A stretch of DNA of 64,000 nt from Planomonospora sp. ID82291 (GTDB lineage Bacteria; Actinomycetota; Actinomycetes; Streptosporangiales; Streptosporangiaceae), in contig NZ_JABTEX010000002.1 of the NCBI RefSeq assembly GCF_015711645.1, positions 744,001-808,000 of the forward strand, read 5' to 3'. The notes beneath the pieces are model-generated. The model did not search any database. It saw only the letters and a list, made by a program, of their open reading frames with translations, and had not been told where the DNA came from. Below are positions 1 to 64,000 of this stretch, piece after piece; within the stretch, counting starts at the first letter, position 1; the number at the start of each line of letters is the position of its first letter. The position numbers were made by a program, and so were the translations under genes.

Positions 1-1
1 G

Positions 2-553
2 GTGCTCGGCCGGATGGCGGGTACGGCGGCCCTCGCCGACCTGGTGGCCGACCTCGCCGCGCTGGTCCCCGGCGCGGCCGGGCTGGCGCCCCGGCTGGAG
101 CGCGGGGAGTGGCTCTTCGACCTCGTCATGGAGGGCCAGGGCGCGGTCCCGGCGGCGCTGCTGTCGGACGGGGTCCTGCGGATCACCGGCCTGCTGGCGG
201 CCTTGCACGACCCGGACCACCCGGCCACCCTCCTGGTGGAGGAGATCGAGGGCGGCGTGCACCCCGAGCGGCTGGGGGAGCTGCTCCGGCGGGTCCGGCG
301 GCGGGTCCGCGAGCCCGGCGGCGCGGAGCCGTACCGGCAGGTGATCGTGACCAGCCACTCGCCGGTGGTGGTCGCCGAGCTCAGCCGGACGGCGCCGGAG
401 TCGCTGGTCTTCCTGGACGCGGTGGTGCGCGTCGACCCGGAGGCCGAGCGGACCTCCCGGGTGAGCGTGGCCAAACCGGTCCTGCCGGACGGCGAGCCGG
501 GCACGTTCGTCTCGCCCCGGCAGCTCCGCCGCTACCTCGGCGCGGCGGCATGA
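2..553 (+). CDS. AAA/OLD-like ATPase, C-terminal part (5' truncated by window)
   Basis: Only the C-terminal 183 codons are visible and the true start lies upstream of the window. The segment has an LLSDGVLR stretch at about residues 53-60, which matches the signature region of SMC/RecF/OLD-type ATPases. It is followed by a Walker B strand with the acidic pair in LLVEEIEGGVHP (about 77-88) and a switch histidine in VIVTSHSP (about 114-121). These are features of the AAA_15/AAA_21 ATPases used by OLD-like nucleases and several phage-defence systems. The stop codon overlaps the ATG of the next gene (ATGA), so the two are translated as a pair. The family assignment is solid; a defence role is inferred from the partner. 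Confidence 0.75.
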   Translation: MLGRMAGTAALADLVADLAALVPGAAGLAPRLERGEWLFDLVMEGQGAVPAALLSDGVLRITGLLAALHDPDHPATLLVEEIEGGVHPERLGELLRRVRRRVREPGGAEPYRQVIVTSHSPVVVAELSRTAPESLVFLDAVVRVDPEAERTSRVSVAKPVLPDGEPGTFVSPRQLRRYLGAAA

Positions 554-1116
554 GCCGCCCCCTGGTCGCCGGCCTGGTCGCCGAGGGGGACGCGGACGGA
601 GGCTTCCTGAGCGTGGTGATCCCCCGGCAGCTCCGCGAGCTCGTGCGGGACGCGCCGTACGCGGTGGACGTCGAGGCCACCCGGGTCGCCGTGTGCGACC
701 GCGAGCACCTGGTGGCGGCGCTGGAGGAGCTGGCGGGCGACTGCCATCTGATCTTCGCCCGGTCCGGCGACCGCGAGCGCGGCCGGTCGGACGGGATCCG
801 CTACCACTCGCACTACCTGGTGCCGGTGGTCGGCCTGGGCGACACCGAGGCCTGGCCGCTGGCCGATCCCGCCGTGTGGGCCGGGCTGCCGGGCAGCGAC
901 CCGTCCCGGCTGCCCGCCGGTCCCGCCGACGTCGAGCGGATCGCCTACCCGCGGGAGGTGCTGGCCGCGACCGCGCCCCGGCGGGGCAAGCCGGTCGGCG
1001 ACTACTTCGAGTACATCGGACGCAACATCGACCTCGCCGTCCTGGCCCGGGTCCCCGGGTACGCCGGCTGGGTCGCCGAGACGCGCAACGCCCTGAAGGG
1101 ACTCGGATACCTTTGA
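550..1116 (+). CDS. TOPRIM-like DUF4276-type partner of the ATPase
   Basis: This 188-residue protein overlaps the ATPase by four bases (ATGA). The N-terminus has a short strand followed by an acidic AEGDADGGF motif (residues 11-19), as in TOPRIM nucleases. A second hydrophobic strand ending in an acidic stretch lies around 67-75. VVGLGDTEAWPLAD (93-106) resembles the conserved E-A-W segment of DUF4276 proteins. ATPase plus TOPRIM-like gene pairs are known from OLD, Gabija and PARIS defence modules, usually with different TOPRIM families. No nuclease activity can be read from the sequence alone, and I assign DUF4276 from pattern recognition. The gene ends 132 bases before gatB. Confidence 0.6.
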   Translation: MSRPLVAGLVAEGDADGGFLSVVIPRQLRELVRDAPYAVDVEATRVAVCDREHLVAALEELAGDCHLIFARSGDRERGRSDGIRYHSHYLVPVVGLGDTEAWPLADPAVWAGLPGSDPSRLPAGPADVERIAYPREVLAATAPRRGKPVGDYFEYIGRNIDLAVLARVPGYAGWVAETRNALKGLGYL

Positions 1117-1248
1117 CGTCCTCCACGGCCCGCGCCGGCGGCCCACGGCGGCGGCGTGCGACCACGGCGCGGCCACGGCACGGTCATCGCAGAACACTCC
1201 GGACACTCCGGCTCTCCCGGATCGGACTGAGGAAATGGTGAACAAATC

Positions 1249-2754
1249 ATGAGTACAGGCACGCTCATGCCGTACGACGAGGCGCTGGAGCGCTTCGAGC
1301 CGGTGCTGGGCCTGGAGACGCACGTCGAGCTCGGCACGGCCTCGAAGATGTTCTGCGCCTGCCCGACGACGTTCGGCGCGCCGCCGAACACCCACGTCTG
1401 CCCGGTCTGCCTGGCGCTGCCGGGCGCACTGCCCACGGCCAACGCCACGGCGATCGAGTCGACGATCCGGATCGGCCTGGCGCTGAACTGCTCCATCGCC
1501 GAGTGGTGCCGCTTCGCCCGGAAGAACTACTTCTATCCGGACATGCCGAAGAACTACCAGATCAGCCAGTACGACGAGCCGCTCTGCTTCGACGGCTACC
1601 TCGACGTCGAGGTGGACGGCCGGACGGTGCGCATCGAGATCGAGCGCGTGCACCTGGAGGAGGACACCGGAAAGTCCACCCACATGGGCGGCGCGACCGG
1701 CCGCATCCACGGCGCCGACTACTCGATCGTCGACTACAACCGCGCGGGCATCCCGCTGGTGGAGATCGTCACCAAGCCGATCCCCGGCACCGACCGGCTC
1801 GCGCCGGAGGTCGCCCGCGCCTACGTCACCGAGCTGCGCGAGGTCATGCGCTCCCTCGGCGTCTCCGACGTGCGCATGGAGGAGGGCTCCATGCGGTGCG
1901 ACGTCAACGTCTCCCTCATGCCGCGCGGCGCCTCCGAGTGGGGCACCCGGACCGAGACCAAGAACGTCAACTCGCTGCGCAGCGTCGAGCGGTCGGTCCG
2001 CAGCGAGATCGAGCGCCAGGCCGGGATCCTCGCCGCCGGCGGCCGGATCGTCCAGGAGACCCGCCACTTCCACGAGGACACCGGCACCACCACCTCGGGC
2101 CGGTCCAAGGAGGAGGCGCAGGACTACCGCTACTTCCCCGAGCCCGACCTGGTGCCGATCGCCCCGGACTTCGCCTGGGTGGCCGCGCTCAAGACGGCCC
2201 TGCCCGAGCTGCCGCGCCTGAAGCGCAAGCGGCTCCAGCAGGAGTGGGGCGTGTCCGGCCTGGACATGGAGGCCATGCACAACGCCGACGCGATCGACCT
2301 GGTCGAGGCGACGGTGTCGGCCGGAGCGCCGCCCGCGGACGCCCGCAAGTGGTGGATGGGCGAGCTGGCCCGCCGCGCCAACGAGGCCGGCGTGCCGCTG
2401 AGCGCGCTGCGGATCACCCCGGACGAGATCGCGCGGGTCTGCGCGATGGTCGCCGGGGGCGCGCTCAACGACAAGCTGGCCCGGCAGGTGCTGGAGGGCG
2501 TGCTGAACGGCGAGGGCTCGCCGGACGACGTGGTGGCCGCCCGCGGCCTGCAGATCGTCAACGACGAGGGCGAGCTGTCGGCGATCATCGACCAGGTGCT
2601 GGCGGACAACGCCGACGCGGCGGACAAGGTCCGCAGCGGCAAGATCGCCGCCGTCGGCGCGCTGGTCGGCGGCGTGATGAAGGCCAGCCGGGGCAAGGCC
2701 GACGCCGGCCGGGCGCGGGAGCTGATCCTCGACAAGCTCGGCGTCTCCGGGTAG
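1249..2754 (+). CDS. gatB: Aspartyl/glutamyl-tRNA(Asn/Gln) amidotransferase subunit B
   Basis: GatB of the GatCAB amidotransferase, which turns Glu-tRNA(Gln) (and in some bacteria Asp-tRNA(Asn)) into the amidated form. It is 501 residues, the usual length. The N-terminal cradle domain starts [13 protein letters not shown] and carries four cysteines (36, 38, 51, 54) that fit the zinc site. The C-terminal YqeY-like tail ends in [10 protein letters not shown]. The ATG at 1249 is preceded by a GAGGAAA sequence, though the spacing is long. gatC and gatA usually lie directly upstream in actinomycetes; here the ATPase/TOPRIM pair occupies that position. It fits functionally with gltX and the tRNA-Gln gene further along the window. 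Confidence 0.97.
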
Positions 2755-2761
2755 CCCGCCC

Positions 2762-2950
2762 GTGGGGCGGCCGTCCCGGACCGGCCCCGGACCGCCTCCG
2801 GACCGGCCCCGGACCGGCCCCGATCCCGCCGGGGCCCCGGTCAGGGGACGGTGCCCCGGTCCCGCTCGGCGCTCCGGCCAGGGGACGGTTCCCCGGTCAG
2901 GGGACGGTGCCCTGGCCGGGGACGGTGCCCCGGTGCGGGGACGGCGGCCT
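2762..2950. repeat. GC-rich short repeats between gatB and the WYL regulator
   Basis: The stretch after gatB holds repeated GGACCGGCCCC units (2777-2822). These are followed by five copies of GGGGACGG starting at about 2844, 2881, 2900, 2918 and 2937, mostly 18-19 bases apart and mostly followed by TGCCC. The last three copies lie in the 3' end of the convergent WYL regulator gene and encode its odd proline/glycine/valine-rich tail. Confidence 0.7.
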
Positions 2951-3967
2951 GGTCCCGACCGCGTGGTCCGCGGGAGGAGGCGGCGACGGCTCGCGGGGCG
3001 GGGCGCCGTAGCGGGTGGCGATCGCGACGGCGCGGTCGCGCAGGGAGTCGCGCAGCCACTGCGGGGCCAGGGCCTCGGCGTCCGTGGCGAGCCGCCACAG
3101 CGCCCATTCGGCGTGCCGCGGATCCTGGAAGGTCACCTCCAGCCGCAGCCGGCCGTCCGGGTCGGACTCTTCGGAGAGGACGGCCAGCGCGGTGCCCAGC
3201 AGGTCCTCCCGCCGCGCCGGGTCCACCCGCGCCAGCACGGTGACCTGGTCGCCGCCGGTCCGGAACCGCGTGCCGCGTTCCCGCCAGGCCCGGTCCAGGT
3301 CGACCTGGACCGGTCGCCGCGCGGGCTCGGAGAGCGCCTCGGCGGCCAGGACCCGGGAGAGCCGGTAGGTGCGGTCCGCGCCGGACCGCGTGGCCAGCAG
3401 GTAGCCCCGGTCGCGCACGGTGACCAGGCCGACCGGGTCCACCGTGCGCCACCGCGGGGCCTGGTCCGCGGCCGCGTAGTGAATGCGCAGCCGGTGCCCG
3501 GCGAACACCGCGCGCAGCACCTCGGCCACCACGGCGTCGGGCGCCTCCTCGTCGGCCAGCCGGCGCGAGAGGAGGTCGGTCTCCGGGTCGATGAGCAGTC
3601 GCCCGGCCGCGCCGGCCACGGTGTCCCGATAGCTCTCGGGCAGCGCGTCGACCACCTTGAGCATCGCCGAGGCGAGCGCCGAACCGAGGCCGAACGCCTG
3701 CGCGCCGCGCCGCGACCCGGCGACCAGCAGGGCGAGGGCCTCGTCGTGGCTCAGCCCGGTGAGCTCGGTCCGGAAACCGGGCAGCAACGCGAAACCGCCG
3801 TGCCTGCCGCGCTCGGCGTAGACCGGGACGCCGGCCGCGGACAGCGCCTCGACGTCGCGCAGCACGGTGCGGGTGGACACCTCCAGCTCGCGGGCCAGCG
3901 CGGTCGCGGACAGTCGGCCGTGCTGGCGCAGCAGCAGCACCAGGGAGACCAGCCGGTCGGCGCGCAT
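2897..3967 (-). CDS. WYL-domain transcriptional regulator (YafY family)
   Basis: A 356-residue regulator. Residues 1-55 form an HTH_11 winged helix (MRADRLVSLVLLLRQHGRLS, then ARELEVSTRTVLRDVEAL). A WYL ligand-binding domain follows at roughly 150-215, and a WCX-type C-terminal domain after that. WYL proteins usually sense small molecules or nucleic acids. The last about 30 residues are low-complexity and encoded by the repeat units of the intergenic region, so the stop codon may have drifted into repeat DNA. The gene is divergent from the RidA gene, and a perfect inverted repeat lies between them, suggesting auto-regulation and control of the neighbour. The ATG at 3967 is the only start that keeps the HTH complete. 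Confidence 0.9.
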   Translation of the reverse strand: MRADRLVSLVLLLRQHGRLSATALARELEVSTRTVLRDVEALSAAGVPVYAERGRHGGFALLPGFRTELTGLSHDEALALLVAGSRRGAQAFGLGSALASAMLKVVDALPESYRDTVAGAAGRLLIDPETDLLSRRLADEEAPDAVVAEVLRAVFAGHRLRIHYAAADQAPRWRTVDPVGLVTVRDRGYLLATRSGADRTYRLSRVLAAEALSEPARRPVQVDLDRAWRERGTRFRTGGDQVTVLARVDPARREDLLGTALAVLSEESDPDGRLRLEVTFQDPRHAEWALWRLATDAEALAPQWLRDSLRDRAVAIATRYGAPPREPSPPPPADHAVGTRPPSPHRGTVPGQGTVP

Positions 3968-3987
3968 GGGAAAACTCTATCGAGATA

Positions 3988-4006
3988 CACGACACAGGAT
4001 GTCGTG
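3988..4006. promoter_or_regulatory. Candidate operator between WYL regulator and RidA gene
   Basis: Perfect inverted repeat CACGACA / TGTCGTG with a five-base spacer (CAGGA), 21 bases upstream of the WYL start and 97 bases upstream of the RidA start. The position and symmetry fit the binding site of the WYL regulator. Confidence 0.6.
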
Positions 4007-4102
4007 ATTTACCGGAAAGCTGATCGTCATCACCGGAGAGACGGTGGCCACCGCGCCGGCGGACGTACGGACGCCGGCGGATCGAATGGAGCTGACAGGA
4101 CG

Positions 4103-4498
4103 ATGGAGCGAACGGCGGTCAACCCGTGGACGTGGTCGGAGGCGCTGGGGTACAACCAGGGCGAGGTCGTCTCCGGGCACACCCGCACCCTGTACTGCGC
4201 CGGGCAGGCCGCGATGGGCGACGACGGCACGCCCCGGCACGCCGGTGACATGGCGGCGCAGCTGGCGCTGAGCCTGGACAACCTGGAGGCCGTGCTCGGC
4301 GAGGCCGGCATGTCCCTGGCGAACCTCGTCCGGCTCAACGTCTACACCACCGACGTCGACCGGCTCTTCGAGCACTACGGCGTGCTGGCGGCGCGGCTGG
4401 GCGCCGCCGGGGCGGCGCCGCCCACCACGATGCTCGGGGTGGCGCGGCTGGCGATCCCCGACCTGATGGTCGAGCTCGAGGGGACCGCCGTCGCGTGA
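4103..4498 (+). CDS. RidA family protein (enamine/imine deaminase-like)
   Basis: A 131-residue protein of the YjgF/YER057c/UK114 family. Members hydrolyse reactive 2-aminoacrylate-type enamines released by PLP enzymes such as threonine dehydratase. The sequence shows the typical YCAGQAAM strand near residue 31 and an NLVRLNVYTTDVD segment at 74-86. Near the end, an arginine (R115, in VARLAIPD) precedes the VELEGTAVA terminal strand; this matches the substrate-carboxylate-binding arginine of RidA. The ATG at 4103 follows GACAGGA. The gene is divergent from the WYL regulator and probably controlled by it. Whether it is canonical RidA or a paralogue with another substrate cannot be told. Confidence 0.88.
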   Translation: MERTAVNPWTWSEALGYNQGEVVSGHTRTLYCAGQAAMGDDGTPRHAGDMAAQLALSLDNLEAVLGEAGMSLANLVRLNVYTTDVDRLFEHYGVLAARLGAAGAAPPTTMLGVARLAIPDLMVELEGTAVA

Positions 4499-4683
4499 TG
4501 CGACCGCGCCGGCGCGGCGGGGCCCGCGGGCGGGCCGGCGCGGAACGACGCGGTACTCCCGGCCTCCGGGCCGGGGGGCGTCGACCATGGACCGGTCGAT
4601 TTGTTATCCCTTCGGGGACGGCGGCTGACCATTGTGGTTTAGGGTTGCCAAGGGGAGAAAACGTGAAGGAGGGGACGGAGGCC

Positions 4684-6792
4684 GTGCGGAACGCCGGAAG
4701 GCCAACGGAACCACCCACGGATCCGTTCGCCGCGGTTCCCCTGCCCTCGCACCCCATCCGCCCGGGCGCCGCCGCCGGCTCGCGGGATCCGCGCCGGCCC
4801 GGCGCGGACCGGCCGAGGTCCGGGCCGGACGGCGCCCCCGGCGCCGTCCCCGATGGCGGCCCCCGCCTCCCCCCGGGCGTCTCGCCCGACATCTTCGGGC
4901 CCTCCGGCGATCCCGGCTTCGGCCGGACCGCCGGACCGGCCGCGGGGGGAACGGGCCTGCCGGCGGCCGCGTCCCCGCCCCAGCCCTGGCGGATGGCGGC
5001 CCCGCCGCCCGAGCAGCCGCTCCCGCCCCGTCCGCCGCAGGCCGGTCCCGGCGGGCCCCCGTCCGCCGGTCCCGCCGGCGAGGGGGAGCCGGCGCCGCGC
5101 GGCCGGAGCCGGAGGCTCCTCCTCGTCACCGTGCTCCTGCTGCTCCTGGCCGCGCTCGCCTACGCGGTCCCCGCGGTCGCCATGTCCGGCAAGATCCTGC
5201 CCGGCACCCGGGTCCAGGGCATCGACATCGGCGGGCTCACCGCGACCGAGGCGGCCGACCGGCTCAGAGAACGGCTGGCGGATCGGGCGGACGAGCCGAT
5301 GCTGCTCACGGCCTTCGGCGAGCGCCATGACCTGGACCCCGAGAAGGCGGGCCTCGAACTCGACGTGGTCGCCACCATCGACCAGGCGCCCAGCGACTTC
5401 CCCACTCCGGCGGAGGTGTGGCGCGCGCTCACCGGCACCACCGAGCTGGCCCCCCGGCACTCGGTCGACTCCGAGCGGCTGGACGCCGCGGTGGCGGCGC
5501 TGGCCGAGGACATCGACCGGGAGGTCGTGGAGGGCGCGGTCCGCTTCAAGGGCGTCAAGCCGGTGACCGTGAAACCCCAGGACGGCCGCGAGCTGGAGAA
5601 GGGGGCCGCGGTCGCCGCGATCCGGAAGGCCTACCTCGGCCCGGCCGGCCCGGTCGAGCTCCCGATCACGGTGATCAAGCCGAAGGTCACCGCCGCCGTG
5701 GTCGCCGAGACCGCGGCCTCCGCGGGCAAGGCCCTGTCCGGCCCGATCACCCTGACGGCCGGAGCACGGCGGGCGGTCCTGCCGGTCGGGACCGTCGCCG
5801 CCCACCTGTCCTTCGCGCCCGACGACTCCGGCGGCATGCGGCCCGTCTTCGACGCCAGGAAGGCCGTCGCGACGGTCGAGAAGGACCTGGTCGACCAGGC
5901 GCAGGCACCCCGCGAACCCACCTTCCGGATCGTCGGCGGCAAGCCCGAGCTCGTCCCGGGCCGCAAGGGCAGGGGCGTGGACGACAAGAAGCTCGCCGCC
6001 GCGGTGGCGGATCTGGTCTCCGAGGGCGGCAGCCGGACGATCCCGGTCAGCCTCACGACGGTCCGGCCGCGCACCTCCGAGGCCGAACTGCGCAAGCTCG
6101 GCATCAAGGAGAAGATCAGCGAGTTCACCACGCCGTTCGAGTGCTGCCCTCCCCGGGTCACCAACATCCGCACGATCGCCAAGCTGCTCGACGGCCACCT
6201 GGTCAAGCCCGGCGAGACCTTCTCCCTCAACGGCGTCGTCGGCGAGCGCGACACGGCGCGCGGCTTCGTCGAGGCCCCGATGATCGCCGGCGGCCGGCTG
6301 GTCCCCTCCGTCGGCGGAGGCATCTCCCAGTTCGTCACGACGATGTACAACGCGGTGTTCTTCGGCGGCCTCCAGGACGTCCAGCACATGGCGCACGAGT
6401 TCTACATCTCCCGCTACCCGGCCGGGCGCGAGTCCACGGTCTCCTGGCCGGCGCCGGACTTCCGCTGGAAGAACGACTCGCCGTACGGCGTGCTGGTGAA
6501 GACCTCGACCACGAGCACCTCGGTCACCGTCGCCTTCTGGAGCACCAAGCGCTACGAGATCGAGTCCGTCTCCTCGGAGCGCTACGACATCACCCCGTTC
6601 GAGCGGAAGACCGACAGCGGCCCGGACTGCATTCCGATGGTCGGCCAGCAGGGATTCACCATCGACGTGACCCGCGTCTTCAAGAAGGACGGCAAGGAGG
6701 TCAAGCGGGAGACGGAGAAGACCGTCTACAGGCCCGAGACCGACCTCACGTGCGTCGCCGCCCCCGCCCAGGCCCCCGCCGAGGGCGACTAG
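4684..6792 (+). CDS. VanW-domain membrane-anchored protein with peptidoglycan-binding-like repeats
   Basis: About 702 residues. A long proline/glycine-rich cytoplasmic N-terminus (1-140) is followed by one membrane helix at about 144-166. An extracellular part then holds two PG_binding_4-type repeats (the first starts ILPGTRVQGIDIGGLTATEAADRL) and a C-terminal VanW domain (about 485-690) with GETFSLNGVVGERDTARGF and VGGGISQFVTTMYNA. VanW proteins occur in vancomycin-resistance and cell-wall contexts; their activity is unknown, but the layout indicates a cell-envelope role. I chose GTG 4684 because AAGGAGGGG lies nine bases upstream. GTG 4663 is an alternative with its own AGGGGAG. Confidence 0.85.
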   Translation: MRNAGRPTEPPTDPFAAVPLPSHPIRPGAAAGSRDPRRPGADRPRSGPDGAPGAVPDGGPRLPPGVSPDIFGPSGDPGFGRTAGPAAGGTGLPAAASPPQPWRMAAPPPEQPLPPRPPQAGPGGPPSAGPAGEGEPAPRGRSRRLLLVTVLLLLLAALAYAVPAVAMSGKILPGTRVQGIDIGGLTATEAADRLRERLADRADEPMLLTAFGERHDLDPEKAGLELDVVATIDQAPSDFPTPAEVWRALTGTTELAPRHSVDSERLDAAVAALAEDIDREVVEGAVRFKGVKPVTVKPQDGRELEKGAAVAAIRKAYLGPAGPVELPITVIKPKVTAAVVAETAASAGKALSGPITLTAGARRAVLPVGTVAAHLSFAPDDSGGMRPVFDARKAVATVEKDLVDQAQAPREPTFRIVGGKPELVPGRKGRGVDDKKLAAAVADLVSEGGSRTIPVSLTTVRPRTSEAELRKLGIKEKISEFTTPFECCPPRVTNIRTIAKLLDGHLVKPGETFSLNGVVGERDTARGFVEAPMIAGGRLVPSVGGGISQFVTTMYNAVFFGGLQDVQHMAHEFYISRYPAGRESTVSWPAPDFRWKNDSPYGVLVKTSTTSTSVTVAFWSTKRYEIESVSSERYDITPFERKTDSGPDCIPMVGQQGFTIDVTRVFKKDGKEVKRETEKTVYRPETDLTCVAAPAQAPAEGD

Positions 6793-6813
6793 CCCCCGGA
6801 GGGAGCCCGGTGC

Positions 6814-7761
6814 TCACCGGTCGCGGCCGGGGAGGGGCGTGCGCAGGTCCGGCATCGCCGGCAGCGGCTCCTCGGGCTGCCAGTCCTCGCCGTCCAGGAC
6901 CGAGCCGGCCGCCGGCGCCTTGATCGTGATCTTGGTCCCCCAGGCCCTGAAGACGCTGGTGGCGGTGACCTCGGTGCGCCAGCTGCCCTGCAGGCTCTGC
7001 GTCGACTCGGTGTAGGAGCTGACCAGCTTGCGGGTGCGCTGCCTGCCGTCCTGCCACAGCTTCCAGTCGATGACGAGGTCGCCGGTCGCCCCCTGCGGCT
7101 TCTCGACGAGCAGCCGTCGCAGGGAGGGCGAGGCCGCATAGAGTTTGCGGACCGTGATGGACCCCGTGCGGAGGGTCGTGGAGACGCCGTCGATCTTTCC
7201 GCCGCGGCGCTGCTTCTCCGTGGTGGCCAGCAGGCCCTTGAGCGTGGAGGGCTCCAGGACGTTGACCACCGGGGAGGGGAGGCCGTCCGCGTCCGGCCAG
7301 CGCAGCCAGGTCTTGCCCGCGGGCAGCGTGCCTTCGTAGACGTCGCCGGAGGTGTAGGACGCGTTGCGCGTCGTGATGGCCCGCATCCCGAGATCGCCGT
7401 AGGTGAAGTCGGAGGCCGCCACACCGGAGGCGCCGAACATGTACGCGCCCGCCGCCCGGAGCGGGAAAGTGAACGTGTTCCCGCCGTCGGTATGCCGGGT
7501 GGTGATCGTCTCCGTGGCCTTGACGCCGCGACCGGCGACGAACTGACGCTTGAGCGCGGCCACCGCCTCCGTGGCCGAGGCCCGCGCGTACCGGCGCTTG
7601 AGCACGGCACGGGCTTCCTTGGGAAGGGCCCGCGCCTGCTCGCGCTCGGACGCGATCACCGGTCGCTTGGGAGCGGCCTGCGCGTGCGCGGGCGCGACCA
7701 GGGCCGGTGCGGTCGTTGCGGCGGCGACCGCGACGGTGACTGTGGCGATCCATCGCCTCAT
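6814..7761 (-). CDS. Secreted protein of unknown function
   Basis: A 315-residue protein with a clear Sec signal peptide: MRRW, a hydrophobic stretch to about residue 21, then APAHAQA as the likely cleavage site. No lipobox is present. The mature part is rich in beta-type sequence (ETITTRHTDGGNTFTF, GDLVIDWKLWQDGRQRTRKLVSSY), which recalls the LppX/LolA-like fold of actinobacterial lipid-carrier proteins, but I cannot claim homology. AGGGAG seven bases before the ATG supports the start. The gene converges with the VanW-domain gene, with only 21 bases between them. An eight-base inverted repeat lies just upstream of the start. Confidence 0.75.
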   Translation of the reverse strand: MRRWIATVTVAVAAATTAPALVAPAHAQAAPKRPVIASEREQARALPKEARAVLKRRYARASATEAVAALKRQFVAGRGVKATETITTRHTDGGNTFTFPLRAAGAYMFGASGVAASDFTYGDLGMRAITTRNASYTSGDVYEGTLPAGKTWLRWPDADGLPSPVVNVLEPSTLKGLLATTEKQRRGGKIDGVSTTLRTGSITVRKLYAASPSLRRLLVEKPQGATGDLVIDWKLWQDGRQRTRKLVSSYTESTQSLQGSWRTEVTATSVFRAWGTKITIKAPAAGSVLDGEDWQPEEPLPAMPDLRTPLPGRDR

Positions 7762-7778
7762 GGATGTACTCCCTGTAG

Positions 7779-7800
7779 ATCCCCTCTTCCATGAGGGGAT
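7779..7800. promoter_or_regulatory. Inverted repeat in the 5' region of the secreted-protein gene
   Basis: Perfect eight-base arms ATCCCCTC and GAGGGGAT separated by TTCCAT, 18 bases upstream of the ATG on the minus strand. It could be an operator or an mRNA hairpin near the ribosome-binding site. The rest of the gap 7801-8111 has an AT-richer part (7855-7920) that probably holds the promoter, and a GC-rich CGGTCGG-type low-complexity tract (8030-8100). No gene was seen in it. Confidence 0.4.
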
Positions 7801-8111
7801 GGAAATCGTCCGGACGCGGGACTCCTCGCGTCCGTGAACGTGTGCCTACAGAGGGTAAACGATCCCTTTGTGTCGAATGTACGGGTAAATGAGTTTTCGG
7901 GGCATTTCACCCGTGATTCCGGCTTCAGCGCCCGGCCTCTCCGGTCCGCCACCGGATAGGCCTCGCCGTAGGCGTCCCTGAGGTAGAGGGGCCGTCGGCC
8001 GCCCGGTCCCCGTGCCGCCCCCGCTCTTCGCGGCCGGTCGGGCGGCCGGTCGGCCGATCGGGCGGTCGGCCGGTCGGTCGGGCGCCGGCCCGCACCGCGC
8101 CCGTGCCGGGG

Positions 8112-9272
8112 TCAGGGGACGAGCGTGAAGAGGCGGTCGTCGCCGGAGGCGGGCGAGCCGCGGCCGTCCTTGTTGCTGGTGCCGAACCACAGGGAGCCGC
8201 CGGGCGCGGCGGCGACCGCGCGGAGCCTGCCGTACCGGCCGGTGAAGAGCGGGGCGGGCGCGCCGGCCGCGCCGTCCGCGGAGAGCGGGATCCGCCAGAG
8301 CCGGGCGCCGCGCAGGGCGGCCATCCACAGGGAGCCGCCGGCGTAGGCCAGGCCGGAGGGGGAGGCCTCGTCGGTGCTCCAGGTGGCGATCGGGTCGATG
8401 AAGCGGGAGTCGCCGCCGGTGCCCTCGACCTCGGGCCAGCCGTAGTTGCCGCCCTTGGTGATCAGGTTGAGCTCGTCGAAGGAGTTCTGCCCGAACTCGC
8501 TGGCGTACATCCGCCCCGCCGGGTCCCAGGCCAGGCCCTGGACGTTGCGGTGGCCGTAGCTCCAGACCACGCTGGAGAACGGGTTGCCGGGGGCGGGCCT
8601 GCCGTCCGGGGTCATCCGGAGGATCTTGCCGGCGAGGGAGCCCCGGTCCTGGGCGAGGGAGCGGTCGCCGACCTCCCCCGTGGAGGCGTACAGGTGGCCG
8701 TCGGGACCGAACGCCAGACGGCCGCCGTTGTGGATGGCGCCCTTGGGGATGCCGTCGAGGACGACCGCGGCGCCGGTCAGGGTGCGGTCGTAGCGGTAGC
8801 GCACGATCCGGTTGTCGGAGGCGGCGGTGTAGTAGAGGAAGACGTGCCGGTCCTCCTCGAACGAGGGGGAGACCGCGACCCCCATCAGGCCGCCCTCGCC
8901 GTCCGGCCGGACACCGTCGACCTTCGCGACCTCGGTGACCTTTCCGGCCGCCGTCACCCGGAGCAGCCGGGCGGTGTCCCGCTCGGTGACCAGCGCGTCG
9001 CCGCCGGGCAGGAACGCGATCCCCCACGGCACCGCGAGGTTCCCCGCCAGGACGCGGGGCGCGGCGGCCGGTCCGGGCTCCTGGGCCGGAGAGGCCGCCG
9101 GCGGTGACTCCGCCGGCGCCTGCGGCGGTGACCCCGGCGGGGAGGACCGGGCCGGCTGGGAGACCGCGGGGGCCGGGGTCTCCGAGCACCCGCCCGCCAG
9201 CGCGGCGGACGCCGCGACCACGAGGGCCGCCCAGCGTGTGCGGCCCGTGCCGTATGAGGTCGTGCCGGTCAT
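8112..9272 (-). CDS. PQQ-dependent sugar dehydrogenase-like lipoprotein
   Basis: A 386-residue lipoprotein. The signal peptide ends in the lipobox LAGGC (cysteine about 29), followed by a Pro/Ala/Ser-rich spacer to about residue 70. After that comes the six-bladed beta-propeller of soluble glucose/sorbosone dehydrogenases, with PWGIAFLPGGDALVTERD, GEGGLMGVAVSP and GHRNVQGLAWDPAGRMYASEFG as blade motifs. Family members oxidise aldoses with PQQ at the outer surface, but many actinobacterial homologues are untested and might not bind PQQ. The gene is divergent from the hydroxyacid dehydrogenase gene. A GC-rich low-complexity tract lies directly after its stop. Confidence 0.88.
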   Translation of the reverse strand: MTGTTSYGTGRTRWAALVVAASAALAGGCSETPAPAVSQPARSSPPGSPPQAPAESPPAASPAQEPGPAAAPRVLAGNLAVPWGIAFLPGGDALVTERDTARLLRVTAAGKVTEVAKVDGVRPDGEGGLMGVAVSPSFEEDRHVFLYYTAASDNRIVRYRYDRTLTGAAVVLDGIPKGAIHNGGRLAFGPDGHLYASTGEVGDRSLAQDRGSLAGKILRMTPDGRPAPGNPFSSVVWSYGHRNVQGLAWDPAGRMYASEFGQNSFDELNLITKGGNYGWPEVEGTGGDSRFIDPIATWSTDEASPSGLAYAGGSLWMAALRGARLWRIPLSADGAAGAPAPLFTGRYGRLRAVAAAPGGSLWFGTSNKDGRGSPASGDDRLFTLVP

Positions 9273-9353
9273 GGGCCTCTCCCGTCGCGTCCGTCCCGCT
9301 GCCCCTCCATCCCTACATGATCGGTGCCGCGGACGGGCCCGGGGCGCGCAGGG

Positions 9354-9360
9354 TGATAAT
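9354..9360 (+). promoter_or_regulatory. Candidate -10 element for a leaderless transcript
   Basis: TGATAAT (extended -10-like) ends eight bases before the ATG at 9368, placing the expected transcription start at or next to the start codon. A clear -35 element is not seen. Confidence 0.5.
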
Positions 9361-9367
9361 TCGTGCC

Positions 9368-10276
9368 ATGAAGATCTGGGTGCCCTCCGAGGCCGCCGCC
9401 GGCGTCCTGAGCGATCTGCCCGACGCGGAGTGCGTCGTCTACGACGGTTCCGGGCCGGCGCCCGCGGGGGCGCAGGAGGTCGAGGTCTGGATCCCGCCGC
9501 TGGTCGCGGTGGAGGGGATCGCGGAGCTGCTGGGCCGGATGCCCCGCCTGCGGCTGCTGCAGACCGTCACCGCCGGCGTGGAGCCGTACCGGCCGCACCT
9601 GCCGGAGGGGGTGACGCTGTGCAACGCGCGGGGCGTGCACGACGCGGGCACCGCCGAGTGGGCGGTCGGCGCGATGATCGCGGCCCTGCGGGGGTTCCCC
9701 GGCTTCGTCCGGGCCCAGGAGCGGGGCGAGTGGACCTACCGCCACACGGGCGTGCTGGCCGACTCGACCGTGCTGATCGTCGGGTACGGCTCGATCGGCG
9801 CGGCCCTGGAGCGGCGGCTGGCCGGGTTCGAGGTGGAGGTGGTCCGGGTGGCCAGGACCGCGCGCGAGGGCGTGCACGGGCAGGACGAGCTGCCCGCGCT
9901 GCTGCCCCGGGCGGACGTGGTGGTGCTGCTGGTCCCGGCCACGCCCGACACCGCCGGGCTGGTCGACGCGGCGTTCCTGGGGGCGATGAAGGACGGCGCG
10001 CTGCTGGTGAACGCGGCCCGGGGAGGGGTGGTGGACACCGGCGCGCTGGTGGCCGAGCTGGAGAGGGGCCGGATCCTGGCCGCGCTCGACGTGACCGACC
10101 CCGAGCCGCTGCCGCCCGGCCACCCGCTGTGGACGGCCCCCGGGGCCTTCCTCACCCCGCACGTCGCGGGCAGCACCCCCGCCTCGGCCCGGCGCACGCT
10201 GCGCCTGCTCCGTTCGCAGCTGCTGCGCTACCTCGCAGGTGAGCCGCTCAAGAACGTCATTACCGGATCTTACTGA
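9368..10276 (+). CDS. D-isomer specific 2-hydroxyacid dehydrogenase family protein
   Basis: A 302-residue NAD(P)-dependent oxidoreductase. The N-terminal substrate domain has LLQTVTAGVEPY. The Rossmann domain has VLIVGYGSIGAALERRL, followed by NAARGGVVDTGALV with the catalytic arginine, DVTDPEPLP with the catalytic glutamate and LTPHVAGSTPAS with the catalytic histidine. All catalytic positions are present, so it should be active on some 2-oxo or 2-hydroxy acid; the substrate is unknown. TGATAAT ends eight bases before the ATG and no Shine-Dalgarno is visible, so the transcript is probably leaderless. It is distinct from SerA at 27677, which carries an extra C-terminal ACT region. Confidence 0.9.
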   Translation: MKIWVPSEAAAGVLSDLPDAECVVYDGSGPAPAGAQEVEVWIPPLVAVEGIAELLGRMPRLRLLQTVTAGVEPYRPHLPEGVTLCNARGVHDAGTAEWAVGAMIAALRGFPGFVRAQERGEWTYRHTGVLADSTVLIVGYGSIGAALERRLAGFEVEVVRVARTAREGVHGQDELPALLPRADVVVLLVPATPDTAGLVDAAFLGAMKDGALLVNAARGGVVDTGALVAELERGRILAALDVTDPEPLPPGHPLWTAPGAFLTPHVAGSTPASARRTLRLLRSQLLRYLAGEPLKNVITGSY

Positions 10277-10594
10277 CACAGCAAGGCAGGCGAGAAAAGG
10301 AATCCGGACCGTGGCTGCTCCGTGACCTTCGGTGGATATCGTGGTCTCCGGCGACCCTGATCGCCCGCATGGTTATCAGAACGGTGACGACTGCGGTGTT
10401 GTCACCTCCCGCGCTCAACGGAGAGCCCACACTGGCCCTGTGCTCTTTCGAGGATCTCGCAGGACTTGTCGGGTTCCGGAGGACTTCGGAGGACACGGAG
10501 ACACAGGACGACGTGCCCGAGGGGCACCGCGAGCGCGACGGACAGAGGAACGCCGCGCGAGCGGGACGAATCGACACTGGATGGGCAGACGACA
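10277..10594. other. Intergenic gap, no gene seen
   Basis: 318 bases between the hydroxyacid dehydrogenase and the GGDEF-EAL gene. It contains an inverted repeat GGTGAC / GTCACC (10383-10388, 10401-10406). The reading frame upstream of 10595 is open from TTG 10466, but its codons end in G/C much less often than those of the gene, so I treat it as non-coding. No GEMM-type c-di-GMP aptamer was recognised. Confidence 0.5.
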
Positions 10595-13240
10595 TTGATC
10601 CGCTGGCGTGATCCCCGCATACCGCTGACGGCCGCCGCCGCGGCCGGCGTGACGGGGTTCGGTGCCGCTCTCGTCGGCGGCGTGCAGGCCGCGGGCGCGG
10701 TGGCGGGCGCCGTGGCGGCCGGGATCGCCGCGGTGTCGCTGCTGGCCGCGGCCTCCCGGGCGGCGGGCCGCCGCCGGGCGCTCTCCTGGCGCTGGCTCGC
10801 GGCGGGGTCGATCACCTGGCTGGCCGGGACCGCCGTCCGGCCGTTCGCCGACGGCGCGCCGTTCGCGGTGAACTTCGCCGACCTGGTGCTGCTGACCGGT
10901 GCGGCGATGCTGGCGGTGGGCACGGGCCTTTCAGCGGCCCGGCCCGCGTACGGCCGGGCGTTCCTGCGGGACCTGTCCGACGCCTACGTCTGCGCGGCCT
11001 CCCTCCTGGTGACCGCCTGGGTGCTCGTGCTGGGCCCGGTCTACCGGGAGGCGGCCGGGGCGGGGGACTTCGCGGTCGACTTCGCCCCGCCGCTGCTCTG
11101 CCTGCTGCTGACCTGCGTCGTCGGCCCGGCGGTGGTGCCGATCCGCAGGTCGGCCTGGCCGGTGGGGCTGGCGGCGCTGGCCGTGCTCGCGGCGATCACC
11201 GTCGCGGAGACGGCCACCGCGGTGGCCCGGCTCACCGGGGAGACCCCGCCGGCGGTCTGGGCGTGGCCCGCCGTGGCGGCGTTCCTGCTGCTCGCCGCGG
11301 TCCCCTGGAACGACCGCGCGCCGGCGGGCGAGGGGGGGCGGCCGGTGCCGCCGCCCGACCCGCCGCTGATCACGGCGCTGCCGCTGCTGCTGGTCGCCGC
11401 GGCCACCGCGGTCGTGCTCTTCCGGGTGCTCAGGGGCGGCGCGCAGGGACCGGTGCAGGTCCTGGCCGTCGTCTCGGCGTCGGTCGTGGTCGTGCTGCTG
11501 GTCCGGCTGTCCACCGCGCTGGCGGAGATCGGCCGCGCGCGGGTCCTGGTCGACCTCGGCGAGCGGCAGCTGCGCGACCTGGCGGAGAGCACCGGCGACG
11601 TGGTCCTGCTGTGCGACCACGGCGGCGTGATGCACGAGGTCGGCGCCGGCGTGGAGATCCTGTACGGCTACCGCCCCGACGAGCTGACCGGCCGGTCGAT
11701 CTTCGACTACGTCCACCCCGAGGACCTGCCCGGGATCCAGGAGGCGCTGCGCGCGATGAGCCTGGAGGAGGAGCCGGTCAGGGGCCCGGAGGCCTTCATG
11801 GTCGCCTGCCGGGTCCGGGCGGCCGACGGCACCTGGCGGCCGACCGAGTCGGTGGCCACCCGGCACGTGCGCGGACAGGACCTGCTGCTGATCACCACCC
11901 GCGACGTCAGCGACGAGGAGGCCCTGCGCAACCAGGTCACCCACCTCACCTTCCACGACGGCGTCACCGGCCTGCCCAACCGGGCCTACTTCGAGGAGCG
12001 CACCCGGGAGGTGCTGGCCCGCCCCGGCGAGAGCCGCGCCGTCGTGGTCTTCCTCGACCTGGACGGCTTCACCTCGGTCAACGACTCGGTCGGCCACGCC
12101 AGCGGCGACTACCTGCTCGGCCAGGCCGCGCGCCGGCTGCGCGCCGCCGTACGGGCCGACGACACCCTGGCGCGCTGGGGCGGCGACGAGTTCGCGGTGC
12201 TGCTGGAGACGGGGGCGGACGCCCAGACGGCGGTGGACCTGGCCGAACTGCTGGTCCACACGGTCTCCTCCGAGCCGTTCCGGGTGGCCGACCGCGACAT
12301 CGCGCTGACCGCGAGCGTCGGGGTGGCCTTCGCCGACGACGAGGTGCCCTCGGCCGACCTGATCCGCAACGCCGACGTGGCGATGGCCCGCGCCAAGGAG
12401 CTGGGCGGGCGCCGGGTCGAGGTGTTCGCCGCGCACATGCACGCCGACGTGGTCCGGCGCCTGGAGCTGGCCGCGGACCTGCAGCGGGCGCTGCTGGAGA
12501 ACCAGTTCGCGATCGAGTACCAGCCGGTGGTGGACCTGGCGACCTCGCGCGTCACCGCGGTGGAGGCGCTGGTGCGCTGGTGGCGGGGGAGCGCGTTCGT
12601 GCCGCCGGAGCAGTTCCTGGGCCCGGCCGAGGACACCGGCCTGATCGTGCCGCTGAGCGAGTGGATCCTGCGCCAGGCGTGCCAGGAGGTGGCCGCGTGG
12701 CGGGCGTCGTCGTGGGACATCGGGCTCTCGGTCAACCTGTCGGCCCGGCAGATCATCGCGCCGCGCTTCGTGGAGACCGTGGAGTCGGCGCTGGCCGAGA
12801 GCGGCCTGCCGCCCAGCGCACTCACCCTCGAAGTCATCGAGGAGATGCTGGTCGAGGACGCCGAAGAGATCATCGACCGCCTCTCGGCGCTGCGGAACCT
12901 GGGCGTACGGCTGGCGATCGACGACTTCGGCACCGGTTACGCCTCGCTGGCGTTCCTGCGGCAGCTCCCCGTGGACATGATCAAGATCGATCCGTCCTTC
13001 GTGTCGGGGCTGGGCTCGGACGAGACGCTGACGCTGCTGACCCGCACGATCGTGCGGCTCGGGCACGACCTCGGGCTCACCGTGGTCGCGGAGGGCATCG
13101 AGCGCGCCGAGCAGCTGGAGCTGCTGCGCGAGATGGGCTGCACGCACGGCCAGGGATACCTGGTGGCGCGGCCGATGACCGCCCGGGGCGTCGACTCGCT
13201 GATGCCGGCCGGCGCCTCCAGCCTGCAGGGCAGTGTCTGA
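10595..13240 (+). CDS. Membrane-bound PAS-GGDEF-EAL c-di-GMP protein
   Basis: About 881 residues. Several hydrophobic helices occupy roughly residues 1-300, a PAS domain follows at about 320-430 (GYRPDELTGRSIFDYVHPED), then a GGDEF domain (about 445-610) and an EAL domain (about 635-870). The diguanylate cyclase motif is intact (RWGGDEF, near 530). The phosphodiesterase motifs are intact too (VEALVRW near 655, IDDFGTGYASL near 775, VAEGIE), so both activities are possible. In Streptomyces, c-di-GMP controls the switch to sporulation. The start is uncertain: I chose TTG 10595 because the codon pattern becomes typical there; TTG 10466 is the longest alternative. The ilvB leader starts 70 bases after the stop. 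Confidence 0.88.
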   Translation: MIRWRDPRIPLTAAAAAGVTGFGAALVGGVQAAGAVAGAVAAGIAAVSLLAAASRAAGRRRALSWRWLAAGSITWLAGTAVRPFADGAPFAVNFADLVLLTGAAMLAVGTGLSAARPAYGRAFLRDLSDAYVCAASLLVTAWVLVLGPVYREAAGAGDFAVDFAPPLLCLLLTCVVGPAVVPIRRSAWPVGLAALAVLAAITVAETATAVARLTGETPPAVWAWPAVAAFLLLAAVPWNDRAPAGEGGRPVPPPDPPLITALPLLLVAAATAVVLFRVLRGGAQGPVQVLAVVSASVVVVLLVRLSTALAEIGRARVLVDLGERQLRDLAESTGDVVLLCDHGGVMHEVGAGVEILYGYRPDELTGRSIFDYVHPEDLPGIQEALRAMSLEEEPVRGPEAFMVACRVRAADGTWRPTESVATRHVRGQDLLLITTRDVSDEEALRNQVTHLTFHDGVTGLPNRAYFEERTREVLARPGESRAVVVFLDLDGFTSVNDSVGHASGDYLLGQAARRLRAAVRADDTLARWGGDEFAVLLETGADAQTAVDLAELLVHTVSSEPFRVADRDIALTASVGVAFADDEVPSADLIRNADVAMARAKELGGRRVEVFAAHMHADVVRRLELAADLQRALLENQFAIEYQPVVDLATSRVTAVEALVRWWRGSAFVPPEQFLGPAEDTGLIVPLSEWILRQACQEVAAWRASSWDIGLSVNLSARQIIAPRFVETVESALAESGLPPSALTLEVIEEMLVEDAEEIIDRLSALRNLGVRLAIDDFGTGYASLAFLRQLPVDMIKIDPSFVSGLGSDETLTLLTRTIVRLGHDLGLTVVAEGIERAEQLELLREMGCTHGQGYLVARPMTARGVDSLMPAGASSLQGSV

Positions 13241-13309
13241 CATCTCGTATCCTGAGACATGCGTTCCATGGATTTGACGCCGGAACGCTCCGTCGGTCAT
13301 GGTGGAGCC

Positions 13310-13360
13310 ATGCATCACCGTGGGATTCGCGTAGTACTTCGCCGGCGCGCAGGCCGTTAA
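13310..13360 (+). CDS. ilvB leader peptide with Ile-Val-Val-Leu control codons
   Basis: A 16-codon ORF, MHHRGIRVVLRRRAGR, preceded by GGTGGAG. Codons 6-10 include ATT, GTA, GTA and CTT. These are branched-chain codons, and all four end in A or T, which is rare in this genome; that fits ribosome stalling when charged Ile, Val or Leu tRNA is scarce. The peptide is followed at once by a terminator and then ilvB. Leader-peptide attenuators before ilvB have been predicted in other actinobacteria. I am confident of the sequence; its translation is inferred. Confidence 0.75.
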   Translation: MHHRGIRVVLRRRAGR

Positions 13361-13424
13361 GCGAAGCACTCCGACCTGCGCGCCGCCCCGGCTCCGCCTC
13401 TCGTAGGCGGACGGGGCATTTTTT
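13337..13424 (+). promoter_or_regulatory. Transcription attenuator of ilvBNC
   Basis: The terminator stem is GCCCCG...CCGCCT (13385-13399) with AGGCGG.CGGGGC (13405-13417), followed by six T residues (13419-13424). Upstream there are two mutually exclusive pairings. CTTCGC 13337-13342 can pair with GCGAAG 13361-13366. The perfect 11-base CGGCGCGCAGG 13343-13353 can pair with CCTGCGCGCCG 13375-13385, which includes leader codons and touches the terminator arm. A ribosome stalled on the Ile/Val/Leu codons would block the early stems. Which pairing acts as antiterminator is not certain. Confidence 0.75.
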
Positions 13425-13484
13425 ATGCCAGCAGAAAGCTCAGCCACGCATCAGCCACGCATCAGCCAGGCAAGGAACGAGCCG

Positions 13485-15224
13485 ATGACCGAACAGATGA
13501 CAGGAGCCCAGGCCCTCGTGAGGGCGCTGGAGCACGTCGGGGTCGACACCGTGTTCGGGATTCCGGGTGGGGCGATCCTCCCCGCCTACGATCCCCTCTA
13601 CGATTCGACCAAGGTCCGGCACGTGCTTGTACGGCACGAGCAGGGCGCCGGGCACGCGGCCCAGGGCTACGCGCAGGCCACCGGCAGGGTCGGGGTGTGC
13701 ATGGCCACCAGCGGTCCGGGCGCGACCAACCTGGTCACCCCGATCGCCGACGCCTACATGGACTCGGTCCCGATGGTCGCGATCACCGGCCAGGTGGCGA
13801 GTCACGCGATCGGCACCGACGCGTTCCAGGAAGCCGACATCTCCGGCATCACCATGCCGATCACCAAGCACAACTTCCTGATCACCGATCCCGCCGACAT
13901 CGCGCGGACGATTCTGGAGGCCTTCCACATCGCCTCCACCGGCCGCCCCGGTCCGGTCCTGGTCGACATCTCCAAGGACGCCCTCCAGGCGACGACGACC
14001 TTCCCGAGCTGGCCGCCGGCGATGCAGCTGCCCGGCTACCGGCCGGTGACCCGGCCGCACTCCAAGCAGATCCGCGAGGCGGCCAAGCTGATCGCCGAGG
14101 CGAAGCGGCCGGTGCTGTACGTCGGCGGCGGCGTGCACAAGGCGGGCGCCTCGGCGGAGCTGCGCGAGTTCGCCGAGCTGACCGGCATCCCGGTGGTCAC
14201 CACCCTGATGGCGCGCGGCACCTTCCCCGACAGCCACCCGCAGCACATGGGCATGCCCGGCATGCACGGCTCGGTGTCGGCGGTCGGTGCGCTGCAGAAG
14301 TCGGACCTGATCATCGGGCTGGGCGTGCGCTTCGACGACCGGGTCACCGGCGAGCTGTCCAGCTTCGCGCCGTACGCCAAGGTGGTGCACGCCGACATCG
14401 ACCCGGCCGAGATCTCCAAGAACCGGCACGCGGACGTCCCGATCGTGGGCGACTGCAAGGAGGTCCTCACCGAGCTGATCGCCGCGGTGCGCGCGGACGA
14501 CCGCAAGGGCGACTACACCGACTGGTGGACGGCGCTGAACACCTACAAGACGACCTACCCCCTGGGCTACGCCGAGTTCGAGGACGGCTCCCTGGCCCCG
14601 CAGTACGTCATGGAGCGGCTGAGCGCGATCGTCGGCCCGGACGCGATCTACACCGCGGGCGTCGGCCAGCACCAGATGTGGGCCGCGCAGTTCATCGGCT
14701 ACGAGAGGCCGGGCACGTTCATCAACTCCGGCGGAGCCGGCACGATGGGCTTCTCGCTCCCGGCCGCGATGGGCGCCAAGATGGGCCGCCCCGACGCCAC
14801 GGTCTGGGCGATCGACGGCGACGGCTGCTTCCAGATGACGAACCAGGAGCTGGCCACCTGCACCATCGAGGGCGTGCCGATCAAGGTCGCGATCATCAAC
14901 AACGGCAACCTCGGCATGGTCCGCCAGTGGCAGACGCTCTTCTACAACGAGCGCTACTCCAACACCGACCTGCAGACGGTCCGCCGGATCCCCGACTTCG
15001 TCAAGCTCGCGGAAGCGTACGGTTGTGTGGGCCTGCGCTGCGAGCGTCCCGAGGACGTGGACGCCACCATCGAGAAGGCGATGGAGATCAACGACGTGCC
15101 GGTGGTGATCGACTTCGTCGTCCACCAGGACGCGATGGTCTGGCCGATGGTCGCCGCCGGGACCAGCAACGACGACATCAAGTTCGCGCGCGACATGGCG
15201 CCGGTCTGGGACAGCGAGGAGTAG
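13485..15224 (+). CDS. ilvB: Acetolactate synthase large subunit
   Basis: The catalytic subunit of acetohydroxyacid synthase, which condenses pyruvate with pyruvate or 2-oxobutyrate for valine/leucine or isoleucine. It is 579 residues, normal length. The TPP-activating glutamate lies in [15 protein letters not shown] near residue 50. The FAD-linked middle domain follows, and the C-terminal TPP motif [14 protein letters not shown]...IINNG is near 446-475. I chose ATG 13485 over 13425 because AAGGA lies eight bases upstream and 13425 sits next to the terminator T-tract. Two copies of CAGCCACGCAT (13441-13462) lie between terminator and start. It is controlled by the leader attenuator and co-transcribed with ilvN. 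Confidence 0.97.
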
Positions 15225-15227
15225 GAC

Positions 15228-15311
15228 GTGAGCGAGCGCAGCGAGCGAATCAAGAGACACAGCGGGCTTGCGAATGCGTCGACGAGCCGCCAGGCGAGGA
15301 GGAACGCATGA
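15228..15311 (+). CDS. Tiny translationally coupled ORF ahead of ilvN
   Basis: A 27-codon GTG-started ORF beginning VSERSERIKRHSG, located four bases after the ilvB stop. Its TGA overlaps the ATG of ilvN (ATGA). The DNA begins with a tandem GAGCGAGCGCAGCGAGCG pattern. I recall this N-terminal string recurring in front of other actinobacterial genes, so it may be a mobile or conserved intergenic element rather than a true protein gene. Translation through it would couple ilvB to ilvN. Confidence 0.4.
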   Translation: MSERSERIKRHSGLANASTSRQARRNA

Positions 15312-15832
15312 GCAGGCACACGCTCTCCGTCCTGGTGGAGAACAAGCCCGGCGTGCTCGCGCGCGTCGCGGCGCTGTTCAGCCGTCGCGGGTTCAACATT
15401 GACTCGCTGGCGGTCGGGCCGACCGAGCACGCGGACATCTCGCGGATGACCATCGTGGTCAACGTCGAGGAACTGCCGTTGGAGCAGGTCACCAAGCAGC
15501 TCAACAAGCTGGTCAACGTGCTGAAGATCGTGGAGCTCGACCCGGGCCAGGCGGTCCAGCGCGAGCTCATGCTGATCAAGGTGCGGGCCGACGCCGACAC
15601 CCGGTCGAACGTGCTGGAACTGGTCAACCTGTTCCGCGCGCGCTGCGTCGACGTCGCCTCCGACGCGGTGACCATCGAGGTCACCGGGACGCCGGACAAG
15701 CTGGAGGCCTTCATCAAGGTCCTGGAGCCGTTCGGCATCAAGGAACTCGTCCAGTCGGGCATGGTGGCCATCGGCCGCGGCGCCCGTTCCATCACCGACC
15801 GCTCCCTCCGGGCCCTGGACCGGACCGCGTAG
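15308..15832 (+). CDS. ilvN: Acetolactate synthase small (regulatory) subunit
   Basis: A 174-residue regulatory subunit of acetohydroxyacid synthase that confers valine feedback inhibition and stimulates IlvB. The N-terminal ACT domain (HTLSVLVENKPGVLARVAAL, NIDSLAVGPTEH) spans about residues 4-80, and the ALS_ss_C domain fills 85-160. Length and domain order are standard. GAGGAGGAAC lies just before the ATG, inside the tiny upstream ORF. The gene is between ilvB and ilvC in the usual ilvBNC operon order. Confidence 0.97.
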   Translation: MSRHTLSVLVENKPGVLARVAALFSRRGFNIDSLAVGPTEHADISRMTIVVNVEELPLEQVTKQLNKLVNVLKIVELDPGQAVQRELMLIKVRADADTRSNVLELVNLFRARCVDVASDAVTIEVTGTPDKLEAFIKVLEPFGIKELVQSGMVAIGRGARSITDRSLRALDRTA

Positions 15833-15914
15833 AGGGCGGATCGCCGAGCGCGCGGGGCGGCCGACCGGAGCGGATCCGGACGGCCGCGCCGCACGCGCGG
15901 AGAGGGGCCCGACC

Positions 15915-15953
15915 GTGAGCAGAGCCGTACAAAACCCTGAAAGGTTCAAGTAA
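15915..15953 (+). CDS. 12-codon ORF abutting ilvC
   Basis: GTG 15915 starts VSRAVQNPERFK and the TAA (15951-15953) directly precedes the GTG of ilvC. AGAGGGG (15901-15907) is a good ribosome-binding site for this small ORF, better than the GAAAGG ahead of ilvC itself. It might feed ribosomes into ilvC by translational coupling. It has only one branched-chain codon, so it is not an attenuation peptide. It could be a chance ORF. Confidence 0.3.
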   Translation: MSRAVQNPERFK

Positions 15954-16949
<996 letters not shown>

Positions 16950-17001
16950 GCCCTTTCCCGGGCACGGTTCCGCACGGCCGTACGGAGGTCCTCCCCGTAC
17001 G

Positions 17002-17041
17002 GCGACGCCCCCGCGACGGATGACCGTCGTGGGGGCGTCGT
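17002..17041 (+). terminator. Hairpin terminator after ilvC
   Basis: An 18-base-pair stem (17002-17019 with 17024-17041) containing two G-T pairs, with an ATGA loop, followed by CTTCTCCC. It lies 52 bases after the ilvC stop and might also serve the convergent CAP gene. Confidence 0.8.
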
Positions 17042-17184
17042 CTTCTCCCGGTGGGGGGTCGGCCGGGAGCGCCCCGCGGATCCTCCCGCCCGCCGCGACC
17101 GCCCGGACGGCGGCGGCGGCGGAGGACGGAAGGGCCCGCAGGAGCGGGGGAGCGGCGAGGAGGCCCCTCGGCCGTCCGCGGGTC

Positions 17185-18210
17185 CTACTTGGTGGCGAAG
17201 TTCTGGGTCCAGTAGATCTGGCCCTGCGCGTTCTTGGCCGCGCCGACGCCGATGAGGTTGTAGCCGCAGTTCATGATGTTGTCCTTGTGGCCGGGGCTCT
17301 TCATCCAGCCGTCGACCACGGCGGCCGGGTTCGGGTAGCCCCAGGCGATGTTCTCGGCGAAGGCCCTGCCCCCGGTGAAGCCGGCCCCGCGGATGCGGTC
17401 CATGAAGGAGCGGCCGTCCTGGGAGGTGTGGTCGAAGTAGCCCTTGGCCGCCATGTCGGCGGAGTGGCCGTAGGCGGACTGGCGCAGCTGCGGGTCGTGC
17501 TTGAGGGGGGCGCAGCCGCCCTTGGCCCGCTCGACGTTGGTCAGCCGCACGACCTCGTTCTCCTCGGCCGTGCCCACGCCGCCGGGCGTGCCGGGCGAGT
17601 TGCTCGGCGGGGCCGGGGTGGTGGGCTTGCTCGTCGGCGGGGCCGGGGTGGTGGGCTTGCTGCTCGGCGGGGCCGGGGTGGTGGGCTTGCTCGTCGGCGG
17701 AGCGGGGGTGGTGGGCGTGGCCGTGGGCTTGGCGGTGGGCTTGGCGGTGGGGGTGCCGCTCGGCGGGGCCGGGGTGGTGGGCTTGCCGCTCGGCACCGCG
17801 GTGGCCGTGGGGGACGGGAAGCCCGGCAGCGAGCAGGACAGCCGGACCGGCAGGGAGCGGGCCCGGTTGCCCCGGTAGTCGACGACCTCGGTGTAGTACG
17901 TGCCGATGGTCTTGCTGCACTCCAGGCTGAGGTCCAACCGGCCGTTGACGATCCCTCGCTGGGATCCGCTCTTGACGGTGCGGTCGGGACCGGGCTGGAC
18001 GCGCTTGATGCGGAGCCGGACCAGAGAGGTGTTCTCGCAGCCGGCGCGGGCCGCGGACGCCTCGATCTTCCCGGCAGGCGTGACATAGGGGGCGCTCACC
18101 GACACGCCGCACATGTCCCCCGGGCCCGCCTCGGCGTGGGCCGCGGCGGCGGGGGCGCTCAGGGCCGCCAGACTTCCGAGGCACACGAGTGCTCCGAACG
18201 GTCTGCGCAT
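17185..18210 (-). CDS. Secreted CAP/SCP-domain protein with Pro-Thr repeat linker
   Basis: A 341-residue secreted protein. The signal peptide spans residues 1-26 or so (MRRPFGALVCLGSLAALSAP...AHA). It is followed by a cysteine-containing beta-rich domain (about 30-125), a Pro/Thr-rich linker made of about 10-residue units such as TSKPTTPAPP (about 135-205), and a C-terminal YkwD-type CAP domain (about 212-341) with GYFDHTSQDGRSFMDRI, FAENIAWG and NIMNCGYNLIGVG. Bacterial CAP proteins act outside the cell and their activity is mostly unknown. GGAGGAA precedes the ATG. It is a paralogue of the next CAP gene; the two share signal-peptide sequence and an upstream box. Confidence 0.9.
   Translation of the reverse strand: MRRPFGALVCLGSLAALSAPAAAAHAEAGPGDMCGVSVSAPYVTPAGKIEASAARAGCENTSLVRLRIKRVQPGPDRTVKSGSQRGIVNGRLDLSLECSKTIGTYYTEVVDYRGNRARSLPVRLSCSLPGFPSPTATAVPSGKPTTPAPPSGTPTAKPTAKPTATPTTPAPPTSKPTTPAPPSSKPTTPAPPTSKPTTPAPPSNSPGTPGGVGTAEENEVVRLTNVERAKGGCAPLKHDPQLRQSAYGHSADMAAKGYFDHTSQDGRSFMDRIRGAGFTGGRAFAENIAWGYPNPAAVVDGWMKSPGHKDNIMNCGYNLIGVGAAKNAQGQIYWTQNFATK
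17605..17800. repeat. Coding tandem repeat in CAP protein linker
   Basis: A 30-base unit, seen on the plus strand as variants of GGGGCCGGGGTGGTGGGCTT, repeats about four to five times. It encodes the Pro/Thr linker units of the CAP protein on the minus strand. Such linkers usually span the cell wall and vary in copy number. Confidence 0.75.
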
Positions 18211-18278
18211 GTGGGTTCCTCCAGATGGGTGGACGCTGGATGGGTCCGCATTCTGGTCCCCACAGACCTGTCTTGTCA

Positions 18279-18295
18279 CGAAATTTCGGACAAAA
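18279..18295. promoter_or_regulatory. 17-base box shared by both CAP genes (copy 1)
   Basis: CGAAATTTCGGACAAAA lies 69 bases upstream of the CAP gene at 17185-18210. The identical 17 bases occur upstream of the second CAP gene at 19122-19138. The rest of the gap 18211-18534 contains two related TGTCCGGAAA/TGTCCGAAAA motifs (18386-18395, 18406-18415) and no gene. Confidence 0.55.
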
Positions 18296-18534
18296 ATCTG
18301 AGGCGCCGGTAAACCGAAGGGGCTACTGGAGCGTCGCGAAACGCCGTTGGACCGATTCCGACCAGGCATATTCCGGTGCGAGATATGTCCGGAAAGATCG
18401 GAAAGTGTCCGAAAAAATCTTGTGCGGGGAGGACCGGGCCGAGACGGACGGCCCCGTGCCGGATCACCGCCGCGGGGCCGCGCGTCCCCGTCCGGGACGC
18501 GCGGGGAGGAGTCCTCCCCGCGGCCCGCGGGCGG

Positions 18535-19047
18535 TCACTGCTTGGCGGCGAAGTTCTGCGTCCAGTACGGCCTCCCGCTGCTGTTCTTGGCCAGGCCCAC
18601 CCCGATGTCGGCGTAGCCGCAGTTCATGATGTTGGCCCGGTGCCCGGGGCTGTTCATCCAGGCCGTGACCACCGCGGACGGGGTCTGCTGGCCCCAGGCG
18701 ATGTTCTCCGCCCAGCGCCGGGCCCCGGTGTAGCCGGCCGCCCTGATGCGGTCGCCGACGGTCCGGCCGTCCTTGGAGGTGTGGCTGAAGTAGTTCTGGG
18801 TGGCCATGTCGAGCGAGTGGCGGTAGGCGGCCGTGCGGAGGTACGGGTTGTTGGCGAGAGCGCGGCAGCCGCCCTTCTGGCGCTGGAGGTTCGTCAGCCG
18901 CACCACCTCGTCCTCCTCGGGGGTCGCCGCCACGCCGCTCGTCGCGGTGGGGGCGGCGGTCGGCTCGACCGCGGGGGCGGCGACGGCCGGGCTGCTCAGG
19001 GCCGTCGCGGCGCCGAGGCACACGAGTGCTCCTAGCGGTCTGCGCAT
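18535..19047 (-). CDS. Secreted CAP/SCP-domain protein, short paralogue
   Basis: A 170-residue secreted protein. Its signal peptide (MRRPLGALVCLGAATALSSPAVAA) is nearly the same as that of the neighbouring CAP protein, and a short linker leads into a YkwD-type CAP domain (about 45-168) with NYFSHTSKDGRTVGDRIRAAGY, WAENIAWG and NIMNCGYADIGVGLAKN. It lacks the extra N-terminal domain and the Pro/Thr repeat of its paralogue. The two genes look like a tandem duplication followed by domain gain or loss, and both are preceded by the same 17-base box, so they are probably co-regulated. Confidence 0.9.
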   Translation of the reverse strand: MRRPLGALVCLGAATALSSPAVAAPAVEPTAAPTATSGVAATPEEDEVVRLTNLQRQKGGCRALANNPYLRTAAYRHSLDMATQNYFSHTSKDGRTVGDRIRAAGYTGARRWAENIAWGQQTPSAVVTAWMNSPGHRANIMNCGYADIGVGLAKNSSGRPYWTQNFAAKQ

Positions 19048-19121
19048 GTCGGTTCCTCCATCCTGCAGATGGTCTGACCTGGATGAATTCCGCGATCCGC
19101 GGCCAACGAACGCCTCTTTAG

Positions 19122-19138
19122 CGAAATTTCGGACAAAA
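19122..19138. promoter_or_regulatory. 17-base box shared by both CAP genes (copy 2)
   Basis: CGAAATTTCGGACAAAA, identical to 18279-18295 and 75 bases upstream of the short CAP gene. The core GAAATTTC is a palindrome. Confidence 0.55.
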
Positions 19139-19236
19139 CGGCATGAAAATGGCAGTCGTGTGTCTATGGGGATATTTCAGGCCGTGAGTGGCGGGAGGGC
19201 GCCGCCGATGGAACGGTCCCGAGGGAAGAGCGCCGG

Positions 19237-20631
19237 ATGGGCCTACCAAGCGAGCACTTGGTGCGATTCAATGTGATGATGATCACGCCGACGTCCGGAG
19301 TCCCCGTCCCCGCCGTCCCCGCCGTCCTGCGCGGCGTGCGCCTCGGCTACGGCGTCGGCTCGGTCTGCACGGCCACCTTCGGCACCGTCCCGGGCCTGCT
19401 GCTGCTGTTCTACATGACCGACGTGCTGGCCGTACCCGCCTGGATCGCGGGCCTGGTGGCCTTCCTCCCCAAGGTCTGGGACGTCGTCGTCAACCCCTGG
19501 GTCGGCCAGCGCTCCGACCGGACGGTCTCCCGGTTCGGCGCCCGCCGCCCCTGGATGCTGCTGGGCGCGCTCACCCTGCCGCCGGCGTTCGCCGCGATGT
19601 TCGCGGGTCCGCCGCTCACCGGTCCGCCCGCCGCGGCGTACGTCGCGGTCTGCTACCTGCTCACCGCCACGGCCTACGCCTGCTACGAGGTCCCCTACAA
19701 GGCGATGCCGGCCGAGATGACCGGCGACTACCACGAGCGCTCGGCGATCCTGCAGTGGAAGATGGTCTTCATCGGCCTGGCGATCCTGCTGTCCGGTTCC
19801 GTCGCGCCCGCGATCGCGGGCACCGAGGTGTCCGGCTACCGGCGCATGGGCCTGGTCGTCGCCGCGGTGCTGCTCGTGTCGATGCTGGCCTCCTTCTTCG
19901 GTACGGCCCGCGCCCCGGTGACCGTCCGGGCCGAGGCCGAGCCGTCGCTGCGGGCGCAGTTCGCCGCGGCCCGCACGAACCGGCCGTTCCTGCTGCTGCT
20001 CGCGCTGAGCTGCGCCCAGATGTTCGCCGCCGGGACGCTGCTCGCGGGCGCGCCGTACTTCGCGACCTACACGCTGGGCGATCCCGGGGCGACCAGCACC
20101 CTCCTGCTGTGCATCGTGGGACCGCTGCTGGTGACGATGCCGGGCTGGGTCGCCCTGTCGCGGCGCTACGACAAGCGCGGGGCGATGCTCGCGGCCTCGG
20201 CGCTGTTCGCCGCCGGCGCGGCCGCGATGGCGCTGACCGAGGAGCTCGGGCCGGTCTACGCGCACGCGTGCGTGCTGGTCGTCGGCGTCGGCTACGCCGG
20301 GCTGCAGCTGCTGCAGTACTCGATGCTCTCCGACGTGATCGTCCACGACGCGGCGGTCACCGGCAGGAACCGCGCCGGGGTGTTCACCGGCCTGTGGACG
20401 GCGGCCGAGACGGTGGTCTTCGCCTTCGGCGCGCTGGTGCTCGGCTGGCTGCTGGGCGTGGCGGGCTTCGTGGAGTCCGGCTCGGGCGCGGCGGTCGAGC
20501 AGCCCGCGTCGGCGGTCCGGGCCGTGCTGTACGGCGGCACGCTGGTGCCCGCCCTCTTCGCCGGGATCGCCGTGCTGCTGACGACGCGCTATCTCCTCAC
20601 GGAGGAGGAGATCAGGTCGGCTGGGGCGTGA
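19237..20631 (+). CDS. MFS transporter, GPH (glycoside-pentoside-hexuronide) type
   Basis: A 464-residue membrane protein with 12 predicted helices. The early LLLLFYMTDVLAVPAWIAGLVAFLPKVWDVVVNPWVGQRSDRT matches the GPH:cation symporter family. PYKAMPAEMTGDYHERSAIL is the conserved loop before helix 5. Members import sugars or glycosides with Na+ or H+; the substrate here is unknown and no sugar-use genes adjoin it. ATG 19237 has GAGGGAAG ten bases upstream; ATG 19276 lacks a ribosome-binding site. It converges with the FHA gene and their ends overlap by 20 bases. Confidence 0.85.
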   Translation: MGLPSEHLVRFNVMMITPTSGVPVPAVPAVLRGVRLGYGVGSVCTATFGTVPGLLLLFYMTDVLAVPAWIAGLVAFLPKVWDVVVNPWVGQRSDRTVSRFGARRPWMLLGALTLPPAFAAMFAGPPLTGPPAAAYVAVCYLLTATAYACYEVPYKAMPAEMTGDYHERSAILQWKMVFIGLAILLSGSVAPAIAGTEVSGYRRMGLVVAAVLLVSMLASFFGTARAPVTVRAEAEPSLRAQFAAARTNRPFLLLLALSCAQMFAAGTLLAGAPYFATYTLGDPGATSTLLLCIVGPLLVTMPGWVALSRRYDKRGAMLAASALFAAGAAAMALTEELGPVYAHACVLVVGVGYAGLQLLQYSMLSDVIVHDAAVTGRNRAGVFTGLWTAAETVVFAFGALVLGWLLGVAGFVESGSGAAVEQPASAVRAVLYGGTLVPALFAGIAVLLTTRYLLTEEEIRSAGA

Positions 20632-21157
20632 CCACCACGAACGCGCAGTCGCCGAAGGAGATCACGTCGCCCGGCCGGACCCGCGCCGGGCCGACCAGCC
20701 GCCAGTCGTTCAGCCGGGTGCCGTTGAGCGAGCCGAGGTCGACGAGGATCCAGTCGTCGTCGTCCCGGCGGAGCTCGGCGTGGATCCGGGAGACGGTCAG
20801 GTCGGCCAGGACCAGGTCGCAGGCCGAGCCCCGGCCCACCACGTAGCGGCTGCGGGCGTCGCCGGGCAGGGCCAGCTTGGGCAGCCGCGGCCGGCGCCAG
20901 GCGGACTCCACCCGCGTGGTGAAGTCGGAGATCGACGAGACGACCTCCGTCACCATGCGGCGCAGCCGGCCGCGCTGCGGCAGGTCGGCGACCAGGTGCT
21001 CCAGCTCGCCCTGGCTGCGGGCGCGCAGGGCCATGTCGACGCGTCCGAGGAACGTGTCGTGCGACAGCCGTCCCTCGACGGCGCGGTCCCGGAGCTCGTT
21101 GATCGCACGATCGCGGTCCCCGTCGGATGCGCGGGCCGGGGGATGCGTCGAGCTCAT
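20612..21157 (-). CDS. DUF1707-FHA domain protein
   Basis: A 181-residue cytoplasmic protein. Residues about 10-62 form a DUF1707 domain (ASDGDRDRAINELRDRAVEGRLSHDTFLGRVDMAL). Residues about 105-178 form an FHA domain with YVVGRGSACDLVLADLTVSRIHAEL and VDLGSLNGTRLND, the conserved phosphothreonine-binding loops. It probably binds phosphorylated partners of Ser/Thr kinases, common in actinomycetes. The ATG at 21157 starts the DUF1707 domain. The gene is divergent from padR, with 98 bases between, and converges with the transporter gene. Confidence 0.85.
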   Translation of the reverse strand: MSSTHPPARASDGDRDRAINELRDRAVEGRLSHDTFLGRVDMALRARSQGELEHLVADLPQRGRLRRMVTEVVSSISDFTTRVESAWRRPRLPKLALPGDARSRYVVGRGSACDLVLADLTVSRIHAELRRDDDDWILVDLGSLNGTRLNDWRLVGPARVRPGDVISFGDCAFVVVTPQPT

Positions 21158-21229
21158 CCCCCGAGTATCGGTGCCAACCACGATTCCTGTCCAGAATATG
21201 CGGATCCCCGCCCCCAGGTTGCCGTGACC

Positions 21230-21253
21230 ATACTGAGTATGCATACTCAGTAT
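21230..21253. promoter_or_regulatory. Perfect 24-base palindrome, candidate PadR operator
   Basis: Two perfect 12-base arms, ATACTGAGTATG and CATACTCAGTAT, end two bases before the padR ATG. PadR regulators bind such ATAC/GTAT-type palindromes. CATACT inside it could serve as -10, giving a leaderless padR transcript that the bound repressor would block. Confidence 0.8.
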
Positions 21254-21255
21254 CC

Positions 21256-21831
21256 ATGGCGATCCGACATGGGCTGCTCGCCCTGCTGAGCCAGGGACCC
21301 CGCTACGGCTACCAGCTGCGCTCCGAGTTCGAGGCGTCGACGGGGGCGATCTGGCCGCTCAACATCGGCCAGGTCTACACGACGCTCTCGCGCCTGGAAC
21401 GCGACGGCCTGGTGGCCCCCGGCGAGCAGGACGCCCAGGGCCGGGTCGTCTACACGATCACCGAGGCCGGCCGGGCCGAGATGGAGCGATGGCTCAGCAC
21501 CCCCGTCGCCCGGTCCGACCGGCCCCGGGACGAACTGGTCGTCAAGCTCGCCATGGCGGTCGCGGCCGGCGCCGACCCGCGCCCGGTGATCCGGGCCCAG
21601 CGCACCGCGACCATGCGCGCGCTGCAGGAGCTCACCCGCGCCATGGCGGGCGCCGAGGGCCCGGCGCAGCGGCTGGTGCTCGACTCGATGGTCTTCCAGG
21701 CCGAGGCGGAGCAGCGCTGGCTCGACCACTGCGAGGCCGTGCTCGCGGCCTCCCCCCGCACGCAGGAGACACCGCAGGCCCCCCGCTTCCCGGAGCCGGG
21801 ATCCGGGCCCTTCCCCGATGAGGAGTTCTGA
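21256..21831 (+). CDS. PadR family transcriptional regulator
   Basis: A 191-residue regulator. The N-terminal PadR winged helix (residues 1-75) shows HGLLALLSQGPRYGYQLRSEFE and GQVYTTLSRLERDGLV. A C-terminal Vir-type helical dimerisation domain follows, then a short tail rich in Pro and Gly. PadR proteins typically repress an adjacent exporter and release it when a drug-like ligand binds. The ATG follows directly on a perfect palindrome, so auto-repression is likely. AGGAG inside its 3' end serves the ABC ATPase gene, which starts one base after the stop, so the three genes form one operon. Confidence 0.93.
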   Translation: MAIRHGLLALLSQGPRYGYQLRSEFEASTGAIWPLNIGQVYTTLSRLERDGLVAPGEQDAQGRVVYTITEAGRAEMERWLSTPVARSDRPRDELVVKLAMAVAAGADPRPVIRAQRTATMRALQELTRAMAGAEGPAQRLVLDSMVFQAEAEQRWLDHCEAVLAASPRTQETPQAPRFPEPGSGPFPDEEF

Positions 21832-21832
21832 G

Positions 21833-22537
21833 ATGAGCGTCGATCCGGTCGTACGGCTGGCGGACGTGACCCGCGTCCACGGCGACGGCCCGCAGGCCGT
21901 ACCCGCGCTGCGCGGGGTGAGCCTGGACGTCGCGGCCGGAGAGCTGGTCGCGGTGATGGGACCGTCGGGGTCCGGCAAGTCGACCCTGCTGAACCTGGCC
22001 GGCGGGCTGGACGCGCCCACCTCGGGCGAGGTGACCGTCGAGGGCACGCCGCTGTCCGGGCTGTCCGCCAAGGAGCTCGCGGCGCTGCGCCGCAGGCGCG
22101 TCGGCTACGTCTTCCAGGACCTCAACCTGATCCCGTCGCTGACCGCCGCCGAGAACGTGATGCTCCCGCGCGAGCTGGACGGCGTGCGGGCGCGGCAGGC
22201 CCGGAGCGAGGCGGTGGAGATCCTCGCCGAGATCGGGATCACCGAGCCCGGCCGCTTCCCCGACGAGCTCTCCGGCGGCCAGCGGCAGCGGGTCGCCATC
22301 GCCCGGGCCCTCGTCGGCGGGCGGCGGCTGATCCTGGCCGACGAGCCCACCGGCGCGCTGGACACCCCCACCGGCGATGACGTCCTGCGCCTGCTGCGCG
22401 CCCGCTGCGACGCCGGCGCGGCCGTGCTGCTGGTCACCCACGAGCCGCGCTACGCCGCCTGGGCCGACCGGGTGGTCTTCCTGTGCGACGGCGAGGTCGC
22501 CGACTCCACCGCCGCGCCCCTGGAGAGTGCCCGATGA
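21833..22537 (+). CDS. ABC transporter ATP-binding protein (MacB/LolD type)
   Basis: A 234-residue ATPase with Walker A GPSGSGKST near residue 40, Q-loop in YVFQDLNLIPSLTAAENV, signature LSGGQRQRVAIARAL near 143, Walker B LILADEPTGALD and switch histidine in LLVTHEP. Sequence class and partner indicate a MacB/FtsE/LolD-like exporter or lipid/peptide pump rather than an importer. AGGAG lies seven bases before the ATG. The stop overlaps the permease start (ATGA), and PadR is directly upstream and probably represses the pair. Confidence 0.94.
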   Translation: MSVDPVVRLADVTRVHGDGPQAVPALRGVSLDVAAGELVAVMGPSGSGKSTLLNLAGGLDAPTSGEVTVEGTPLSGLSAKELAALRRRRVGYVFQDLNLIPSLTAAENVMLPRELDGVRARQARSEAVEILAEIGITEPGRFPDELSGGQRQRVAIARALVGGRRLILADEPTGALDTPTGDDVLRLLRARCDAGAAVLLVTHEPRYAAWADRVVFLCDGEVADSTAAPLESAR

Positions 22538-25182
22538 GCGCCGGCCGGACGGGGAGGACCACCCGCTCCCCGCTGGCGGCCCTGCTCGCCGCCCTGCGGA
22601 TCTCCCGCCGCGACGCCCTGCGGTCCAAGGGGCGCAGCGCCCTGATCATTGCCATGATCGGTCTGCCCGTGCTCGTCGTCACCGCCTTCCTGACCCTCGC
22701 GGAGACCGCCGACATCGACCCGCGCGAGGGCCTGACCGCCGCCCTCGGCACGGCCGACGCCCACATCAGGACGGCCCCCGCACGGGCGCCGCTCCGGCAG
22801 GACCTCGTCGGCAGGGCCTGGAGTTCCCCGGGCGGGGACTTCGAGGCGCCGCCTCCTCCGCCGTGGACGGAGACCGAGGTGGCCGGTCTCCTGGAGACCG
22901 GGACCCGGCTGCTGCCGGCGAACGAGGGCACCGTCGAGTTCCGCGGACCGGACGGCTACGACCAGGCGGACGCCCTGGAGACGGACCTGCGCGACCCGCT
23001 GACCGCGGGCATGTTCCGCCTGCTGGAGGGGCGGTTCCCCGCCTCCTCGCAAGAGGTCGTGGTGACCGCCGCGCTGCGCGGGCAGGGCCTCCGACGGGGC
23101 GCGGCGCTGGCGGTGACCCGGCAGGACCGGCCGGTGCGGATCGTCGGTGTGGTCGAGCATCCGCACCGGATCGACTGGCCGCAGATCGTGGGATTCCCCG
23201 GGGTCCTGCTCCTGGACCGGCGCGACGGGTCCGGGACCGGCTGGCTGGCGGACACCCCCGGTCCGGTGGTCTGGGAGACCGTGCGGAAGCTGAACGCGGC
23301 CGGGCTGCTCGTGCACTCCCGTGCCGCGGTGCAGAACCCGCCCGCCCCCGAGCAGCTGGGTCTGCCGTCAGGCCGCCGCCTGGAGTCGGTCGTGGCGATC
23401 GGGCTCACCGGGACCATGATCGTGCTGGAGGTGGTGCTGCTCGCCGGTCCCGCCTTCGCGGTGGGGCTGCGCCGCCGCCGCCGGGAGCTCGCGCTGCTCG
23501 CCGCGCAGGGCGGCTCCCCGGGGCAGCTGCGCACGGTCGTGCTCGCCGACGGCCTGGTCCTGGGCGGTACGGCGGCGCTGCTCGGGCTCGTCCTGGGCGT
23601 GGGCGGGGCGTCCCTGGCGGCGCTGCTGGAGGCGGGGCGGCTGATCGGTCGGGCGGGTCCGCTGGACGTCCCGTGGGGATGGGTCGTGGGCATCGCGGTG
23701 CTGGGTACGGTCAGCGGGTTGGCCGCCGCCGTGGCGCCCGCCGTACAGGCGGCCCGGCAGGACCCGGCGGCGGTGCTGGGCGGGCGCAGGAACCGGGCGC
23801 GCGAGCGGGCGGGCCGGCCCGTGCTCGGCACGGTCCTGCTCGTCGCGGGGATCGCCGCGGCGGTGTTCGCGGTCCGGTTCGACGCGATCTGGGTCCTCGC
23901 CGCCGCGCTGCTCTCCCAGCTCGGGCTGATCGCGCTGACGCCCCGGCTGGTCAGGGCCGCCGCGGGGCTGGCGGGCCGCCTCCCGCTCCCGTTCCGCCTG
24001 GCCGCCCGGGACGCCTCCCGGCACCGGATCCGCACGGCCTCCGCCGTCGCGGCGGTCATGACCGCGACCGCCGCGTTCACGGCGGCAGGCGTCGCGGTGA
24101 GCAGCGACTTCGCCGAGAACCGGGACTCCTTCCAGGCGTTCGTCCCGGCGGGGACCCTGGTGGTCGAGGGCAGGGATCTGGACGACGCCGCCTGGGCGAA
24201 GGTCAGGGAGGCCGTCCGGGAGAGGCTGCCGGACGCGCCGCTGATCGAGGCCGCCGAGGTGCGGGACGAGGCGGGGCGGGGCATGGGGATAGAGGTCGTG
24301 CCGCCCTCCGACTCCAGGCGGGTCTTCCGGGGGGCGGAGCTGCCGGTCGGGGACGGCCGGCTGCTCCACCTCGTCCAGGGCCGGCCGGACCCGGTGGCGG
24401 GGGCGGCGTTCGCCGCGGGCGCTGCCGTGGTCTTCGACCCGGGCCTGCTGCGCGACGGGCGGCTGACGCTGGAGCTCTGGCCGCACGGTGAAGGCGAGTC
24501 GCGCCGGGTGACGGTCCCCGCGGTCGCCGCGCGGGCCGTGAACCCCGAGCACGCCGTCGTGGTGCTGCCCGTCTCCGCTCTCCGCGCCGCCGGGCTGCAG
24601 ACCGCCCCGCGCCGGCTGTACGTCCCTCCGGACGGCCACCGGCTCGGCACCGAGGAGGAGATCCGGTTCAGGCGGGACCTCGCGGCGGTGTCGGCGGGCA
24701 AGGCCGGAAGCTACCTGGAACTGGGCTTCGACGGCGGCTACCTCGCTCCGCAGCTGTGGATCCTGCTGGGGGCGGCGCTCGTCCTGGTGCTGGGCGGCAC
24801 GTTCGTCGCCACCGGGCTCGCCGCGGCCGACCTGCGGCCGGACCTCGCGACCATGGCCGCCGTGGGGGCGCCGCCCGGCATCCGCAGACTGGTCATCGCC
24901 GGACAGGCGGGGTTCATCGCCGGGCTCGGCGTGCTGGTCGGCGCCCTGGCCGGAGTGGTCACGGGCATCGGGGTCGCCTGGCCGATGACGACGCGGACAC
25001 ACGATCTCGCCTATCTGATGGAGACGCACGGGGGGATGCGGCCGTTCCCGCAGGGGCCGCCGACGGTCGAGCTGCCCTGGCTCTTCCTCGCGGCGGTGGT
25101 GGTCGGCCTGCCGGTGCTCGCCGCGGCGGTCGCGGCCCTGTTCGCCCGCACGAAGGTGACGCTCACCCGCCGAATCGCCTGA
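22534..25182 (+). CDS. FtsX-like ABC transporter permease
   Basis: An 882-residue membrane protein. The first helix is near residues 30-50 (ALIIAMIGLPVLVVTAFL). A large extracellular segment follows, then two FtsX-type permease domains with helices at about 290-420 and 750-870. It is a fused double-unit permease as found next to MacB-like ATPases in actinomycetes. It overlaps the ATPase gene by four bases. The substrate is unknown; the PadR gene suggests induction by a toxic compound or antibiotic. After its stop, 25183-25297 holds short GGCACCGG-type repeats. Confidence 0.9.
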   Translation: MSAGRTGRTTRSPLAALLAALRISRRDALRSKGRSALIIAMIGLPVLVVTAFLTLAETADIDPREGLTAALGTADAHIRTAPARAPLRQDLVGRAWSSPGGDFEAPPPPPWTETEVAGLLETGTRLLPANEGTVEFRGPDGYDQADALETDLRDPLTAGMFRLLEGRFPASSQEVVVTAALRGQGLRRGAALAVTRQDRPVRIVGVVEHPHRIDWPQIVGFPGVLLLDRRDGSGTGWLADTPGPVVWETVRKLNAAGLLVHSRAAVQNPPAPEQLGLPSGRRLESVVAIGLTGTMIVLEVVLLAGPAFAVGLRRRRRELALLAAQGGSPGQLRTVVLADGLVLGGTAALLGLVLGVGGASLAALLEAGRLIGRAGPLDVPWGWVVGIAVLGTVSGLAAAVAPAVQAARQDPAAVLGGRRNRARERAGRPVLGTVLLVAGIAAAVFAVRFDAIWVLAAALLSQLGLIALTPRLVRAAAGLAGRLPLPFRLAARDASRHRIRTASAVAAVMTATAAFTAAGVAVSSDFAENRDSFQAFVPAGTLVVEGRDLDDAAWAKVREAVRERLPDAPLIEAAEVRDEAGRGMGIEVVPPSDSRRVFRGAELPVGDGRLLHLVQGRPDPVAGAAFAAGAAVVFDPGLLRDGRLTLELWPHGEGESRRVTVPAVAARAVNPEHAVVVLPVSALRAAGLQTAPRRLYVPPDGHRLGTEEEIRFRRDLAAVSAGKAGSYLELGFDGGYLAPQLWILLGAALVLVLGGTFVATGLAAADLRPDLATMAAVGAPPGIRRLVIAGQAGFIAGLGVLVGALAGVVTGIGVAWPMTTRTHDLAYLMETHGGMRPFPQGPPTVELPWLFLAAVVVGLPVLAAAVAALFARTKVTLTRRIA

Positions 25183-25297
25183 CCCCGGCCCGGTCCTCCT
25201 GCGCCGAAGCACCGGGGGAGGACCGGGCGGTGCGGCGCACGGTGTCGCACGGCACCGGGCAGCACCGGACGGCACCGGGCGGCACCGGGGGTACGGC

Positions 25298-26050
25298 CTA
25301 CGGCAGGGTGATGCGGATCTTGGACTGCTTGTGCGGGAGCTCCTCCCAGTCGTCCATGAACTTGGCCGTCAGGCCGTGCCGGGCGGCCAGGTTCACCAGC
25401 GTCTCGGTCCGGTAGTAGAAGTCCTCGCGCAGCACCTGGTGCTCGCGGCCCTCGGTCCGGTCGAAGGTGAAGTCGAACCAGCCGCCGGGCCGCATGACGC
25501 GGCCCACGTGGGCGAAGCACTCCTCGATCACGTGCAGCGGGGAGTGGGAGAAGACGCTGTGCGCGTGGACCACGTCGAAGTGCGCGTCGGGCAGGAACTC
25601 CAGCCTCAGGTCCCGGACCGGGGTCAGGTGCGGGAGCTTGTCGCGCAGGCCGTACTCGACGAGGGTCTTCTGGGCGGCGACGAGGATGTCGGGGGAGATG
25701 TCGAGGCCGTAGTAGCCGCCGGCGTCGAGGTAGTCGATGAACAGGCGGCCGGCGCGCAGGTTGCCGCAGCCGATCTCCAGCATCCGGTGCTCCGGGCGCA
25801 GGCCGTGCCCGACCAGGTAGTCGAACTGCATCCGGCCGAGGGCCAGCCAGCGCTCGTGCGACTTGCTGCCCACCGCCGCCTCGGGGTTGCGCGCCGTGTC
25901 CGACCTCATCACGGCCCGGTAGTAGCTGACGTGGTCGCTGGTGCGCAGCCGGAACCAGGTGTCCCGGGCCAGCCGCCGCACGTGCGGGACGATGCGGTCC
26001 GGATGCCGTACGGCATAGCGCAGCTGATGGATCGGGTTGGAACGGGTCAT
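25298..26050 (-). CDS. Class I SAM-dependent methyltransferase
   Basis: A 250-residue protein. The SAM-binding motif I is MLEIGCGNLRAGRLF near residues 92-106, followed by YYGLDISPD. FDVVHAHSVFSHSPLHVIEE and MRPGGWFDFTF are motifs II-III of Methyltransf_11/25-type enzymes. The N-terminal 60 residues are basic and helical. The substrate cannot be predicted. GGAGG lies nine bases before the ATG. The gene stands alone, and on its 5' side is a 370-base gap containing 11-base repeats. Confidence 0.85.
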   Translation of the reverse strand: MTRSNPIHQLRYAVRHPDRIVPHVRRLARDTWFRLRTSDHVSYYRAVMRSDTARNPEAAVGSKSHERWLALGRMQFDYLVGHGLRPEHRMLEIGCGNLRAGRLFIDYLDAGGYYGLDISPDILVAAQKTLVEYGLRDKLPHLTPVRDLRLEFLPDAHFDVVHAHSVFSHSPLHVIEECFAHVGRVMRPGGWFDFTFDRTEGREHQVLREDFYYRTETLVNLAARHGLTAKFMDDWEELPHKQSKIRITLP

Positions 26051-26420
26051 CTCCGCTGAACCTCCGCGAGCCGGTGCGTGCAGGTCGTCGGCGCCGCGGT
26101 GAAGCTGACCACCGCGGGGACGGCGGCCTGGCCGGCCGGGGCGCGCAGCGCCCGCGAGGCCGCTGGACGGCCAGACCCGCAAGGGCATGGGTACCAGAAC
26201 CGCGCAGGCCGCGGCCGTCAGCGGCGGTCCGGGAGCGTCCGGGACGTACGCCGCGAAGTACGGCGCGGCGACCCGATCCCGCGGGGGCGCCGGACCGCGG
26301 ATTCCCCGGTCCGCGACGCTCCGCGGCGTCCCGCGACACCGCGGAGAACCCGCGGAGAGCCCGCGGAGAGCCCATGGAGAACCCGCGGCTGTTCCGCGGC
26401 GGTCCCGTGTCGGCCCGCGG
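26051..26420. other. Intergenic gap with 11-base tandem repeats
   Basis: No gene is supported here although both strands are open in several frames. At 26339-26382 there are four tandem 11-base units of the form CCGCGGAGAGC (one variant starts CCATGG). The 11-base period is close to one DNA helical turn. Nearby CCGCGG palindromes recur (26295-26400). Confidence 0.6.
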
Positions 26421-27440
26421 TCAGTCCCGCACGTCGGCGCAGACCACGTGGGCGCCGACCTCGATCATGCGCTGCTCGCTGCGCGCGTCGGCGACCCGCG
26501 CCATGAGGATCGGCGCGTCGCTCGCCGCCAGCTGGGGCAGCCGGGCCCGCACCATGCGGTGCAGGTCCCGCACCACGTCCTCGGCCGCGGACATGTGCAC
26601 CTTGACGTGGAGCATGATCCCGGGAGCGCCCGAGGCGGTCCGGGCCTCGGAGATCCACACGTGGTGGATCAGCGGGAAGTCGGCGAGCAGCTGGGCGATC
26701 GCCACGCGCAGCGCGGGCAGGATCGGGTGGGCGCACCGCTTGTAGCCCGGATCGACCATCTGCATCGGCCCCGACAGGTGGGGGCGCGGCGCGGGGATCC
26801 ACGGCTGGGCGGAGGCCGCCGGCACGGGGGTGGTCATCGGCCGGGCCGGTGGGAGCGGCCGGCTCGGCGGGGCGGGAGGGCCCGCGGCGACCGGGGGCGC
26901 GGGCGAGGCCAGCGGGCCCATCGATCCGGCCGGGGCCAGCGGACCCATCGATCCGGTGGGGGCCAGCGGGGGAGCCGAGGCCACCGGGTCGGCCGCCCGC
27001 ACCGCCGAGGCGCGGCGGACCGTCGCCATCGCCCCCGTCGCGTAGGCGGTCGGGGCGGTGCCCGACAGGCCCGACAGCGCCGGCGTGGGGCCGGTGCGGG
27101 TGGAGCGCAGGTACCGCAGGAGGTCCTCGATCGGCACGGCCGCGGCCGTGGGCCCGGCGGCGTCGATCACGATCTCGCGCACGCCGGTGACGCGCTGGAT
27201 GTCGAGGATGGTGTCGGCGTCGCAGTCCGACAGGGAGTGGCTGCCGCCGTGCCGCGCGTAGGTGCTCGCGGAGGTGTAGCCGAGCAGCACCCGGTCACCG
27301 GTCTGCGTCGTCCCGAGGACCACGGAGCGGTCCGGCCGGACCGCGACGAGGAGCCCCCCTTCGGCAAGCGCGGCCAGCAGCCGGTGCGGGCCGCCGTGTT
27401 GCGCGAGCACATCGCCGAGAGCGGGGTTGCCGATGCTCAT
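26421..27440 (-). CDS. SseB-like protein with proline-rich central linker
   Basis: A 339-residue protein. The N-terminal about 120 residues (LLAALAEGGLLVAVRPDRSVVLG, VLLGYTSASTYARHGG, VREIVIDAAGP) resemble the SseB N-terminal fold. The C-terminal about 100 residues (HPILPALRVAIAQLLADFPLIHHVWISEA, IMLHVKVHMSA) resemble the SseB C-terminal domain. Between them is an Ala/Pro-rich linker (about 135-230) with two PTGSMGPLAP-like repeats. SseB-type proteins have no settled function (EspG/enhanced serine sensitivity families). It is divergent from serA; enhanced serine sensitivity in E. coli makes that neighbourhood suggestive, but this is weak inference. Confidence 0.65.
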   Translation of the reverse strand: MSIGNPALGDVLAQHGGPHRLLAALAEGGLLVAVRPDRSVVLGTTQTGDRVLLGYTSASTYARHGGSHSLSDCDADTILDIQRVTGVREIVIDAAGPTAAAVPIEDLLRYLRSTRTGPTPALSGLSGTAPTAYATGAMATVRRASAVRAADPVASAPPLAPTGSMGPLAPAGSMGPLASPAPPVAAGPPAPPSRPLPPARPMTTPVPAASAQPWIPAPRPHLSGPMQMVDPGYKRCAHPILPALRVAIAQLLADFPLIHHVWISEARTASGAPGIMLHVKVHMSAAEDVVRDLHRMVRARLPQLAASDAPILMARVADARSEQRMIEVGAHVVCADVRD

Positions 27441-27602
27441 ATGACGAACGATAGGTAGAGGACCACGGCTTATGAGGGTAATCGTGAAGATTTATCGCAG
27501 CAATACCAAGTTGAAGGTTCCGTGCATGAGATTCGCGGGGATTGGGTACCCGTCCCGGCCCGCAGGCCGCAGGTGATCTCCGTCTCGGATCGCGGGACAC
27601 TC

Positions 27603-27631
27603 GTGAACACGTTCACAAGCGTCGATAGACT
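27603..27631 (+). promoter_or_regulatory. Candidate serA promoter with overlapping inverted repeat
   Basis: GTGAAC (27603-27608) and TAGACT (27626-27631) are 17 bases apart and could be -35 and -10. The -35 region is part of an inverted repeat GTGAAC-AC-GTTCAC (27603-27616), a possible operator. The serA start lies 46 bases downstream. Confidence 0.5.
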
Positions 27632-27676
27632 GCGTGAGATCCGGTGCAGCCCTCCCCGTCTCGTAAGGAACCATCA

Positions 27677-29266
27677 GTGAACAAGCCCGTCGTCCTGGTC
27701 GCAGAGGAACTCTCCGAGGCCGGTCTCGCGGTCCTTGGCGCGGACTTCGAGGTCCGTCACACCGACGGCGCCGACCGCGCCCAGTTCCTGCCCGCCCTCG
27801 CCGACGTGGACGCGCTCATCGTGCGCAGCGCCACCCAGGTGGACGCCGAAGCCATCGCGAACGCGCCCCGGCTCCGCGTCGTCGCCCGCGCGGGCGTCGG
27901 CCTGGACAACGTGGACGTGGAGGCGGCGACCAAGGCCGGCGTCATGGTCGTCAACGCGCCGACCTCCAACATCACCAGCGCCGCCGAGCACACCGTCGCG
28001 CTGATCCTCGCCTCCGCCCGCAACGTCGCCCAGGCGCACGCCGCGCTCAAGGGCGGCGAGTGGAAGCGCTCGAAGTACACCGGAGTGGAGCTCGACGAGA
28101 AGGTCGTCGCGATCCTCGGCCTCGGCAAGATCGGCCAGCTGGTCGCCCAGCGGCTGCAGCCGTTCGGCGTCCAGCTGATCGCCTACGACCCCTACCTGCA
28201 GCCGGCCCGCGCCGCGCAGATGGGCGTGCGCCTGGTCTCGCTGGAGGAGGCGCTGCGCGAGGCCGACTTCATCACCGTGCACCTGCCGAAGTCCAAGGAG
28301 ACCATCGGGCTCATCGGCGACAAGGAGCTGCACCTGGTCAAGCCGTCGGCCCGGCTGATCAACGTGGCCCGCGGCGGCATCATCGACGAGGGCGCCCTGT
28401 ACTCCGCGATCAAGGAGGGCCGGGTCGCCGGCGCCGGCATCGACGTGTTCCCCAAGGAGCCCGTCACCGACAGCCCGCTGTTCGAGCTGGACCAGGTCGT
28501 CGTCACCCCGCACCTGGGCGCCTCCACCCACGAGGCCCAGGAGAAGGCCGGCACCCAGGTCGCGCGGAGCGTGAAGCTCGCCCTGGCCGGCGAGTTCGTG
28601 CCGGACGCGGTCAACGTCCAGGGCGGCGCCGTCGCCGAGGACGTCAAGCCGGGCCTGCCGCTGGCCGAGAAGCTCGGCCGGGTGTTCACCGCCCTGGCCG
28701 GCGAGGTCGCCACCGGGCTCGACGTCGAGGTCCGCGGCGAGATCGCCTCCCAGGACGTGCGGGTGCTGGAGCTGGCCGCCCTCAAGGGCGTCTTCACCGA
28801 CGTGGTCGAGGACGCCGTCACCTACGTCAACGCCCCGCTCCTGGCCAAGGACCGCGGTGTGACGGTGGAGCTGGTCACCAGCTCCGAGAGCCCCGACTGG
28901 CGCAACGTGGTGACCGTCCGCGGCGTCCTGGCCGACGGCCGCACGGTCTCGGTCTCGGGCACCCTGTCCGGCCCGCGGCAGATCACGAAGATCGTCGAGG
29001 TCAACGGCTACCAGATCGAGATCGAGCCGACCGACCACCTGTCGTTCTTCACCTACTCCGACCGTCCCGGCGTCGTCGGCGTCGTCGGCCGCATCCTGGG
29101 CGACCACGGCATCAACATCGCCTCCATGCAGGTGGCCCGGCACGCCAAGGGCGGCAAGGCGCTCATCGCGCTGACCGTCGACACCGCCATCCCGGCCGAG
29201 GTCGTCGAGCAGATCGTCACCGAGATCGGCGCCGAGGAAGGCCGCTCGGTCACCCTGGCCGACTAG
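27677..29266 (+). CDS. serA: D-3-phosphoglycerate dehydrogenase
   Basis: A 529-residue enzyme that oxidises 3-phosphoglycerate with NAD+, the first step of serine synthesis. The substrate and NAD domains span about 1-315, with ILGLGKIGQLVAQRL, the catalytic arginine in NVARGGIIDEG, glutamate in DVFPKEP and histidine in TPHLGASTHEA. It is the long actinobacterial form, with an intervening (ASB) domain at about 320-450 and a C-terminal ACT domain (about 455-529) that binds serine. GTG 27677 has AAGGAA six bases upstream. A 17-base-pair hairpin follows the gene. Confidence 0.96.
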   Translation: MNKPVVLVAEELSEAGLAVLGADFEVRHTDGADRAQFLPALADVDALIVRSATQVDAEAIANAPRLRVVARAGVGLDNVDVEAATKAGVMVVNAPTSNITSAAEHTVALILASARNVAQAHAALKGGEWKRSKYTGVELDEKVVAILGLGKIGQLVAQRLQPFGVQLIAYDPYLQPARAAQMGVRLVSLEEALREADFITVHLPKSKETIGLIGDKELHLVKPSARLINVARGGIIDEGALYSAIKEGRVAGAGIDVFPKEPVTDSPLFELDQVVVTPHLGASTHEAQEKAGTQVARSVKLALAGEFVPDAVNVQGGAVAEDVKPGLPLAEKLGRVFTALAGEVATGLDVEVRGEIASQDVRVLELAALKGVFTDVVEDAVTYVNAPLLAKDRGVTVELVTSSESPDWRNVVTVRGVLADGRTVSVSGTLSGPRQITKIVEVNGYQIEIEPTDHLSFFTYSDRPGVVGVVGRILGDHGINIASMQVARHAKGGKALIALTVDTAIPAEVVEQIVTEIGAEEGRSVTLAD

Positions 29267-29333
29267 CGGCCCGCACCCGCGGCGATCGGCGGGCCCCGCC
29301 CGCTCGCTCGCGGACGGCCCGCACCCGCGGCGA
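29267..29333. repeat. Direct repeat starting at the serA stop codon
   Basis: CGGCCCGCACCCGCGGCGA (19 bases) occurs at 29267-29285, directly after the stop codon, and again at 29315-29333, 48 bases later. It lies between the serA stop and its terminator. Confidence 0.7.
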
Positions 29334-29341
29334 CGCTCTCC

Positions 29342-29380
29342 GAGACGGCCGCCGTCCCTCACCGGGACGGCGGCCGTCTC
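29342..29380 (+). terminator. Hairpin terminator after serA
   Basis: A perfect 17-base-pair stem (29342-29358 with 29364-29380) and a TCACC loop. There is no T-tract, as is common in high-GC actinomycetes. From here to 29666 no gene is well supported. Confidence 0.8.
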
Positions 29381-29666
29381 AGCATCCGGGAAGTTCGTAC
29401 ACCGGGCGAGACGGCACCGCGATGACCAGGTAATCTGAGATGAAATGCGCCAGGTTCTCGTCATCCTCACCTGCCGCGGCGGGGTCTGACGGGCAGGCCG
29501 GCGACCCGTCGCGGTGCGGTGGCGATCGCCGGCCGGAAGCCCCCTCGTCGCCGGTCCGCGATCCGGACCCGCGACCCCAGGCCCGGTCCGGAGCCGCGAT
29601 CGGACCTCCGGACCTCCTCCCCCCTGGTTCCGTGCCGTTTCCCGTACGATCGAGATGAGAGTCGCC

Positions 29667-29777
29667 ATGTACGACATGTATCCCTGGAACCGTCCCGAGG
29701 ACGCCAAGGAGGAGGCCGCCGAGGCCCTCCAGGCGGCGCTGGACCGCCGCGACAACGGCGGTGCGCCGAACCGCTAG
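29667..29777 (+). CDS. Small hypothetical protein (36 aa)
   Basis: A short ORF encoding MYDMYPWNRPEDAKEEAAEA and then about 16 further residues, ending in GGAPNR. An aromatic, proline-bearing N-terminus is followed by a charged amphipathic helix. The in-frame ATG 29655 would add MRVA. TACGAT (29645-29650) lies five bases before 29655 and could give a leaderless transcript. Composition differs from shadow ORFs and the ORF lies in the free gap before leuB. I do not recognise a family and infer no function. Confidence 0.5.
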   Translation: MYDMYPWNRPEDAKEEAAEALQAALDRRDNGGAPNR

Positions 29778-29911
29778 CCGTACGGCCCGCGCGGGCGGTG
29801 CGGCCGGGCGCCGCACGGCATCCGGCAGTACCGCCCTGCTCAGCCGGTATGTCCCGGATATGCGAAGTGTCCGATCGGTGAGATGGGTGTCCGACCACCG
29901 GGACGGACCGG

Positions 29912-29917
29912 TAAGGT
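29912..29917 (+). promoter_or_regulatory. Candidate -10 of a leaderless leuB transcript
   Basis: TAAGGT ends seven bases before the leuB ATG at 29924 and no Shine-Dalgarno is present. Two GTGTCCGA copies (29867-29898 region) lie just upstream. Confidence 0.5.
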
Positions 29918-29923
29918 TCCAGC

Positions 29924-30970
29924 ATGGATTCGCGTAACATCCGCCTGGCGGTCATCCCGGGTGACGGGATCGGGACCGAAGTCGTCACCGAGGGCCTGAA
30001 GGTCCTCGAAGCGGTCGGGGCGAAGGTGGAGACCACCACCTACGACCTCGGCGCCAAGCGCTACCACGAGACCGGCGAGACCCTCCCGGACGCGGTCCTG
30101 GACGAGCTGCGCGGCTACGACGCGATCCTCCTCGGCGCGATCGGCGACCCCAGCGTGCCCCCGGGCGTCCTGGAGCGCGACCTGCTGCTGCGGCTCCGCT
30201 TCGAGTTGGACCACTACGTCAACCTCCGCCCGGTCAGGCTCTTCCCCGGCGTGGAGACCCCGCTCGGCGGGGCCCGTCCCGAGGACATCGACATGGTCGT
30301 CGTGCGCGAGGGCACCGAGGGGCTGTACGCCGGGGCCGGCGGCGTGCTGCGCCGCGGCACCCCGCACGAGATCGCCACCCAGGAGTCGGTGAACACCGCC
30401 CACGGCGTCGAGCGCGTCGTCCGCTACGCCTTCGACAAGGCGCTCGCCCGCCCCCGCAGGAAGCTGACGCTGGTCCACAAGACCAACGTGCTGACCTACG
30501 CGGGCGACCTGTGGGCCCGCACCGTCGACCGCGTCAGCCTGGAGTACCCCGACGTCGAGACCGACTACTGCCACATCGACGCGGCCTCGATGTTCTTCGT
30601 CAACCAGCCGCAGCGGTTCGACGTGATCGTCACCGACAACCTCTTCGGCGACATCATCACCGACATCGGCGCGGCGATCGCCGGCGGCATCGGCCTGGCG
30701 GCCAGCGGAAACGTCAACCCCGACCGCACCGCGCCGAGCATGTTCGAGCCGGTCCACGGCAGCGCCCCCGACATCGCCGGCCAGGGCAAGGCCGACCCCA
30801 CCGCCACGATCCTGTCGGTCGCCATGCTCCTGGACCACCTGGGCCTGGCCGAGGAGGCCGCCCGGGTCGAGCAGGCCGTCGCCGACGACCTGGTCGAGCG
30901 GCAGACCGGCTGGAGCGGCCGGACCACCCAGGAGATCGGCGACGACGTCACCGCCCGAGTAGCCGGCTGA
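29924..30970 (+). CDS. leuB: 3-isopropylmalate dehydrogenase
   Basis: A 348-residue enzyme that oxidatively decarboxylates 3-isopropylmalate to 2-oxoisocaproate with NAD+ in leucine synthesis; the same family also handles 3-methylmalate on the citramalate route to isoleucine. The N-terminal [36 protein letters not shown] and DAASMFFV with the metal-binding aspartates [13 protein letters not shown] are all present. The length is normal for the actinobacterial type. ilvE and cimA follow, and NAD-dependent LeuB could serve both LeuCD-dependent routes. Confidence 0.95.
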
Positions 30971-30993
30971 GGAAGCCGCCCACCTCGATCCCA

Positions 30994-31032
30994 GACGCGC
31001 CCGGCGGCTCCCAGTGAGCCACCGGGCGCGTC
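30994..31032 (+). terminator. Hairpin terminator after leuB
   Basis: GACGCGCCCGG (30994-31004) pairs with CCGGGCGCGTC (31022-31032), extended inward by GGCT/AGCC after one mismatch, with a seven-base loop. It is followed by TTCG. Confidence 0.75.
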
Positions 31033-31166
31033 TTCGCGTATCCGGACCCCTCCGCGGGTCCCGCCGCCTGCCGATCACCGGCCGGAATGCAGTAGTTTCC
31101 CGTTACCCGGTCCGTCGCAGAATGGACTTAAAGGGTAGACCCGTCACAAAGAGAAGGATCTCCGTC

Positions 31167-32264
31167 ATGACGACCGCTCAGAAGCTCAGCTTCGATGTGC
31201 AGCTCTCCGACCACGCGCGCACCGCGGCAGAGCGCGAGCGGGTAATGGAGAGCCCCGGGTTCGGGCAGGTCTTCACCGACCACATGATCTCGATCGACTA
31301 CACCGAGGGCGAGGGCTGGCACGACGCCCGGCTCACGCCGTACGGCCCGCTGACGCTGGACCCGGCGACCTCGGTCTTCCACTACGCCCAGGAGCTCTTC
31401 GAGGGTCTGAAGGCCTACCGGCAGCCGAGCAGCGGGGCGATCGTCTCCTTCCGGCCGTACGCCAACGCGGCCCGCTTCAACGCCTCCGCGGTGCGCATGG
31501 CCATGCCCGAGCTGCCCGAGGAGACGTTCGTCGAGTCGCTGGAGCTGCTCGTCCAGACCGACCGCGAGTGGGTGCCGACGACCGAGGGGCACAGCCTCTA
31601 CCTGCGGCCCTTCATGATCGCCACACAGCCCGCGCTCGGCGTGAACTACCCGTCGAGGACCTACCGGTACATGGCGATCGCCTCTCCGGCCGCCGCCTAC
31701 TTCGGCGCCAGCAAGGCGGTCTCGGTCTGGCTCTCCACCGAGTACACCCGGGCGGCCCCCGGCGGCACCGGCTTCGCCAAGTGCGGCGGCAACTACGCGG
31801 CGGCCTTCGTGGCCCAGCGCCAGGCCGTCGAGCAGGGCTGCGACCAGGTGGTCTGGCTGGACGCCAACGAGCACCGCCACGTCGAGGAGATGGGCGGGAT
31901 GAACCTGTTCTTCGTCTACGGCGACCGCCTGCTCACCCCGGCGCTCACCGGCACGCTGCTGCCGGGCATCACCCGCGACTCGATCCTCACCCTGGCCGGC
32001 GGCCTCGGCCTCACCGCCGAGGAGGGCCGCATCTCGATCGAGGAGTGGCAGGCGGGCTGCGAGTCGGGCGAGCTCACCGAGGTCTTCGCCTGCGGCACCG
32101 CGGCGGTCGTCACCCCGGTCGGCTCGGTCAAGGGCGCCGACCGCGCCTGGACGGTCGGCGACGGCACCCCGGGCCCGGTCACCCGGCGCATCCGCGAGGA
32201 GCTCACCGGCATCCAGTACGGCACCCGCCCCGACGTGCACGGCTGGATCCACAAGATCTGCTGA
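31167..32264 (+). CDS. ilvE: Branched-chain amino acid aminotransferase
   Basis: A 365-residue PLP enzyme of fold type IV that transfers amino groups between glutamate and the 2-oxo acids of Val, Leu and Ile, the last step of their synthesis. FHYAQELFEGLKAYR and the PLP-lysine segment TGFAKCGGNYAAAF are intact, followed by WLDANEHRHVEEMGGMN and the phosphate-binding EVFACGTAAVVTPV. The length fits the longer BCAT subgroup of actinobacteria. ATG 31167 has AGAAGGAT seven bases upstream. A terminator separates it from leuB, so it probably has its own promoter in 31033-31150. Confidence 0.96.
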   Translation: MTTAQKLSFDVQLSDHARTAAERERVMESPGFGQVFTDHMISIDYTEGEGWHDARLTPYGPLTLDPATSVFHYAQELFEGLKAYRQPSSGAIVSFRPYANAARFNASAVRMAMPELPEETFVESLELLVQTDREWVPTTEGHSLYLRPFMIATQPALGVNYPSRTYRYMAIASPAAAYFGASKAVSVWLSTEYTRAAPGGTGFAKCGGNYAAAFVAQRQAVEQGCDQVVWLDANEHRHVEEMGGMNLFFVYGDRLLTPALTGTLLPGITRDSILTLAGGLGLTAEEGRISIEEWQAGCESGELTEVFACGTAAVVTPVGSVKGADRAWTVGDGTPGPVTRRIREELTGIQYGTRPDVHGWIHKIC

Positions 32265-32380
32265 TCGGCGCGTCCCTCCGCCCGCGCCCGTCCGGGAGTC
32301 CGAGGGTCCGGGCCGTCCGGGACCCGCTTTCGGCCCGGTCCCGGACGAGGCCGGCCGGTCCGGAGGGGCGCGGCCCTCCC

Positions 32381-33034
32381 TCAGCGCTTCCGGATCATGG
32401 TCAGGCCGTCGGCCATGGGGAGCATGATCGAGGTGGTCCGGGGGTCGGCCATGACCATGTCGTTGAACTCGCGCATCACCTGGGTGGTCTCGTCGCGCTC
32501 CTTGGGGCGGGCGACCTTGCCCTCCCACAGGGTGTTGTCGACGAGGATCACCCCGCCCGGTGCCAGGACGGACATCAGGATCTCGTAGTAGACCGGGTAG
32601 CCGGGCTTGTCGGCGTCGATGAAGGCCAGGTCGACGGGAGGGCCGCCGACCAGCTCGCGCAGCCGTACCGCGGCCGGGCCGAGCCGGAGCTCGACGCGGT
32701 CGGCGACCCCGGCCTCCTCCCAGTAGCGCCGGGCCACCGCGGTCCACTCCTCGTCGGCGTCGAAGCAGGTCAGCCGGCCGCCGGGAGCCAGGCCGCGGGC
32801 CAGGCAGACGGAGGAGTACCCGGTGAAGGTGCCGACCTCCACGGCGTTCCGGGCGCCGGAGATCTGCGCGATCATGGTGAGGAAGCGGCCCTGGTCGGGG
32901 GCGATCTGCATGTTCGCCCGCTCGCCCATGAGCTCGCGCGTCTCCACGGCCAGGGCGTCCAGCAGCTCGTCGGGCCGGGCGGTGTGCGCGAGCAGGTACT
33001 GCCCGACGGCCGGTTCGAGGTAAGTCGCCTTCAT
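32381..33034 (-). CDS. O-methyltransferase, CCoAOMT-like family
   Basis: A 217-residue SAM-dependent O-methyltransferase of Methyltransf_3 type. NAVEVGTFTGYSSVCLARGL is SAM motif I near residue 65. LAFIDADKPGYPVYYEIL and GGVILVDNTLWEGKV carry the metal-binding aspartates and asparagine of catechol/caffeoyl-CoA O-methyltransferases. The substrate is unknown; such genes are widespread in actinomycetes. It converges with ilvE and is divergent from the cimA leader. The Shine-Dalgarno is weak. Confidence 0.88.
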   Translation of the reverse strand: MKATYLEPAVGQYLLAHTARPDELLDALAVETRELMGERANMQIAPDQGRFLTMIAQISGARNAVEVGTFTGYSSVCLARGLAPGGRLTCFDADEEWTAVARRYWEEAGVADRVELRLGPAAVRLRELVGGPPVDLAFIDADKPGYPVYYEILMSVLAPGGVILVDNTLWEGKVARPKERDETTQVMREFNDMVMADPRTTSIMLPMADGLTMIRKR

Positions 33035-33159
33035 CCGGCCATTCTCGCCGGTCCGAGTCGATCTCCCGGGAGGGGCCCCCTCCCGCCGGGCCGGGCCGTA
33101 CGTCTCGGATCCCGAGATCAATGTGTCAGCTGGTGGCCGCGTATGGCAGACTCGGCATC

Positions 33160-33201
33160 ATGTTCTACGGTCTGCTCATTATCGGCAGGCGCGCCGGCTG
33201 A
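33160..33201 (+). CDS. cimA leader peptide with Leu-Leu-Ile-Ile control codons
   Basis: A 13-codon ORF, MFYGLLIIGRRAG, with consecutive CTG CTC ATT ATC codons, followed by a hairpin and a terminator and then cimA. Its C-terminal GRRAG resembles the RRRAGR end of the ilvB leader, and in both the Arg/Ala/Gly codons form the 5' arm of the downstream hairpin. No strong ribosome-binding site is seen, so the leader may be translated from a leaderless start. Confidence 0.75.
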   Translation: MFYGLLIIGRRAG

Positions 33202-33252
33202 AAAGGGACACCGCCGGCGCGCAGACCTCTCACGTCCGTGAGGGGTCTTTTT
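33189..33252 (+). promoter_or_regulatory. Transcription attenuator of cimA
   Basis: Perfect 10-base arms GCGCGCCGGC (33189-33198) and GCCGGCGCGC (33213-33222) form the first hairpin, which overlaps the last leader codons. The terminator stem AGACCTCTCACG (33223-33234) with CGTGAGGGGTCT (33237-33248) follows at once and ends in TTTTT (33248-33252). Ribosome position on the Leu/Ile codons would decide which structure forms. Confidence 0.78.
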
Positions 33253-33329
33253 GCTTCCCGGGGCCGGACGGGTGCTTCCCGGGGCCGGACGGGCGCGCGG
33301 CGATCACCGCACCGCGAAGGAGATCCTCG

Positions 33330-34907
33330 ATGACCGACGACCGCTTCCACGTCTACGACACCACGCTCCGGGACGGGGCGCAGCAGGAGGGCCTCAACCT
33401 GACGGTGGCCGACAAACTGGTCGTCGCGCGCCACCTGGACGGCCTGGGCGTCGGGTTCATCGAGGGCGGCTGGCCCGGCGCGAACCCCAAGGACACCGAG
33501 TTCTTCCGGCGGGCTCGGACCGAGCTCGACCTGAAGCACGCGCAGCTCGCCGCGTTCGGCGCGACCCGCCGGGCGGGCGTGAAGGCGGCCGACGACCCGC
33601 TGGTCGCCGCGCTGCGCGAGTCCGGCGCGCCGGTCGTGACCCTCGTCGCCAAGAGCCACGACCGGCACGTCGAGCTGGCCCTGCGCACGACCTTGGAGGA
33701 GAATCTCGCGATGATCCGCGACACGGTCTCCCACCTCCGGGCGGAGGGCCGGCGGGTCTTCGTCGACGCCGAGCACTTCTTCGACGGCTACGCCTCCAAC
33801 CCGGCCTACGCCCTGGAGGTCCTGCGGACCGCCGCGGAGGCGGGCGCCTCGGTGGTCGCGCTCTGCGACACCAACGGCGGCATGCTCCCCGACGAGCTCG
33901 CCGAGGTCGTCCACGAGGCGGTCGGCACCGGTGCCCGCGTCGGCATCCACTGCCACGACGACACCGGCTGCGCGGTGGCCAACACGCTGGCCGCGGTCAA
34001 GGCCGGCGCCACCCACGTGCAGGGCTGCGCCAACGGGTACGGCGAGCGCTCCGGCAACGCCAACCTGTTCACCGTGGTGGCCAACCTCCAGCTCAAGCGG
34101 GGCTACGACCTGGTGCCGCGGGAGGCGCTGGCCGACATGACCCGCATCGCGCACGCGATCACCGAGGTGACCAACGTCACCCCGAACTCCCACGCCCCCT
34201 ATGTCGGGGTCTCCGCCTTCGCGCACAAGGCCGGGCTGCACGCCAGCGCGATCAAGGTCGACCCCAACCTCTACCAGCACATCGACCCGGCCCAGGTCGG
34301 CAACGACATGCGGATGCTCGTTTCCGACATGGCCGGACGCGCCTCGGTCGAGCTCAAGGGGCGCGAGCTGGGCTACGAGCTGTCGCCCGAGACCTCGCGC
34401 GACCTGGTGGACCGGGTCAAGGACCTGGAGGCGCGGGGCTACACGTTCGAGGCGGCCGACGCCTCCTTCGAGCTGCTGCTCCGCGACACCGTGGCGGGCG
34501 AGCGCAGGCGGCACTTCGCGGTCGAGTCCTGGCGGGTCATCGTCGAGCGCACGCGCGGCGGCGAGCTGGTCAGCGAGGCCACCGTCAAGCTGCACGCCAA
34601 GGGCGAGCGCATCGTGGCCACCGGCGAGGGCAACGGCCCGGTCAACGCGCTGGACCGGGCGGTGCGGGCCGGGCTGGAGCGGCTCTACCCGGAACTGGCC
34701 GGGGTCGAGCTGATCGACTTCAAGGTGCGGATCCTGGAGGGCACCCACGGCACCGACGCGGTCACCCGCGTGCTGATCACCTCCAGCGACGCGACCGCCG
34801 AATGGGCGACCGTGGGCGTCGACGAGAACATCATCGAGGCCTCCTGGCAGGCCCTGGAGCAGGCCGTCACCTACGGCCTGCTGCGCGCGGGGCACGAGGC
34901 GGACTGA
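33330..34907 (+). CDS. cimA: (R)-citramalate synthase (LeuA-like)
   Basis: A 525-residue enzyme of the HMGL-like acyltransferase family. [21 protein letters not shown] is the catalytic start of the TIM barrel, [19 protein letters not shown] carries the metal histidines, and [12 protein letters not shown] is characteristic. Length and the C-terminal LeuA dimer/regulatory domain fit CimA/2-isopropylmalate synthase-like type enzymes, which make citramalate from pyruvate and acetyl-CoA for isoleucine. GAAGGAGA lies seven bases before ATG 33330. The leader peptide with Ile and Leu codons supports a branched-chain role. A homologous role as 2-isopropylmalate synthase is less likely because the classical LeuA is a different, longer type. 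Confidence 0.92.
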
Positions 34908-35131
34908 GCACCGGGGCACGAGGCGGGCCGGGCACCGGGGCGCGAGGCGGGCTGGGCACCGGGGCACGAGGCGGGCTGGGCACCGGGGCACGAGGCGGGC
35001 CGGGCACCGGGGCGCGAGGCGGGCCGGGCACCGGGGCGCGAGGCGGGCTGGGCACCGGGGCGCGAGGCGGGCTGGGCACCGGGGCGCGAGGCGGGCTGAG
35101 CACCGGGGCGCGAGGCGGGCTGAGCACCGGG
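34908..35131. repeat. 24-base tandem repeat, nine full copies, after cimA
   Basis: Nine units of 24 bases run 34908-35123, plus a partial unit. The unit begins GCACCGGGGC and contains GAGGCGGGCTGG, with only A/G or C/T variation at a few positions. The last 24 bases of cimA (34884-34907) match the unit at about 19 positions, so the array seems to have grown from the 3' end of the gene. There are no spacers and no gene. Confidence 0.9.
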
Positions 35132-35192
35132 CCGGTCCGGCGGGGTACGGGCCGGCCGCGGGCCGCCCGTATCCCGCCGGACCGGCCGCGCC

Positions 35193-36884
35193 TCAGGAGA
35201 GGTCCGCGCGACCGGCCTTGAAGGAGACCGAGCCCTTGGCGGTCTCCAGCTTCACCCGGCCGCCGGAGCAGGAGACCGAGGGCTGGTCGGTGCCGGGCAC
35301 CACCACGGTCAGCAGCCCGCCCGCGACCGCGGGGGAGACGACGGCCGGGGCGGCCTCCTTCTTCAGGTAGGCGTTGGAGACCCAGCCCTGGTAGGGGCTG
35401 CTCGCGCCGCGGACGACCTTCTGGCCGCCGACCGGTGTGCAGGCCGGCATCGCGAGCTGGACCAGCGTCGCCTTCCAGCCCGCCTTGTCCTTGACGACGA
35501 CCCGGCCGCCCTCGGCGGAGACCACCGACAGCCCCGCGGCGAAGTGCCACAGGTTGCCGACCTTCGCGCCCGCGGGCACCGTGTCGAGCACGGCCATCAC
35601 GTCCTCGCCGTGGTTGACCAGGACCGAGCGGGTGCGCGGCACGCCGTACGCCTTGTCGGTGAGGCGGAAGCTCTGCCGGTCCCCGCCGATCGACGACCGG
35701 GTCAGCGCGGTCGCGGTCCGGGGCCGGAAGCGGGCGCCGGCCACGACCGGCACGTTGTGCGCCTCGGGGGACATCGTCCAGCGGCGGTAGCCGTTGTCCT
35801 CGTAGGAGTGGAAGCCCGCGTCGACCAGGACGTCGCGGCCCTGGGCGTAGTAGGTGACGCCCAGGTGGTCCTCGTGGCCGTGGTACCTGGTGCCCGGACC
35901 GAACCGGATGGAGTAGAACGCCGACTCCGGCTTGTCCCAGGCGGTCCGGCCGTAGACGTAGCCGTTGCCGAACACCTTCACGGTCTTCTTCGGGCTGTCG
36001 TAGCCGACCGGGCGCACGTCGGCGCCGCCGTCGCCGATCGGCACCATGAAGCCGTTGGGCTGGGTGGAGTGGGCGACGAAGCCCTTGAGCGACTCCCAGC
36101 GCTTCTCGATCGAGGACGGCACCTTCCGGCCGCACTCCTCGATGTCGTCCATGGCCACCTTGAGCCGGTCGTGGACGTAGGTCGCGTAGCGGGGGGCCTG
36201 CTCGCGCAGCGCGCCCTGGGAGTCGACGTCGAGATCGACGGTCTCGGTCAGCCGGCGGATCGCCAGCGAGGACCACTCGTCGCGCTTGTAGCGGCAGCCG
36301 ATGCCCAGCAGCGCGATGTCCTGGTCGATGCCGTGGTTGTGGCCCTTCTCGTACAGTTTCGGGTTCGACAGCATCGCGGCGTGCTCGGCCAGGCTCCGGG
36401 TCAGCCAGGATTCGCCGACGTGCTTGCTCAGGCAGACCAGCGCGGGGGCGCGCAGCGCGATCGGGTGCTCCTGCCAGGCGTACGGGCTGCCCCCGCCGCG
36501 GCGGGGGTTGTCCGCCACCCAGTCCCGGGCGATCTCGGCGGCGCGGGCCAGGTACGCCTTGTCCCCGGTGGTCTCGTAGTCGGCCACCAGGCGGCCCATC
36601 CAGCGCAGGGAGTGGAAGACCATGCTCCAGGAGCGGTTGCGGTAGGGGTCGGTCCGCCAGTCGACGTCCTTGCCCACCTTGACCGGGGGCAGGGCGAGGA
36701 ACTCCACCTCCCCGGCCATGATGTCCGACGAGGTCGGGGTGGCGGGCAGCCAGTCGCCCTGGCACTCGGCCGTGCGTTTGACCGCGGTGGCGTGCGCGCC
36801 GGCGGTCTGGGCGGTGCCGACCATCGCGCCGCAGGTCAGCAGGAGGGCGGTGGGGAGTACGAGTGCTCGTGTGCGGCGGCGCAC
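35193..36884 (-). CDS. Secreted heparinase II/III-like protein
   Basis: A 563-residue secreted protein with a signal peptide (RRRTRALVLPTALLLTCGAMVGTAQTAGAHA). An alpha/alpha-toroid domain follows at about 60-310 with HNHGIDQDIALLGIG, the usual Asn-His/His site. Then comes a beta-sandwich domain with YHGHEDHLGVTYYAQGRDVLVDAGFHSYEDNGYRRW (about 365-400), the conserved His/Tyr region of Hepar_II_III lyases. It probably depolymerises an acidic polysaccharide outside the cell; the substrate is unknown. GTG 36884 has GGAAGGAAC five bases upstream and gives a proper signal peptide. Confidence 0.88.
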   Translation of the reverse strand: MRRRTRALVLPTALLLTCGAMVGTAQTAGAHATAVKRTAECQGDWLPATPTSSDIMAGEVEFLALPPVKVGKDVDWRTDPYRNRSWSMVFHSLRWMGRLVADYETTGDKAYLARAAEIARDWVADNPRRGGGSPYAWQEHPIALRAPALVCLSKHVGESWLTRSLAEHAAMLSNPKLYEKGHNHGIDQDIALLGIGCRYKRDEWSSLAIRRLTETVDLDVDSQGALREQAPRYATYVHDRLKVAMDDIEECGRKVPSSIEKRWESLKGFVAHSTQPNGFMVPIGDGGADVRPVGYDSPKKTVKVFGNGYVYGRTAWDKPESAFYSIRFGPGTRYHGHEDHLGVTYYAQGRDVLVDAGFHSYEDNGYRRWTMSPEAHNVPVVAGARFRPRTATALTRSSIGGDRQSFRLTDKAYGVPRTRSVLVNHGEDVMAVLDTVPAGAKVGNLWHFAAGLSVVSAEGGRVVVKDKAGWKATLVQLAMPACTPVGGQKVVRGASSPYQGWVSNAYLKKEAAPAVVSPAVAGGLLTVVVPGTDQPSVSCSGGRVKLETAKGSVSFKAGRADLS

Positions 36885-37003
36885 GCCAGTTCCTTCCAGG
36901 CCGAGTGAAGAGGGCGGATCATGCTGACCGAATCCCACCAAACCGGTCAAGTCGGAAGGCCCTCTTCCCGCACATCGTTAGCAACCAGATGCACGGGGAC
37001 GGT

Positions 37004-37615
37004 TTACGCCGGGGAGGAGCCGCGGGTGCTCGCCCAGATGCCGGTCAGGGGCAGCGGCTCGCCCGCCTCCACCGCGGCGGCCCACTCGGCGGTGGTGGCC
37101 ACCGAGGCGAAGTTGGAGTCCATCACCACCAGCACGTGCTCGTGCACCTGCCGGGCGGTCAGGGTCCCCGCCCGGTTCGACAGCGCGACCGTGCCGGTGG
37201 CGTCCGCGAGGAACTCCACGGCGAGGCCCCGGTGGAAGGCGTCGCGGGCGGTGGACTCGTCGCAGTTCTGGGTCATGTACCCGGCGACGGTCAGCGTGTC
37301 GACCCCGCGCGCCTCCAGCCACGCCCCGAGGTCCGTTTCGGCGAAGGCGGAGGCCCTCGTCTTGTCCATCAACCGGTCGTACGGCCTGCCCGCCACCTCC
37401 TCGCGCAGCTCCCATCCGGGTCCGCCGGAGGCGAAGATCGGCGACGAGGCCGGGGCGGTGTGCCGGACCACGACCACCGGGACGCCGTGCTCGCGGGCGC
37501 CGTCCATCGCGGTCAGGACGTTGGCCAGGCTCTCCTTGCGCGGCGGGTGGGCGATCGGCAGGGCGCCGGTGAAGTACTCGTTCTGGACGTCGATGACGAC
37601 GAGGGCTCGTTTCAT
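37004..37615 (-). CDS. Cysteine hydrolase (isochorismatase family)
   Basis: A 203-residue isochorismatase-like hydrolase. The catalytic aspartate is in VVIDVQNEYFTG (D9), the lysine is in MDKTRASAF (about 84-88), and the usual nucleophile cysteine region reads VAGYMTQNCDESTARDAFHRG with C118. All three catalytic positions are present, so it likely hydrolyses an amide such as a nicotinamidase-like or carbamoyl substrate. The next gene on the same strand encodes a GlxA-type regulator 44 bases upstream, and such pairs are common, so the regulator may control it. Confidence 0.88.
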   Translation of the reverse strand: MKRALVVIDVQNEYFTGALPIAHPPRKESLANVLTAMDGAREHGVPVVVVRHTAPASSPIFASGGPGWELREEVAGRPYDRLMDKTRASAFAETDLGAWLEARGVDTLTVAGYMTQNCDESTARDAFHRGLAVEFLADATGTVALSNRAGTLTARQVHEHVLVVMDSNFASVATTAEWAAAVEAGEPLPLTGIWASTRGSSPA

Positions 37616-37659
37616 GCCTCCAGCCTCGCGGTGCGGCCGGGCCCGGCGTGAGCGCCCGC

Positions 37660-38865
37660 TCAGCCGACCACCGCGGGATTCACGCCATCCGCGCCACGGA
37701 TGCGCACCGGGCCGCCCGCCGTGTCCGCCGTGTCCGCCGGGCCGAAGGCCTCCCGGTAGGCGGTGGGGGGCACCCCCACCTGGCGGCGGAAGTGGGGCCG
37801 CAGCGCCACCGCGGAGGCGAAGCCCGACCGGCGGGCCACCCGCTCGACCGGTTCGGCGGTCGTCTCCAGCAGCCGCTGGGCGTGCAGGACGCGGTGGTGG
37901 AGCAGCCACTGGGCGGGCGTGGTCCCGGTGGCCTGCCGGAAGCGCCGGTCGAAGGTGCGGCGGCTCATCAGCGCCCGGGCGGCGAGCGCGTCGACGCCCA
38001 GCTCCCGGTCCAGGTGGCGCAGGGCCCAGTCGAGGGCGTCGCCGAACGGGTCGCCGGTCGCCGGAGCCGGGACGGGGTGGTCGATGTACTGGGCCTGACC
38101 GCCGGCCCGGTGCGGCGGCGTGACGAGGCTTCTGGCGATGGTGTTGGCGACCTGCGTGCCGTACGCGCGGCGGACCAGGTGCAGGCAGAGGTCGATGCCG
38201 CCGGTGCTGCCCGCCGAGGTGAGGATGTCCCCCTCGTCCACGTAGAGCACGTCGGGCCGGACCTCGACGCGCGGGTACGCCGAGGCCAGGAGTCCCGCGT
38301 AGCGCCAGTGCGTCGTGGCCGGACGCCCGTCCAGCAGCCCGGTGGCCGCCAGCACGAACGTGCCCAGGCACAGGGAGACGACCGTCGCGCCCCGGCCGTG
38401 GGCCCGGCGCAGCGAGTCCAGCGCCTCCGGCGACGGCGGGCGGCCCGCGGACGGGTTCCGCCAGGTCGGCACGATCACCAGGTCGGCGTCGTCGACGGCG
38501 TCCAGGTCGTACGGCGCGGCGAGGGTCATGCCGGCGTCCGTGCGCACCGGGCCGCCCTCGGCGGCCACCGCCCGGACGTCGAGCTCCGGCATGCCCTCCC
38601 GCCGCTCGCCGAAGACCGCGATCGGCACCGACGCCTCGAAGAGGGGGATCTCGTCGAAGAGCAGCACCGCGACCGTCGAGAAGCCCGTCGGGGGGAGCGT
38701 CGGGGAGGGGCCTGCCGAGGAGGGGCCCGCCGGGGGGAGGCCGGTCACGGGCGGGCCCGCATCGGACGCGTCCCCGGGAGGAGCGGCGCTGCCGGAGGAT
38801 TCATGGCCGGATCCTATCGACGGATGTCCTCCCGGCCACTCGTCCGGTCCCGCACCGGCCGACAT
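37660..38865 (-). CDS. GlxA family regulator (DJ-1/PfpI plus AraC HTH)
   Basis: About 400 residues. After a low-complexity N-terminus comes a DJ-1/PfpI-like domain (TVAVLLFDEIPLFEASVPIAVFG; VVSLCLGTFVLAATGLLDGR) and a C-terminal AraC-type double HTH (ALMSRRTFDRRFRQATGTTPAQWLLHHRVLHAQRLLE; RSGFASAVALRPHFRRQVGVPPTAYR). Such regulators often activate an adjacent amidase or hydrolase, here the cysteine hydrolase. The start is uncertain: ATG 38865 gives the Pro/Gly-rich extension, while a TAGGAT -10-like hexamer on the minus strand (38812-38817) would favour GTG 38748. The gene is divergent from the HD-domain gene. Confidence 0.85.
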   Translation of the reverse strand: MSAGAGPDEWPGGHPSIGSGHESSGSAAPPGDASDAGPPVTGLPPAGPSSAGPSPTLPPTGFSTVAVLLFDEIPLFEASVPIAVFGERREGMPELDVRAVAAEGGPVRTDAGMTLAAPYDLDAVDDADLVIVPTWRNPSAGRPPSPEALDSLRRAHGRGATVVSLCLGTFVLAATGLLDGRPATTHWRYAGLLASAYPRVEVRPDVLYVDEGDILTSAGSTGGIDLCLHLVRRAYGTQVANTIARSLVTPPHRAGGQAQYIDHPVPAPATGDPFGDALDWALRHLDRELGVDALAARALMSRRTFDRRFRQATGTTPAQWLLHHRVLHAQRLLETTAEPVERVARRSGFASAVALRPHFRRQVGVPPTAYREAFGPADTADTAGGPVRIRGADGVNPAVVG

Positions 38866-38875
38866 GCTGGTCGGC

Positions 38876-39472
38876 ATGAGATTCGCCGACATCACGGTCC
38901 CCGACACCGCCGTCTGCCGCGCAGCCCTGGAGACGGCCGCGGCCTACTGCTCGCCCTCCCTGCTGAACCACTCGGTGCGGGCCTACCTGTGGGCGGCGGC
39001 CTACGCGCAGGCCCGCGAGATCGCCTTCGACGCCGAACTGCTGTACGTCGCGGCGATGTTCCACGACATCGGGCTGGTGCCGGAGTTCGACAGCCACACG
39101 GTCCCGTTCGAGGAGGCCGGGGGGCACGTCGCGTGGGTCTTCGCCGCGGGCGCGGGCTGGCCGGTCGAGCGCCGCAGGCGCGCCTCGGAGGTGATCGTGC
39201 GGCACATGTGGGCCGAGGTGGACCTCGCCGCCGATCCCGAGGGGCACCTGCTGGAGCTCTCCACCGGCCTGGACATCTCCGGCCGGCGGCCGGAGGACTG
39301 GCCCGCCGGCCTGCGGGCCGAGGTGCTGGAGCGCCACCCCCGGCTGGAGATCGGCAAGGAGTTCGCCGCCTGCATCACGGCGCAGGGCGAGCGCAAGCCG
39401 GAGAGCCTGGCCGGGGGATTCGTCCGCAACGGCGTCGTCGGTCGCATCGAGGCCAACCCGCTGGACCGCTGA
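38876..39472 (+). CDS. HD-domain hydrolase, cyanamide hydratase-like
   Basis: A 198-residue protein with an HD metal-binding motif: H32 in NHSVRAYLWA, the H63-D64 doublet in AAMFHDIGL, and a further histidine in VIVRHM near residue 107. The arrangement is that of the cyanamide-hydratase-like HD family in fungi and actinomycetes. The activity is probably hydrolytic; the substrate is unknown. It starts ten bases from the divergent GlxA-type regulator (if ATG 38865 is used) and has no clear ribosome-binding site. ATG 38864 is an in-frame alternative. A 36-base direct repeat follows its stop codon. Confidence 0.82.
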   Translation: MRFADITVPDTAVCRAALETAAAYCSPSLLNHSVRAYLWAAAYAQAREIAFDAELLYVAAMFHDIGLVPEFDSHTVPFEEAGGHVAWVFAAGAGWPVERRRRASEVIVRHMWAEVDLAADPEGHLLELSTGLDISGRRPEDWPAGLRAEVLERHPRLEIGKEFAACITAQGERKPESLAGGFVRNGVVGRIEANPLDR

Positions 39473-39549
39473 CCGTCCGGCTCCGGGCTCACCCCTGGGG
39501 GCCGGTGCGCCGGCCGTCCGGCTCCGGGCTCACCCCTGAGGACCGGTGC
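39473..39549. repeat. 36-base direct repeat between two convergent genes
   Basis: Two 36-base copies at 39473-39508 and 39514-39549 begin CCGTCCGGCTCCGGGCTCAC and differ at two positions. The first starts directly after the HD gene stop. The second includes the last codons and stop of the convergent monooxygenase gene. Confidence 0.85.
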
Positions 39550-39937
39550 TCTGCACGACCTCGAACGACCAGAGCTCGGCCCCGGAGGCGGCGGGGCCGC
39601 CCTGTCCGTGACCGTGTCCGTGGCCCTGTCCGTGTCCGTGTCCCTGCTCCTGGCCCTGCTCCTGACCATGGCCGTGGCCCTGCGCGCCGGCCTCGGCCGC
39701 GGCCTGGGCGTGGCCCCGCTGGAACGCCTGGCTCTCGGTCCAGCGCGTGAAGTCCTCCTCGGACCGCCAGCGCGTGTAGACCAGGTAGCGATCGGTGCCG
39801 TCGACCGGGCGGAGCAGCTCGAACCACTCGAACCCGTCGGCCGACTCCACGATCCCGGCCCGGTTCGAGAACCGGCGCTCCAGTTCCTCGCGCATCTCCG
39901 CGGACACCGTGAGCACGTTCATCTTCACAACCGACAT
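39530..39937 (-). CDS. Antibiotic-biosynthesis/heme-degrading-type monooxygenase with His-rich insert
   Basis: A 135-residue ABM-family protein (ferredoxin-like fold; IsdG/HmoA relatives). The core is MNVLTVSAEMREELERRFSN, GFEWFELLRPVDGTDRYLVYTRW and SEEDFTRWTESQAFQRGHA. Before the last strand (ELWSFEVVQ) lies an unusual insert of Gly-His and Gly-Gln repeats at residues 87-114 with eight histidines, encoded by short tandem DNA repeats. The insert could bind metal or be neutral repeat expansion. AAGGGAG precedes the ATG at 39937. Heme-degrading or quinol-type activity is possible, and I cannot choose between them. Confidence 0.85.
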   Translation of the reverse strand: MSVVKMNVLTVSAEMREELERRFSNRAGIVESADGFEWFELLRPVDGTDRYLVYTRWRSEEDFTRWTESQAFQRGHAQAAAEAGAQGHGHGQEQGQEQGHGHGQGHGHGHGQGGPAASGAELWSFEVVQSTGPQG

Positions 39938-40097
39938 GAGGGCTCCCTTCAGGACGTCTTCTCCGATCACCCTACGATCCCCGTCCCGAGGGCCGGGGGA
40001 CCGTTCCGGCGGGCGCGTCGGGGGGCGTCGGGGGGGCGTCGGGGGCGTCGGGGGCACCGTATCCGGCGGGGCGGTCCGGCGGGACCGCGGGCACGAC

Positions 40098-40103
40098 TAG
40101 CCT
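40098..40103 (+). promoter_or_regulatory. Candidate -10 of a leaderless transcript
   Basis: TAGCCT ends seven bases before the GTG at 40110. The transcript for the FAH-family gene and gltX would start at the GTG. The gap before it (40010-40065) is a GGCGTCGGGG low-complexity tract. Confidence 0.55.
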
Positions 40104-40109
40104 TGTGGG

Positions 40110-40883
40110 GTGCGTATAGCGAGGTTCTCCACAGGTGACGGTGTCGGATTCGGGGTGGTCGAGGGCGGCCCCGGCGAGGAGTTCGTCTCCGGGATCTCCG
40201 GGCACCCGTTCGGCCCGATCCGGTTCACCGGGGAGCGGCACGCGCTCTCGCAGGTCAGGCTGCTCGCGCCCATGCTGCCCAGCAAGGTCGTCGCCATCGG
40301 CAAGAACTACGCCGAGCACGCCCGCGAGATGGGCGGGGAGGTCCCCGACGAGCCGCTGGTGTTCCTGAAGCCGTCCACCTCGGTGATCGGCCCGTCGGAG
40401 GCCGTCGCCTACCCCGTCGGCCTCTCCCGGCGGGTCGACTTCGAGGGCGAGCTGGCGGTGGTCATCGGCAGGCTCTGCCGGGAGGTGCCCGTCGAGCGGG
40501 CCCACGAGGTGGTCTTCGGCTACACCTGCGCCAACGACGTCACCGCCCGCGACCTGCAGAAGAAGGACGTGCAGTTCACCCGGGCCAAGGGCTTCGACAC
40601 CTTCTGCCCGCTCGGCCCGTGGATCCAGACCGAGCTCGACCCGGCCGACCTGGGCATCACCACGAAGGTGAACGGCGAGGTCCGGCAGAGCTCGCGCACC
40701 TCCAAGCTCATGTACGACATCCCCGCGCTGATCGCGCACGTGAGCGCGGTCATGACCCTGATCCCCGGCGACGTCATCCTGACCGGGACGCCCGAAGGGG
40801 TCGGGCCGCTCGAGATCGGCGACGAGGTCAGCGTCAGCATCGAAGGTATCGGCACTCTCAGCAACCGGGTGGTCTCGCGATGA
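40110..40883 (+). CDS. Fumarylacetoacetate hydrolase family protein
   Basis: A 257-residue FAH-fold enzyme. [63 protein letters not shown] and [15 protein letters not shown] are the metal- and substrate-binding signatures, with the E-x-E motif intact. Relatives are oxaloacetate decarboxylases/acylpyruvate hydrolases or catabolic hydratases. The gene regularly lies before gltX in actinomycetes, which suggests a housekeeping role, perhaps oxaloacetate tautomer or decarboxylation control. Its stop overlaps the gltX start (ATGA). Confidence 0.93.
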
Positions 40884-42247
40884 TCAGGGTTCGTTTCGCT
40901 CCTTCGCCGACCGGCATGTTCCATGTCGGCGGCGCCCGCTCGGCGCTGTTCAACTGGGCCCTGGCCGAGCGGTCCGGCGGGCGGTTCGTGCTGCGCATCG
41001 AGGACACCGACGCGGCGCGCAACCGGCCCGAGTGGACCGAGGGCATCCTGTCCGCGCTGGCCTGGATCGGCATCAGCGGCGACAACCCGGTCTTCGAGGG
41101 CCCGCACTTCCAGTCGGAGAACGAGCCGCAGCACCGCGAGGCCGTCGCCAAGCTGCTCGCCGACGGCAGGGCCTACCACTGCGACTGCACCCGCGAGCTG
41201 CTCCAGGAGCGCACCGGCTCCGAGCACAAGGGCTACGACGGCTTCTGCCGCGACCGGGGTCTGTCCGCGGGCGCGGTCCGCTTCCGCACCCCCGACGAGG
41301 GCGTCACGGTCGTGGACGACGTGATCCGCGGCCGGGTGGAGTTCCCGAACGACGCGCAGGAGGACTTCGTCGTCGCGCGCAGCGACGGCTCCCCGCTGTA
41401 CGTCCTGGCCAACGCCGTCGACGACATCACCCAGGGGATCACCCACGTGGTCCGAGGCGAGGAGCATCTGGCCAACGCCCAGCGCCAGCAGCTGCTCTGG
41501 CCCGCGCTCGGCGCGAACCCGCCGGTCTGGGCGCACCTGCCGGTGATCGTCAACGAGCAGCGCAAGAAGCTCTCCAAGCGCCGGGACAAGGTGGCCCTGG
41601 AGTCCTACCGCGACGAGGGCTACCTGGCCGAGGCGATGGTCAACTACCTGATGCTGCTCGGCTGGGGCCCCGGCGAGGACCGGGAGATCATGCCCTGGTC
41701 GGAGATGGTGCCGCTGTTCCGGCTGGAGGACGTCAACTCCGCCAACGCGTTCTTCGACGAGAAGAAGCTGCGCGCCTTCAACGGCGAGTACATCCGGGCC
41801 CTGCCGCCGGAGGAGTTCGCCGCCCGCTGCGAGCCCTGGCTCGACCCGAGCTGGGACCGGGGGCTGTTCGCGAAGGTCGCACCGCTGGCGCAGACCCGCA
41901 TCGCGGTCCTGTCGGAGATCACCGCCAACGTGGACTTCCTCTTCCTGGACGAGCCGGTCTTCGACCAGGCCTCGTGGGACAAGGCGATGAAGAACTCCCC
42001 GGAGGAGATCCTCGGCGGCTACCTCGCCCGGCTGGAGACGGCGGAGATGGACCCCGAGTCGCTGAAGGCCGCGCTGGAGGCGGTCGGCGCCGAGCACGGC
42101 CTCAAGCTCGGCAAGGCCCAGGCCCCGGTCCGGGTGGCGGTCACCGGCCGGACGGTCGGCCTGCCGCTGTTCGAGTCGATCGAGGCCCTCGGCCGGGAGC
42201 GCTCGATCGAGCGCCTGCGCGCCGCCCTGGCGCGCCTGCGCGGCTGA
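40880..42247 (+). CDS. gltX: Glutamate--tRNA ligase
   Basis: A class I aminoacyl-tRNA synthetase of 455 residues that charges tRNA-Glu. The HIGH-type motif is [20 protein letters not shown] at residues 7-26 and the KMSKS-type motif is KKLSKRRDK near 233. A zinc-type CDC...YDGFC pattern is present near residues 98-120. Because gatB is also in the window and no glutaminyl-tRNA synthetase gene is seen, it is likely non-discriminating and also charges tRNA-Gln with Glu for GatCAB. That is inference from pathway knowledge. It overlaps the FAH-family gene by four bases and is the last gene of that operon. Confidence 0.96.
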
Positions 42248-42366
42248 GCGCGGTCCCGGCCGCCATCGACACGGCCGGACGAACGAGGCCGAGCGCGGTC
42301 CCGGCCGCCATCGACGCGGCTGAGCGCGGTCCCGGCCGCCATCGACGCGGCCGGACGGAGGAGGCC
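42246..42366. repeat. Three direct repeats starting at the gltX stop codon
   Basis: GAGCGCGGTCCCGGCCGCCA begins copies at 42246, 42291 and 42322. Copies 1 and 3 are 45 bases long with a few differences near the end, and copy 2 is 31 bases. The first copy includes the last two bases of the gltX stop codon. Confidence 0.85.
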
Positions 42367-42390
42367 GGGGAGGCGGGAGCCGCCTCCCCG
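42366..42390 (+). terminator. Hairpin terminator after gltX
   Basis: GGGGAGGCGG (42367-42376) pairs perfectly with CCGCCTCCCC (42380-42389) over a GAG loop, extended by one C-G pair. There is no T-tract. A second perfect hairpin, CCGGGGCGG / CCGCCCCGG (42411-42432), next to the M3 peptidase stop probably ends the convergent gene. Confidence 0.65.
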
Positions 42391-42434
42391 GGCTCAGCGC
42401 CCCCAGGGGTCCGGGGCGGCTCTCCGCCCCGGGC

Positions 42435-44423
42435 TCAGGCCAGCAGGCCCCGCCGCTCCAGCAGGGGCTCGATGCGCGGGTCGCGCCCGCGGAAGTCGCG
42501 GAAGGCGTCCATCGCGTCCTTGGACCCGCCGACCGACAGCAGCGTGGTGCGGAAGTGGTCGCCGTTCTCCCGCCGCAGGCCGCCGTTCTCGGTGAACCAC
42601 TCGACGCTGTCGGCGTCGAGGACCTCGCTCCAGATGTAGGAGTAGTAACCGGCGCTGTAGCCGCCCACGCCGGACGAGAAGCTGTGCGCGAAGTAGTTCG
42701 TCCGGTAGCGGGGGCGGACCAGCTCCAGGGCGATCCCGGCGCGTTCCAGGGCCGCGGCCTCGAACGCCTCGGGGTCCTCGACGGTCTCGCCCGGGACGAG
42801 CCGGTGCCAGGCCCAGTCCAGCAGCGCCGCGGCGAGGTACTCCACGGTCGCGAAGCCCTGGTTGAACCTCTCCGCGGCCCGCATCTTCTCCAGCAGCTCC
42901 GCCGGGACGGGCTCGCCCGTCTCGTGGTGCCGGGCGAAGCCCTCCAGGACGGACGGCCAGGTCGCCCACATCTCGTTGACCTGCGAGGGGTACTCCACGA
43001 AGTCGCGGGGGACCGCGGTGCCGGAGACGCGCGGGAAGCGCACGTCGGAGAAGAGGCCGTGCAGGGCGTGGCCGAACTCGTGGAAGGCGGTGTTGACCTC
43101 GTCGAAGGTCAGCAGCGTCGGCCCCTGCGCGGGCTTGGTGATGTTGAGGTTGTTCATCACCACGGGCGGCTCGCCGAACAGGCGGGACTGGTCCACCAGG
43201 TTGTTCATCCACGCGCCGCCCCGCTTGGTGGGCCGTGCGTAGGGGTCGAGGACGAACAGGCCGAGCGGTGACCCGTCGGCGTCCGCGACCTCGTAGACCC
43301 GCACGTCGGGGTGGTAGCCGTCCAGATCGGGGCGCTCGGTGAAGGCGACGCCGTACAGCGCGCCGGCGGCGCGGAAGACGCCGTCCCGCAGCACCCGGTC
43401 CAGCTCGAAGTAGGGGCGCAGCTCGGCGCCGTCGAAGTCGTAGCGGGCCTTGCGCACCTTCTCCGCGTAGAACGACCAGTCCCACGGCTCGATGGCGAAC
43501 CCGGCCTGCTCGCTCAGCGCCTCGGCCTCCCGCCGGGCGTTGGCCACCGCCGGGCCCACCAGCCTGCCGAGCAGCTCCTCGACGGCGTCGGTGGTCTTGG
43601 CGGTCTGGTCGGCCACGGAGTAGGCCGCGTGGCTCGGGAAGCCGAGCAGGGCCGCCCGCTCGGCGCGGAGCGCCGCCATCCTGGCCGCCAGTCCGAAGTT
43701 CTCCGGCGCCCGGTTCACCGAGAGCTCGTACAGCCGGCGGCGGGTCTCCCGGTCGGTCAGCTCGGCGAGGGCCGGCTGGTTGGTGAAGTTGAGCAGCGGC
43801 AGGACGTACCGGCCGTCCTTCTCGGCCGCCCTGATGGCGCTCTCGGCGAGCCCGTCCAGTTCCTTGGCGTCCTCGACGACCAGCGCCGAGGCGGTGGAGG
43901 CCGTCAGCAGGTTCTGGGAGAAGGCCGTGGCGAGCGTGGAGAGCTCCTCGTTGAGGGCCCTCAGCCGCTCCTGCTCGGTCTCCGACAGCTCGGCCCCGGC
44001 CCGGACGAAGTCCTCGCGGTACCTCTCCAGCAGCCAGGCCTCCTCGGGGTCGTCGGTGGAGACCCGCGTGATCCGGGCGTAGAGCGCGCGGTCGAGGCGG
44101 ATGGCGTCGGAGTGCTTGGTCAGCCGGGGGGCGATCTCCTTCTCGATCGCCCGGATGCCGTCGGTGGCGTCGGAGGCGGCGAGACTGAAGAAGACGGTCG
44201 CGGTCCGTTTCAGGATCCGCCCGGAGCGTTCGAGGGCCTCGACGGTGTTGGCGAAGGTGGGCGGCTCGGTGCTGCCCGCGATCGCCGCCACCTCCTGCAA
44301 CTGCTCGGCCATGCCGCGCTCGAACGCGGGCAGGTAGTGCTCCTCGCGGATCTCGGCGAAGGGCGGCAGGCGGTAGGGCAGTGGGCTGACGGTGAAGAAG
44401 GGGTTCGGCGGGTTCTCGGCCAA
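42435..44423 (-). CDS. M3 family zinc metallopeptidase (oligopeptidase A/Dcp type)
   Basis: A 662-residue cytoplasmic oligopeptidase. The zinc site is FHEFGHALHGLFSDV (HExxH) with the third ligand in EYPSQVNEMWA. The helical N-terminus and SSGVGGYSAGYYSYIWSEVL near the end are typical of the PrlC/Dcp group, which cleaves short peptides. I chose TTG 44423 because GAGGAG sits eight bases upstream, giving LAENPPNPFF, the usual N-terminus of this family; GTG 44432 is a possible alternative. It converges with gltX. Confidence 0.93.
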   Translation of the reverse strand: MAENPPNPFFTVSPLPYRLPPFAEIREEHYLPAFERGMAEQLQEVAAIAGSTEPPTFANTVEALERSGRILKRTATVFFSLAASDATDGIRAIEKEIAPRLTKHSDAIRLDRALYARITRVSTDDPEEAWLLERYREDFVRAGAELSETEQERLRALNEELSTLATAFSQNLLTASTASALVVEDAKELDGLAESAIRAAEKDGRYVLPLLNFTNQPALAELTDRETRRRLYELSVNRAPENFGLAARMAALRAERAALLGFPSHAAYSVADQTAKTTDAVEELLGRLVGPAVANARREAEALSEQAGFAIEPWDWSFYAEKVRKARYDFDGAELRPYFELDRVLRDGVFRAAGALYGVAFTERPDLDGYHPDVRVYEVADADGSPLGLFVLDPYARPTKRGGAWMNNLVDQSRLFGEPPVVMNNLNITKPAQGPTLLTFDEVNTAFHEFGHALHGLFSDVRFPRVSGTAVPRDFVEYPSQVNEMWATWPSVLEGFARHHETGEPVPAELLEKMRAAERFNQGFATVEYLAAALLDWAWHRLVPGETVEDPEAFEAAALERAGIALELVRPRYRTNYFAHSFSSGVGGYSAGYYSYIWSEVLDADSVEWFTENGGLRRENGDHFRTTLLSVGGSKDAMDAFRDFRGRDPRIEPLLERRGLLA

Positions 44424-44537
44424 GGCGTGCACTCCTCGCGTGCGGACGGATCTCCTGAGCAGCGTTACACAGACCGGCCCGGCCGGACACTCCGGCGTCA
44501 CGGGCGGCGGGCCCCGGGCGGGCCGGCGGCAATCGTT

Positions 44538-44567
44538 TTGGTCCTTGCACTCAAGGTGGGCTATTCT
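44538..44567 (+). promoter_or_regulatory. Candidate tRNA operon promoter
   Basis: TTGGTC (44538-44543) and TATTCT (44562-44567) are 18 bases apart, a reasonable housekeeping-sigma promoter 43 bases upstream of the tRNA-Gln gene. Confidence 0.6.
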
Positions 44568-44609
44568 TTCGGAGTCGCCAGGGCGCTCCGCAGGGAGAGC
44601 CCGAAGCGG

Positions 44610-44681
44610 TGGGGTATGGTGTAATTGGCAGCACGACTGATTCTGGTTCAGTTAGTCTAGGTTCGAGTCCTGGTACCCCAG
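44610..44681 (+). tRNA. tRNA-Gln (anticodon CTG)
   Basis: A 72-base cloverleaf. The acceptor is TGGGGTA / TACCCCA with discriminator G. The anticodon stem ACTGA/TCAGT encloses the loop TTCTGGT with CTG at 44643-44645, and the T-arm contains GTTCGAGTC. It reads CAG codons. CCA is not encoded (CTG follows). It precedes two tRNA-Glu genes and probably shares their transcript. Confidence 0.95.
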
Positions 44682-44731
44682 CTGCGGTCTCCTCGCGGAG
44701 GCCGCTGCGGATCCGGTCCCCTCCGGATCCG

Positions 44732-44828
44732 ATGACAGTGTGTAGGGTCCCGTCGTCTAGTGGCCCAGGACGCCGCCCTCTCAAGGCGGTAGCGCCGGTT
44801 CGAATCCGGTCGGGACTACCACTGTCAT
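44732..44828 (+). repeat. Inverted repeat flanking tRNA-Glu copy 1
   Basis: ATGACAGTG (44732-44740) and CACTGTCAT (44820-44828) are perfect complements and would close a stem around the tRNA in the precursor RNA. The 3' arm includes the last two bases of the encoded CCA. Copy 2 has no such flank. Confidence 0.7.
44746..44821 (+). tRNA. tRNA-Glu (anticodon CTC), copy 1, CCA encoded
   Basis: The acceptor is GGTCCCG / CGGGACT with a terminal G-T pair. The anticodon stem CCGCC/GGCGG has loop CTCTCAA with CTC at 44780-44782, and the T-arm is GCCGGTTCGAATCCGGT. The 3' CCA is encoded (44819-44821). It is flanked by a perfect nine-base inverted repeat (44732-44740, 44820-44828). It reads GAG codons. 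Confidence 0.95.
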
Positions 44829-44836
44829 GCGTGCAA

Positions 44837-44909
44837 GGCTCCGTCGTCTAGTGGCCTAGGACGCCGCCCTCTCAAGGCGGTAGCGCCGGTTCGAATCCGG
44901 TCGGGGCTA
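44837..44909 (+). tRNA. tRNA-Glu (anticodon CTC), copy 2, no encoded CCA
   Basis: Nearly identical to copy 1, 91 bases downstream. Differences are in the acceptor stem (GGCTCCG / CGGGGCT) and one D-loop base (GGCCTA versus GGCCCA). The anticodon loop CTCTCAA is the same. The 3' CCA is not encoded (CAT follows), so it must be added after transcription. It is the last tRNA before the terminator. Confidence 0.95.
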
Positions 44910-44919
44910 CATCGCAGGA

Positions 44920-44950
44920 CCCCTGGAAGCAGTCGCTTCCAGGGGTTTTT
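44920..44950 (+). terminator. Intrinsic terminator of the tRNA operon
   Basis: Perfect 11-base-pair stem CCCCTGGAAGC / GCTTCCAGGGG with an AGTC loop, followed by TTTTT. This is the best canonical terminator in the window. Confidence 0.92.
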
Positions 44951-44953
44951 CGC

Positions 44954-45038
44954 GTTTCCGGACCGAGCTCCGGGCGTTTCCGGACCGATCTCTTGATTGG
45001 ATAGCCATGCTGTCCGATAATTGGATACCAAAGCTATC
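44954..45038. promoter_or_regulatory. Repeat-rich upstream region of the redoxin gene
   Basis: GTTTCCGGACCGA occurs twice (44954-44966, 44976-44988; 22 bases apart) and ATTGGATA twice (44996-45003, 45020-45027; 24 bases apart). GATAGC (45000-45005) and GCTATC (45033-45038) form an inverted repeat. The spacing of about two helical turns suggests cooperative binding of a regulator to the promoter of the gene at 45054. Confidence 0.5.
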
Positions 45039-45053
45039 TGATGGAGGTCGATG

Positions 45054-46019
45054 ATGATCACCCTGCTGGCGGACGGGCGCGAGGAGATGATCGACGGTCT
45101 GGTCGTGCCGTACGGGGTGCCGGTGCTCGGCTGGGAGCGCAAGCCGCACGGCTGGTGCCGGGGCGAGGCGTGCATCCCGTCGTTCCGGGCCGCGGCGGCC
45201 GAGACCGCCGAGGGCGTGGACCTGGTCGCCTTCGCCGGACTGCTCGGCCGGCAGGCGGTGGCCGACCCGGACGAGGGCGTGGTCGCGATCGGGGAACCCG
45301 TCGAGCCCGTGCTGGACCGGGCGCCGGAGTTCGGGCCGCTGCCCGGCCTGCGCGGCACCAAGGTCGCGCTGGTCTTCTGGGCCTCCTGGTGCGGCTGCCG
45401 CTACGACCTGCCGGCCTGGGAGGAGCTCCACCGCGAGCTGGGCGGGTACGGCTTCAGCGTGGTCAGCGTCTCCCTCGACCGCGATCCCGGCCATGCCGCG
45501 GAGTGGCTGAAGGGCCTGACCCACCCGGCGGTGGTCGACGCCGACGGCCGGATCGCCGAGCTGTACAACGTGGTCAACGTGCCGACCGTGGTCTGGATCG
45601 CCCCCGACGGCCGCATCGCCCGCCCCCAGGACACCATGACGGCGACCGACACCTTCCGGTCGATGAACGGCCTGTCCTCCGAGCGGGCCGCCGCCGCCCT
45701 GCGCCGGTGGGTGGTCGAGGACGAGACGGGGACGGACCTGCGCGAGCTGCGCGCCCCCACCGCCGACGAGCGCCTGGCCCGGCTGCACGGCCGGGTGGCG
45801 GCGTGGCTGCTGCGCGCCGGCCGCACCGCCGCGGCCGGGCGGCACCGGGAGGCGGCCGCCGCGCTCGCCCCGCACGACCTGGCCGTCCGGCGCGGTCTCC
45901 TGCCGCTGGCCGGGGTGGACCCGTTCGGCGAGGAGTACTTCAGGATCCGGGAGGAGCTGGAGGCCGCGGGCGTCCCGATCTACCGGCCGCTCCCCGACTG
46001 GCAGGAGGCCGCCGGGTGA
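45054..46019 (+). CDS. Thioredoxin-fold (redoxin/TlpA-like) protein with CxC site
   Basis: A 321-residue cytoplasmic protein. The central thioredoxin fold (about 80-215) has LVFWASWCGCRYDLPAWEELHREL where the family normally shows WCxxC; here only C113-G-C115, as if the proline of CGPC were missing. The cis-proline is in NVPTVVWIAPDG. An N-terminal segment has two more cysteines (C35, C40), and the C-terminus (about 240-320) is helical and unassigned. It may be a disulfide or peroxide-linked enzyme with altered redox potential. GGAGG lies six bases before ATG 45054, which I prefer to ATG 45051. Confidence 0.8.
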   Translation: MITLLADGREEMIDGLVVPYGVPVLGWERKPHGWCRGEACIPSFRAAAAETAEGVDLVAFAGLLGRQAVADPDEGVVAIGEPVEPVLDRAPEFGPLPGLRGTKVALVFWASWCGCRYDLPAWEELHRELGGYGFSVVSVSLDRDPGHAAEWLKGLTHPAVVDADGRIAELYNVVNVPTVVWIAPDGRIARPQDTMTATDTFRSMNGLSSERAAAALRRWVVEDETGTDLRELRAPTADERLARLHGRVAAWLLRAGRTAAAGRHREAAAALAPHDLAVRRGLLPLAGVDPFGEEYFRIREELEAAGVPIYRPLPDWQEAAG

Positions 46020-46089
46020 GGGACCGGAACGGGACCGGGGAAGACCCGGGCGCGGCGGACCCGGCGGACCACGCGCGCCGTCCGGCGCG

Positions 46090-47832
46090 CTAGTTGCTGC
46101 CCGAGCGGGCCTTGAACAGGGCCCGCTTGGCGGCCTTGCCCACCTGCCGGTCCGGGTGGGACTCGGCGATGGTCTCCAGCAGCTCCTCCAGGTGCGGGTG
46201 GGGGATCTTCCAGATGACGTCCAGCAGGTCGACCAGCATCGCGGTCGGGCCGATGTCGTCCAGACTGCCGACGAACTCGGAACGGCCGAGCCCGGCGGAG
46301 ATGGTCAGCATGTCGAGGATCAGCCAGTGGGTGTCGGCCTGGGTCGGCGCGGGAACGTCCTCGACGCCCAGCTGGGCCAGGTGCGTGGCGGCGTAGGGGT
46401 GCAGGGAGGGCTCGTCCAGGGCCCGGCGCCAGGCCGGCACGGCCACCTCGCCCAGCGAACCGACCACGCTGGCGGCCTGGACGCGTACCAGCGCGTCCGC
46501 GTCGTCCTCCGCCGCGGCCGCCAGCAGCTCCTCGGCGGCCCTGGCGGGCTCGCGCAGCTCCATCCACGCGGCGAACTCCGCGTCGGCCTCCTCCTCGGGC
46601 AGCTCCGCGCTGAAGGAGAGCAGGTCCAGGGCCGTCATCGCGTCGATGGCGGGCCGGGCGTCCAGCTCGATGTCGGCCTCGTCCACCAGGTGGACGAGAC
46701 CCTCCATGCCCAGCGGCGTCAGCCGCACCTGGTCGTGCTCGACCTCGACCATGCCGTACCCCGACAGCCAGTCCAGCACCGGGTTGAGCGGGTCGCCGTA
46801 CTGCGCGGCGGCGGCGTCCCAGGCCTCGGCGCCGAGGTCGTCGTACTCGGCGGCGGCCTCGGCCAGCTCGGTGCGGAGTTCGTCGACGGGCTTGGAGCCG
46901 GTGGCCAGCAGGACCCGGACCAGCAGTGCCCGGGTCAGCCCGGACAGGGCGATCGTGGCGTCCTCGTCGTCCAGCTCGGGGTCGCCGTAGTCGATCGACT
47001 GCAGCCCGGCCAGCCAGGCGTCCAGGACGTCGTCGTCCTCCTCGAAGGGCCAGTCGGCGGCGTCGGGGTCGGCGCTGACGGTGTCCTCGCCCTCGGGCTG
47101 GAGGAAGTCCAGGTCGATCGCGAGGTTCCAGACGTTCCACAGCGCGGGCACGGCCTCGGCCAGCCGGCCGTCCACCGCCTCCGGCGCCGGGAACCCCAGA
47201 ACGGCCAGCGCCTCGGCGATCTCGGCGTCGGTGAGCAGGTCCTCCTCGCCCACCCGGCGCTCGGTGCCGACCCAGACGGCCAGGTCCCGGGCCTTGGCGA
47301 GCAGGACGGACCTGCGCGCCGCCCCGGCCAGCTCGGCGTCGGGGCGGAGCCGGATCGTCGGCAGCGCGGCGAGCCGGTCGGCGAACGGCTCGAAGTCGCC
47401 CAGCCCCTCGAACTCCTCGTCGTCGTACGCCTCGTCGTCCTCGTCGTCCTCGGCGAGCACGTCCTCCATCGCGTCGGCGACGTCGTCCTCGATCTCGTCG
47501 AGCTCGGCCAGCATCTCCTTCAGCGGGGAGGAGCCCGCCGCCAGGCGGGCGGTGTCCGACAGATAGGCCAGGTAGGCACGGACGGCGGGCACCAGTCCCT
47601 CCACGGCGGCCTCGGGGTCCTCCACCACCTTCGGCATCCGCTCCAGGAGCACCGTGCGCAGATCGGAGGTCCTCCAGCGGCCGACGTCGTCGGAGGCGAC
47701 CAAGCGGTGCCACAGGGCGACGGAGCCCACCAGGTTCGAGTCGCTGCCGGGCGCGTTCTCGCGGGCCCAGAGGATGAATTCTTGGAGCAGGGGGCGCAGT
47801 TCAGCGGCGGCTGCCTCGATGCGATCTGTCAC
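46090..47832 (-). CDS. Acidic HEAT-repeat-like protein of unknown function
   Basis: A 580-residue, strongly acidic protein. It has a helical N-terminus, an acidic cluster EDVLAEDDEDDEAYDDEEFEG near residues 122-142, a possible winged-helix segment around 350-385 (DWLSGYGMVEVEHDQVRLTPLG) and HEAT/armadillo-like helices at about 420-575 (DADALVRVQAASVVGSLGEVAVPAWRRAL). No catalytic motif is visible. Similar long acidic proteins are conserved in actinomycetes without known function. It starts with GTG 47832. It converges with the redoxin gene. I do not assign a role. Confidence 0.75.
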   Translation of the reverse strand: MTDRIEAAAAELRPLLQEFILWARENAPGSDSNLVGSVALWHRLVASDDVGRWRTSDLRTVLLERMPKVVEDPEAAVEGLVPAVRAYLAYLSDTARLAAGSSPLKEMLAELDEIEDDVADAMEDVLAEDDEDDEAYDDEEFEGLGDFEPFADRLAALPTIRLRPDAELAGAARRSVLLAKARDLAVWVGTERRVGEEDLLTDAEIAEALAVLGFPAPEAVDGRLAEAVPALWNVWNLAIDLDFLQPEGEDTVSADPDAADWPFEEDDDVLDAWLAGLQSIDYGDPELDDEDATIALSGLTRALLVRVLLATGSKPVDELRTELAEAAAEYDDLGAEAWDAAAAQYGDPLNPVLDWLSGYGMVEVEHDQVRLTPLGMEGLVHLVDEADIELDARPAIDAMTALDLLSFSAELPEEEADAEFAAWMELREPARAAEELLAAAAEDDADALVRVQAASVVGSLGEVAVPAWRRALDEPSLHPYAATHLAQLGVEDVPAPTQADTHWLILDMLTISAGLGRSEFVGSLDDIGPTAMLVDLLDVIWKIPHPHLEELLETIAESHPDRQVGKAAKRALFKARSGSN

Positions 47833-47895
47833 CCGCCCAGCCTAGGGGGCCGCGGGGGTGCTCGCCTCCTCATATCGGGGGGAGACGGCCGGGGC

Positions 47896-47933
47896 GCACG
47901 GTGTCCCCGCACGGTGTCCCCGCACGGTGTCCC
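47896..47933. repeat. 13-base tandem repeat, three copies
   Basis: GCACGGTGTCCCC at 47896-47908 and 47909-47921, and without its last base at 47922-47933. It lies 19 bases beyond the stop of the IclR-type regulator gene. Confidence 0.85.
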
Positions 47934-47952
47934 GCGGGCGGCGCCGTACGGC

Positions 47953-48669
47953 TCAGCCGTTCCGGCGCATCGCTTCGGTGATGCGCTCGGCGGCGGCGAC
48001 CACGGGGGCGGCGTGCATCCGGCCGGGGGTGCGGGTGAGGCGCTCGATCGGCCCGGACACCGAGATCGCGGCGATCACCTTGCCGCCGGTGCCCCGTATC
48101 GGAGCCGAGACGCTGGCCACCCCCTGCTCGCGCTCGCCGACGCTGTGCGCCCAGCCCCGGCGGCGGACGCTCGACAGGGTGGCGGCGGTGAACTTGGCCC
48201 CGCGCAGGCCGCGGTGGAGGCGGTCGGGCTCCTCCCAGGCCAGCAGGATCTGCGCGGCCGAGCCGGCGAACATCGGCAGGGCCGAACCGACGGGCACGGT
48301 GTCGCGCAGCCCGCTGGAGCGCTCGGCGGCGGCCACGCAGACCCGCTCATCACCTTGGCGGCGGTAAAGTTGTGCACTTTCTCCAGTCATGTCCCGCAAC
48401 TGGGTGAGGACCGGTGAGGCGACGGCCAGCAGCCGGTCCTCCCCGGCGGCCGTGGACAGCTCCGAGAGCCGCGATCCCAGGACGAACCGGCCCTGCGTGT
48501 CGCGGGAGACGATGCGGTGGTGCTCCAGCGCGACCGCCAGCCGGTGGGCGGTGGGGCGGGCCAGGCCGGTCGCCTGGACGAGCTGCGCGAGGGATGCCGG
48601 GCCGGCCTCGAGGGCGTTGAGCACCAGAACGGCCTTGTCGAGTACGCCGACTCCGCTAGAGTTGTCCAT
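47953..48669 (-). CDS. ndgR: IclR family regulator NdgR/LtbR
   Basis: A 238-residue IclR regulator. The N-terminal winged helix (about 8-70) reads [42 protein letters not shown], and the IclR effector domain fills 80-235. It is divergent from leuCD, the exact position of ndgR in Streptomyces and ltbR in Corynebacterium. Those proteins bind the leuCD promoter and control leucine and other amino-acid genes. Start ATG 48669 is 79 bases from leuC. The region between contains CTGCAG and CATATG palindromes and probably the operator. A leaderless transcript is possible because no ribosome-binding site is seen. Confidence 0.92.
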
Positions 48670-48748
48670 ACACCGATACTGCAGTCTCGACATATGAGAA
48701 GGCAAGTCGGGCGACGACGCACAGCGTCGCAACGAAAGGGAGGCGACA

Positions 48749-50128
48749 ATGGGCCGCACGCTGGCGGAGAAGGTCTGGGAGCAGCACGTCGTGCGACGTG
48801 CCGAGGGAGAGCCCGACCTGCTCTACATCGACCTGCACCTCATCCACGAGGTGACCAGCCCGCAGGCGTTCGACGGCCTGCGCATGGCGGGGCGGACCGT
48901 GCGGCGGCCGGACCTCACCATCGCCACCGAGGACCACAACGTCCCGACCCTGCTCGGCCCGATCACCGACCCGGTCTCCAAGACCCAGGTCGAGACGCTG
49001 CGCAAGAACTGCGCCGAGTTCGGCGTCCGCCTGCACCCGATGGGCGACGCGGGCCAGGGCGTCGTGCACATCATCGGCCCGCAGTTCGGCCTGACCCAGC
49101 CCGGCATGACCATCGTGTGCGGCGACTCCCACACCTCGACGCACGGCGCCTTCGGCGGCATCGCGTTCGGCATCGGCACCTCCGAGGTGGAGCACGTGCT
49201 GGCCACCCAGACGCTGCCCGCCTACCGCCCCAAGACGATGGCCATCGAGGTCTCCGGCGAACTGCCGGTCGGCGTCACGGCCAAGGACCTGATCCTGGCG
49301 ATCATCGCGAAGATCGGCACCGGCGGCGGTCAGGGTCACATCGTCGAGTACCGCGGCGAGGCCATCCGCAGGCTCTCCATGGAGGGCCGGATGACCATCT
49401 GCAACATGTCCATCGAGGCCGGCGCCCGCGCGGGCATGATCGCCCCCGACGAGACCACGTTCGCGTACCTGAAGGGACGGCCGCACGCCCCGGCCGGCGC
49501 GCAGTGGGACGCCGCCGTCGCGTACTGGAAGTCCCTGGTCACCGACGACGACGCCGTCTTCGACACCGTCGTGGAGATCGACGCCTCGACCCTGACCCCG
49601 TTCGTCACCTGGGGGACCAACCCCGGCCAGGGCGCTCCGCTGGGCGCGGCCGTGCCGGTGCCGGAGGAGACCGACGACCCGGCCGCGGCCCGCCGCGCGC
49701 TGGAGTACATGGGGCTCGCCCCGGGCACCCCGCTCCGCGAGGTCGAGGTGGACACCGTCTTCGTGGGGTCCTGCACCAACGGCCGGCTGGAGGACCTGCG
49801 CGCCGCGGCCGAGGTGCTGCGCGGTCGCCGGGTCGTGACCCGGACGCTGATCGTCCCCGGTTCGATGCTGGTCAAACTCCAGGCCGAGCAGGAGGGCCTG
49901 CACGAGGTGTTCAAGGCCGCCGGCGCCGAGTGGCGCGAGGCGGGCTGCTCGATGTGCCTGGGCATGAACCCCGACACCCTCGCCCCCGGCGAGCGCAGCG
50001 CCTCGACCTCCAACCGCAACTTCGAGGGGCGTCAGGGCAAGGGCGGCCGCACCCACCTGGTCTCGCCGGCCGTCGCCGCCGCCACCGCCGTCACCGGCAA
50101 GCTGACCGCCCCCGCCGACCTGGCCTAG
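48749..50128 (+). CDS. leuC: 3-isopropylmalate dehydratase large subunit
   Basis: A 459-residue aconitase-superfamily subunit that, with LeuD, isomerises 2-isopropylmalate to 3-isopropylmalate; the same complex can handle citramalate on the CimA route. The 4Fe-4S cysteines are in [16 protein letters not shown] and in [12 protein letters not shown], and [14 protein letters not shown] and [10 protein letters not shown] are standard. GGGAGG lies seven bases before the ATG. leuD follows after 11 bases. Divergent ndgR is the likely regulator. Confidence 0.97.
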
Positions 50129-50139
50129 GAGACACGATC

Positions 50140-50727
50140 ATGGATTCCTTCACCGCGCACACCGGTCGGGCCGTGCCGCTGCGCCGCAGCAACGTCGACA
50201 CCGACCAGATCATCCCGGCCGTCTGGCTCAAGCAGGTCAGCCGGACCGGCTTCGAGAAGGGCCTGTTCTCCGCCTGGCGCGAGGACCCCGACTTCGTCCT
50301 GAACCAGCCCGCCTACCAGGGCGCCTCGATCCTCGTGTCCGGGCCGGACTTCGGCACCGGCTCCTCGCGCGAGCACGCGGTCTGGGCCCTGCAGCAGTAC
50401 GGCTTCCGCGTCGTGATCGCGGCCCGGTTCGGTGACATCTTCCGCAACAACTCCACCAAGATGGGACTGCTGCCGGTCGTGCTGCCGGCCGCGACCGTCG
50501 AGGCGCTGCAGTCGGCCGTGGAGGCCGACCCCGCCCTGGAGGTCACCGTCGACCTCGGGGAGCGCCGGGTGCGCTGGGGCGCCGAGTCCGCCGGTTTCGA
50601 GATCGACGACTACACCCGCTGGCGGCTGATGGAGGGCCTGGACGACATCGGCCTGACCCTGCGCAACGCCGACGCCGTGGCGGCGTACGAGAATGGTCGG
50701 CAGCCATGGCTGCCGACGACGGTCTGA
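50140..50727 (+). CDS. leuD: 3-isopropylmalate dehydratase small subunit
   Basis: A 195-residue swivel-domain subunit of Leu[20 protein letters not shown] and [40 protein letters not shown] contain the substrate-binding residues. The length is standard. AGGAG lies eight bases upstream of the ATG, within the leuC stop region. Its last 22 bases overlap the start of the small downstream gene, and that overlap contains a perfect palindrome. Confidence 0.97.
50696..50717. promoter_or_regulatory. Perfect 22-base palindrome enclosing a start codon
   Basis: GTCGGCAG, CCATGG and CTGCCGAC form a perfect palindrome in the last codons of leuD. In RNA it would make an eight-base-pair hairpin with the ATG of the next gene (50706) in the six-base loop. 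It could control translation of the small gene or be a DNA-binding site. Confidence 0.6.
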
Positions 50728-50960
50728 CCCGTTCAGAACGAGAGCTGGCGCGGCTGCTGCGCGAGGCGCACAGCCGCGTCCGCGTGCTGCCCGTGCCCCC
50801 GGAGGCGCGGCGGCGCCTCGTCAAACGCCTGCTGGCCATCTGCGGAGCGGCCAAGCACGACCTGGACCGTGCGGCCACACGCCTGGAATCGTTCCTGATT
50901 GACCTCGATGACCTGGTTTCAGACACACGGAGTGCTGGAAATATTGCGGAAGGTGATTGA
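50706..50960 (+). CDS. Small conserved-looking protein after leuD
   Basis: An 84-residue helical, charged protein ([66 protein letters not shown]). It overlaps leuD by 22 bases, so it is translationally coupled. There is no Shine-Dalgarno, and the ATG lies in the loop of the palindromic hairpin. Codon use is normal for this genome except near the end. It might be a small regulator or a partner of the HU protein encoded next. I do not recognise a family. Confidence 0.65.
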
Positions 50961-51101
50961 GTCACACGCTTCCGTCCCCTAATTTCAAGCGGGTAAGGGG
51001 TCTCGCGCTCCACCTGAGACCCCGCTCGGCGACAAATCGGGTGAGACGGGCTTCCTGTCTTGAGACCCACTCCCGGACATCGGCAACAAGGGACAATCTT
51101 C

Positions 51102-51398
51102 ATGAACAAGAAAGAACTCGTCGACGCCATCGCGGATCGGGTGGGCGACAAGAAGACGGCCACCGAGGCCGTGAACGCCGTGCTCGACACCATCCAGAAG
51201 GCCGTCGCCAGCGGCGACAAGGTCTCCATCACGGGGTTCGGCGCCTTCGAGATGGCGCACAAGCCGGCCCGCACGGCCCGCAACCCCTCCACGGGCGCCG
51301 AGATCAAGGTGGCCGAGAGCTGGGCGCCGAAGTTCCGCGCCGGCTCCGACTTCAAGGACCTCGTCAACGAGGGCGGCAAGAAGGCCGCCAAGAAGTAG
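51102..51398 (+). CDS. HU family DNA-binding protein
   Basis: A 98-residue histone-like protein, with MNKKELVDAIADRVGDKKTATEAVNAVLDTIQKAV as the helical dimer base and GFGAFEMAHKPARTARNPSTG as the DNA-binding arm. AAGGGAC precedes ATG 51102. At this position after leuCD, Streptomyces encodes the long HupS with a lysine-rich C-terminal tail; here the protein ends GGKKAAKK with no tail in any frame downstream. Upstream, GGGGTCTC / GAGACCCC (50997-51004, 51016-51023) is an inverted repeat that may be regulatory. Confidence 0.95.
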   Translation: MNKKELVDAIADRVGDKKTATEAVNAVLDTIQKAVASGDKVSITGFGAFEMAHKPARTARNPSTGAEIKVAESWAPKFRAGSDFKDLVNEGGKKAAKK

Positions 51399-51445
51399 CA
51401 CCCGCGAACAGACGGCATCCGCCGAGCGGCGGACTCGCACATCGG

Positions 51446-51475
51446 GCGCCCGGATCCCCGCGTGGGACCGGGCGC
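51446..51475 (+). terminator. Hairpin terminator after the HU gene
   Basis: GCGCCCGG-A-TCCC (51446-51458) pairs with GGGACCGGGCGC (51464-51475), with one bulged A and a five-base loop, 48 bases after the HU stop. Confidence 0.65.
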
Positions 51476-51505
51476 TCGGCGTGCGCGGCGCCGGGGCCGG
51501 AGGGC

Positions 51506-51739
51506 TCAGCCCGGCAGCGGGAAGGTCGAGAGCGTCACGTAGGTCACCAGGCCGCCGTCCACGGAGATGTTCACCCGCTGGCCGGGCCGGAGCAGCCGGA
51601 GCGGCCCGGCGTCGAACGCCTCGGCGCCGAAGGGGACCTCGGTCCCGTCGTCCAGGAACACCGACCCGGACCGGGTCGCGGGGTCGAAGGTCCTCACCGT
51701 CGCCTGCACGCCCACCACCCTAACGCGGTCCGGATTCAT
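51506..51739 (-). CDS. Small cold-shock-like (OB-fold) protein
   Basis: A 77-residue protein. [29 protein letters not shown] and [15 protein letters not shown] resemble the beta-strands of cold-shock proteins, but the RNP1/RNP2 aromatic motifs are poor, so nucleic-acid binding is uncertain. Its ATG overlaps the cofC stop (ATGA), so it is translated from the same message. The pairing with an F420-biosynthesis gene is consistent with other actinomycetes as I recall, but I know no function. Confidence 0.7.
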
Positions 51740-52416
51740 CGGAAGGACTCCGCGTCCGGAGGCTCCGCCCCGATGAGCCCGGCCACCACGCGGGTGCGCG
51801 GGCCGGTGCCCAGGGCGAGGGCGGCGCGCAGGTCGTCGGGGGTGTCCACGTCCCGGCGCACCGAGTCGACCTGCGCCAGGCAGAGCTCCTTGGCGCCGCG
51901 CCGCAGATGGCGGTCGCGGGAGGCGCCGCCGAACCCGGGAGCGAACGGGACGCCGGGCCGCGTGCCGTAGAAGGTCGTGCCGACCTCGGCGGCGTCCGGC
52001 AGGAAGGCCTGGTCGAACTCGGCCGCGGCGGCCAGCACGAGCGCCAGTTCCGCGGGGCGCAGGGCCGGCAGGTCGGCCTGGAGCGCGCCGACCGCGTCGC
52101 CGGGCGCCAGCCGTACGGCCTCGCCCGCGCCGTGGCGCAGCGCCGCGTTGAGCCCCGCCTCCGGGTCGCCGACCACGTGGGCGCCCACGGCGGACAGCGC
52201 CCCGGCCGCCACCGGATCGCCCGTGACCACCACGACGCGCGCGACGGGGCCGCAGCCCAGCGCGGCCTCGACGGTGTCGCAGGCGATCGCCACGGCCAGC
52301 GCGGCGCGGTGCGGGCCCGCGGCCTCGGACAGCCGGGTCTTGGCTGCCACCAGGGTCTTGACCGGGACGACGAGGGTCCAGTCGGGGCTCTCGGGAGGAG
52401 GCATACCCTTAAGCAT
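51736..52416 (-). CDS. cofC: 2-phospho-L-lactate/phosphoenolpyruvate guanylyltransferase (coenzyme F420)
   Basis: A 226-residue nucleotidyltransferase, CofC (FbiD in mycobacteria). It joins GTP to phosphoenolpyruvate or 2-phospho-L-lactate for coenzyme F420. [23 protein letters not shown] is the GTP-binding start, [19 protein letters not shown] is the metal-binding segment and [26 protein letters not shown] binds the substrate. ATG 52416 gives [16 protein letters not shown] 52404 is an alternative. It is divergent from plsC with 70 bases between. Confidence 0.9.
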
Positions 52417-52486
52417 CCCGTCTCGACGGCCTCCGGAGCCAACCGGAGGGCCCGAGGAGCACCCCCCGCAGTGCATGGAGGAGCGG

Positions 52487-53212
52487 ATGAGACGCCCCGG
52501 ATGGCCGACCAGGTTCTGGGTCGCGGTGGCCGTCGCGATCGTCAAGCCGGTCTCGTGGCTCCTGGTGAAGAAGGAGTGGCGGCACGCCGAGCGGCTGCCG
52601 CGCCAGGGCGCGATCATCATGGTGACCAACCACCTGTCGTGGGTGGACCCCTTCCTGGTCGCGCACTTCCTGTACGACCACGGGCGCTGGCCGGTGGTCC
52701 TGGCCAAGTCCGGGCTCTTCACCGTGCCGGTGATCGGCCGCATGGTGCGGGCGATGCGGGCGATCCCCGTCCACCGGGGCAGCGCCGACGCGGCCCGTTC
52801 GCTGGAGGCGTCCCGGGAGCGGCTCGACGAGGGGGCGTGCGTGATGTTCTACCCCGAGGGCACCTGCACCCGCGATCCGGACTTCTGGCCCATGGAGGGG
52901 AAGACGGGCGCGGCGCGGCTGGCCCTGGAGACCGGCGTGCCGGTGATCCCGGTGGCGCACTGGGGCGCGCAGGAGATCCTGCCCTACGGCGGCAGGCGGC
53001 CCCGCCTCCTGCCCCGCACGACGTTCCGCGTGCAGGTCGGGCCCCCGGTGGACCTGTCGCGGTACCGCGAGGAGCTCGCCGGGCGCCCGCCCGGGGCCGA
53101 GACGCTGCGCGCGGCGACCGCCGACATCATGGCGGCCATCACGGCGCAGCTGGCCGGACTGCGGGGGGAGAAGCCGCCGGAGACCCCGTTCAAGCGGCCC
53201 TCTCACGGCTGA
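52487..53212 (+). CDS. plsC: 1-acyl-sn-glycerol-3-phosphate acyltransferase (PlsC-like)
   Basis: A 241-residue membrane-associated acyltransferase with an N-terminal amphipathic/hydrophobic helix. The HX4D motif is in [13 protein letters not shown] near residue 45 and the glycerol-phosphate site is [13 protein letters not shown] near 115. It acylates lysophosphatidic acid in phospholipid synthesis. I chose ATG 52487 because GGAGGAGCGG lies directly upstream; ATG 52475 is in frame. It is followed by gpsA, whose product makes the glycerol-3-phosphate precursor. Confidence 0.92.
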
Positions 53213-53232
53213 CTTCGGCGTACGGTGATGAA

Positions 53233-54243
53233 ATGACCAAGGCTGCCGTGTTCGGGACGGGTTCATGGGGCACGACGTTCGCGATGATCCTCGCCGGGAC
53301 GGGCACCCGGACGACCCTGTGGGGCAGGCGCCCGGAGATCGTCGAGGCGATCGACCGCCGGCAGGAGAACCCCGACTACCTGCCGGGCACGACGCTGCCC
53401 GAGACGCTGCGCGCCACCACCGAGCCGGCCGAGGCGCTCGACGGCGCCGACTTCGTGGTGCTCGCCGTGCCCTCGCAGACCCTGCGCGGCAACCTGACCG
53501 CCTGGAAGCCCGACCTGCCGGACGACGCGGTCCTGGTGAGCCTGATGAAGGGCATCGAACTCGGCACCACCAAGCGGATGAGCGAGGTGATCTGCGAGGT
53601 CGCCGAGGTGCCGGCGGAGCGGGTCGCGGTGGTGTCGGGTCCCAACCTGGTCGGTGAGATCGTCCGCGGCCAGCCCGCCGCGACGGTGGTCGCCTGCCCC
53701 GACGAGGGGGCCATGGAGCGGCTGCAGGCGGCCTGCCACCTGCCGCCGTGGTTCCGCCCCTACACCAACCCCGACGTGGTCGGCGTGGAACTCGGCGGAG
53801 CGGTCAAGAACGTCATCGCGCTCGCGGTCGGGGTCTCGGCGGGCATGGGGATGGGCGACAACGTCAGTGCGATGCTCATGACCCGCGGGCTGGCGGAGAT
53901 CTCCCGGCTCGGCGCGGCGCTCGGCGCCGATCCGCACACGTTCGCGGGGCTGGCGGGGATGGGCGATCTGGTGGCGACCTGTACCTCACCATTGTCCCGG
54001 AACCGTACCTTCGGTGAGAATCTGGGGCGGGGCATGACCCTGGCCGAGGTCGTCGCCGCCACCAAGCAGACCGCAGAGGGCGTCAAGTCCTGCGAGTCGG
54101 TCCTCGAACTGGCCAGAAAGCACGACGTGGAGATGCCGATCACCGAGGTCGTCGTGGCCGTCGTCCATGACGGCATGCCTCCCCGCGAAGCCGCGATGCT
54201 GCTGATGTCGCGGACCCCCAAACCCGAACGGTACGGCGTGTGA
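53233..54243 (+). CDS. gpsA: Glycerol-3-phosphate dehydrogenase [NAD(P)+]
   Basis: A 336-residue enzyme that reduces dihydroxyacetone phosphate to sn-glycerol-3-phosphate for membrane lipids. [18 protein letters not shown] is the NAD-binding loop, [18 protein letters not shown] carries the first catalytic lysine, and [27 protein letters not shown] carries the second. The length is normal. TACGGT lies seven bases before the ATG, so the transcript may be leaderless. The GTG of the downstream PLP protein overlaps its stop (GTGTGA). Confidence 0.96.
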
Positions 54244-55460
54244 ACCGCCCCGCGCGCCGGCAGCGGGGCGAGAACACCCGCTCGGCGCACCTGCCGGCCC
54301 CGGCGGGCCCTCCGGGCAGCCCTCTCGGCCTGCCGGTGTGGCGCAGCTCCGCGTGGAGCCGCACCGACCCGCCCGGCGGACCGGAGACGGCCGGGGAGGA
54401 CGGCGCCGACCGCGTCGACAACCCCACCACCGCCGCCTTCGCCGCGGCCGTCGCCTCCCTGGAGGGCGCGGCCGCACCCGAGGACGTCGCGGGCCAGGCC
54501 TTCGCCTCGGGGATGGCCGCGGTCACCGCGGTGCTGATGACCTTCCTGCGCTCCGGGGCGCACCTCGTCGCCCCCGCCCCGGTCCACGACCGGACCCACT
54601 CGCTCATCACGAACGTGCTGGCCAGGTTCGGGGTGAGCGCGGACTTCGTCGACTACGCCGATCTCGGCAGGGTGGACGCGACGGTCCGGCGGAGCACGAA
54701 GATCATATACGCGGAGACGCTCTCCACCCCGTCGGCGGCCGTGGCCGACGTCCGCGGCCTCTACCGGATCGCCCGCTCCGCCGGAGCCCTCCTGGTGGTC
54801 GACTCGACCTTCGCCACGCCGGTCGTGTGCCGGCCCCTGGAGCACGGCGCCGACCTCGTGGTCCACTCCGCCACCACCTATCTCGGGGGGCACGACGACT
54901 GCACCGGCGGTGTCGTCGTGGGCCGCCCCGACCTGATCGCCCGCCTCCGCCGGGTCCGCGTCGACACGGGGGCCGAGCTCTCCCCGGACGACGCCTTCCT
55001 GCTCCGCCGGGGCCTGGAGACGCTGCCGCTGCGGGTGCGCCGCATGTGCTCCACCGCGATGCTGTTCGCCGCGGCCGTGGCCAAGCACCCCGTGGTCCGC
55101 CGGGTCGACTACCCCGGCCTTCCCGGGCACCCCGGCCACCGGCTCGCCCGGCACCTGTTCGACTCCGGTCCGGAGGGCACCCGGTACGGCGCCTGCGTGA
55201 CGGTGACCCCGCACGGCGGCCATGACGCGGGCGTGCGGCTGGCCGGTGCGCTCCGGCTGGTCTCGGCCGCCTCCTCGGCGGGCGGCACGCGCACCAAGGC
55301 CGTGTGCGCCGCCTCCCTCGGCCACCGCCCCGGCGAGGGGGCCGAGGGCGACGCGGGGGCGGTGCGGTTCTCGATCGGGCTGGAGGACGCCGAGGACCTC
55401 ATCGTGGACGTCACCAGGGCGCTCGACTCCCTGGCCGCTTCGGGGGACGGGCGCGTCTGA
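54240..55460 (+). CDS. Cys/Met-metabolism PLP-fold protein lacking the PLP lysine
   Basis: A 406-residue protein of the cystathionine gamma-synthase/lyase family by fold: [68 protein letters not shown]. The lysine that binds PLP in HSxTKYxxGHxD is replaced here: [12 protein letters not shown], with ACC (T213, 54876-54878) instead of a lysine codon. The tyrosine of the YSR motif is also absent (ADRVDNPT). Normal transamination-type or lyase chemistry would need another lysine, so it may be a non-catalytic paralogue, a PLP-binding regulator, or inactive. It overlaps gpsA by four bases and precedes ddl. Confidence 0.85.
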
Positions 55461-55486
55461 CAACCGGATTCACCTCCCAGAGGGGG

Positions 55487-55492
55487 TAGATT
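55487..55492 (+). promoter_or_regulatory. Candidate -10 element of ddl
   Basis: TAGATT ends eight bases before the ddl ATG at 55501. With no ribosome-binding site in between, this suggests a near-leaderless transcript starting around 55499. Confidence 0.45.
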
Positions 55493-55500
55493 CGGTCATC

Positions 55501-56610
55501 ATGAGCGAGCAGCACGCACCTCGGCCACGGGTGGCGATTCTCTTCGGTGGCCGCAACTCCGAGCACGCCGTCTCCGTCCTCGGAGCCGGCAGCGTGCTGG
55601 AGGTGATCGACCGGTCCAGATACGAGGTGATCCCCATCGGGATCGCCCGGGACGGGCGGTGGGTGCTCGCCTCCGGCGACCAGCGCTACGCGATCGAGAG
55701 CGGCGAGCTGCCGGTGGTGGACGCCCGGGGGACCGAGCTCGTGCTGCCGTCCGGCGGCGGCCCGCTGGTGGCCTACGGCGCCTCCGACGTCCCGGCCGAG
55801 CTCGGGCGGGTGGACGTGGTCTTCCCGGTCATGCACGGCCCGTTCGCCGAGGACGGCACCATCCAGGGCCTGCTGGAGATGGCGGGGGTCCGCTACGTCG
55901 GCTCGGGCGTGCTGGCCAGCGCGGTCGGCATGGACAAGGCCTACATGAAGATGGTGCTGGCGGCCTCCGGCCTGCCCGTGGGCCCCTACGTCACGATCCG
56001 CGACCGCGACTGGCGGGTGGACCGCGACCGGGTCCTCAAGGAGGTCCAGGAGCTCGGCTGGCCGGTCTTCGTCAAGCCGGCCCGGGCCGGATCGAGCCAG
56101 GGCATCTCCAAGGCCGCGGACCTCGACGAGCTGGAGCGGGCCGTCGAGCTGGCCCGGGAGCACGACCCCAAGGTGCTGGTCGAGGCCGCGATCACCGGCA
56201 GGGAGATCGAGTGCGCCGTGCTGGAGTCCCTGGGTGACGAGCCGCCGCAGGCCAGCCTCCCGGGGGAGGTCCTGGTCCACGGCGACCACGAGTTCTACGA
56301 CTTCGAGGCCAAGTACGTCGGGGACGACATGTCCCTGGTCGTGCCGGCGGACCTGCCCGGCGAGCTGACCGAGGACCTGCGGGCCATGGCCGTGCGGGCG
56401 TTCGAGGCGCTGGGCTGCGAGGGGCTGGCCCGGGTCGACTTCTTCTGCACCGACGACGGCAGGCTGCTGCTCAACGAGATCAACACGATGCCGGGCTTCA
56501 CCGCGATGTCGGCCGCGCCGCGGCTGTGGGAGGCCACCGGCCTGCCGTACGCCGAGCTGGTCGACCGGATGGTCCGGCTCGCGCTGGAGCGCTCACCCGG
56601 TCTGCGGTAG
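55501..56610 (+). CDS. ddl: D-alanine--D-alanine ligase
   Basis: A 369-residue ATP-grasp ligase that makes D-Ala-D-Ala for peptidoglycan. RVAILFGGRNSEHAVSVLGAGSVLEVI is the N-terminal signature and PVMHGPFAEDGTIQGLLEMAGVRYVGSGV is the dipeptide site. VKPARAGSSQGISK and INEINTMPGFTAMS-type LLLNEINTMPGFT complete the ATP and Mg sites. The substrate pocket here looks like the D-Ala-D-Ala type, but I cannot exclude D-lactate specificity. Its last 18 bases overlap the convergent DUF3515 gene. Confidence 0.96.
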   Translation: MSEQHAPRPRVAILFGGRNSEHAVSVLGAGSVLEVIDRSRYEVIPIGIARDGRWVLASGDQRYAIESGELPVVDARGTELVLPSGGGPLVAYGASDVPAELGRVDVVFPVMHGPFAEDGTIQGLLEMAGVRYVGSGVLASAVGMDKAYMKMVLAASGLPVGPYVTIRDRDWRVDRDRVLKEVQELGWPVFVKPARAGSSQGISKAADLDELERAVELAREHDPKVLVEAAITGREIECAVLESLGDEPPQASLPGEVLVHGDHEFYDFEAKYVGDDMSLVVPADLPGELTEDLRAMAVRAFEALGCEGLARVDFFCTDDGRLLLNEINTMPGFTAMSAAPRLWEATGLPYAELVDRMVRLALERSPGLR

Positions 56611-57069
56611 CGCCGCCTTGACGGGGACCGCGAGCTCGACGAGCACGCTCTCCGGGGCGTGCGCGCGGGAGATCGTCACCTCGACGTAGGCCGCCCGCCC
56701 GATCGCGGTGAACAGCGCGGGCCGGGCGGGGTCGGCGAACCACGCCACGTCGTCGACCACCGGCACCTGGTCGGTGGCGGCCATGTTCGCCGGGCGCGGC
56801 ACCCCGCAGCGCAGCCCGATCTCCCCGGCCCCCCACACCGCGACGTACGGCGAGGGGGGGTCCGACTCCGTCCGCTCGGCGCCGTCGAGCACCTGCGGCA
56901 GGCGTCCGGCGAGCGCCCGGCACGCGGCGGCGGCCGACGGCTCCGGCGAGGGCGGGTCCACCCGGACCGCCCCGCCGCATCCGGCGAGGGCCAGCAGGGC
57001 GCAGACCCCGCCGGCCCGGCGGGCGAACCGGGAAGACCGGCCGGTCCCGCGGGCGAACCGGAGAGACAC
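56593..57069 (-). CDS. DUF3515 lipoprotein
   Basis: A 158-residue lipoprotein. The signal peptide ends in the lipobox LAGC at about residue 31, followed by a Pro/Ser-rich spacer. The DUF3515 core contains CRALAGRLPQVLDGAERTESDPPSPYVAVWGAGEIGLRCGV and VDDVAWFADP. The gene regularly lies between ddl and thiL in actinomycetes; its function is unknown. It starts with GTG 57069. It is 17 bases downstream of the RAM-domain gene and co-directional with it, so they may share a transcript. Confidence 0.88.
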   Translation of the reverse strand: MSLRFARGTGRSSRFARRAGGVCALLALAGCGGAVRVDPPSPEPSAAAACRALAGRLPQVLDGAERTESDPPSPYVAVWGAGEIGLRCGVPRPANMAATDQVPVVDDVAWFADPARPALFTAIGRAAYVEVTISRAHAPESVLVELAVPVKAALPQTG

Positions 57070-57086
57070 GCCTTCGCCCCGCGGGA

Positions 57087-57320
57087 TCAGATGTGGACGA
57101 TGGGGCAGGTGAGGGTCCGCGTGATCCCCTCCACCGCCTGGATCTGCGCCACCACGAGTTTGCCGAGCTCGTCCACGTTCCGGGCCTCCGCGCGCACGAT
57201 CACGTCGTAGGGACCGGTGACGTCCTCGGCCTGCGTGACGCCGGAGATCGAGGAGATCTGACGGGCAACGTCGGCGGCCTTGCCGACTTCGGTCTGGATA
57301 AGGATGTAGGCCTGCACCAT
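57087..57320 (-). CDS. Stand-alone RAM-domain protein (Lrp/AsnC ligand domain only)
   Basis: A 77-residue protein that consists only of the AsnC/Lrp C-terminal ligand-binding fold: VQAYILIQTEVGKAADVARQISSISGVTQAEDVTGPYDVIVRAEARNVDELGKLV. There is no HTH. Such SAM/RAM proteins bind amino acids and form higher assemblies; this one may modulate other Lrp-type regulators. GGGAGGAC precedes ATG 57320. It is divergent from thiL by 51 bases, and DUF3515 follows in the same direction. Confidence 0.93.
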   Translation of the reverse strand: MVQAYILIQTEVGKAADVARQISSISGVTQAEDVTGPYDVIVRAEARNVDELGKLVVAQIQAVEGITRTLTCPIVHI

Positions 57321-57371
57321 CACGTCCTCCCGGGCGATTGGATCAGTACCGGAGGGCAACCGTACCCTGTG

Positions 57372-58364
57372 ATGAACGGGAGGTGCGTCATCACAGTCGG
57401 AGATCTCGGCGAATTCGGAATCGTTGCACGTATTGCCGGACGCTTGCCGCAGGGCCGGACCGTCCTGCTCGGCCCGGGGGACGATGCCGCGGTCGTGGGT
57501 GCGCCCGATGGACGGGTCGTCGTCACAACAGACTTACTGCTTGAGAATAGACATTTCCGTCTTGATTGGTCTAGTGCCTACGATATTGGGCGTAAAGCCG
57601 CGGCGCAGAACCTCTCGGACGTCGTCGCCATGGGCGCGGACCCCACCGGCATCGTGGTCGGACTCGGCCTGCCCGCCACCGCCGCCGCGGGCTGGCTGGA
57701 CGACCTCGCCGACGGTTTCCGGGACGAGTGCGACCTGGTCGGAGCCAGTGTCGTGGGCGGTGACACCACCCGCTGCGACCTGGTGGTGATCGGCGTGACG
57801 GCCCTCGGCGACCTGGGCGGGCGCGCGCCGGTCACCCGGTCGGGGGCCCGCCCCGGTGACGTGGTCGCGGTGGCGGGACGCCTCGGCCACGCCGCGGCCG
57901 GGCTCGCGCTGCTCCGGTCCGGCCGCGCCGCGGGCGCGGAGCCCGGCGATCCGGAACCGCCGGCGGCGCTGGTGGCGCTGGTGGACGCCCACCGCCGTCC
58001 GCGACCGCCCTACGCGTGCGGGGTCCAGGCCGCCGAACTGGGCGCGACCGCGATGCTGGACGTCAGCGACGGGCTGATGCAGGACCTCGGCCACATCGCC
58101 GACGCCGGCGGCGTGGGCATCGTGCTGGACCCGGCCGCCCTCGCCGTCCCCGCCGAACTGGAGGCCGCGGCCCGCCTGCTCGGCGCCGACCCGCTGGACT
58201 GGATGCTCACGGGAGGGGACGACCACGCGCTGGCCGCGGCGTTCCCCCGCGGCGTACGGCTCCCGCCCCCCTGGACGGAGATCGGCCGGGTGGTGGAGGG
58301 GGCGGGCGTCGAGGCCGGAGGCCGTACCTCGGAGCGCGGCGGTTGGGACCACTTTCGGGCGTGA
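57372..58364 (+). CDS. thiL: Thiamine-monophosphate kinase
   Basis: A 330-residue PurM-like kinase that makes thiamine diphosphate from thiamine monophosphate. GDLGEFGIVARIAGRLP, LLGPGDDAAVVGAPDGR, DLLLENRHFRLDWSSAYDIGRKAAAQNLSDVVAMGADP and VGGDTTRCDLV are the ATP/Mg and substrate motifs. The first 75 codons use far more A/T-ending codons than the rest: 16 of 24 codons at 57525-57596, including a TTA codon (57534-57536). Codon use returns to normal after 57597. ATG 57372 follows TACCCT by three bases, so the start may be leaderless or nearby. Confidence 0.94.
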   Translation: MNGRCVITVGDLGEFGIVARIAGRLPQGRTVLLGPGDDAAVVGAPDGRVVVTTDLLLENRHFRLDWSSAYDIGRKAAAQNLSDVVAMGADPTGIVVGLGLPATAAAGWLDDLADGFRDECDLVGASVVGGDTTRCDLVVIGVTALGDLGGRAPVTRSGARPGDVVAVAGRLGHAAAGLALLRSGRAAGAEPGDPEPPAALVALVDAHRRPRPPYACGVQAAELGATAMLDVSDGLMQDLGHIADAGGVGIVLDPAALAVPAELEAAARLLGADPLDWMLTGGDDHALAAAFPRGVRLPPPWTEIGRVVEGAGVEAGGRTSERGGWDHFRA

Positions 58365-58378
58365 TGTCCGTAACCGAT

Positions 58379-58414
58379 CGGTAAAGGGTGAAAAATTATG
58401 ACAGATCTTTACCG
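58379..58414. promoter_or_regulatory. AT-rich intergenic region with inverted repeat
   Basis: CGGTAAAG (58379-58386) and CTTTACCG (58407-58414) are perfect complements 20 bases apart, enclosing an AT-rich segment with AAAAATTATGA. The region separates thiL from the next gene and probably holds that gene's promoter and operator; ACCGATCGGT (58373-58382) is an additional palindrome. Confidence 0.5.
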
Positions 58415-58461
58415 AAATGGTAGGAAGATGGGCGGTCGACGTCCCCCGAGAACGAGGAGCC

Positions 58462-59226
58462 ATGGGTAGACACGAGCTGCAGGAGGAGGGCGCTCTCCAG
58501 CACGGCGGGCGGCCCGAGCCCGAGGCCGTGCCGGAGCCGTTCGCCGCCGCGCCGGCCGGGCGCAGGCTCCGCCCTGAGCAGTCGGCGGCGCCCGGCGTCC
58601 CTCCGGCGCCGGTGGACCGGGTGAGGACCGGCCGCGTGGAGGCGGGCCGGTCCGGTGGGCGGCGGCGCGTCGGAGCGCCGGTCAAGGCGGCGGTGCTGAC
58701 GGTCACCGCCGCCGCGGCGATGCTGGGCGGCACCGTGGTCGGCGTCCAGGCGTGGAAGGACCCGGCCGGACCGCGGCTCGACTGCCCGGCCGAGAAGTGC
58801 CCGACCGCGGACCCGGAGGGGGACGCCTCCGGGGCGGGGGAGCCCGTCCCCGGGGAGGAGCGCCCGCGGCCGGAGAGCTCCCGGACCGCGACGCCGTCCC
58901 CGTCCCGGTCCCCCTCCCCTCCGTCCTCCCCGAGGCGGACCGGTCGCCCGGAGGCGAGCCGTACCCCGAAGGGCCGCCCCGCCACGCAGGCGCCCACCCG
59001 GCGCCCCCGGCAGACCGGACTGGTGTTCAATGGCGGCGGGGACCGGACGCAGGGGCAGCCCGGAGAGAGGACCGCCCCGCCCGCCGAGGAGACGCCCACG
59101 CAGAGCGCCCCGCCGCAGGAGCCCGCACCCACGGCCTCCCCGCAGGAGCCTCCGCCCACCTCGTCCTCCGGGTCCGACGGCGGGAGCGATCCTCCGGCGC
59201 CCGCCCCGTCCGCCGGGAACGGCTGA
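58462..59226 (+). CDS. Membrane-anchored Pro/Ser-rich protein of unknown function
   Basis: A 254-residue protein. A charged N-terminus of about 75 residues is followed by one membrane helix at about 74-94 ([22 protein letters not shown]), then a small part with two cysteines (CPAEKCP). A long Pro/Ser/Thr-rich tail (about 115-254) with [20 protein letters not shown]-like segments probably spans the cell wall. GAGGAG precedes the ATG closely. It lies between thiL and thiD, co-directional with both, without visible functional link. Confidence 0.7.
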
Positions 59227-59341
59227 GAGCGGCCCGCGGGCGCGGTGGGGAGCCGTCGCCGGGCCCGCGGGCCGCGCGGACGGCCGCCCGCGGGGGAGCG
59301 CGACGCCGCGGACTCCGGCGGAAGCTGGTTGGATGAGGTTC

Positions 59342-60139
59342 ATGACCGTTTCGTCCCCTCCCCGCGTGCTGACCGTCGCCGGCTCCGACTCCGGCGGCGG
59401 CGCGGGCATCCAGGCCGACCTGAAGACCATGCTCGCCCTCGGCGTGCACGGCATGAGCGTCATCGCCGCGGTGACGGCGCAGAACTCGCTGGGCGTGCAG
59501 GGCTACTGGGAGCTCCCGCCCGAGGCGGTACGGGCCCAGCTCGACTCGGTGCTCGGCGACATCGGGACCCAGGCCGTCAAGACGGGCATGCTGGCCTCGG
59601 CGGTGCTCGTGGAGACCGTCGCCGAGGCGCTGTCCGGGCTGGACGCGCCGGTGGTGGTGGACCCGGTCGGCGTCTCCAAGCACGGGGACGCCCTGCTGGC
59701 GCCCGAGGCGGTGGAGACCGTCAAGTCCCGGCTGCTGCCCGTGGCCACGGTCGTCACCCCCAACCTCTGGGAGGTCTCCCAGCTCACCGGGGTGAAGGTC
59801 GAGGGCGAGGGGGACCTGCGCCGGGCCGCGGAGGCGGTCCTGGAGCTCGGTCCCGCCTGGGCGCTGATCAAGGGCGGCCATCTGCCGGGCGCCCCGGTGG
59901 ACCTGCTGACCGACGGGGACCGGGAGTTCCGCTTCACCGCCGAGCGCCACGACAACCGGCACACCCACGGTACGGGCTGCACCCTGGCCTCGGCGGTCGC
60001 CTCCTGGCTGGCCCTCGGCGAGGACGTCCCGTCCGCGGTGGGCAAGGCCAAGCAGTACGTCACCGGAGCGATCGCCCGGGGGTTCGCGCTCGGCGCGGGC
60101 ATCGGGCCGGTGGACCACGCCTGGCGGCAGCGCGTCTGA
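59342..60139 (+). CDS. thiD: Hydroxymethylpyrimidine/phosphomethylpyrimidine kinase
   Basis: A 265-residue PfkB-superfamily kinase that phosphorylates HMP and HMP-P in thiamine synthesis. [41 protein letters not shown] is the diagnostic N-terminus, [13 protein letters not shown] follows, and the anion-hole motif [20 protein letters not shown] contains the catalytic cysteine region. No TPP riboswitch element was recognised upstream. The ATG could be 59342 or 59333. thiL, the next thiamine step, is 1.8 kb upstream. Confidence 0.95.
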
Positions 60140-60149
60140 CGAGGCCGCC

Positions 60150-60584
60150 TCAGACGTCGATGATCACGCGGTCCAGCGCGCCGTCGACGCGCGTGATGCC
60201 GTCGCGGTCGCCGGTGAGCACGATGGCGTCGACGACCCCGGAAGGGGAACTGCGGGCGCACAGGGCGACGTTCACGTCGACCACGTCGTCGTGGCCGCAC
60301 TCGCCGATCTTCCGGCCGATCTCCGCGGCGCGCTCGGGGGTCAGCTCGTCGATCACCAGCGAGCCGTGGCGGATGCGCCGGGCGCGGTTGAACGCCGCGG
60401 CCAGCCGTACCCGGCGGGTCCCGTCCCGCCCGGCCTCGGCCAGCACGGTGCGGGGCACGACGCCCTCCAGCTCACCGGCGAGGATCCGCTCCAGGACCTC
60501 GATCACATCGGGGTTGCCCCGTTCGAGCCCGACGAGGGCCCCGGTGTCGAACACGAAGCGCCGCAGACCGGCGGGCCGCCTCAC
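60150..60584 (-). CDS. PIN-domain toxin (VapC-like)
   Basis: A 144-residue PIN-domain nuclease. RFVFDTGALVGLERG (D13), VPRTVLAEAGR (E50), CGHDDVVDVNVAL (D100, D103) and VLTGDRDGI (D126) provide the acidic metal-binding residues. Its GTG start overlaps the stop of the upstream RHH-like antitoxin gene (GTGA), the classic VapBC arrangement. VapC toxins cleave tRNA or rRNA; the target here is unknown. The pair is inserted between thiD and rpmB. Confidence 0.85.
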   Translation of the reverse strand: MRRPAGLRRFVFDTGALVGLERGNPDVIEVLERILAGELEGVVPRTVLAEAGRDGTRRVRLAAAFNRARRIRHGSLVIDELTPERAAEIGRKIGECGHDDVVDVNVALCARSSPSGVVDAIVLTGDRDGITRVDGALDRVIIDV

Positions 60585-60892
60585 GCCGGTCGCCCCCTTC
60601 GGACCGGCTCGGTCTCCTGGATCGTGCACAGGGCGTCGACGGCCTCGTCGATCCGCTTCCCGCTCTCCGCGGTCGGCGGGCCGAACTCCGCCTTGAGGTC
60701 GGCGAGGAGCGCGGACAGCTCCGCCCGGCTGCGCTGGTGCTCGACGACCTCCGCGATCAACCCGGAGATGGAGGGGGCCCGACCGGCCCTGACCTCGGAC
60801 TGCATCCACCGGTACAGGTCATCGGGGAGGTCGACGCCGATCTTCTTGGTCGTGTCGCGCACGGTGCCGCGAGGGAAGCAGGTGATGGTCAC
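60581..60892 (-). CDS. Ribbon-helix-helix-type antitoxin (VapB-like)
   Basis: A 103-residue protein. TKKIGVDLPDDLYRWMQSEVRAGRAPSISGLIAEVVEHQRS is an RHH/MetJ-Arc-type dimer motif, and the acidic, helical C-terminus would bind the toxin. I chose GTG 60892 because the -10-like TATCGT hexamer on the minus strand (60899-60904) lies six bases upstream, implying a leaderless start. ATG 60931 is longer but falls in the operator; GTG 60862 is also possible. It precedes and overlaps the PIN toxin gene. Confidence 0.75.
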   Translation of the reverse strand: MTITCFPRGTVRDTTKKIGVDLPDDLYRWMQSEVRAGRAPSISGLIAEVVEHQRSRAELSALLADLKAEFGPPTAESGKRIDEAVDALCTIQETEPVRRGRPA

Positions 60893-60927
60893 GCTGCGAC
60901 GATAGAGAGTCACGGTCCGTGGGGTGG

Positions 60928-60946
60928 ACATGTTGCGAAAACATGT
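60928..60946. promoter_or_regulatory. Candidate operator of the toxin-antitoxin pair
   Basis: Perfect inverted repeat ACATGTT-GCGAA-AACATGT, 36 bases upstream of the antitoxin GTG. It is flanked by GTGGAC in direct orientation on both sides. Its position fits autorepression by the antitoxin. Confidence 0.6.
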
Positions 60947-61103
60947 GGACCGCCGGTGGCTCCGTTGAACCGACCGCCCGCCGCCGGGGATCCGGCCCTG
61001 TCGCCGCCGGGAGCCCCGGGGGGCCGGGGACCCCCGATGGGGTCCCGGCGGAGGAAGGCCGGCGCTGTCGCCGACCGGAGAGGCCTACGGCTCCGGAACG
61101 CAG

Positions 61104-61141
61104 ACGGCCCGCGGCCCCTCGGCGGAGGGGCTGCGGGCCGT
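61104..61141 (-). terminator. Hairpin terminator after rpmB
   Basis: A 17-base-pair stem with one G-T pair (61104-61120 with 61125-61141) and a GGCG loop, 16 bases after the rpmB stop on the minus strand. Confidence 0.75.
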
Positions 61142-61156
61142 GCGCGGAGTCCGGGG

Positions 61157-61342
61157 CTAGCGGGTGACCTTGCCGGCCTTGATGCAGGAGGTGCACACGT
61201 TCAGCCGCTTCGGCGTGCCGTTCACGACCGCGCGCACGGGCTGGATGTTCGGGCTCCAGCTGCGACGGGTGCGGCGGTGCGAGTGGGAGACGTTGTTGCC
61301 GAAGATCGGCTTCTTAGCGCAAACGTCGCAGACGGAAGCCAC
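61157..61342 (-). CDS. rpmB: 50S ribosomal protein L28
   Basis: A 61-residue L28. [42 protein letters not shown] is standard. Four cysteines (C5, C8, C50, C53) form the zinc-ribbon type (C+) of L28, used when zinc is plentiful. GTG 61342 is preceded by AAGGAG six bases upstream. It is divergent from the FakA-like gene. Confidence 0.97.
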
Positions 61343-61411
61343 GGTTCGCTCCTTATATCAGTCGAGAGACCCGATCCGCTGGGCGGTCATCGGGCATGCC
61401 GGGACGACCGG

Positions 61412-61489
61412 CTGGCCAAACGAGGATATCCGATGCCTGACCGTGCGTGCCAACGCGAGCTGCCACGACTGGCCGAACGGGGATAATCT
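61412..61489. repeat. Imperfect duplicated element upstream of rpmB
   Basis: CTGGCCAAACGAGGATATCC (61412-61431) and CTGGCCGAACGGGGATAATC (61469-61488) are imperfect direct copies 57 bases apart. On the minus strand the copies carry GGATATCC and GATTATCC. They may contain the rpmB promoter or a regulator site. The remaining gap to 61627 is GC-rich with GGACGCGCC repeats and no gene. Confidence 0.45.
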
Positions 61490-61627
61490 CCGAGGGACAA
61501 CCGTAGCGCATTCCCGGAGGCCGCGGCGGCGGACCGGGGCCGGGAGCGGACGCGCCGGACGCGCCCGCGGGAAGGCGCGACCGGCGGGCACGAGGGGCGG
61601 ACGCGCCCGCAGGCACGGAGGGCAGGC

Positions 61628-63196
61628 ATGCTGCAGGTTCTCGACCCGCCGGCGGTCCGGCGGTGGTCATGGCTGGCCGCGGAGACGCTGGGCCGGGCCC
61701 GGGAGGAGATCGACGCCCTCAACGTCTTCCCCGTGCCCGACGGCGACACCGGCACCAACCTCCACCTGACCATGCTCTCGGCGGCCGAGGCGCTGGACGG
61801 GCTGCCCGGCGACGCGGACGCGGACGCCACCTGGCGGACCCTCGCCCAGGGCGCGCTGATCGGCGCGCGGGGCAACTCGGGGGTCATCGTCAGCCAGGCG
61901 CTCCGCGGCCTCGCCGACGTGCTGAAGACGGCCGAGGGCGGCGGCGCGGACCTCGGACGGGGCCTGGCCCGGGCCGCGGAGCTGGCCCGCGGCGCGGTGG
62001 AGCGGCCGGTCGAGGGCACGCTGCTGAGCGTGCTCGGCGCGGTGGCCGCCGCGGTGCGCGACCTGTCCGGCGACCTGGCCGCGGTGGCCGGCAGGGCCGC
62101 GCAGGAGGCCCGCGCCGCGCTCCGGCGCACCCCGGAGCAACTGGAGGTGCTGGCCCGCAACGGCGTGGTGGACGCGGGCGCGGCGGGCCTGACGCTCATC
62201 CTGGAGAGCCTCGCCGCGGTGGTGACCGGCTCCTACGCCGAGCGCCCCGACGTCCCCGCCCCGGTCCGCAGGGTCGTCCCGCAGCCCGAGGGGCACCCGG
62301 GCTACGAGGTCATGTACCTGCTGGACGCCGGGGACGAGGCCGTGGAGACCCTGCGCGCGGAACTGGACGCCCTCGGCGACTCGCTGGTGGTCGTGGGCGG
62401 GGACGGCCTGTGGAACGTGCACGTGCACGTGGACGACGCGGGCGCGGCGATCGAGGCGGCCCTGCGGGCGGGCGGGCGGCCGCACCGGATCAAGGTGACC
62501 TATCTGACCCGATCCGGCCGGACGCGGCCGGCCGCGGGCGGGCGGGGCGTGGTGGCGGTGGCGGCGGGACCCGCCCTGGGCGAGGTGTTCGAGCGTTCCG
62601 GGGCGGTCGTGGTCCGGCGCGAGCCGGGTGCCAGCCCGTCCCTGGCCGCGCTGCTGGCCGCGATCCGGGAGGCGGGCGCGGAGGTCGTGGTGCTGCCGAA
62701 CGACAGCGGGACGCGCGAGGTCGCCGCGGCCGCCGCGGAGGTCGCCCGGGAGGAGGGGCTCGTGGTGAGCGTGCTGCCCACCCGGGCGTCGGTGCAGGGC
62801 CTGGCGGCGCTGGCCGTGCACGACCCGCTGCGGCGCTTCGACGACGACGTGGTCGCGATGACCGAGGCGGCCGCGCACACCCGCCACGGGCACGTGTGGG
62901 TGGCCGACCGGGAGGTCATGACGAGCGCGGGGCTGATCCGGCCCGGGACCGTGCTCGGCGTGATCGACGGGGACGCCGCCCTGGTCGGCGCGGACCTGGT
63001 GGAGACCGCGCTGCGGGTCGCCGGCCGCATGGTCTCCTCCAGCAGCGAGCTGGTCACCCTGCTGGAGGGCGCGGACGCGCCCGCCGGGCTGGCGCAGGCC
63101 GTACAGGACCATCTGGCCGCCACCAGGCCGGACATCGAGGTCGTCCGCTACGGGGCCGGGCAGGGCGGTTACCCGCTGCTCATCGGGGTCGAGTGA
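61628..63196 (+). CDS. DhaL-domain protein, fatty acid kinase FakA-like
   Basis: A 522-residue protein. The N-terminal DhaL domain (about 5-200) has ALNVFPVPDGDTGTNLHLTM with the Mg-binding aspartates, ARGNSGVIVSQALRGLADVL and NGVVDAGAAGLTLILESL. The C-terminal part is the FakA/YloV-type domain with VEVMY-like YEVMYLLDAG and HVHVDD. In Gram-positives FakA phosphorylates fatty acids bound to FakB (DegV-like) proteins for use in lipid synthesis. No fakB gene adjoins it here. It lies upstream of recG, the usual arrangement in actinomycetes. GGAGGG precedes the ATG. Confidence 0.88.
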   Translation: MLQVLDPPAVRRWSWLAAETLGRAREEIDALNVFPVPDGDTGTNLHLTMLSAAEALDGLPGDADADATWRTLAQGALIGARGNSGVIVSQALRGLADVLKTAEGGGADLGRGLARAAELARGAVERPVEGTLLSVLGAVAAAVRDLSGDLAAVAGRAAQEARAALRRTPEQLEVLARNGVVDAGAAGLTLILESLAAVVTGSYAERPDVPAPVRRVVPQPEGHPGYEVMYLLDAGDEAVETLRAELDALGDSLVVVGGDGLWNVHVHVDDAGAAIEAALRAGGRPHRIKVTYLTRSGRTRPAAGGRGVVAVAAGPALGEVFERSGAVVVRREPGASPSLAALLAAIREAGAEVVVLPNDSGTREVAAAAAEVAREEGLVVSVLPTRASVQGLAALAVHDPLRRFDDDVVAMTEAAAHTRHGHVWVADREVMTSAGLIRPGTVLGVIDGDAALVGADLVETALRVAGRMVSSSSELVTLLEGADAPAGLAQAVQDHLAATRPDIEVVRYGAGQGGYPLLIGVE

Positions 63197-63239
63197 GGCG
63201 GGACGGCGGATGCGGGTGAATTCTGTCGCCCGGAGGCGG

Positions 63240-63245
63240 TAGAAA
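63240..63245 (+). promoter_or_regulatory. Candidate -10 of a leaderless recG transcript
   Basis: TAGAAA ends seven bases before the recG GTG at 63252. There is no ribosome-binding site between. Confidence 0.5.
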
Positions 63246-63251
63246 GCTGGC

Positions 63252-64000
63252 GTGACGAGCTTCGACGAGCCGACGGGCAAGGTGCTGGACCCCCGCACGG
63301 CCAAGCTGCTGGAGAGCGTCCTGGACCTGCGGACCGTCGGCGACCTGCTCCGGCACTATCCGCGGCGCTACGCCCAGCGGGGCGAGCTGACCGACCTCGA
63401 CGACCTGCGGGTCGACGAGCACGTCACGGTGGTCGGCGAGGTCACCCGGGTGATGCGCAAGCCGATGCGCAACAAGGGCGGCACCTGGCTGGAGGTCGAG
63501 GTCGTCGACGGCCGTCGGAGCAAGATCTACCTGTCGTTCTTCGGCAAGGCCTCGCACATCGCCGAGACGCGGCTGCGTCCGGGCGCCCGGGGCATGTTCG
63601 CCGGGAAGGTCGGCGCGTTCGGCCAGGGCGAGCGGCGCAAGTGGCAGCTCTCCCACCCCGAGTTCGAGATGATCGACGAGACCGAGCGCGAGGCGGGGGA
63701 GTTCGCCGCGGCGCTGGTGCCGATCTACCCGGCGGGCCGGGACGTGACGCCCTGGGCGCTGCGGCGGGCCCTGGGCGTGGTCCTCGACACCATGGGCGCC
63801 CTGGAGGACCCCCTCCCGGCGGACCTGCGCGCCCGGCACGGGCTGCCCGGCCTGACCGAGGCGCTGCTGGCGATCCACCGGCCGCGCGACCACGCCGACG
63901 TGAGCCGGGCGCGCAAGCGGCTCAGGTTCGACGAGGCGTTCCTGCTCCAGGCCGTGCTGCTGCAGCGGAAGATGGCCGCCGCCGCCTGGTCGGCGACGCC
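63252..64000 (+). CDS. recG: ATP-dependent DNA helicase RecG (3' truncated by window)
   Basis: The first 249 codons of RecG, running off the window. TSFDEPTGKVLDPRTAKLLESVLDLRTVGDLLRHYPRRYAQRGELTDLDDL is the N-terminal helical region. The wedge/OB fold follows (VVGEVTRVMRKPMRNKGGTWLEVEVVDGRRSKIYLSFFGK), then the linker with IHRPRDHADVSRARKRLRFDEAFLLQAVLLQRK before the helicase core. RecG reverses stalled forks and branch-migrates Holliday junctions. GTG 63252 begins just after the -10-like hexamer. Confidence 0.95.
   Translation, partial: MTSFDEPTGKVLDPRTAKLLESVLDLRTVGDLLRHYPRRYAQRGELTDLDDLRVDEHVTVVGEVTRVMRKPMRNKGGTWLEVEVVDGRRSKIYLSFFGKASHIAETRLRPGARGMFAGKVGAFGQGERRKWQLSHPEFEMIDETEREAGEFAAALVPIYPAGRDVTPWALRRALGVVLDTMGALEDPLPADLRARHGLPGLTEALLAIHRPRDHADVSRARKRLRFDEAFLLQAVLLQRKMAAAAWSAT

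Follow-up and report, generated by a model that had tools for sequence, protein, structure and literature searches.

The window analyzed here is the whole 64,000-nucleotide stretch of Planomonospora sp. ID82291 DNA (contig NZ_JABTEX010000002.1, positions 744,001 to 808,000 of the forward strand), and all positions are counted from its first letter. Within it, a short open reading frame (uORF) and two adjacent hairpins lie upstream of the gene for citramalate synthase, cimA. The features of this region are as follows.

32381-33028, opposite strand to cimA: O-methyltransferase gene, the next gene upstream of the leader
33144..33152, plus strand: promoter-like motif TGGCAGACT, a likely -10 region, 7 nt 5' of the leader ATG, with a similar motif in relatives
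33160..33201, plus strand: predicted leader peptide ORF MFYGLLIIGRRAG and stop codon (ATG at 33160, TGA ending at 33201), kept in relatives
33172-33183, plus strand: codon run CTG CTC ATT ATC, comprising Leu-Leu (33172-33177, less conserved) followed by Ile-Ile
33178..33183, plus strand: predicted sensor codons ATT ATC (Ile-Ile), found in 77 of 78 distinct loci
33189..33198, plus strand: arm A of the first hairpin, GCGCGCCGGC, within the leader ORF and covarying with arm B
33213..33222, plus strand: arm B of the first hairpin, GCCGGCGCGC, a 10-nt exact reverse complement of arm A that directly adjoins the terminator
33223..33252, plus strand: predicted intrinsic terminator AGACCTCTCAC-GTCC-GTGAGGGGTCT (arm C 33223-33233, loop 33234-33237, arm D 33238-33248), with covariation
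33317..33322, plus strand: Shine-Dalgarno-like AAGGAG of cimA, read from the sequence
33330..34907, plus strand: cimA, citramalate synthase, 525 amino acids

The cimA product contains HMGL-like and LeuA_dimer domains and scores 650.1 bits against TIGR00977 (cut-off 450); its score against leuA_bact (242.2 bits) is below the cut-off of 598.7, and the LeuA models listed are all under theirs. A first-pass annotation of this DNA had preferred cimA to leuA and had taken the leader as support for that choice. The call is sustained because of the protein profile scores, not because of the leader. Besides cimA, the same genome encodes a threonine dehydratase that passes the ilvA_1Cterm cut-off (425.8 bits against 378.75), and thus both routes to 2-oxobutanoate seem to be encoded there.

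The terminator helix (C:D, 33223-33248) consists of 11 pairs, one of which is G-U, and is followed by a T run (U-tract) at 33248-33252; the distance from the terminator end to the cimA start is 78 nt. The Leu/Leu/Ile/Ile codons, the perfect 10-base arms and the T5-ending terminator that had been described from the letters of the sequence were all recovered exactly, at the same positions. When 33155-33256 is folded as ribosome-free RNA, the A:B and C:D hairpins both form together (z -4.73), and none of 200 shuffled sequences is as stable. Between 32700 and 33500 there is one terminator-like site, compared with a mean of 0.1 (sd 0.3) in shuffled sequences. A whole-genome search with the cimA-leader model gives 87.2 bits at this leader, which itself belongs to the training set of the model, and 14.9 bits at the next best place. 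At the gathering score, Rfam yields only three tRNAs across the 64-kb window and no riboswitch, T-box or leader family; a match to Atu_C8, a Rhizobiales sRNA, at 33156-33259 (29.1 bits, below the gathering score of 50) was taken as chance similarity. A scan around the cimA leader detects no sigma-70 consensus site.

Conservation was analyzed in 110 cimA loci, of which 30 are from genomes of the same family (the best 30 by score, with a cimA match in 145 of 150 family genomes) and 80 are from a collection with record titles (the best 80 of at least 593 cimA loci); some of the 110 are identical (L008 and L031). A scan that sought a hairpin next to a terminator at a spacer of -1 to 3 nt, with no condition on codons, detects the layout in 86 of the 110 loci (the stem of L068 being mis-parsed, with the leader present), and L011 and L044 carry it by eye, resulting in 88 of 110 loci in all. 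This conservation is the decisive evidence that the predicted leader is real. The first-pass annotation had proposed a leader-peptide attenuator before a true cimA gene, to be refuted if orthologues lacked the codon runs and the terminator; the comparison does not refute it, as the codon run and the terminator are conserved, with Ile-Ile kept and both helices covarying.

Of the 22 loci without the element, 19 are located behind ilvE and one, L100, is cut off 77 nt upstream of cimA. The other two, L081 and L102, are truly without it: both have upstream space of their own before cimA, yet the scan finds no element there, which counts against the attenuator reading. In the 19 loci, ilvE ends 2-133 nt upstream on the same strand, and therefore these cimA genes probably have no promoter of their own. 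A same-strand ilvE is also present within the fetched DNA in 35 of the 88 element-bearing loci, and is never less than 140 nt away. Because 19 of the 22 element-less loci are behind ilvE, presence of the predicted element follows whether cimA has its own upstream region; once the loci directly behind ilvE and the truncated one are set aside, 88 of the remaining 90 sampled cimA loci carry it. The carriers include Streptosporangium, Nonomuraea, Actinomadura, Thermobifida, Nocardiopsis, Nocardioides, Kribbella, Aeromicrobium, Knoellia and one Streptomyces (Streptomyces sp. SID12501, L062), with nearly the same leader as the last at L122-L132. Long inserts in the A:B loop are seen in L050 (81 nt; about 1297-1450) and L062 (49 nt; about 1245-1361), in which the arms, the sensor codons and the terminator are all kept.

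Ile-Ile is present in 77 of 78 distinct cimA loci, and the gap from it to arm A is 5 nt in 72 of them, 6 nt in 4 and 8 nt in 1; the sole exception, L064, reads IAIL. The four-residue runs of these 78 loci are LLII (36), VIII (6), RIII (5), TIII (4), LVII (3) and rarer others, the Leu-Leu positions being occupied in other genera by V, R, T, S, Q, N, P, G, M and others. Because Ile-Ile is invariant while the preceding Leu codons vary, it is well supported that the cimA leader would sense isoleucine, not leucine. Leucine was rejected as a sensed amino acid on this ground, the Leu codons being a local feature, and of the joint leucine and isoleucine sensing originally suggested only the isoleucine part is retained.

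Of 73 distinct cimA leaders, 55 have a TGGCAGACT-like motif 6-10 nt 5' of a start codon, and the pattern search detects none in the other 18; in 51 of the 55, that start codon precedes the Ile-Ile pair by six codons. The closeness of this -10-like motif to the leader ATG suggests that the ORF is translated from a leaderless or nearly leaderless transcript.

Covariation was analyzed in an alignment of 41 of the 74 distinct cimA leaders, L068 and duplicates being left out. In this alignment 94.9% of cells are in standard pairs and 11 of 20 pairs are changed on both sides (83 cells), compared with 37.9-54.3% paired and at most 6 both-side-changed cells in slid controls; the predicted A:B and C:D helices both covary. 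Counted from the first nucleotide of the first Ile codon, arm A begins at a distance of 11 nt in 62 of 73 leaders (9-14 nt in all), and the spacer between arm B and arm C is 0 nt in 55, 1 nt in 15 and -1 nt in 3. In 25 of 73 leaders the stop codon comes 9 nt after the first Ile nucleotide, right at arm A; in the other 48 it comes 21-30 nt after that nucleotide, which places arm A in the translated frame. In the Planomonospora leader, GGAC at 33206-33209 in the A:B loop is complementary to GTCC at 33234-33237 in the terminator loop. A kissing loop of these two was rejected as a general feature: of 74 distinct leaders (L068 again left out), 38 have both motifs, 25 have neither and 11 have only one, and L041 and L042 break the complement. 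Such a loop might perhaps form in some lineages.

At the level of sequence, the uORF, Ile-Ile, the A:B and C:D hairpins, their spacing, conservation and covariation are established, and the predicted element is real, conserved and, in all likelihood, functional. It is probably a ribosome-mediated transcription attenuator through which the level of charged tRNA-Ile controls cimA. The transcript would start just before the leader ATG and be leaderless or nearly so. When isoleucine is plentiful, the ribosome would reach the stop codon and cover arm A, preventing A:B formation, and C:D would end transcription. When isoleucine is short, the ribosome would stall on Ile-Ile and its leading edge would come to lie where arm A begins, allowing A:B to form; with arm B touching arm C, the base of the terminator would be hindered by A:B, or by the stalled ribosome that A:B holds, and transcription would read through into cimA. 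Translation of the uORF, the response to isoleucine and antagonism of the terminator by A:B are steps that we infer.

The results of folding with a masked ribosome bear on parts of this scheme. Leaders were folded up to the terminator loop, with a mask extending from 15 nt 5' to 12 nt 3' of the start of the A-site codon, for 73 distinct cimA leaders (L068, L064 and duplicates having been dropped beforehand). The mean for A:B is 0.70 with the ribosome stalled (above 0.5 in 66 of 73) and 0.00 with the ribosome at the stop codon (above 0.1 in none of 73); in the 33160-33252 leader, A:B is at 0.80 with a stall at the first Ile codon and 0.47 at the second. Ribosome position toggles A:B in these models. 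Uptake of arm C by upstream sequence on stalling is found in none of the 73 leaders (mean 0.02), and at the stop codon its mean is 0.32 (above 0.5 in 2). For the same pairing, the E. coli controls give 1.0 (thr) and 0.75 (leu) stalled and 0.05 and 0.01 at the stop codon, and the ilv control gives 0.33 in both states, which marks the masked test as imperfect.

Masked equilibrium folding of the full leader was set aside as uninformative, and the truncated transcripts were used instead: it gives the terminator at 0.97-0.99 in every ribosome state of the 33160-33252 leader and keeps it in E. coli thr, leu and ilv too (0.82-0.97), and so cannot decide. Duplex energies in the 73 cimA leaders average -9.3 kcal/mol for upstream sequence with arm D, -4.1 kcal/mol for upstream sequence with arm C and -16.4 kcal/mol for the terminator. 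The terminator outweighs the arm C duplex in all 73 leaders and the arm D duplex in 71, with the reverse in 2; the corresponding values for E. coli thr and leu are -9.2 and -9.5 (arm D) and -21.9 and -11.8 kcal/mol (arm C). In the models, A:B, which adjoins the terminator, is the only ribosome-dependent structure detectable in cimA leaders. As the terminator is predicted in every state and arm C is never taken up on stalling, the antitermination step would rest on steric reasoning.

How A:B acts could be refined, and we tentatively consider a version, sharing in the probability of the attenuator itself, in which A:B loops out and the edge of the stalled ribosome is thereby at arm C, where it would block the terminator or push the polymerase through. 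A:B would then be no antiterminator alone, and the terminator would work in the absence of a ribosome. The start of arm A 11 nt past the first Ile nucleotide in 62 of 73 leaders is where a ribosome edge is expected, and all 73 leaders have a B-C spacer between -1 and 1 nt, even though spacers of up to 3 nt were admitted by the scan. The front-edge position of the ribosome is a textbook value, on which this refinement depends. It is also in line with the weak expression seen when the C. glutamicum leader is not translated (PMC11857589, available in part). In C. glutamicum ilvBNC, a start-codon mutant is reported to lose 80% of expression (cited in the available part of PMC11857589), and a bare A:B antiterminator would predict the opposite; we infer that the mutant favours the ribosome-plus-hairpin version over A:B alone for that leader.

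A classical attenuator, in which on stalling an upstream segment pairs with a terminator arm to form an antiterminator helix, is unlikely here. It has the same parts list, and E. coli thr and leu do show uptake of arm C in the same masked test; in the cimA leaders, however, this uptake is absent on stalling (0 of 73) and greater at the stop codon (0.32), which is the wrong direction. Pairing of GGTCT with AGACC is possible in the 33160-33252 leader, and pairings of this kind have been proposed for Corynebacterium ilvB (PMC11857589 and PMC10272879, in the parts available), but the GGTCT segment is not kept in relatives, and the candidate antiterminator GGTCTG (leader):CAGACC (terminator) was rejected for the same reason. 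The upstream duplexes, moreover, are weaker than the terminator in 73 of 73 leaders for arm C and in 71 of 73 for arm D.

Reverse polarity is very improbable: A:B would stack on the terminator and strengthen it, and stalling would lower cimA expression. Coaxial abutment could stabilize both helices, and both are present in the ribosome-free fold, but such a response would be physiologically perverse for a biosynthetic gene, and the matching of codons to genes (see below) fits feedback control. A constitutive terminator beside a chance uORF, or control at translation initiation, is hardly credible given Ile-Ile in 77 of 78 distinct loci, gene-matched codons elsewhere, and a terminator that ends 78 nt before the cimA start, with the upstream O-methyltransferase gene on the other strand.

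A leader of the same layout precedes ilvB in the window.

13310..13360, plus strand: predicted ilvB leader peptide MHHRGIRVVLRRRAGR and stop codon, with sensor codons GTA GTA CTT at 13331-13339
13331..13424, plus strand: predicted ilvB attenuator with the same layout as that of cimA (R1 match, 23.3 bits, E 2.9e-5 for 64 kb)

R1 is a model of cimA leaders only, made from the 41-leader alignment, and R2 was made from 44 matches including non-cimA leaders. The ilvB leader has the same parts, i.e., sensor codons, an A:B hairpin and an abutting terminator, and both hairpins are in its MFE fold; pairing of its arm C upstream is 0.45 stalled and 0.58 at the stop codon, with no clear switch. The cimA attenuator had been described as a second, independent one. 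It is indeed a second attenuator, but its independence does not hold, as R1 recovers the ilvB leader at 23.3 bits. In searches of the Planomonospora genome that were not exhaustive, since the ilvB leader was missed there too, R1 and R2 gave no further copy at E<1 beyond cimA.

Outside the window, R1 also picks up leaders of ilvB, leuA and leuS. R1 matches are present in 49 of 396 genomes of the phylum, and R2 matches at E <= 0.001 in 105 of these 396 and in 212 of 296 genomes of the class (96 of 114 genera). The gene downstream was typed by tblastn at 113 R2 places (110 distinct), picked towards non-cimA and second hits, and is cimA at 31, ilvB at 50, leuA at 7, leuS at 10, leuB at 7 and serA at 1, with no gene assigned at 4; the serA place is doubtful because the match begins 1.2 kb downstream behind another ORF. 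Among 10 downstream proteins checked against NCBIfam, 9 are over cut-off (leuA 4, leuB 2, leuS, cimA and ilvB), and that of L136 matches none. L136 was rejected as an ilvD leader: ilvD is divergent there, and ilvD was matched downstream of no typed R2 place, so that L136 is left unassigned.

The codons at the three sensor positions differ by gene: 76 Ile, 3 Leu and 6 Val of 93 codons for cimA; 82 Val, 41 Leu and 25 Ile of 150 for ilvB; Leu in 21 of 21 for leuA and 28 of 30 for leuS; and 13 Ile, 6 Val and 0 Leu of 21 for leuB. This table is not fully independent of R2, whose columns take in the codons and whose training set contained 18 of the loci typed later; the link to the gene, though, is not something that the model can create. 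In these predicted leaders, codon identity at one fixed position tracks the downstream gene. Of the 110 distinct typed places, 91 could be parsed (spacers of -1 to 4 nt allowed), and in 76 of these the hairpin and the terminator are -1 to 1 nt apart. In genomes of the class, models begun from cimA leaders recover the ilvB peptide TRILVLGKRVG and the leuS peptide VRLLLSEPR.

It is possible, as an extension of the attenuator reading that we hold with reserve, that a single modular Actinomycetota chassis, with codons swapped per gene, works by a hairpin-splinted stalled ribosome and without a classical antiterminator. This chassis would comprise three sensor codons and, after some 5 nt, a GC-rich hairpin followed without a gap by a terminator, with Ile codons for cimA and leuB, Leu codons for leuA and leuS, and Val-Leu-Ile for ilvB. 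If so, ribosome and hairpin would together block termination at the base of the terminator.

The closest published parallels are C. glutamicum ilvBNC and the Corynebacterium ilvB-II motif, which, in the parts of the articles available, likewise have a leaderless BCAA leader peptide, a hairpin beside the terminator and sensor codons just before it (PMC11857589; PMC10272879). The IlvL leader of ilvBNC has been described by a 'fast' three-hairpin model, in which antiterminator and terminator overlap at GCC (PMC11857589, in part). Unlike in that model, with its three shared nucleotides, the cimA spacer is 0, 1 or -1 nt in 55, 15 and 3 of 73 leaders (scan range, -1 to 3), and the hairpin arms of the 33160-33252 leader end without further pairs. 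For ilvB-II, the descending arm of the terminator is proposed to pair with the first loop (PMC10272879, in part); in the cimA leaders, by comparison, the duplex of arm D with upstream sequence is stronger than the terminator in 2 of 73, with a mean about that of E. coli thr and leu. C. glutamicum ilvBNC also serves another gene and another sensor amino acid than the cimA leader, and the published accounts, as far as they are available, cover ilvB only. E. coli thr and leu share with cimA a leader peptide and an intrinsic terminator, but their antiterminator is on the rising arm, which is not the case in cimA (0 of 73).

In Streptomyces lividans, an RNA-seq table contains eight leaders including IlvL (ilvBHC) and LeuL2 (leuS) and, in the part available, none for cimA (PMC8079986). 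Those two peptides match the TRILVLGKRVG and VRLLLSEPR recovered here, with sensor codons L-V-L and L-L-L as opposed to Ile-Ile in the cimA leader. The LEU element, reported before leuA in most Actinobacteria, is described in the available text as a pseudoknot whose base stem is at the Shine-Dalgarno box, with no typical terminator (PMC1262725; PMC8079986). Like the cimA element it has a leader peptide with a codon run, but a terminator closes the cimA element. Before seven of the leuA genes recovered here, the layout is that of cimA instead (L135, L203, L214, L227, L228, L232 and L239); in some actinobacterial lineages leuA carries a terminator-type leader with Leu codons. In S. clavuligerus, Term-seq has revealed 96 novel premature transcripts (PMC8269248, in part).

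No report of a cimA leader was found in the literature searched, supplements and most subscription papers being outside reach. A survey of attenuators by Lopatovskaya et al. 2010 (Mol Biol 44:128) might contain one. A term search of PMC1262725 gives no mention of cimA or citramalate; no cimA leader is described in the available parts of PMC8079986, PMC11857589, PMC13236596, PMC11109978, PMC8632094, PMC10272879, PMC8269248, PMC12452182, PMC13158618 and PMC13033682, and the available part of PMC4833913 contains nothing on the search terms. In S. coelicolor ilvB, changes of the regulatory codons have been reported to have no effect (PMC1262725, in part), which counts against the attenuator reading preferred here. 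More generally, actinobacterial BCAA leaders have been noted to resemble attenuators while attenuator parts seem to be missing (PMC1262725, in part), a puzzle on which the butt-joined hairpins bear.

Leader-peptide control is a known mechanism to which cimA, encoding the first step of the citramalate route to isoleucine, is a new, predicted addition; the hairpin arrangement is unusual and is common to several BCAA genes of the phylum. As the codons are matched to the genes, the identity of the sensor would be readable from the sequence. In the leuB leaders (L201, L202, L209, L216, L223, L225 and L236), the presence of Ile/Val and not Leu codons suggests that LeuB is controlled there as an isoleucine gene, as would be expected if it serves the citramalate route. 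The spacer of the leuB leaders is looser, at 1-4 nt in the five that were parsed.
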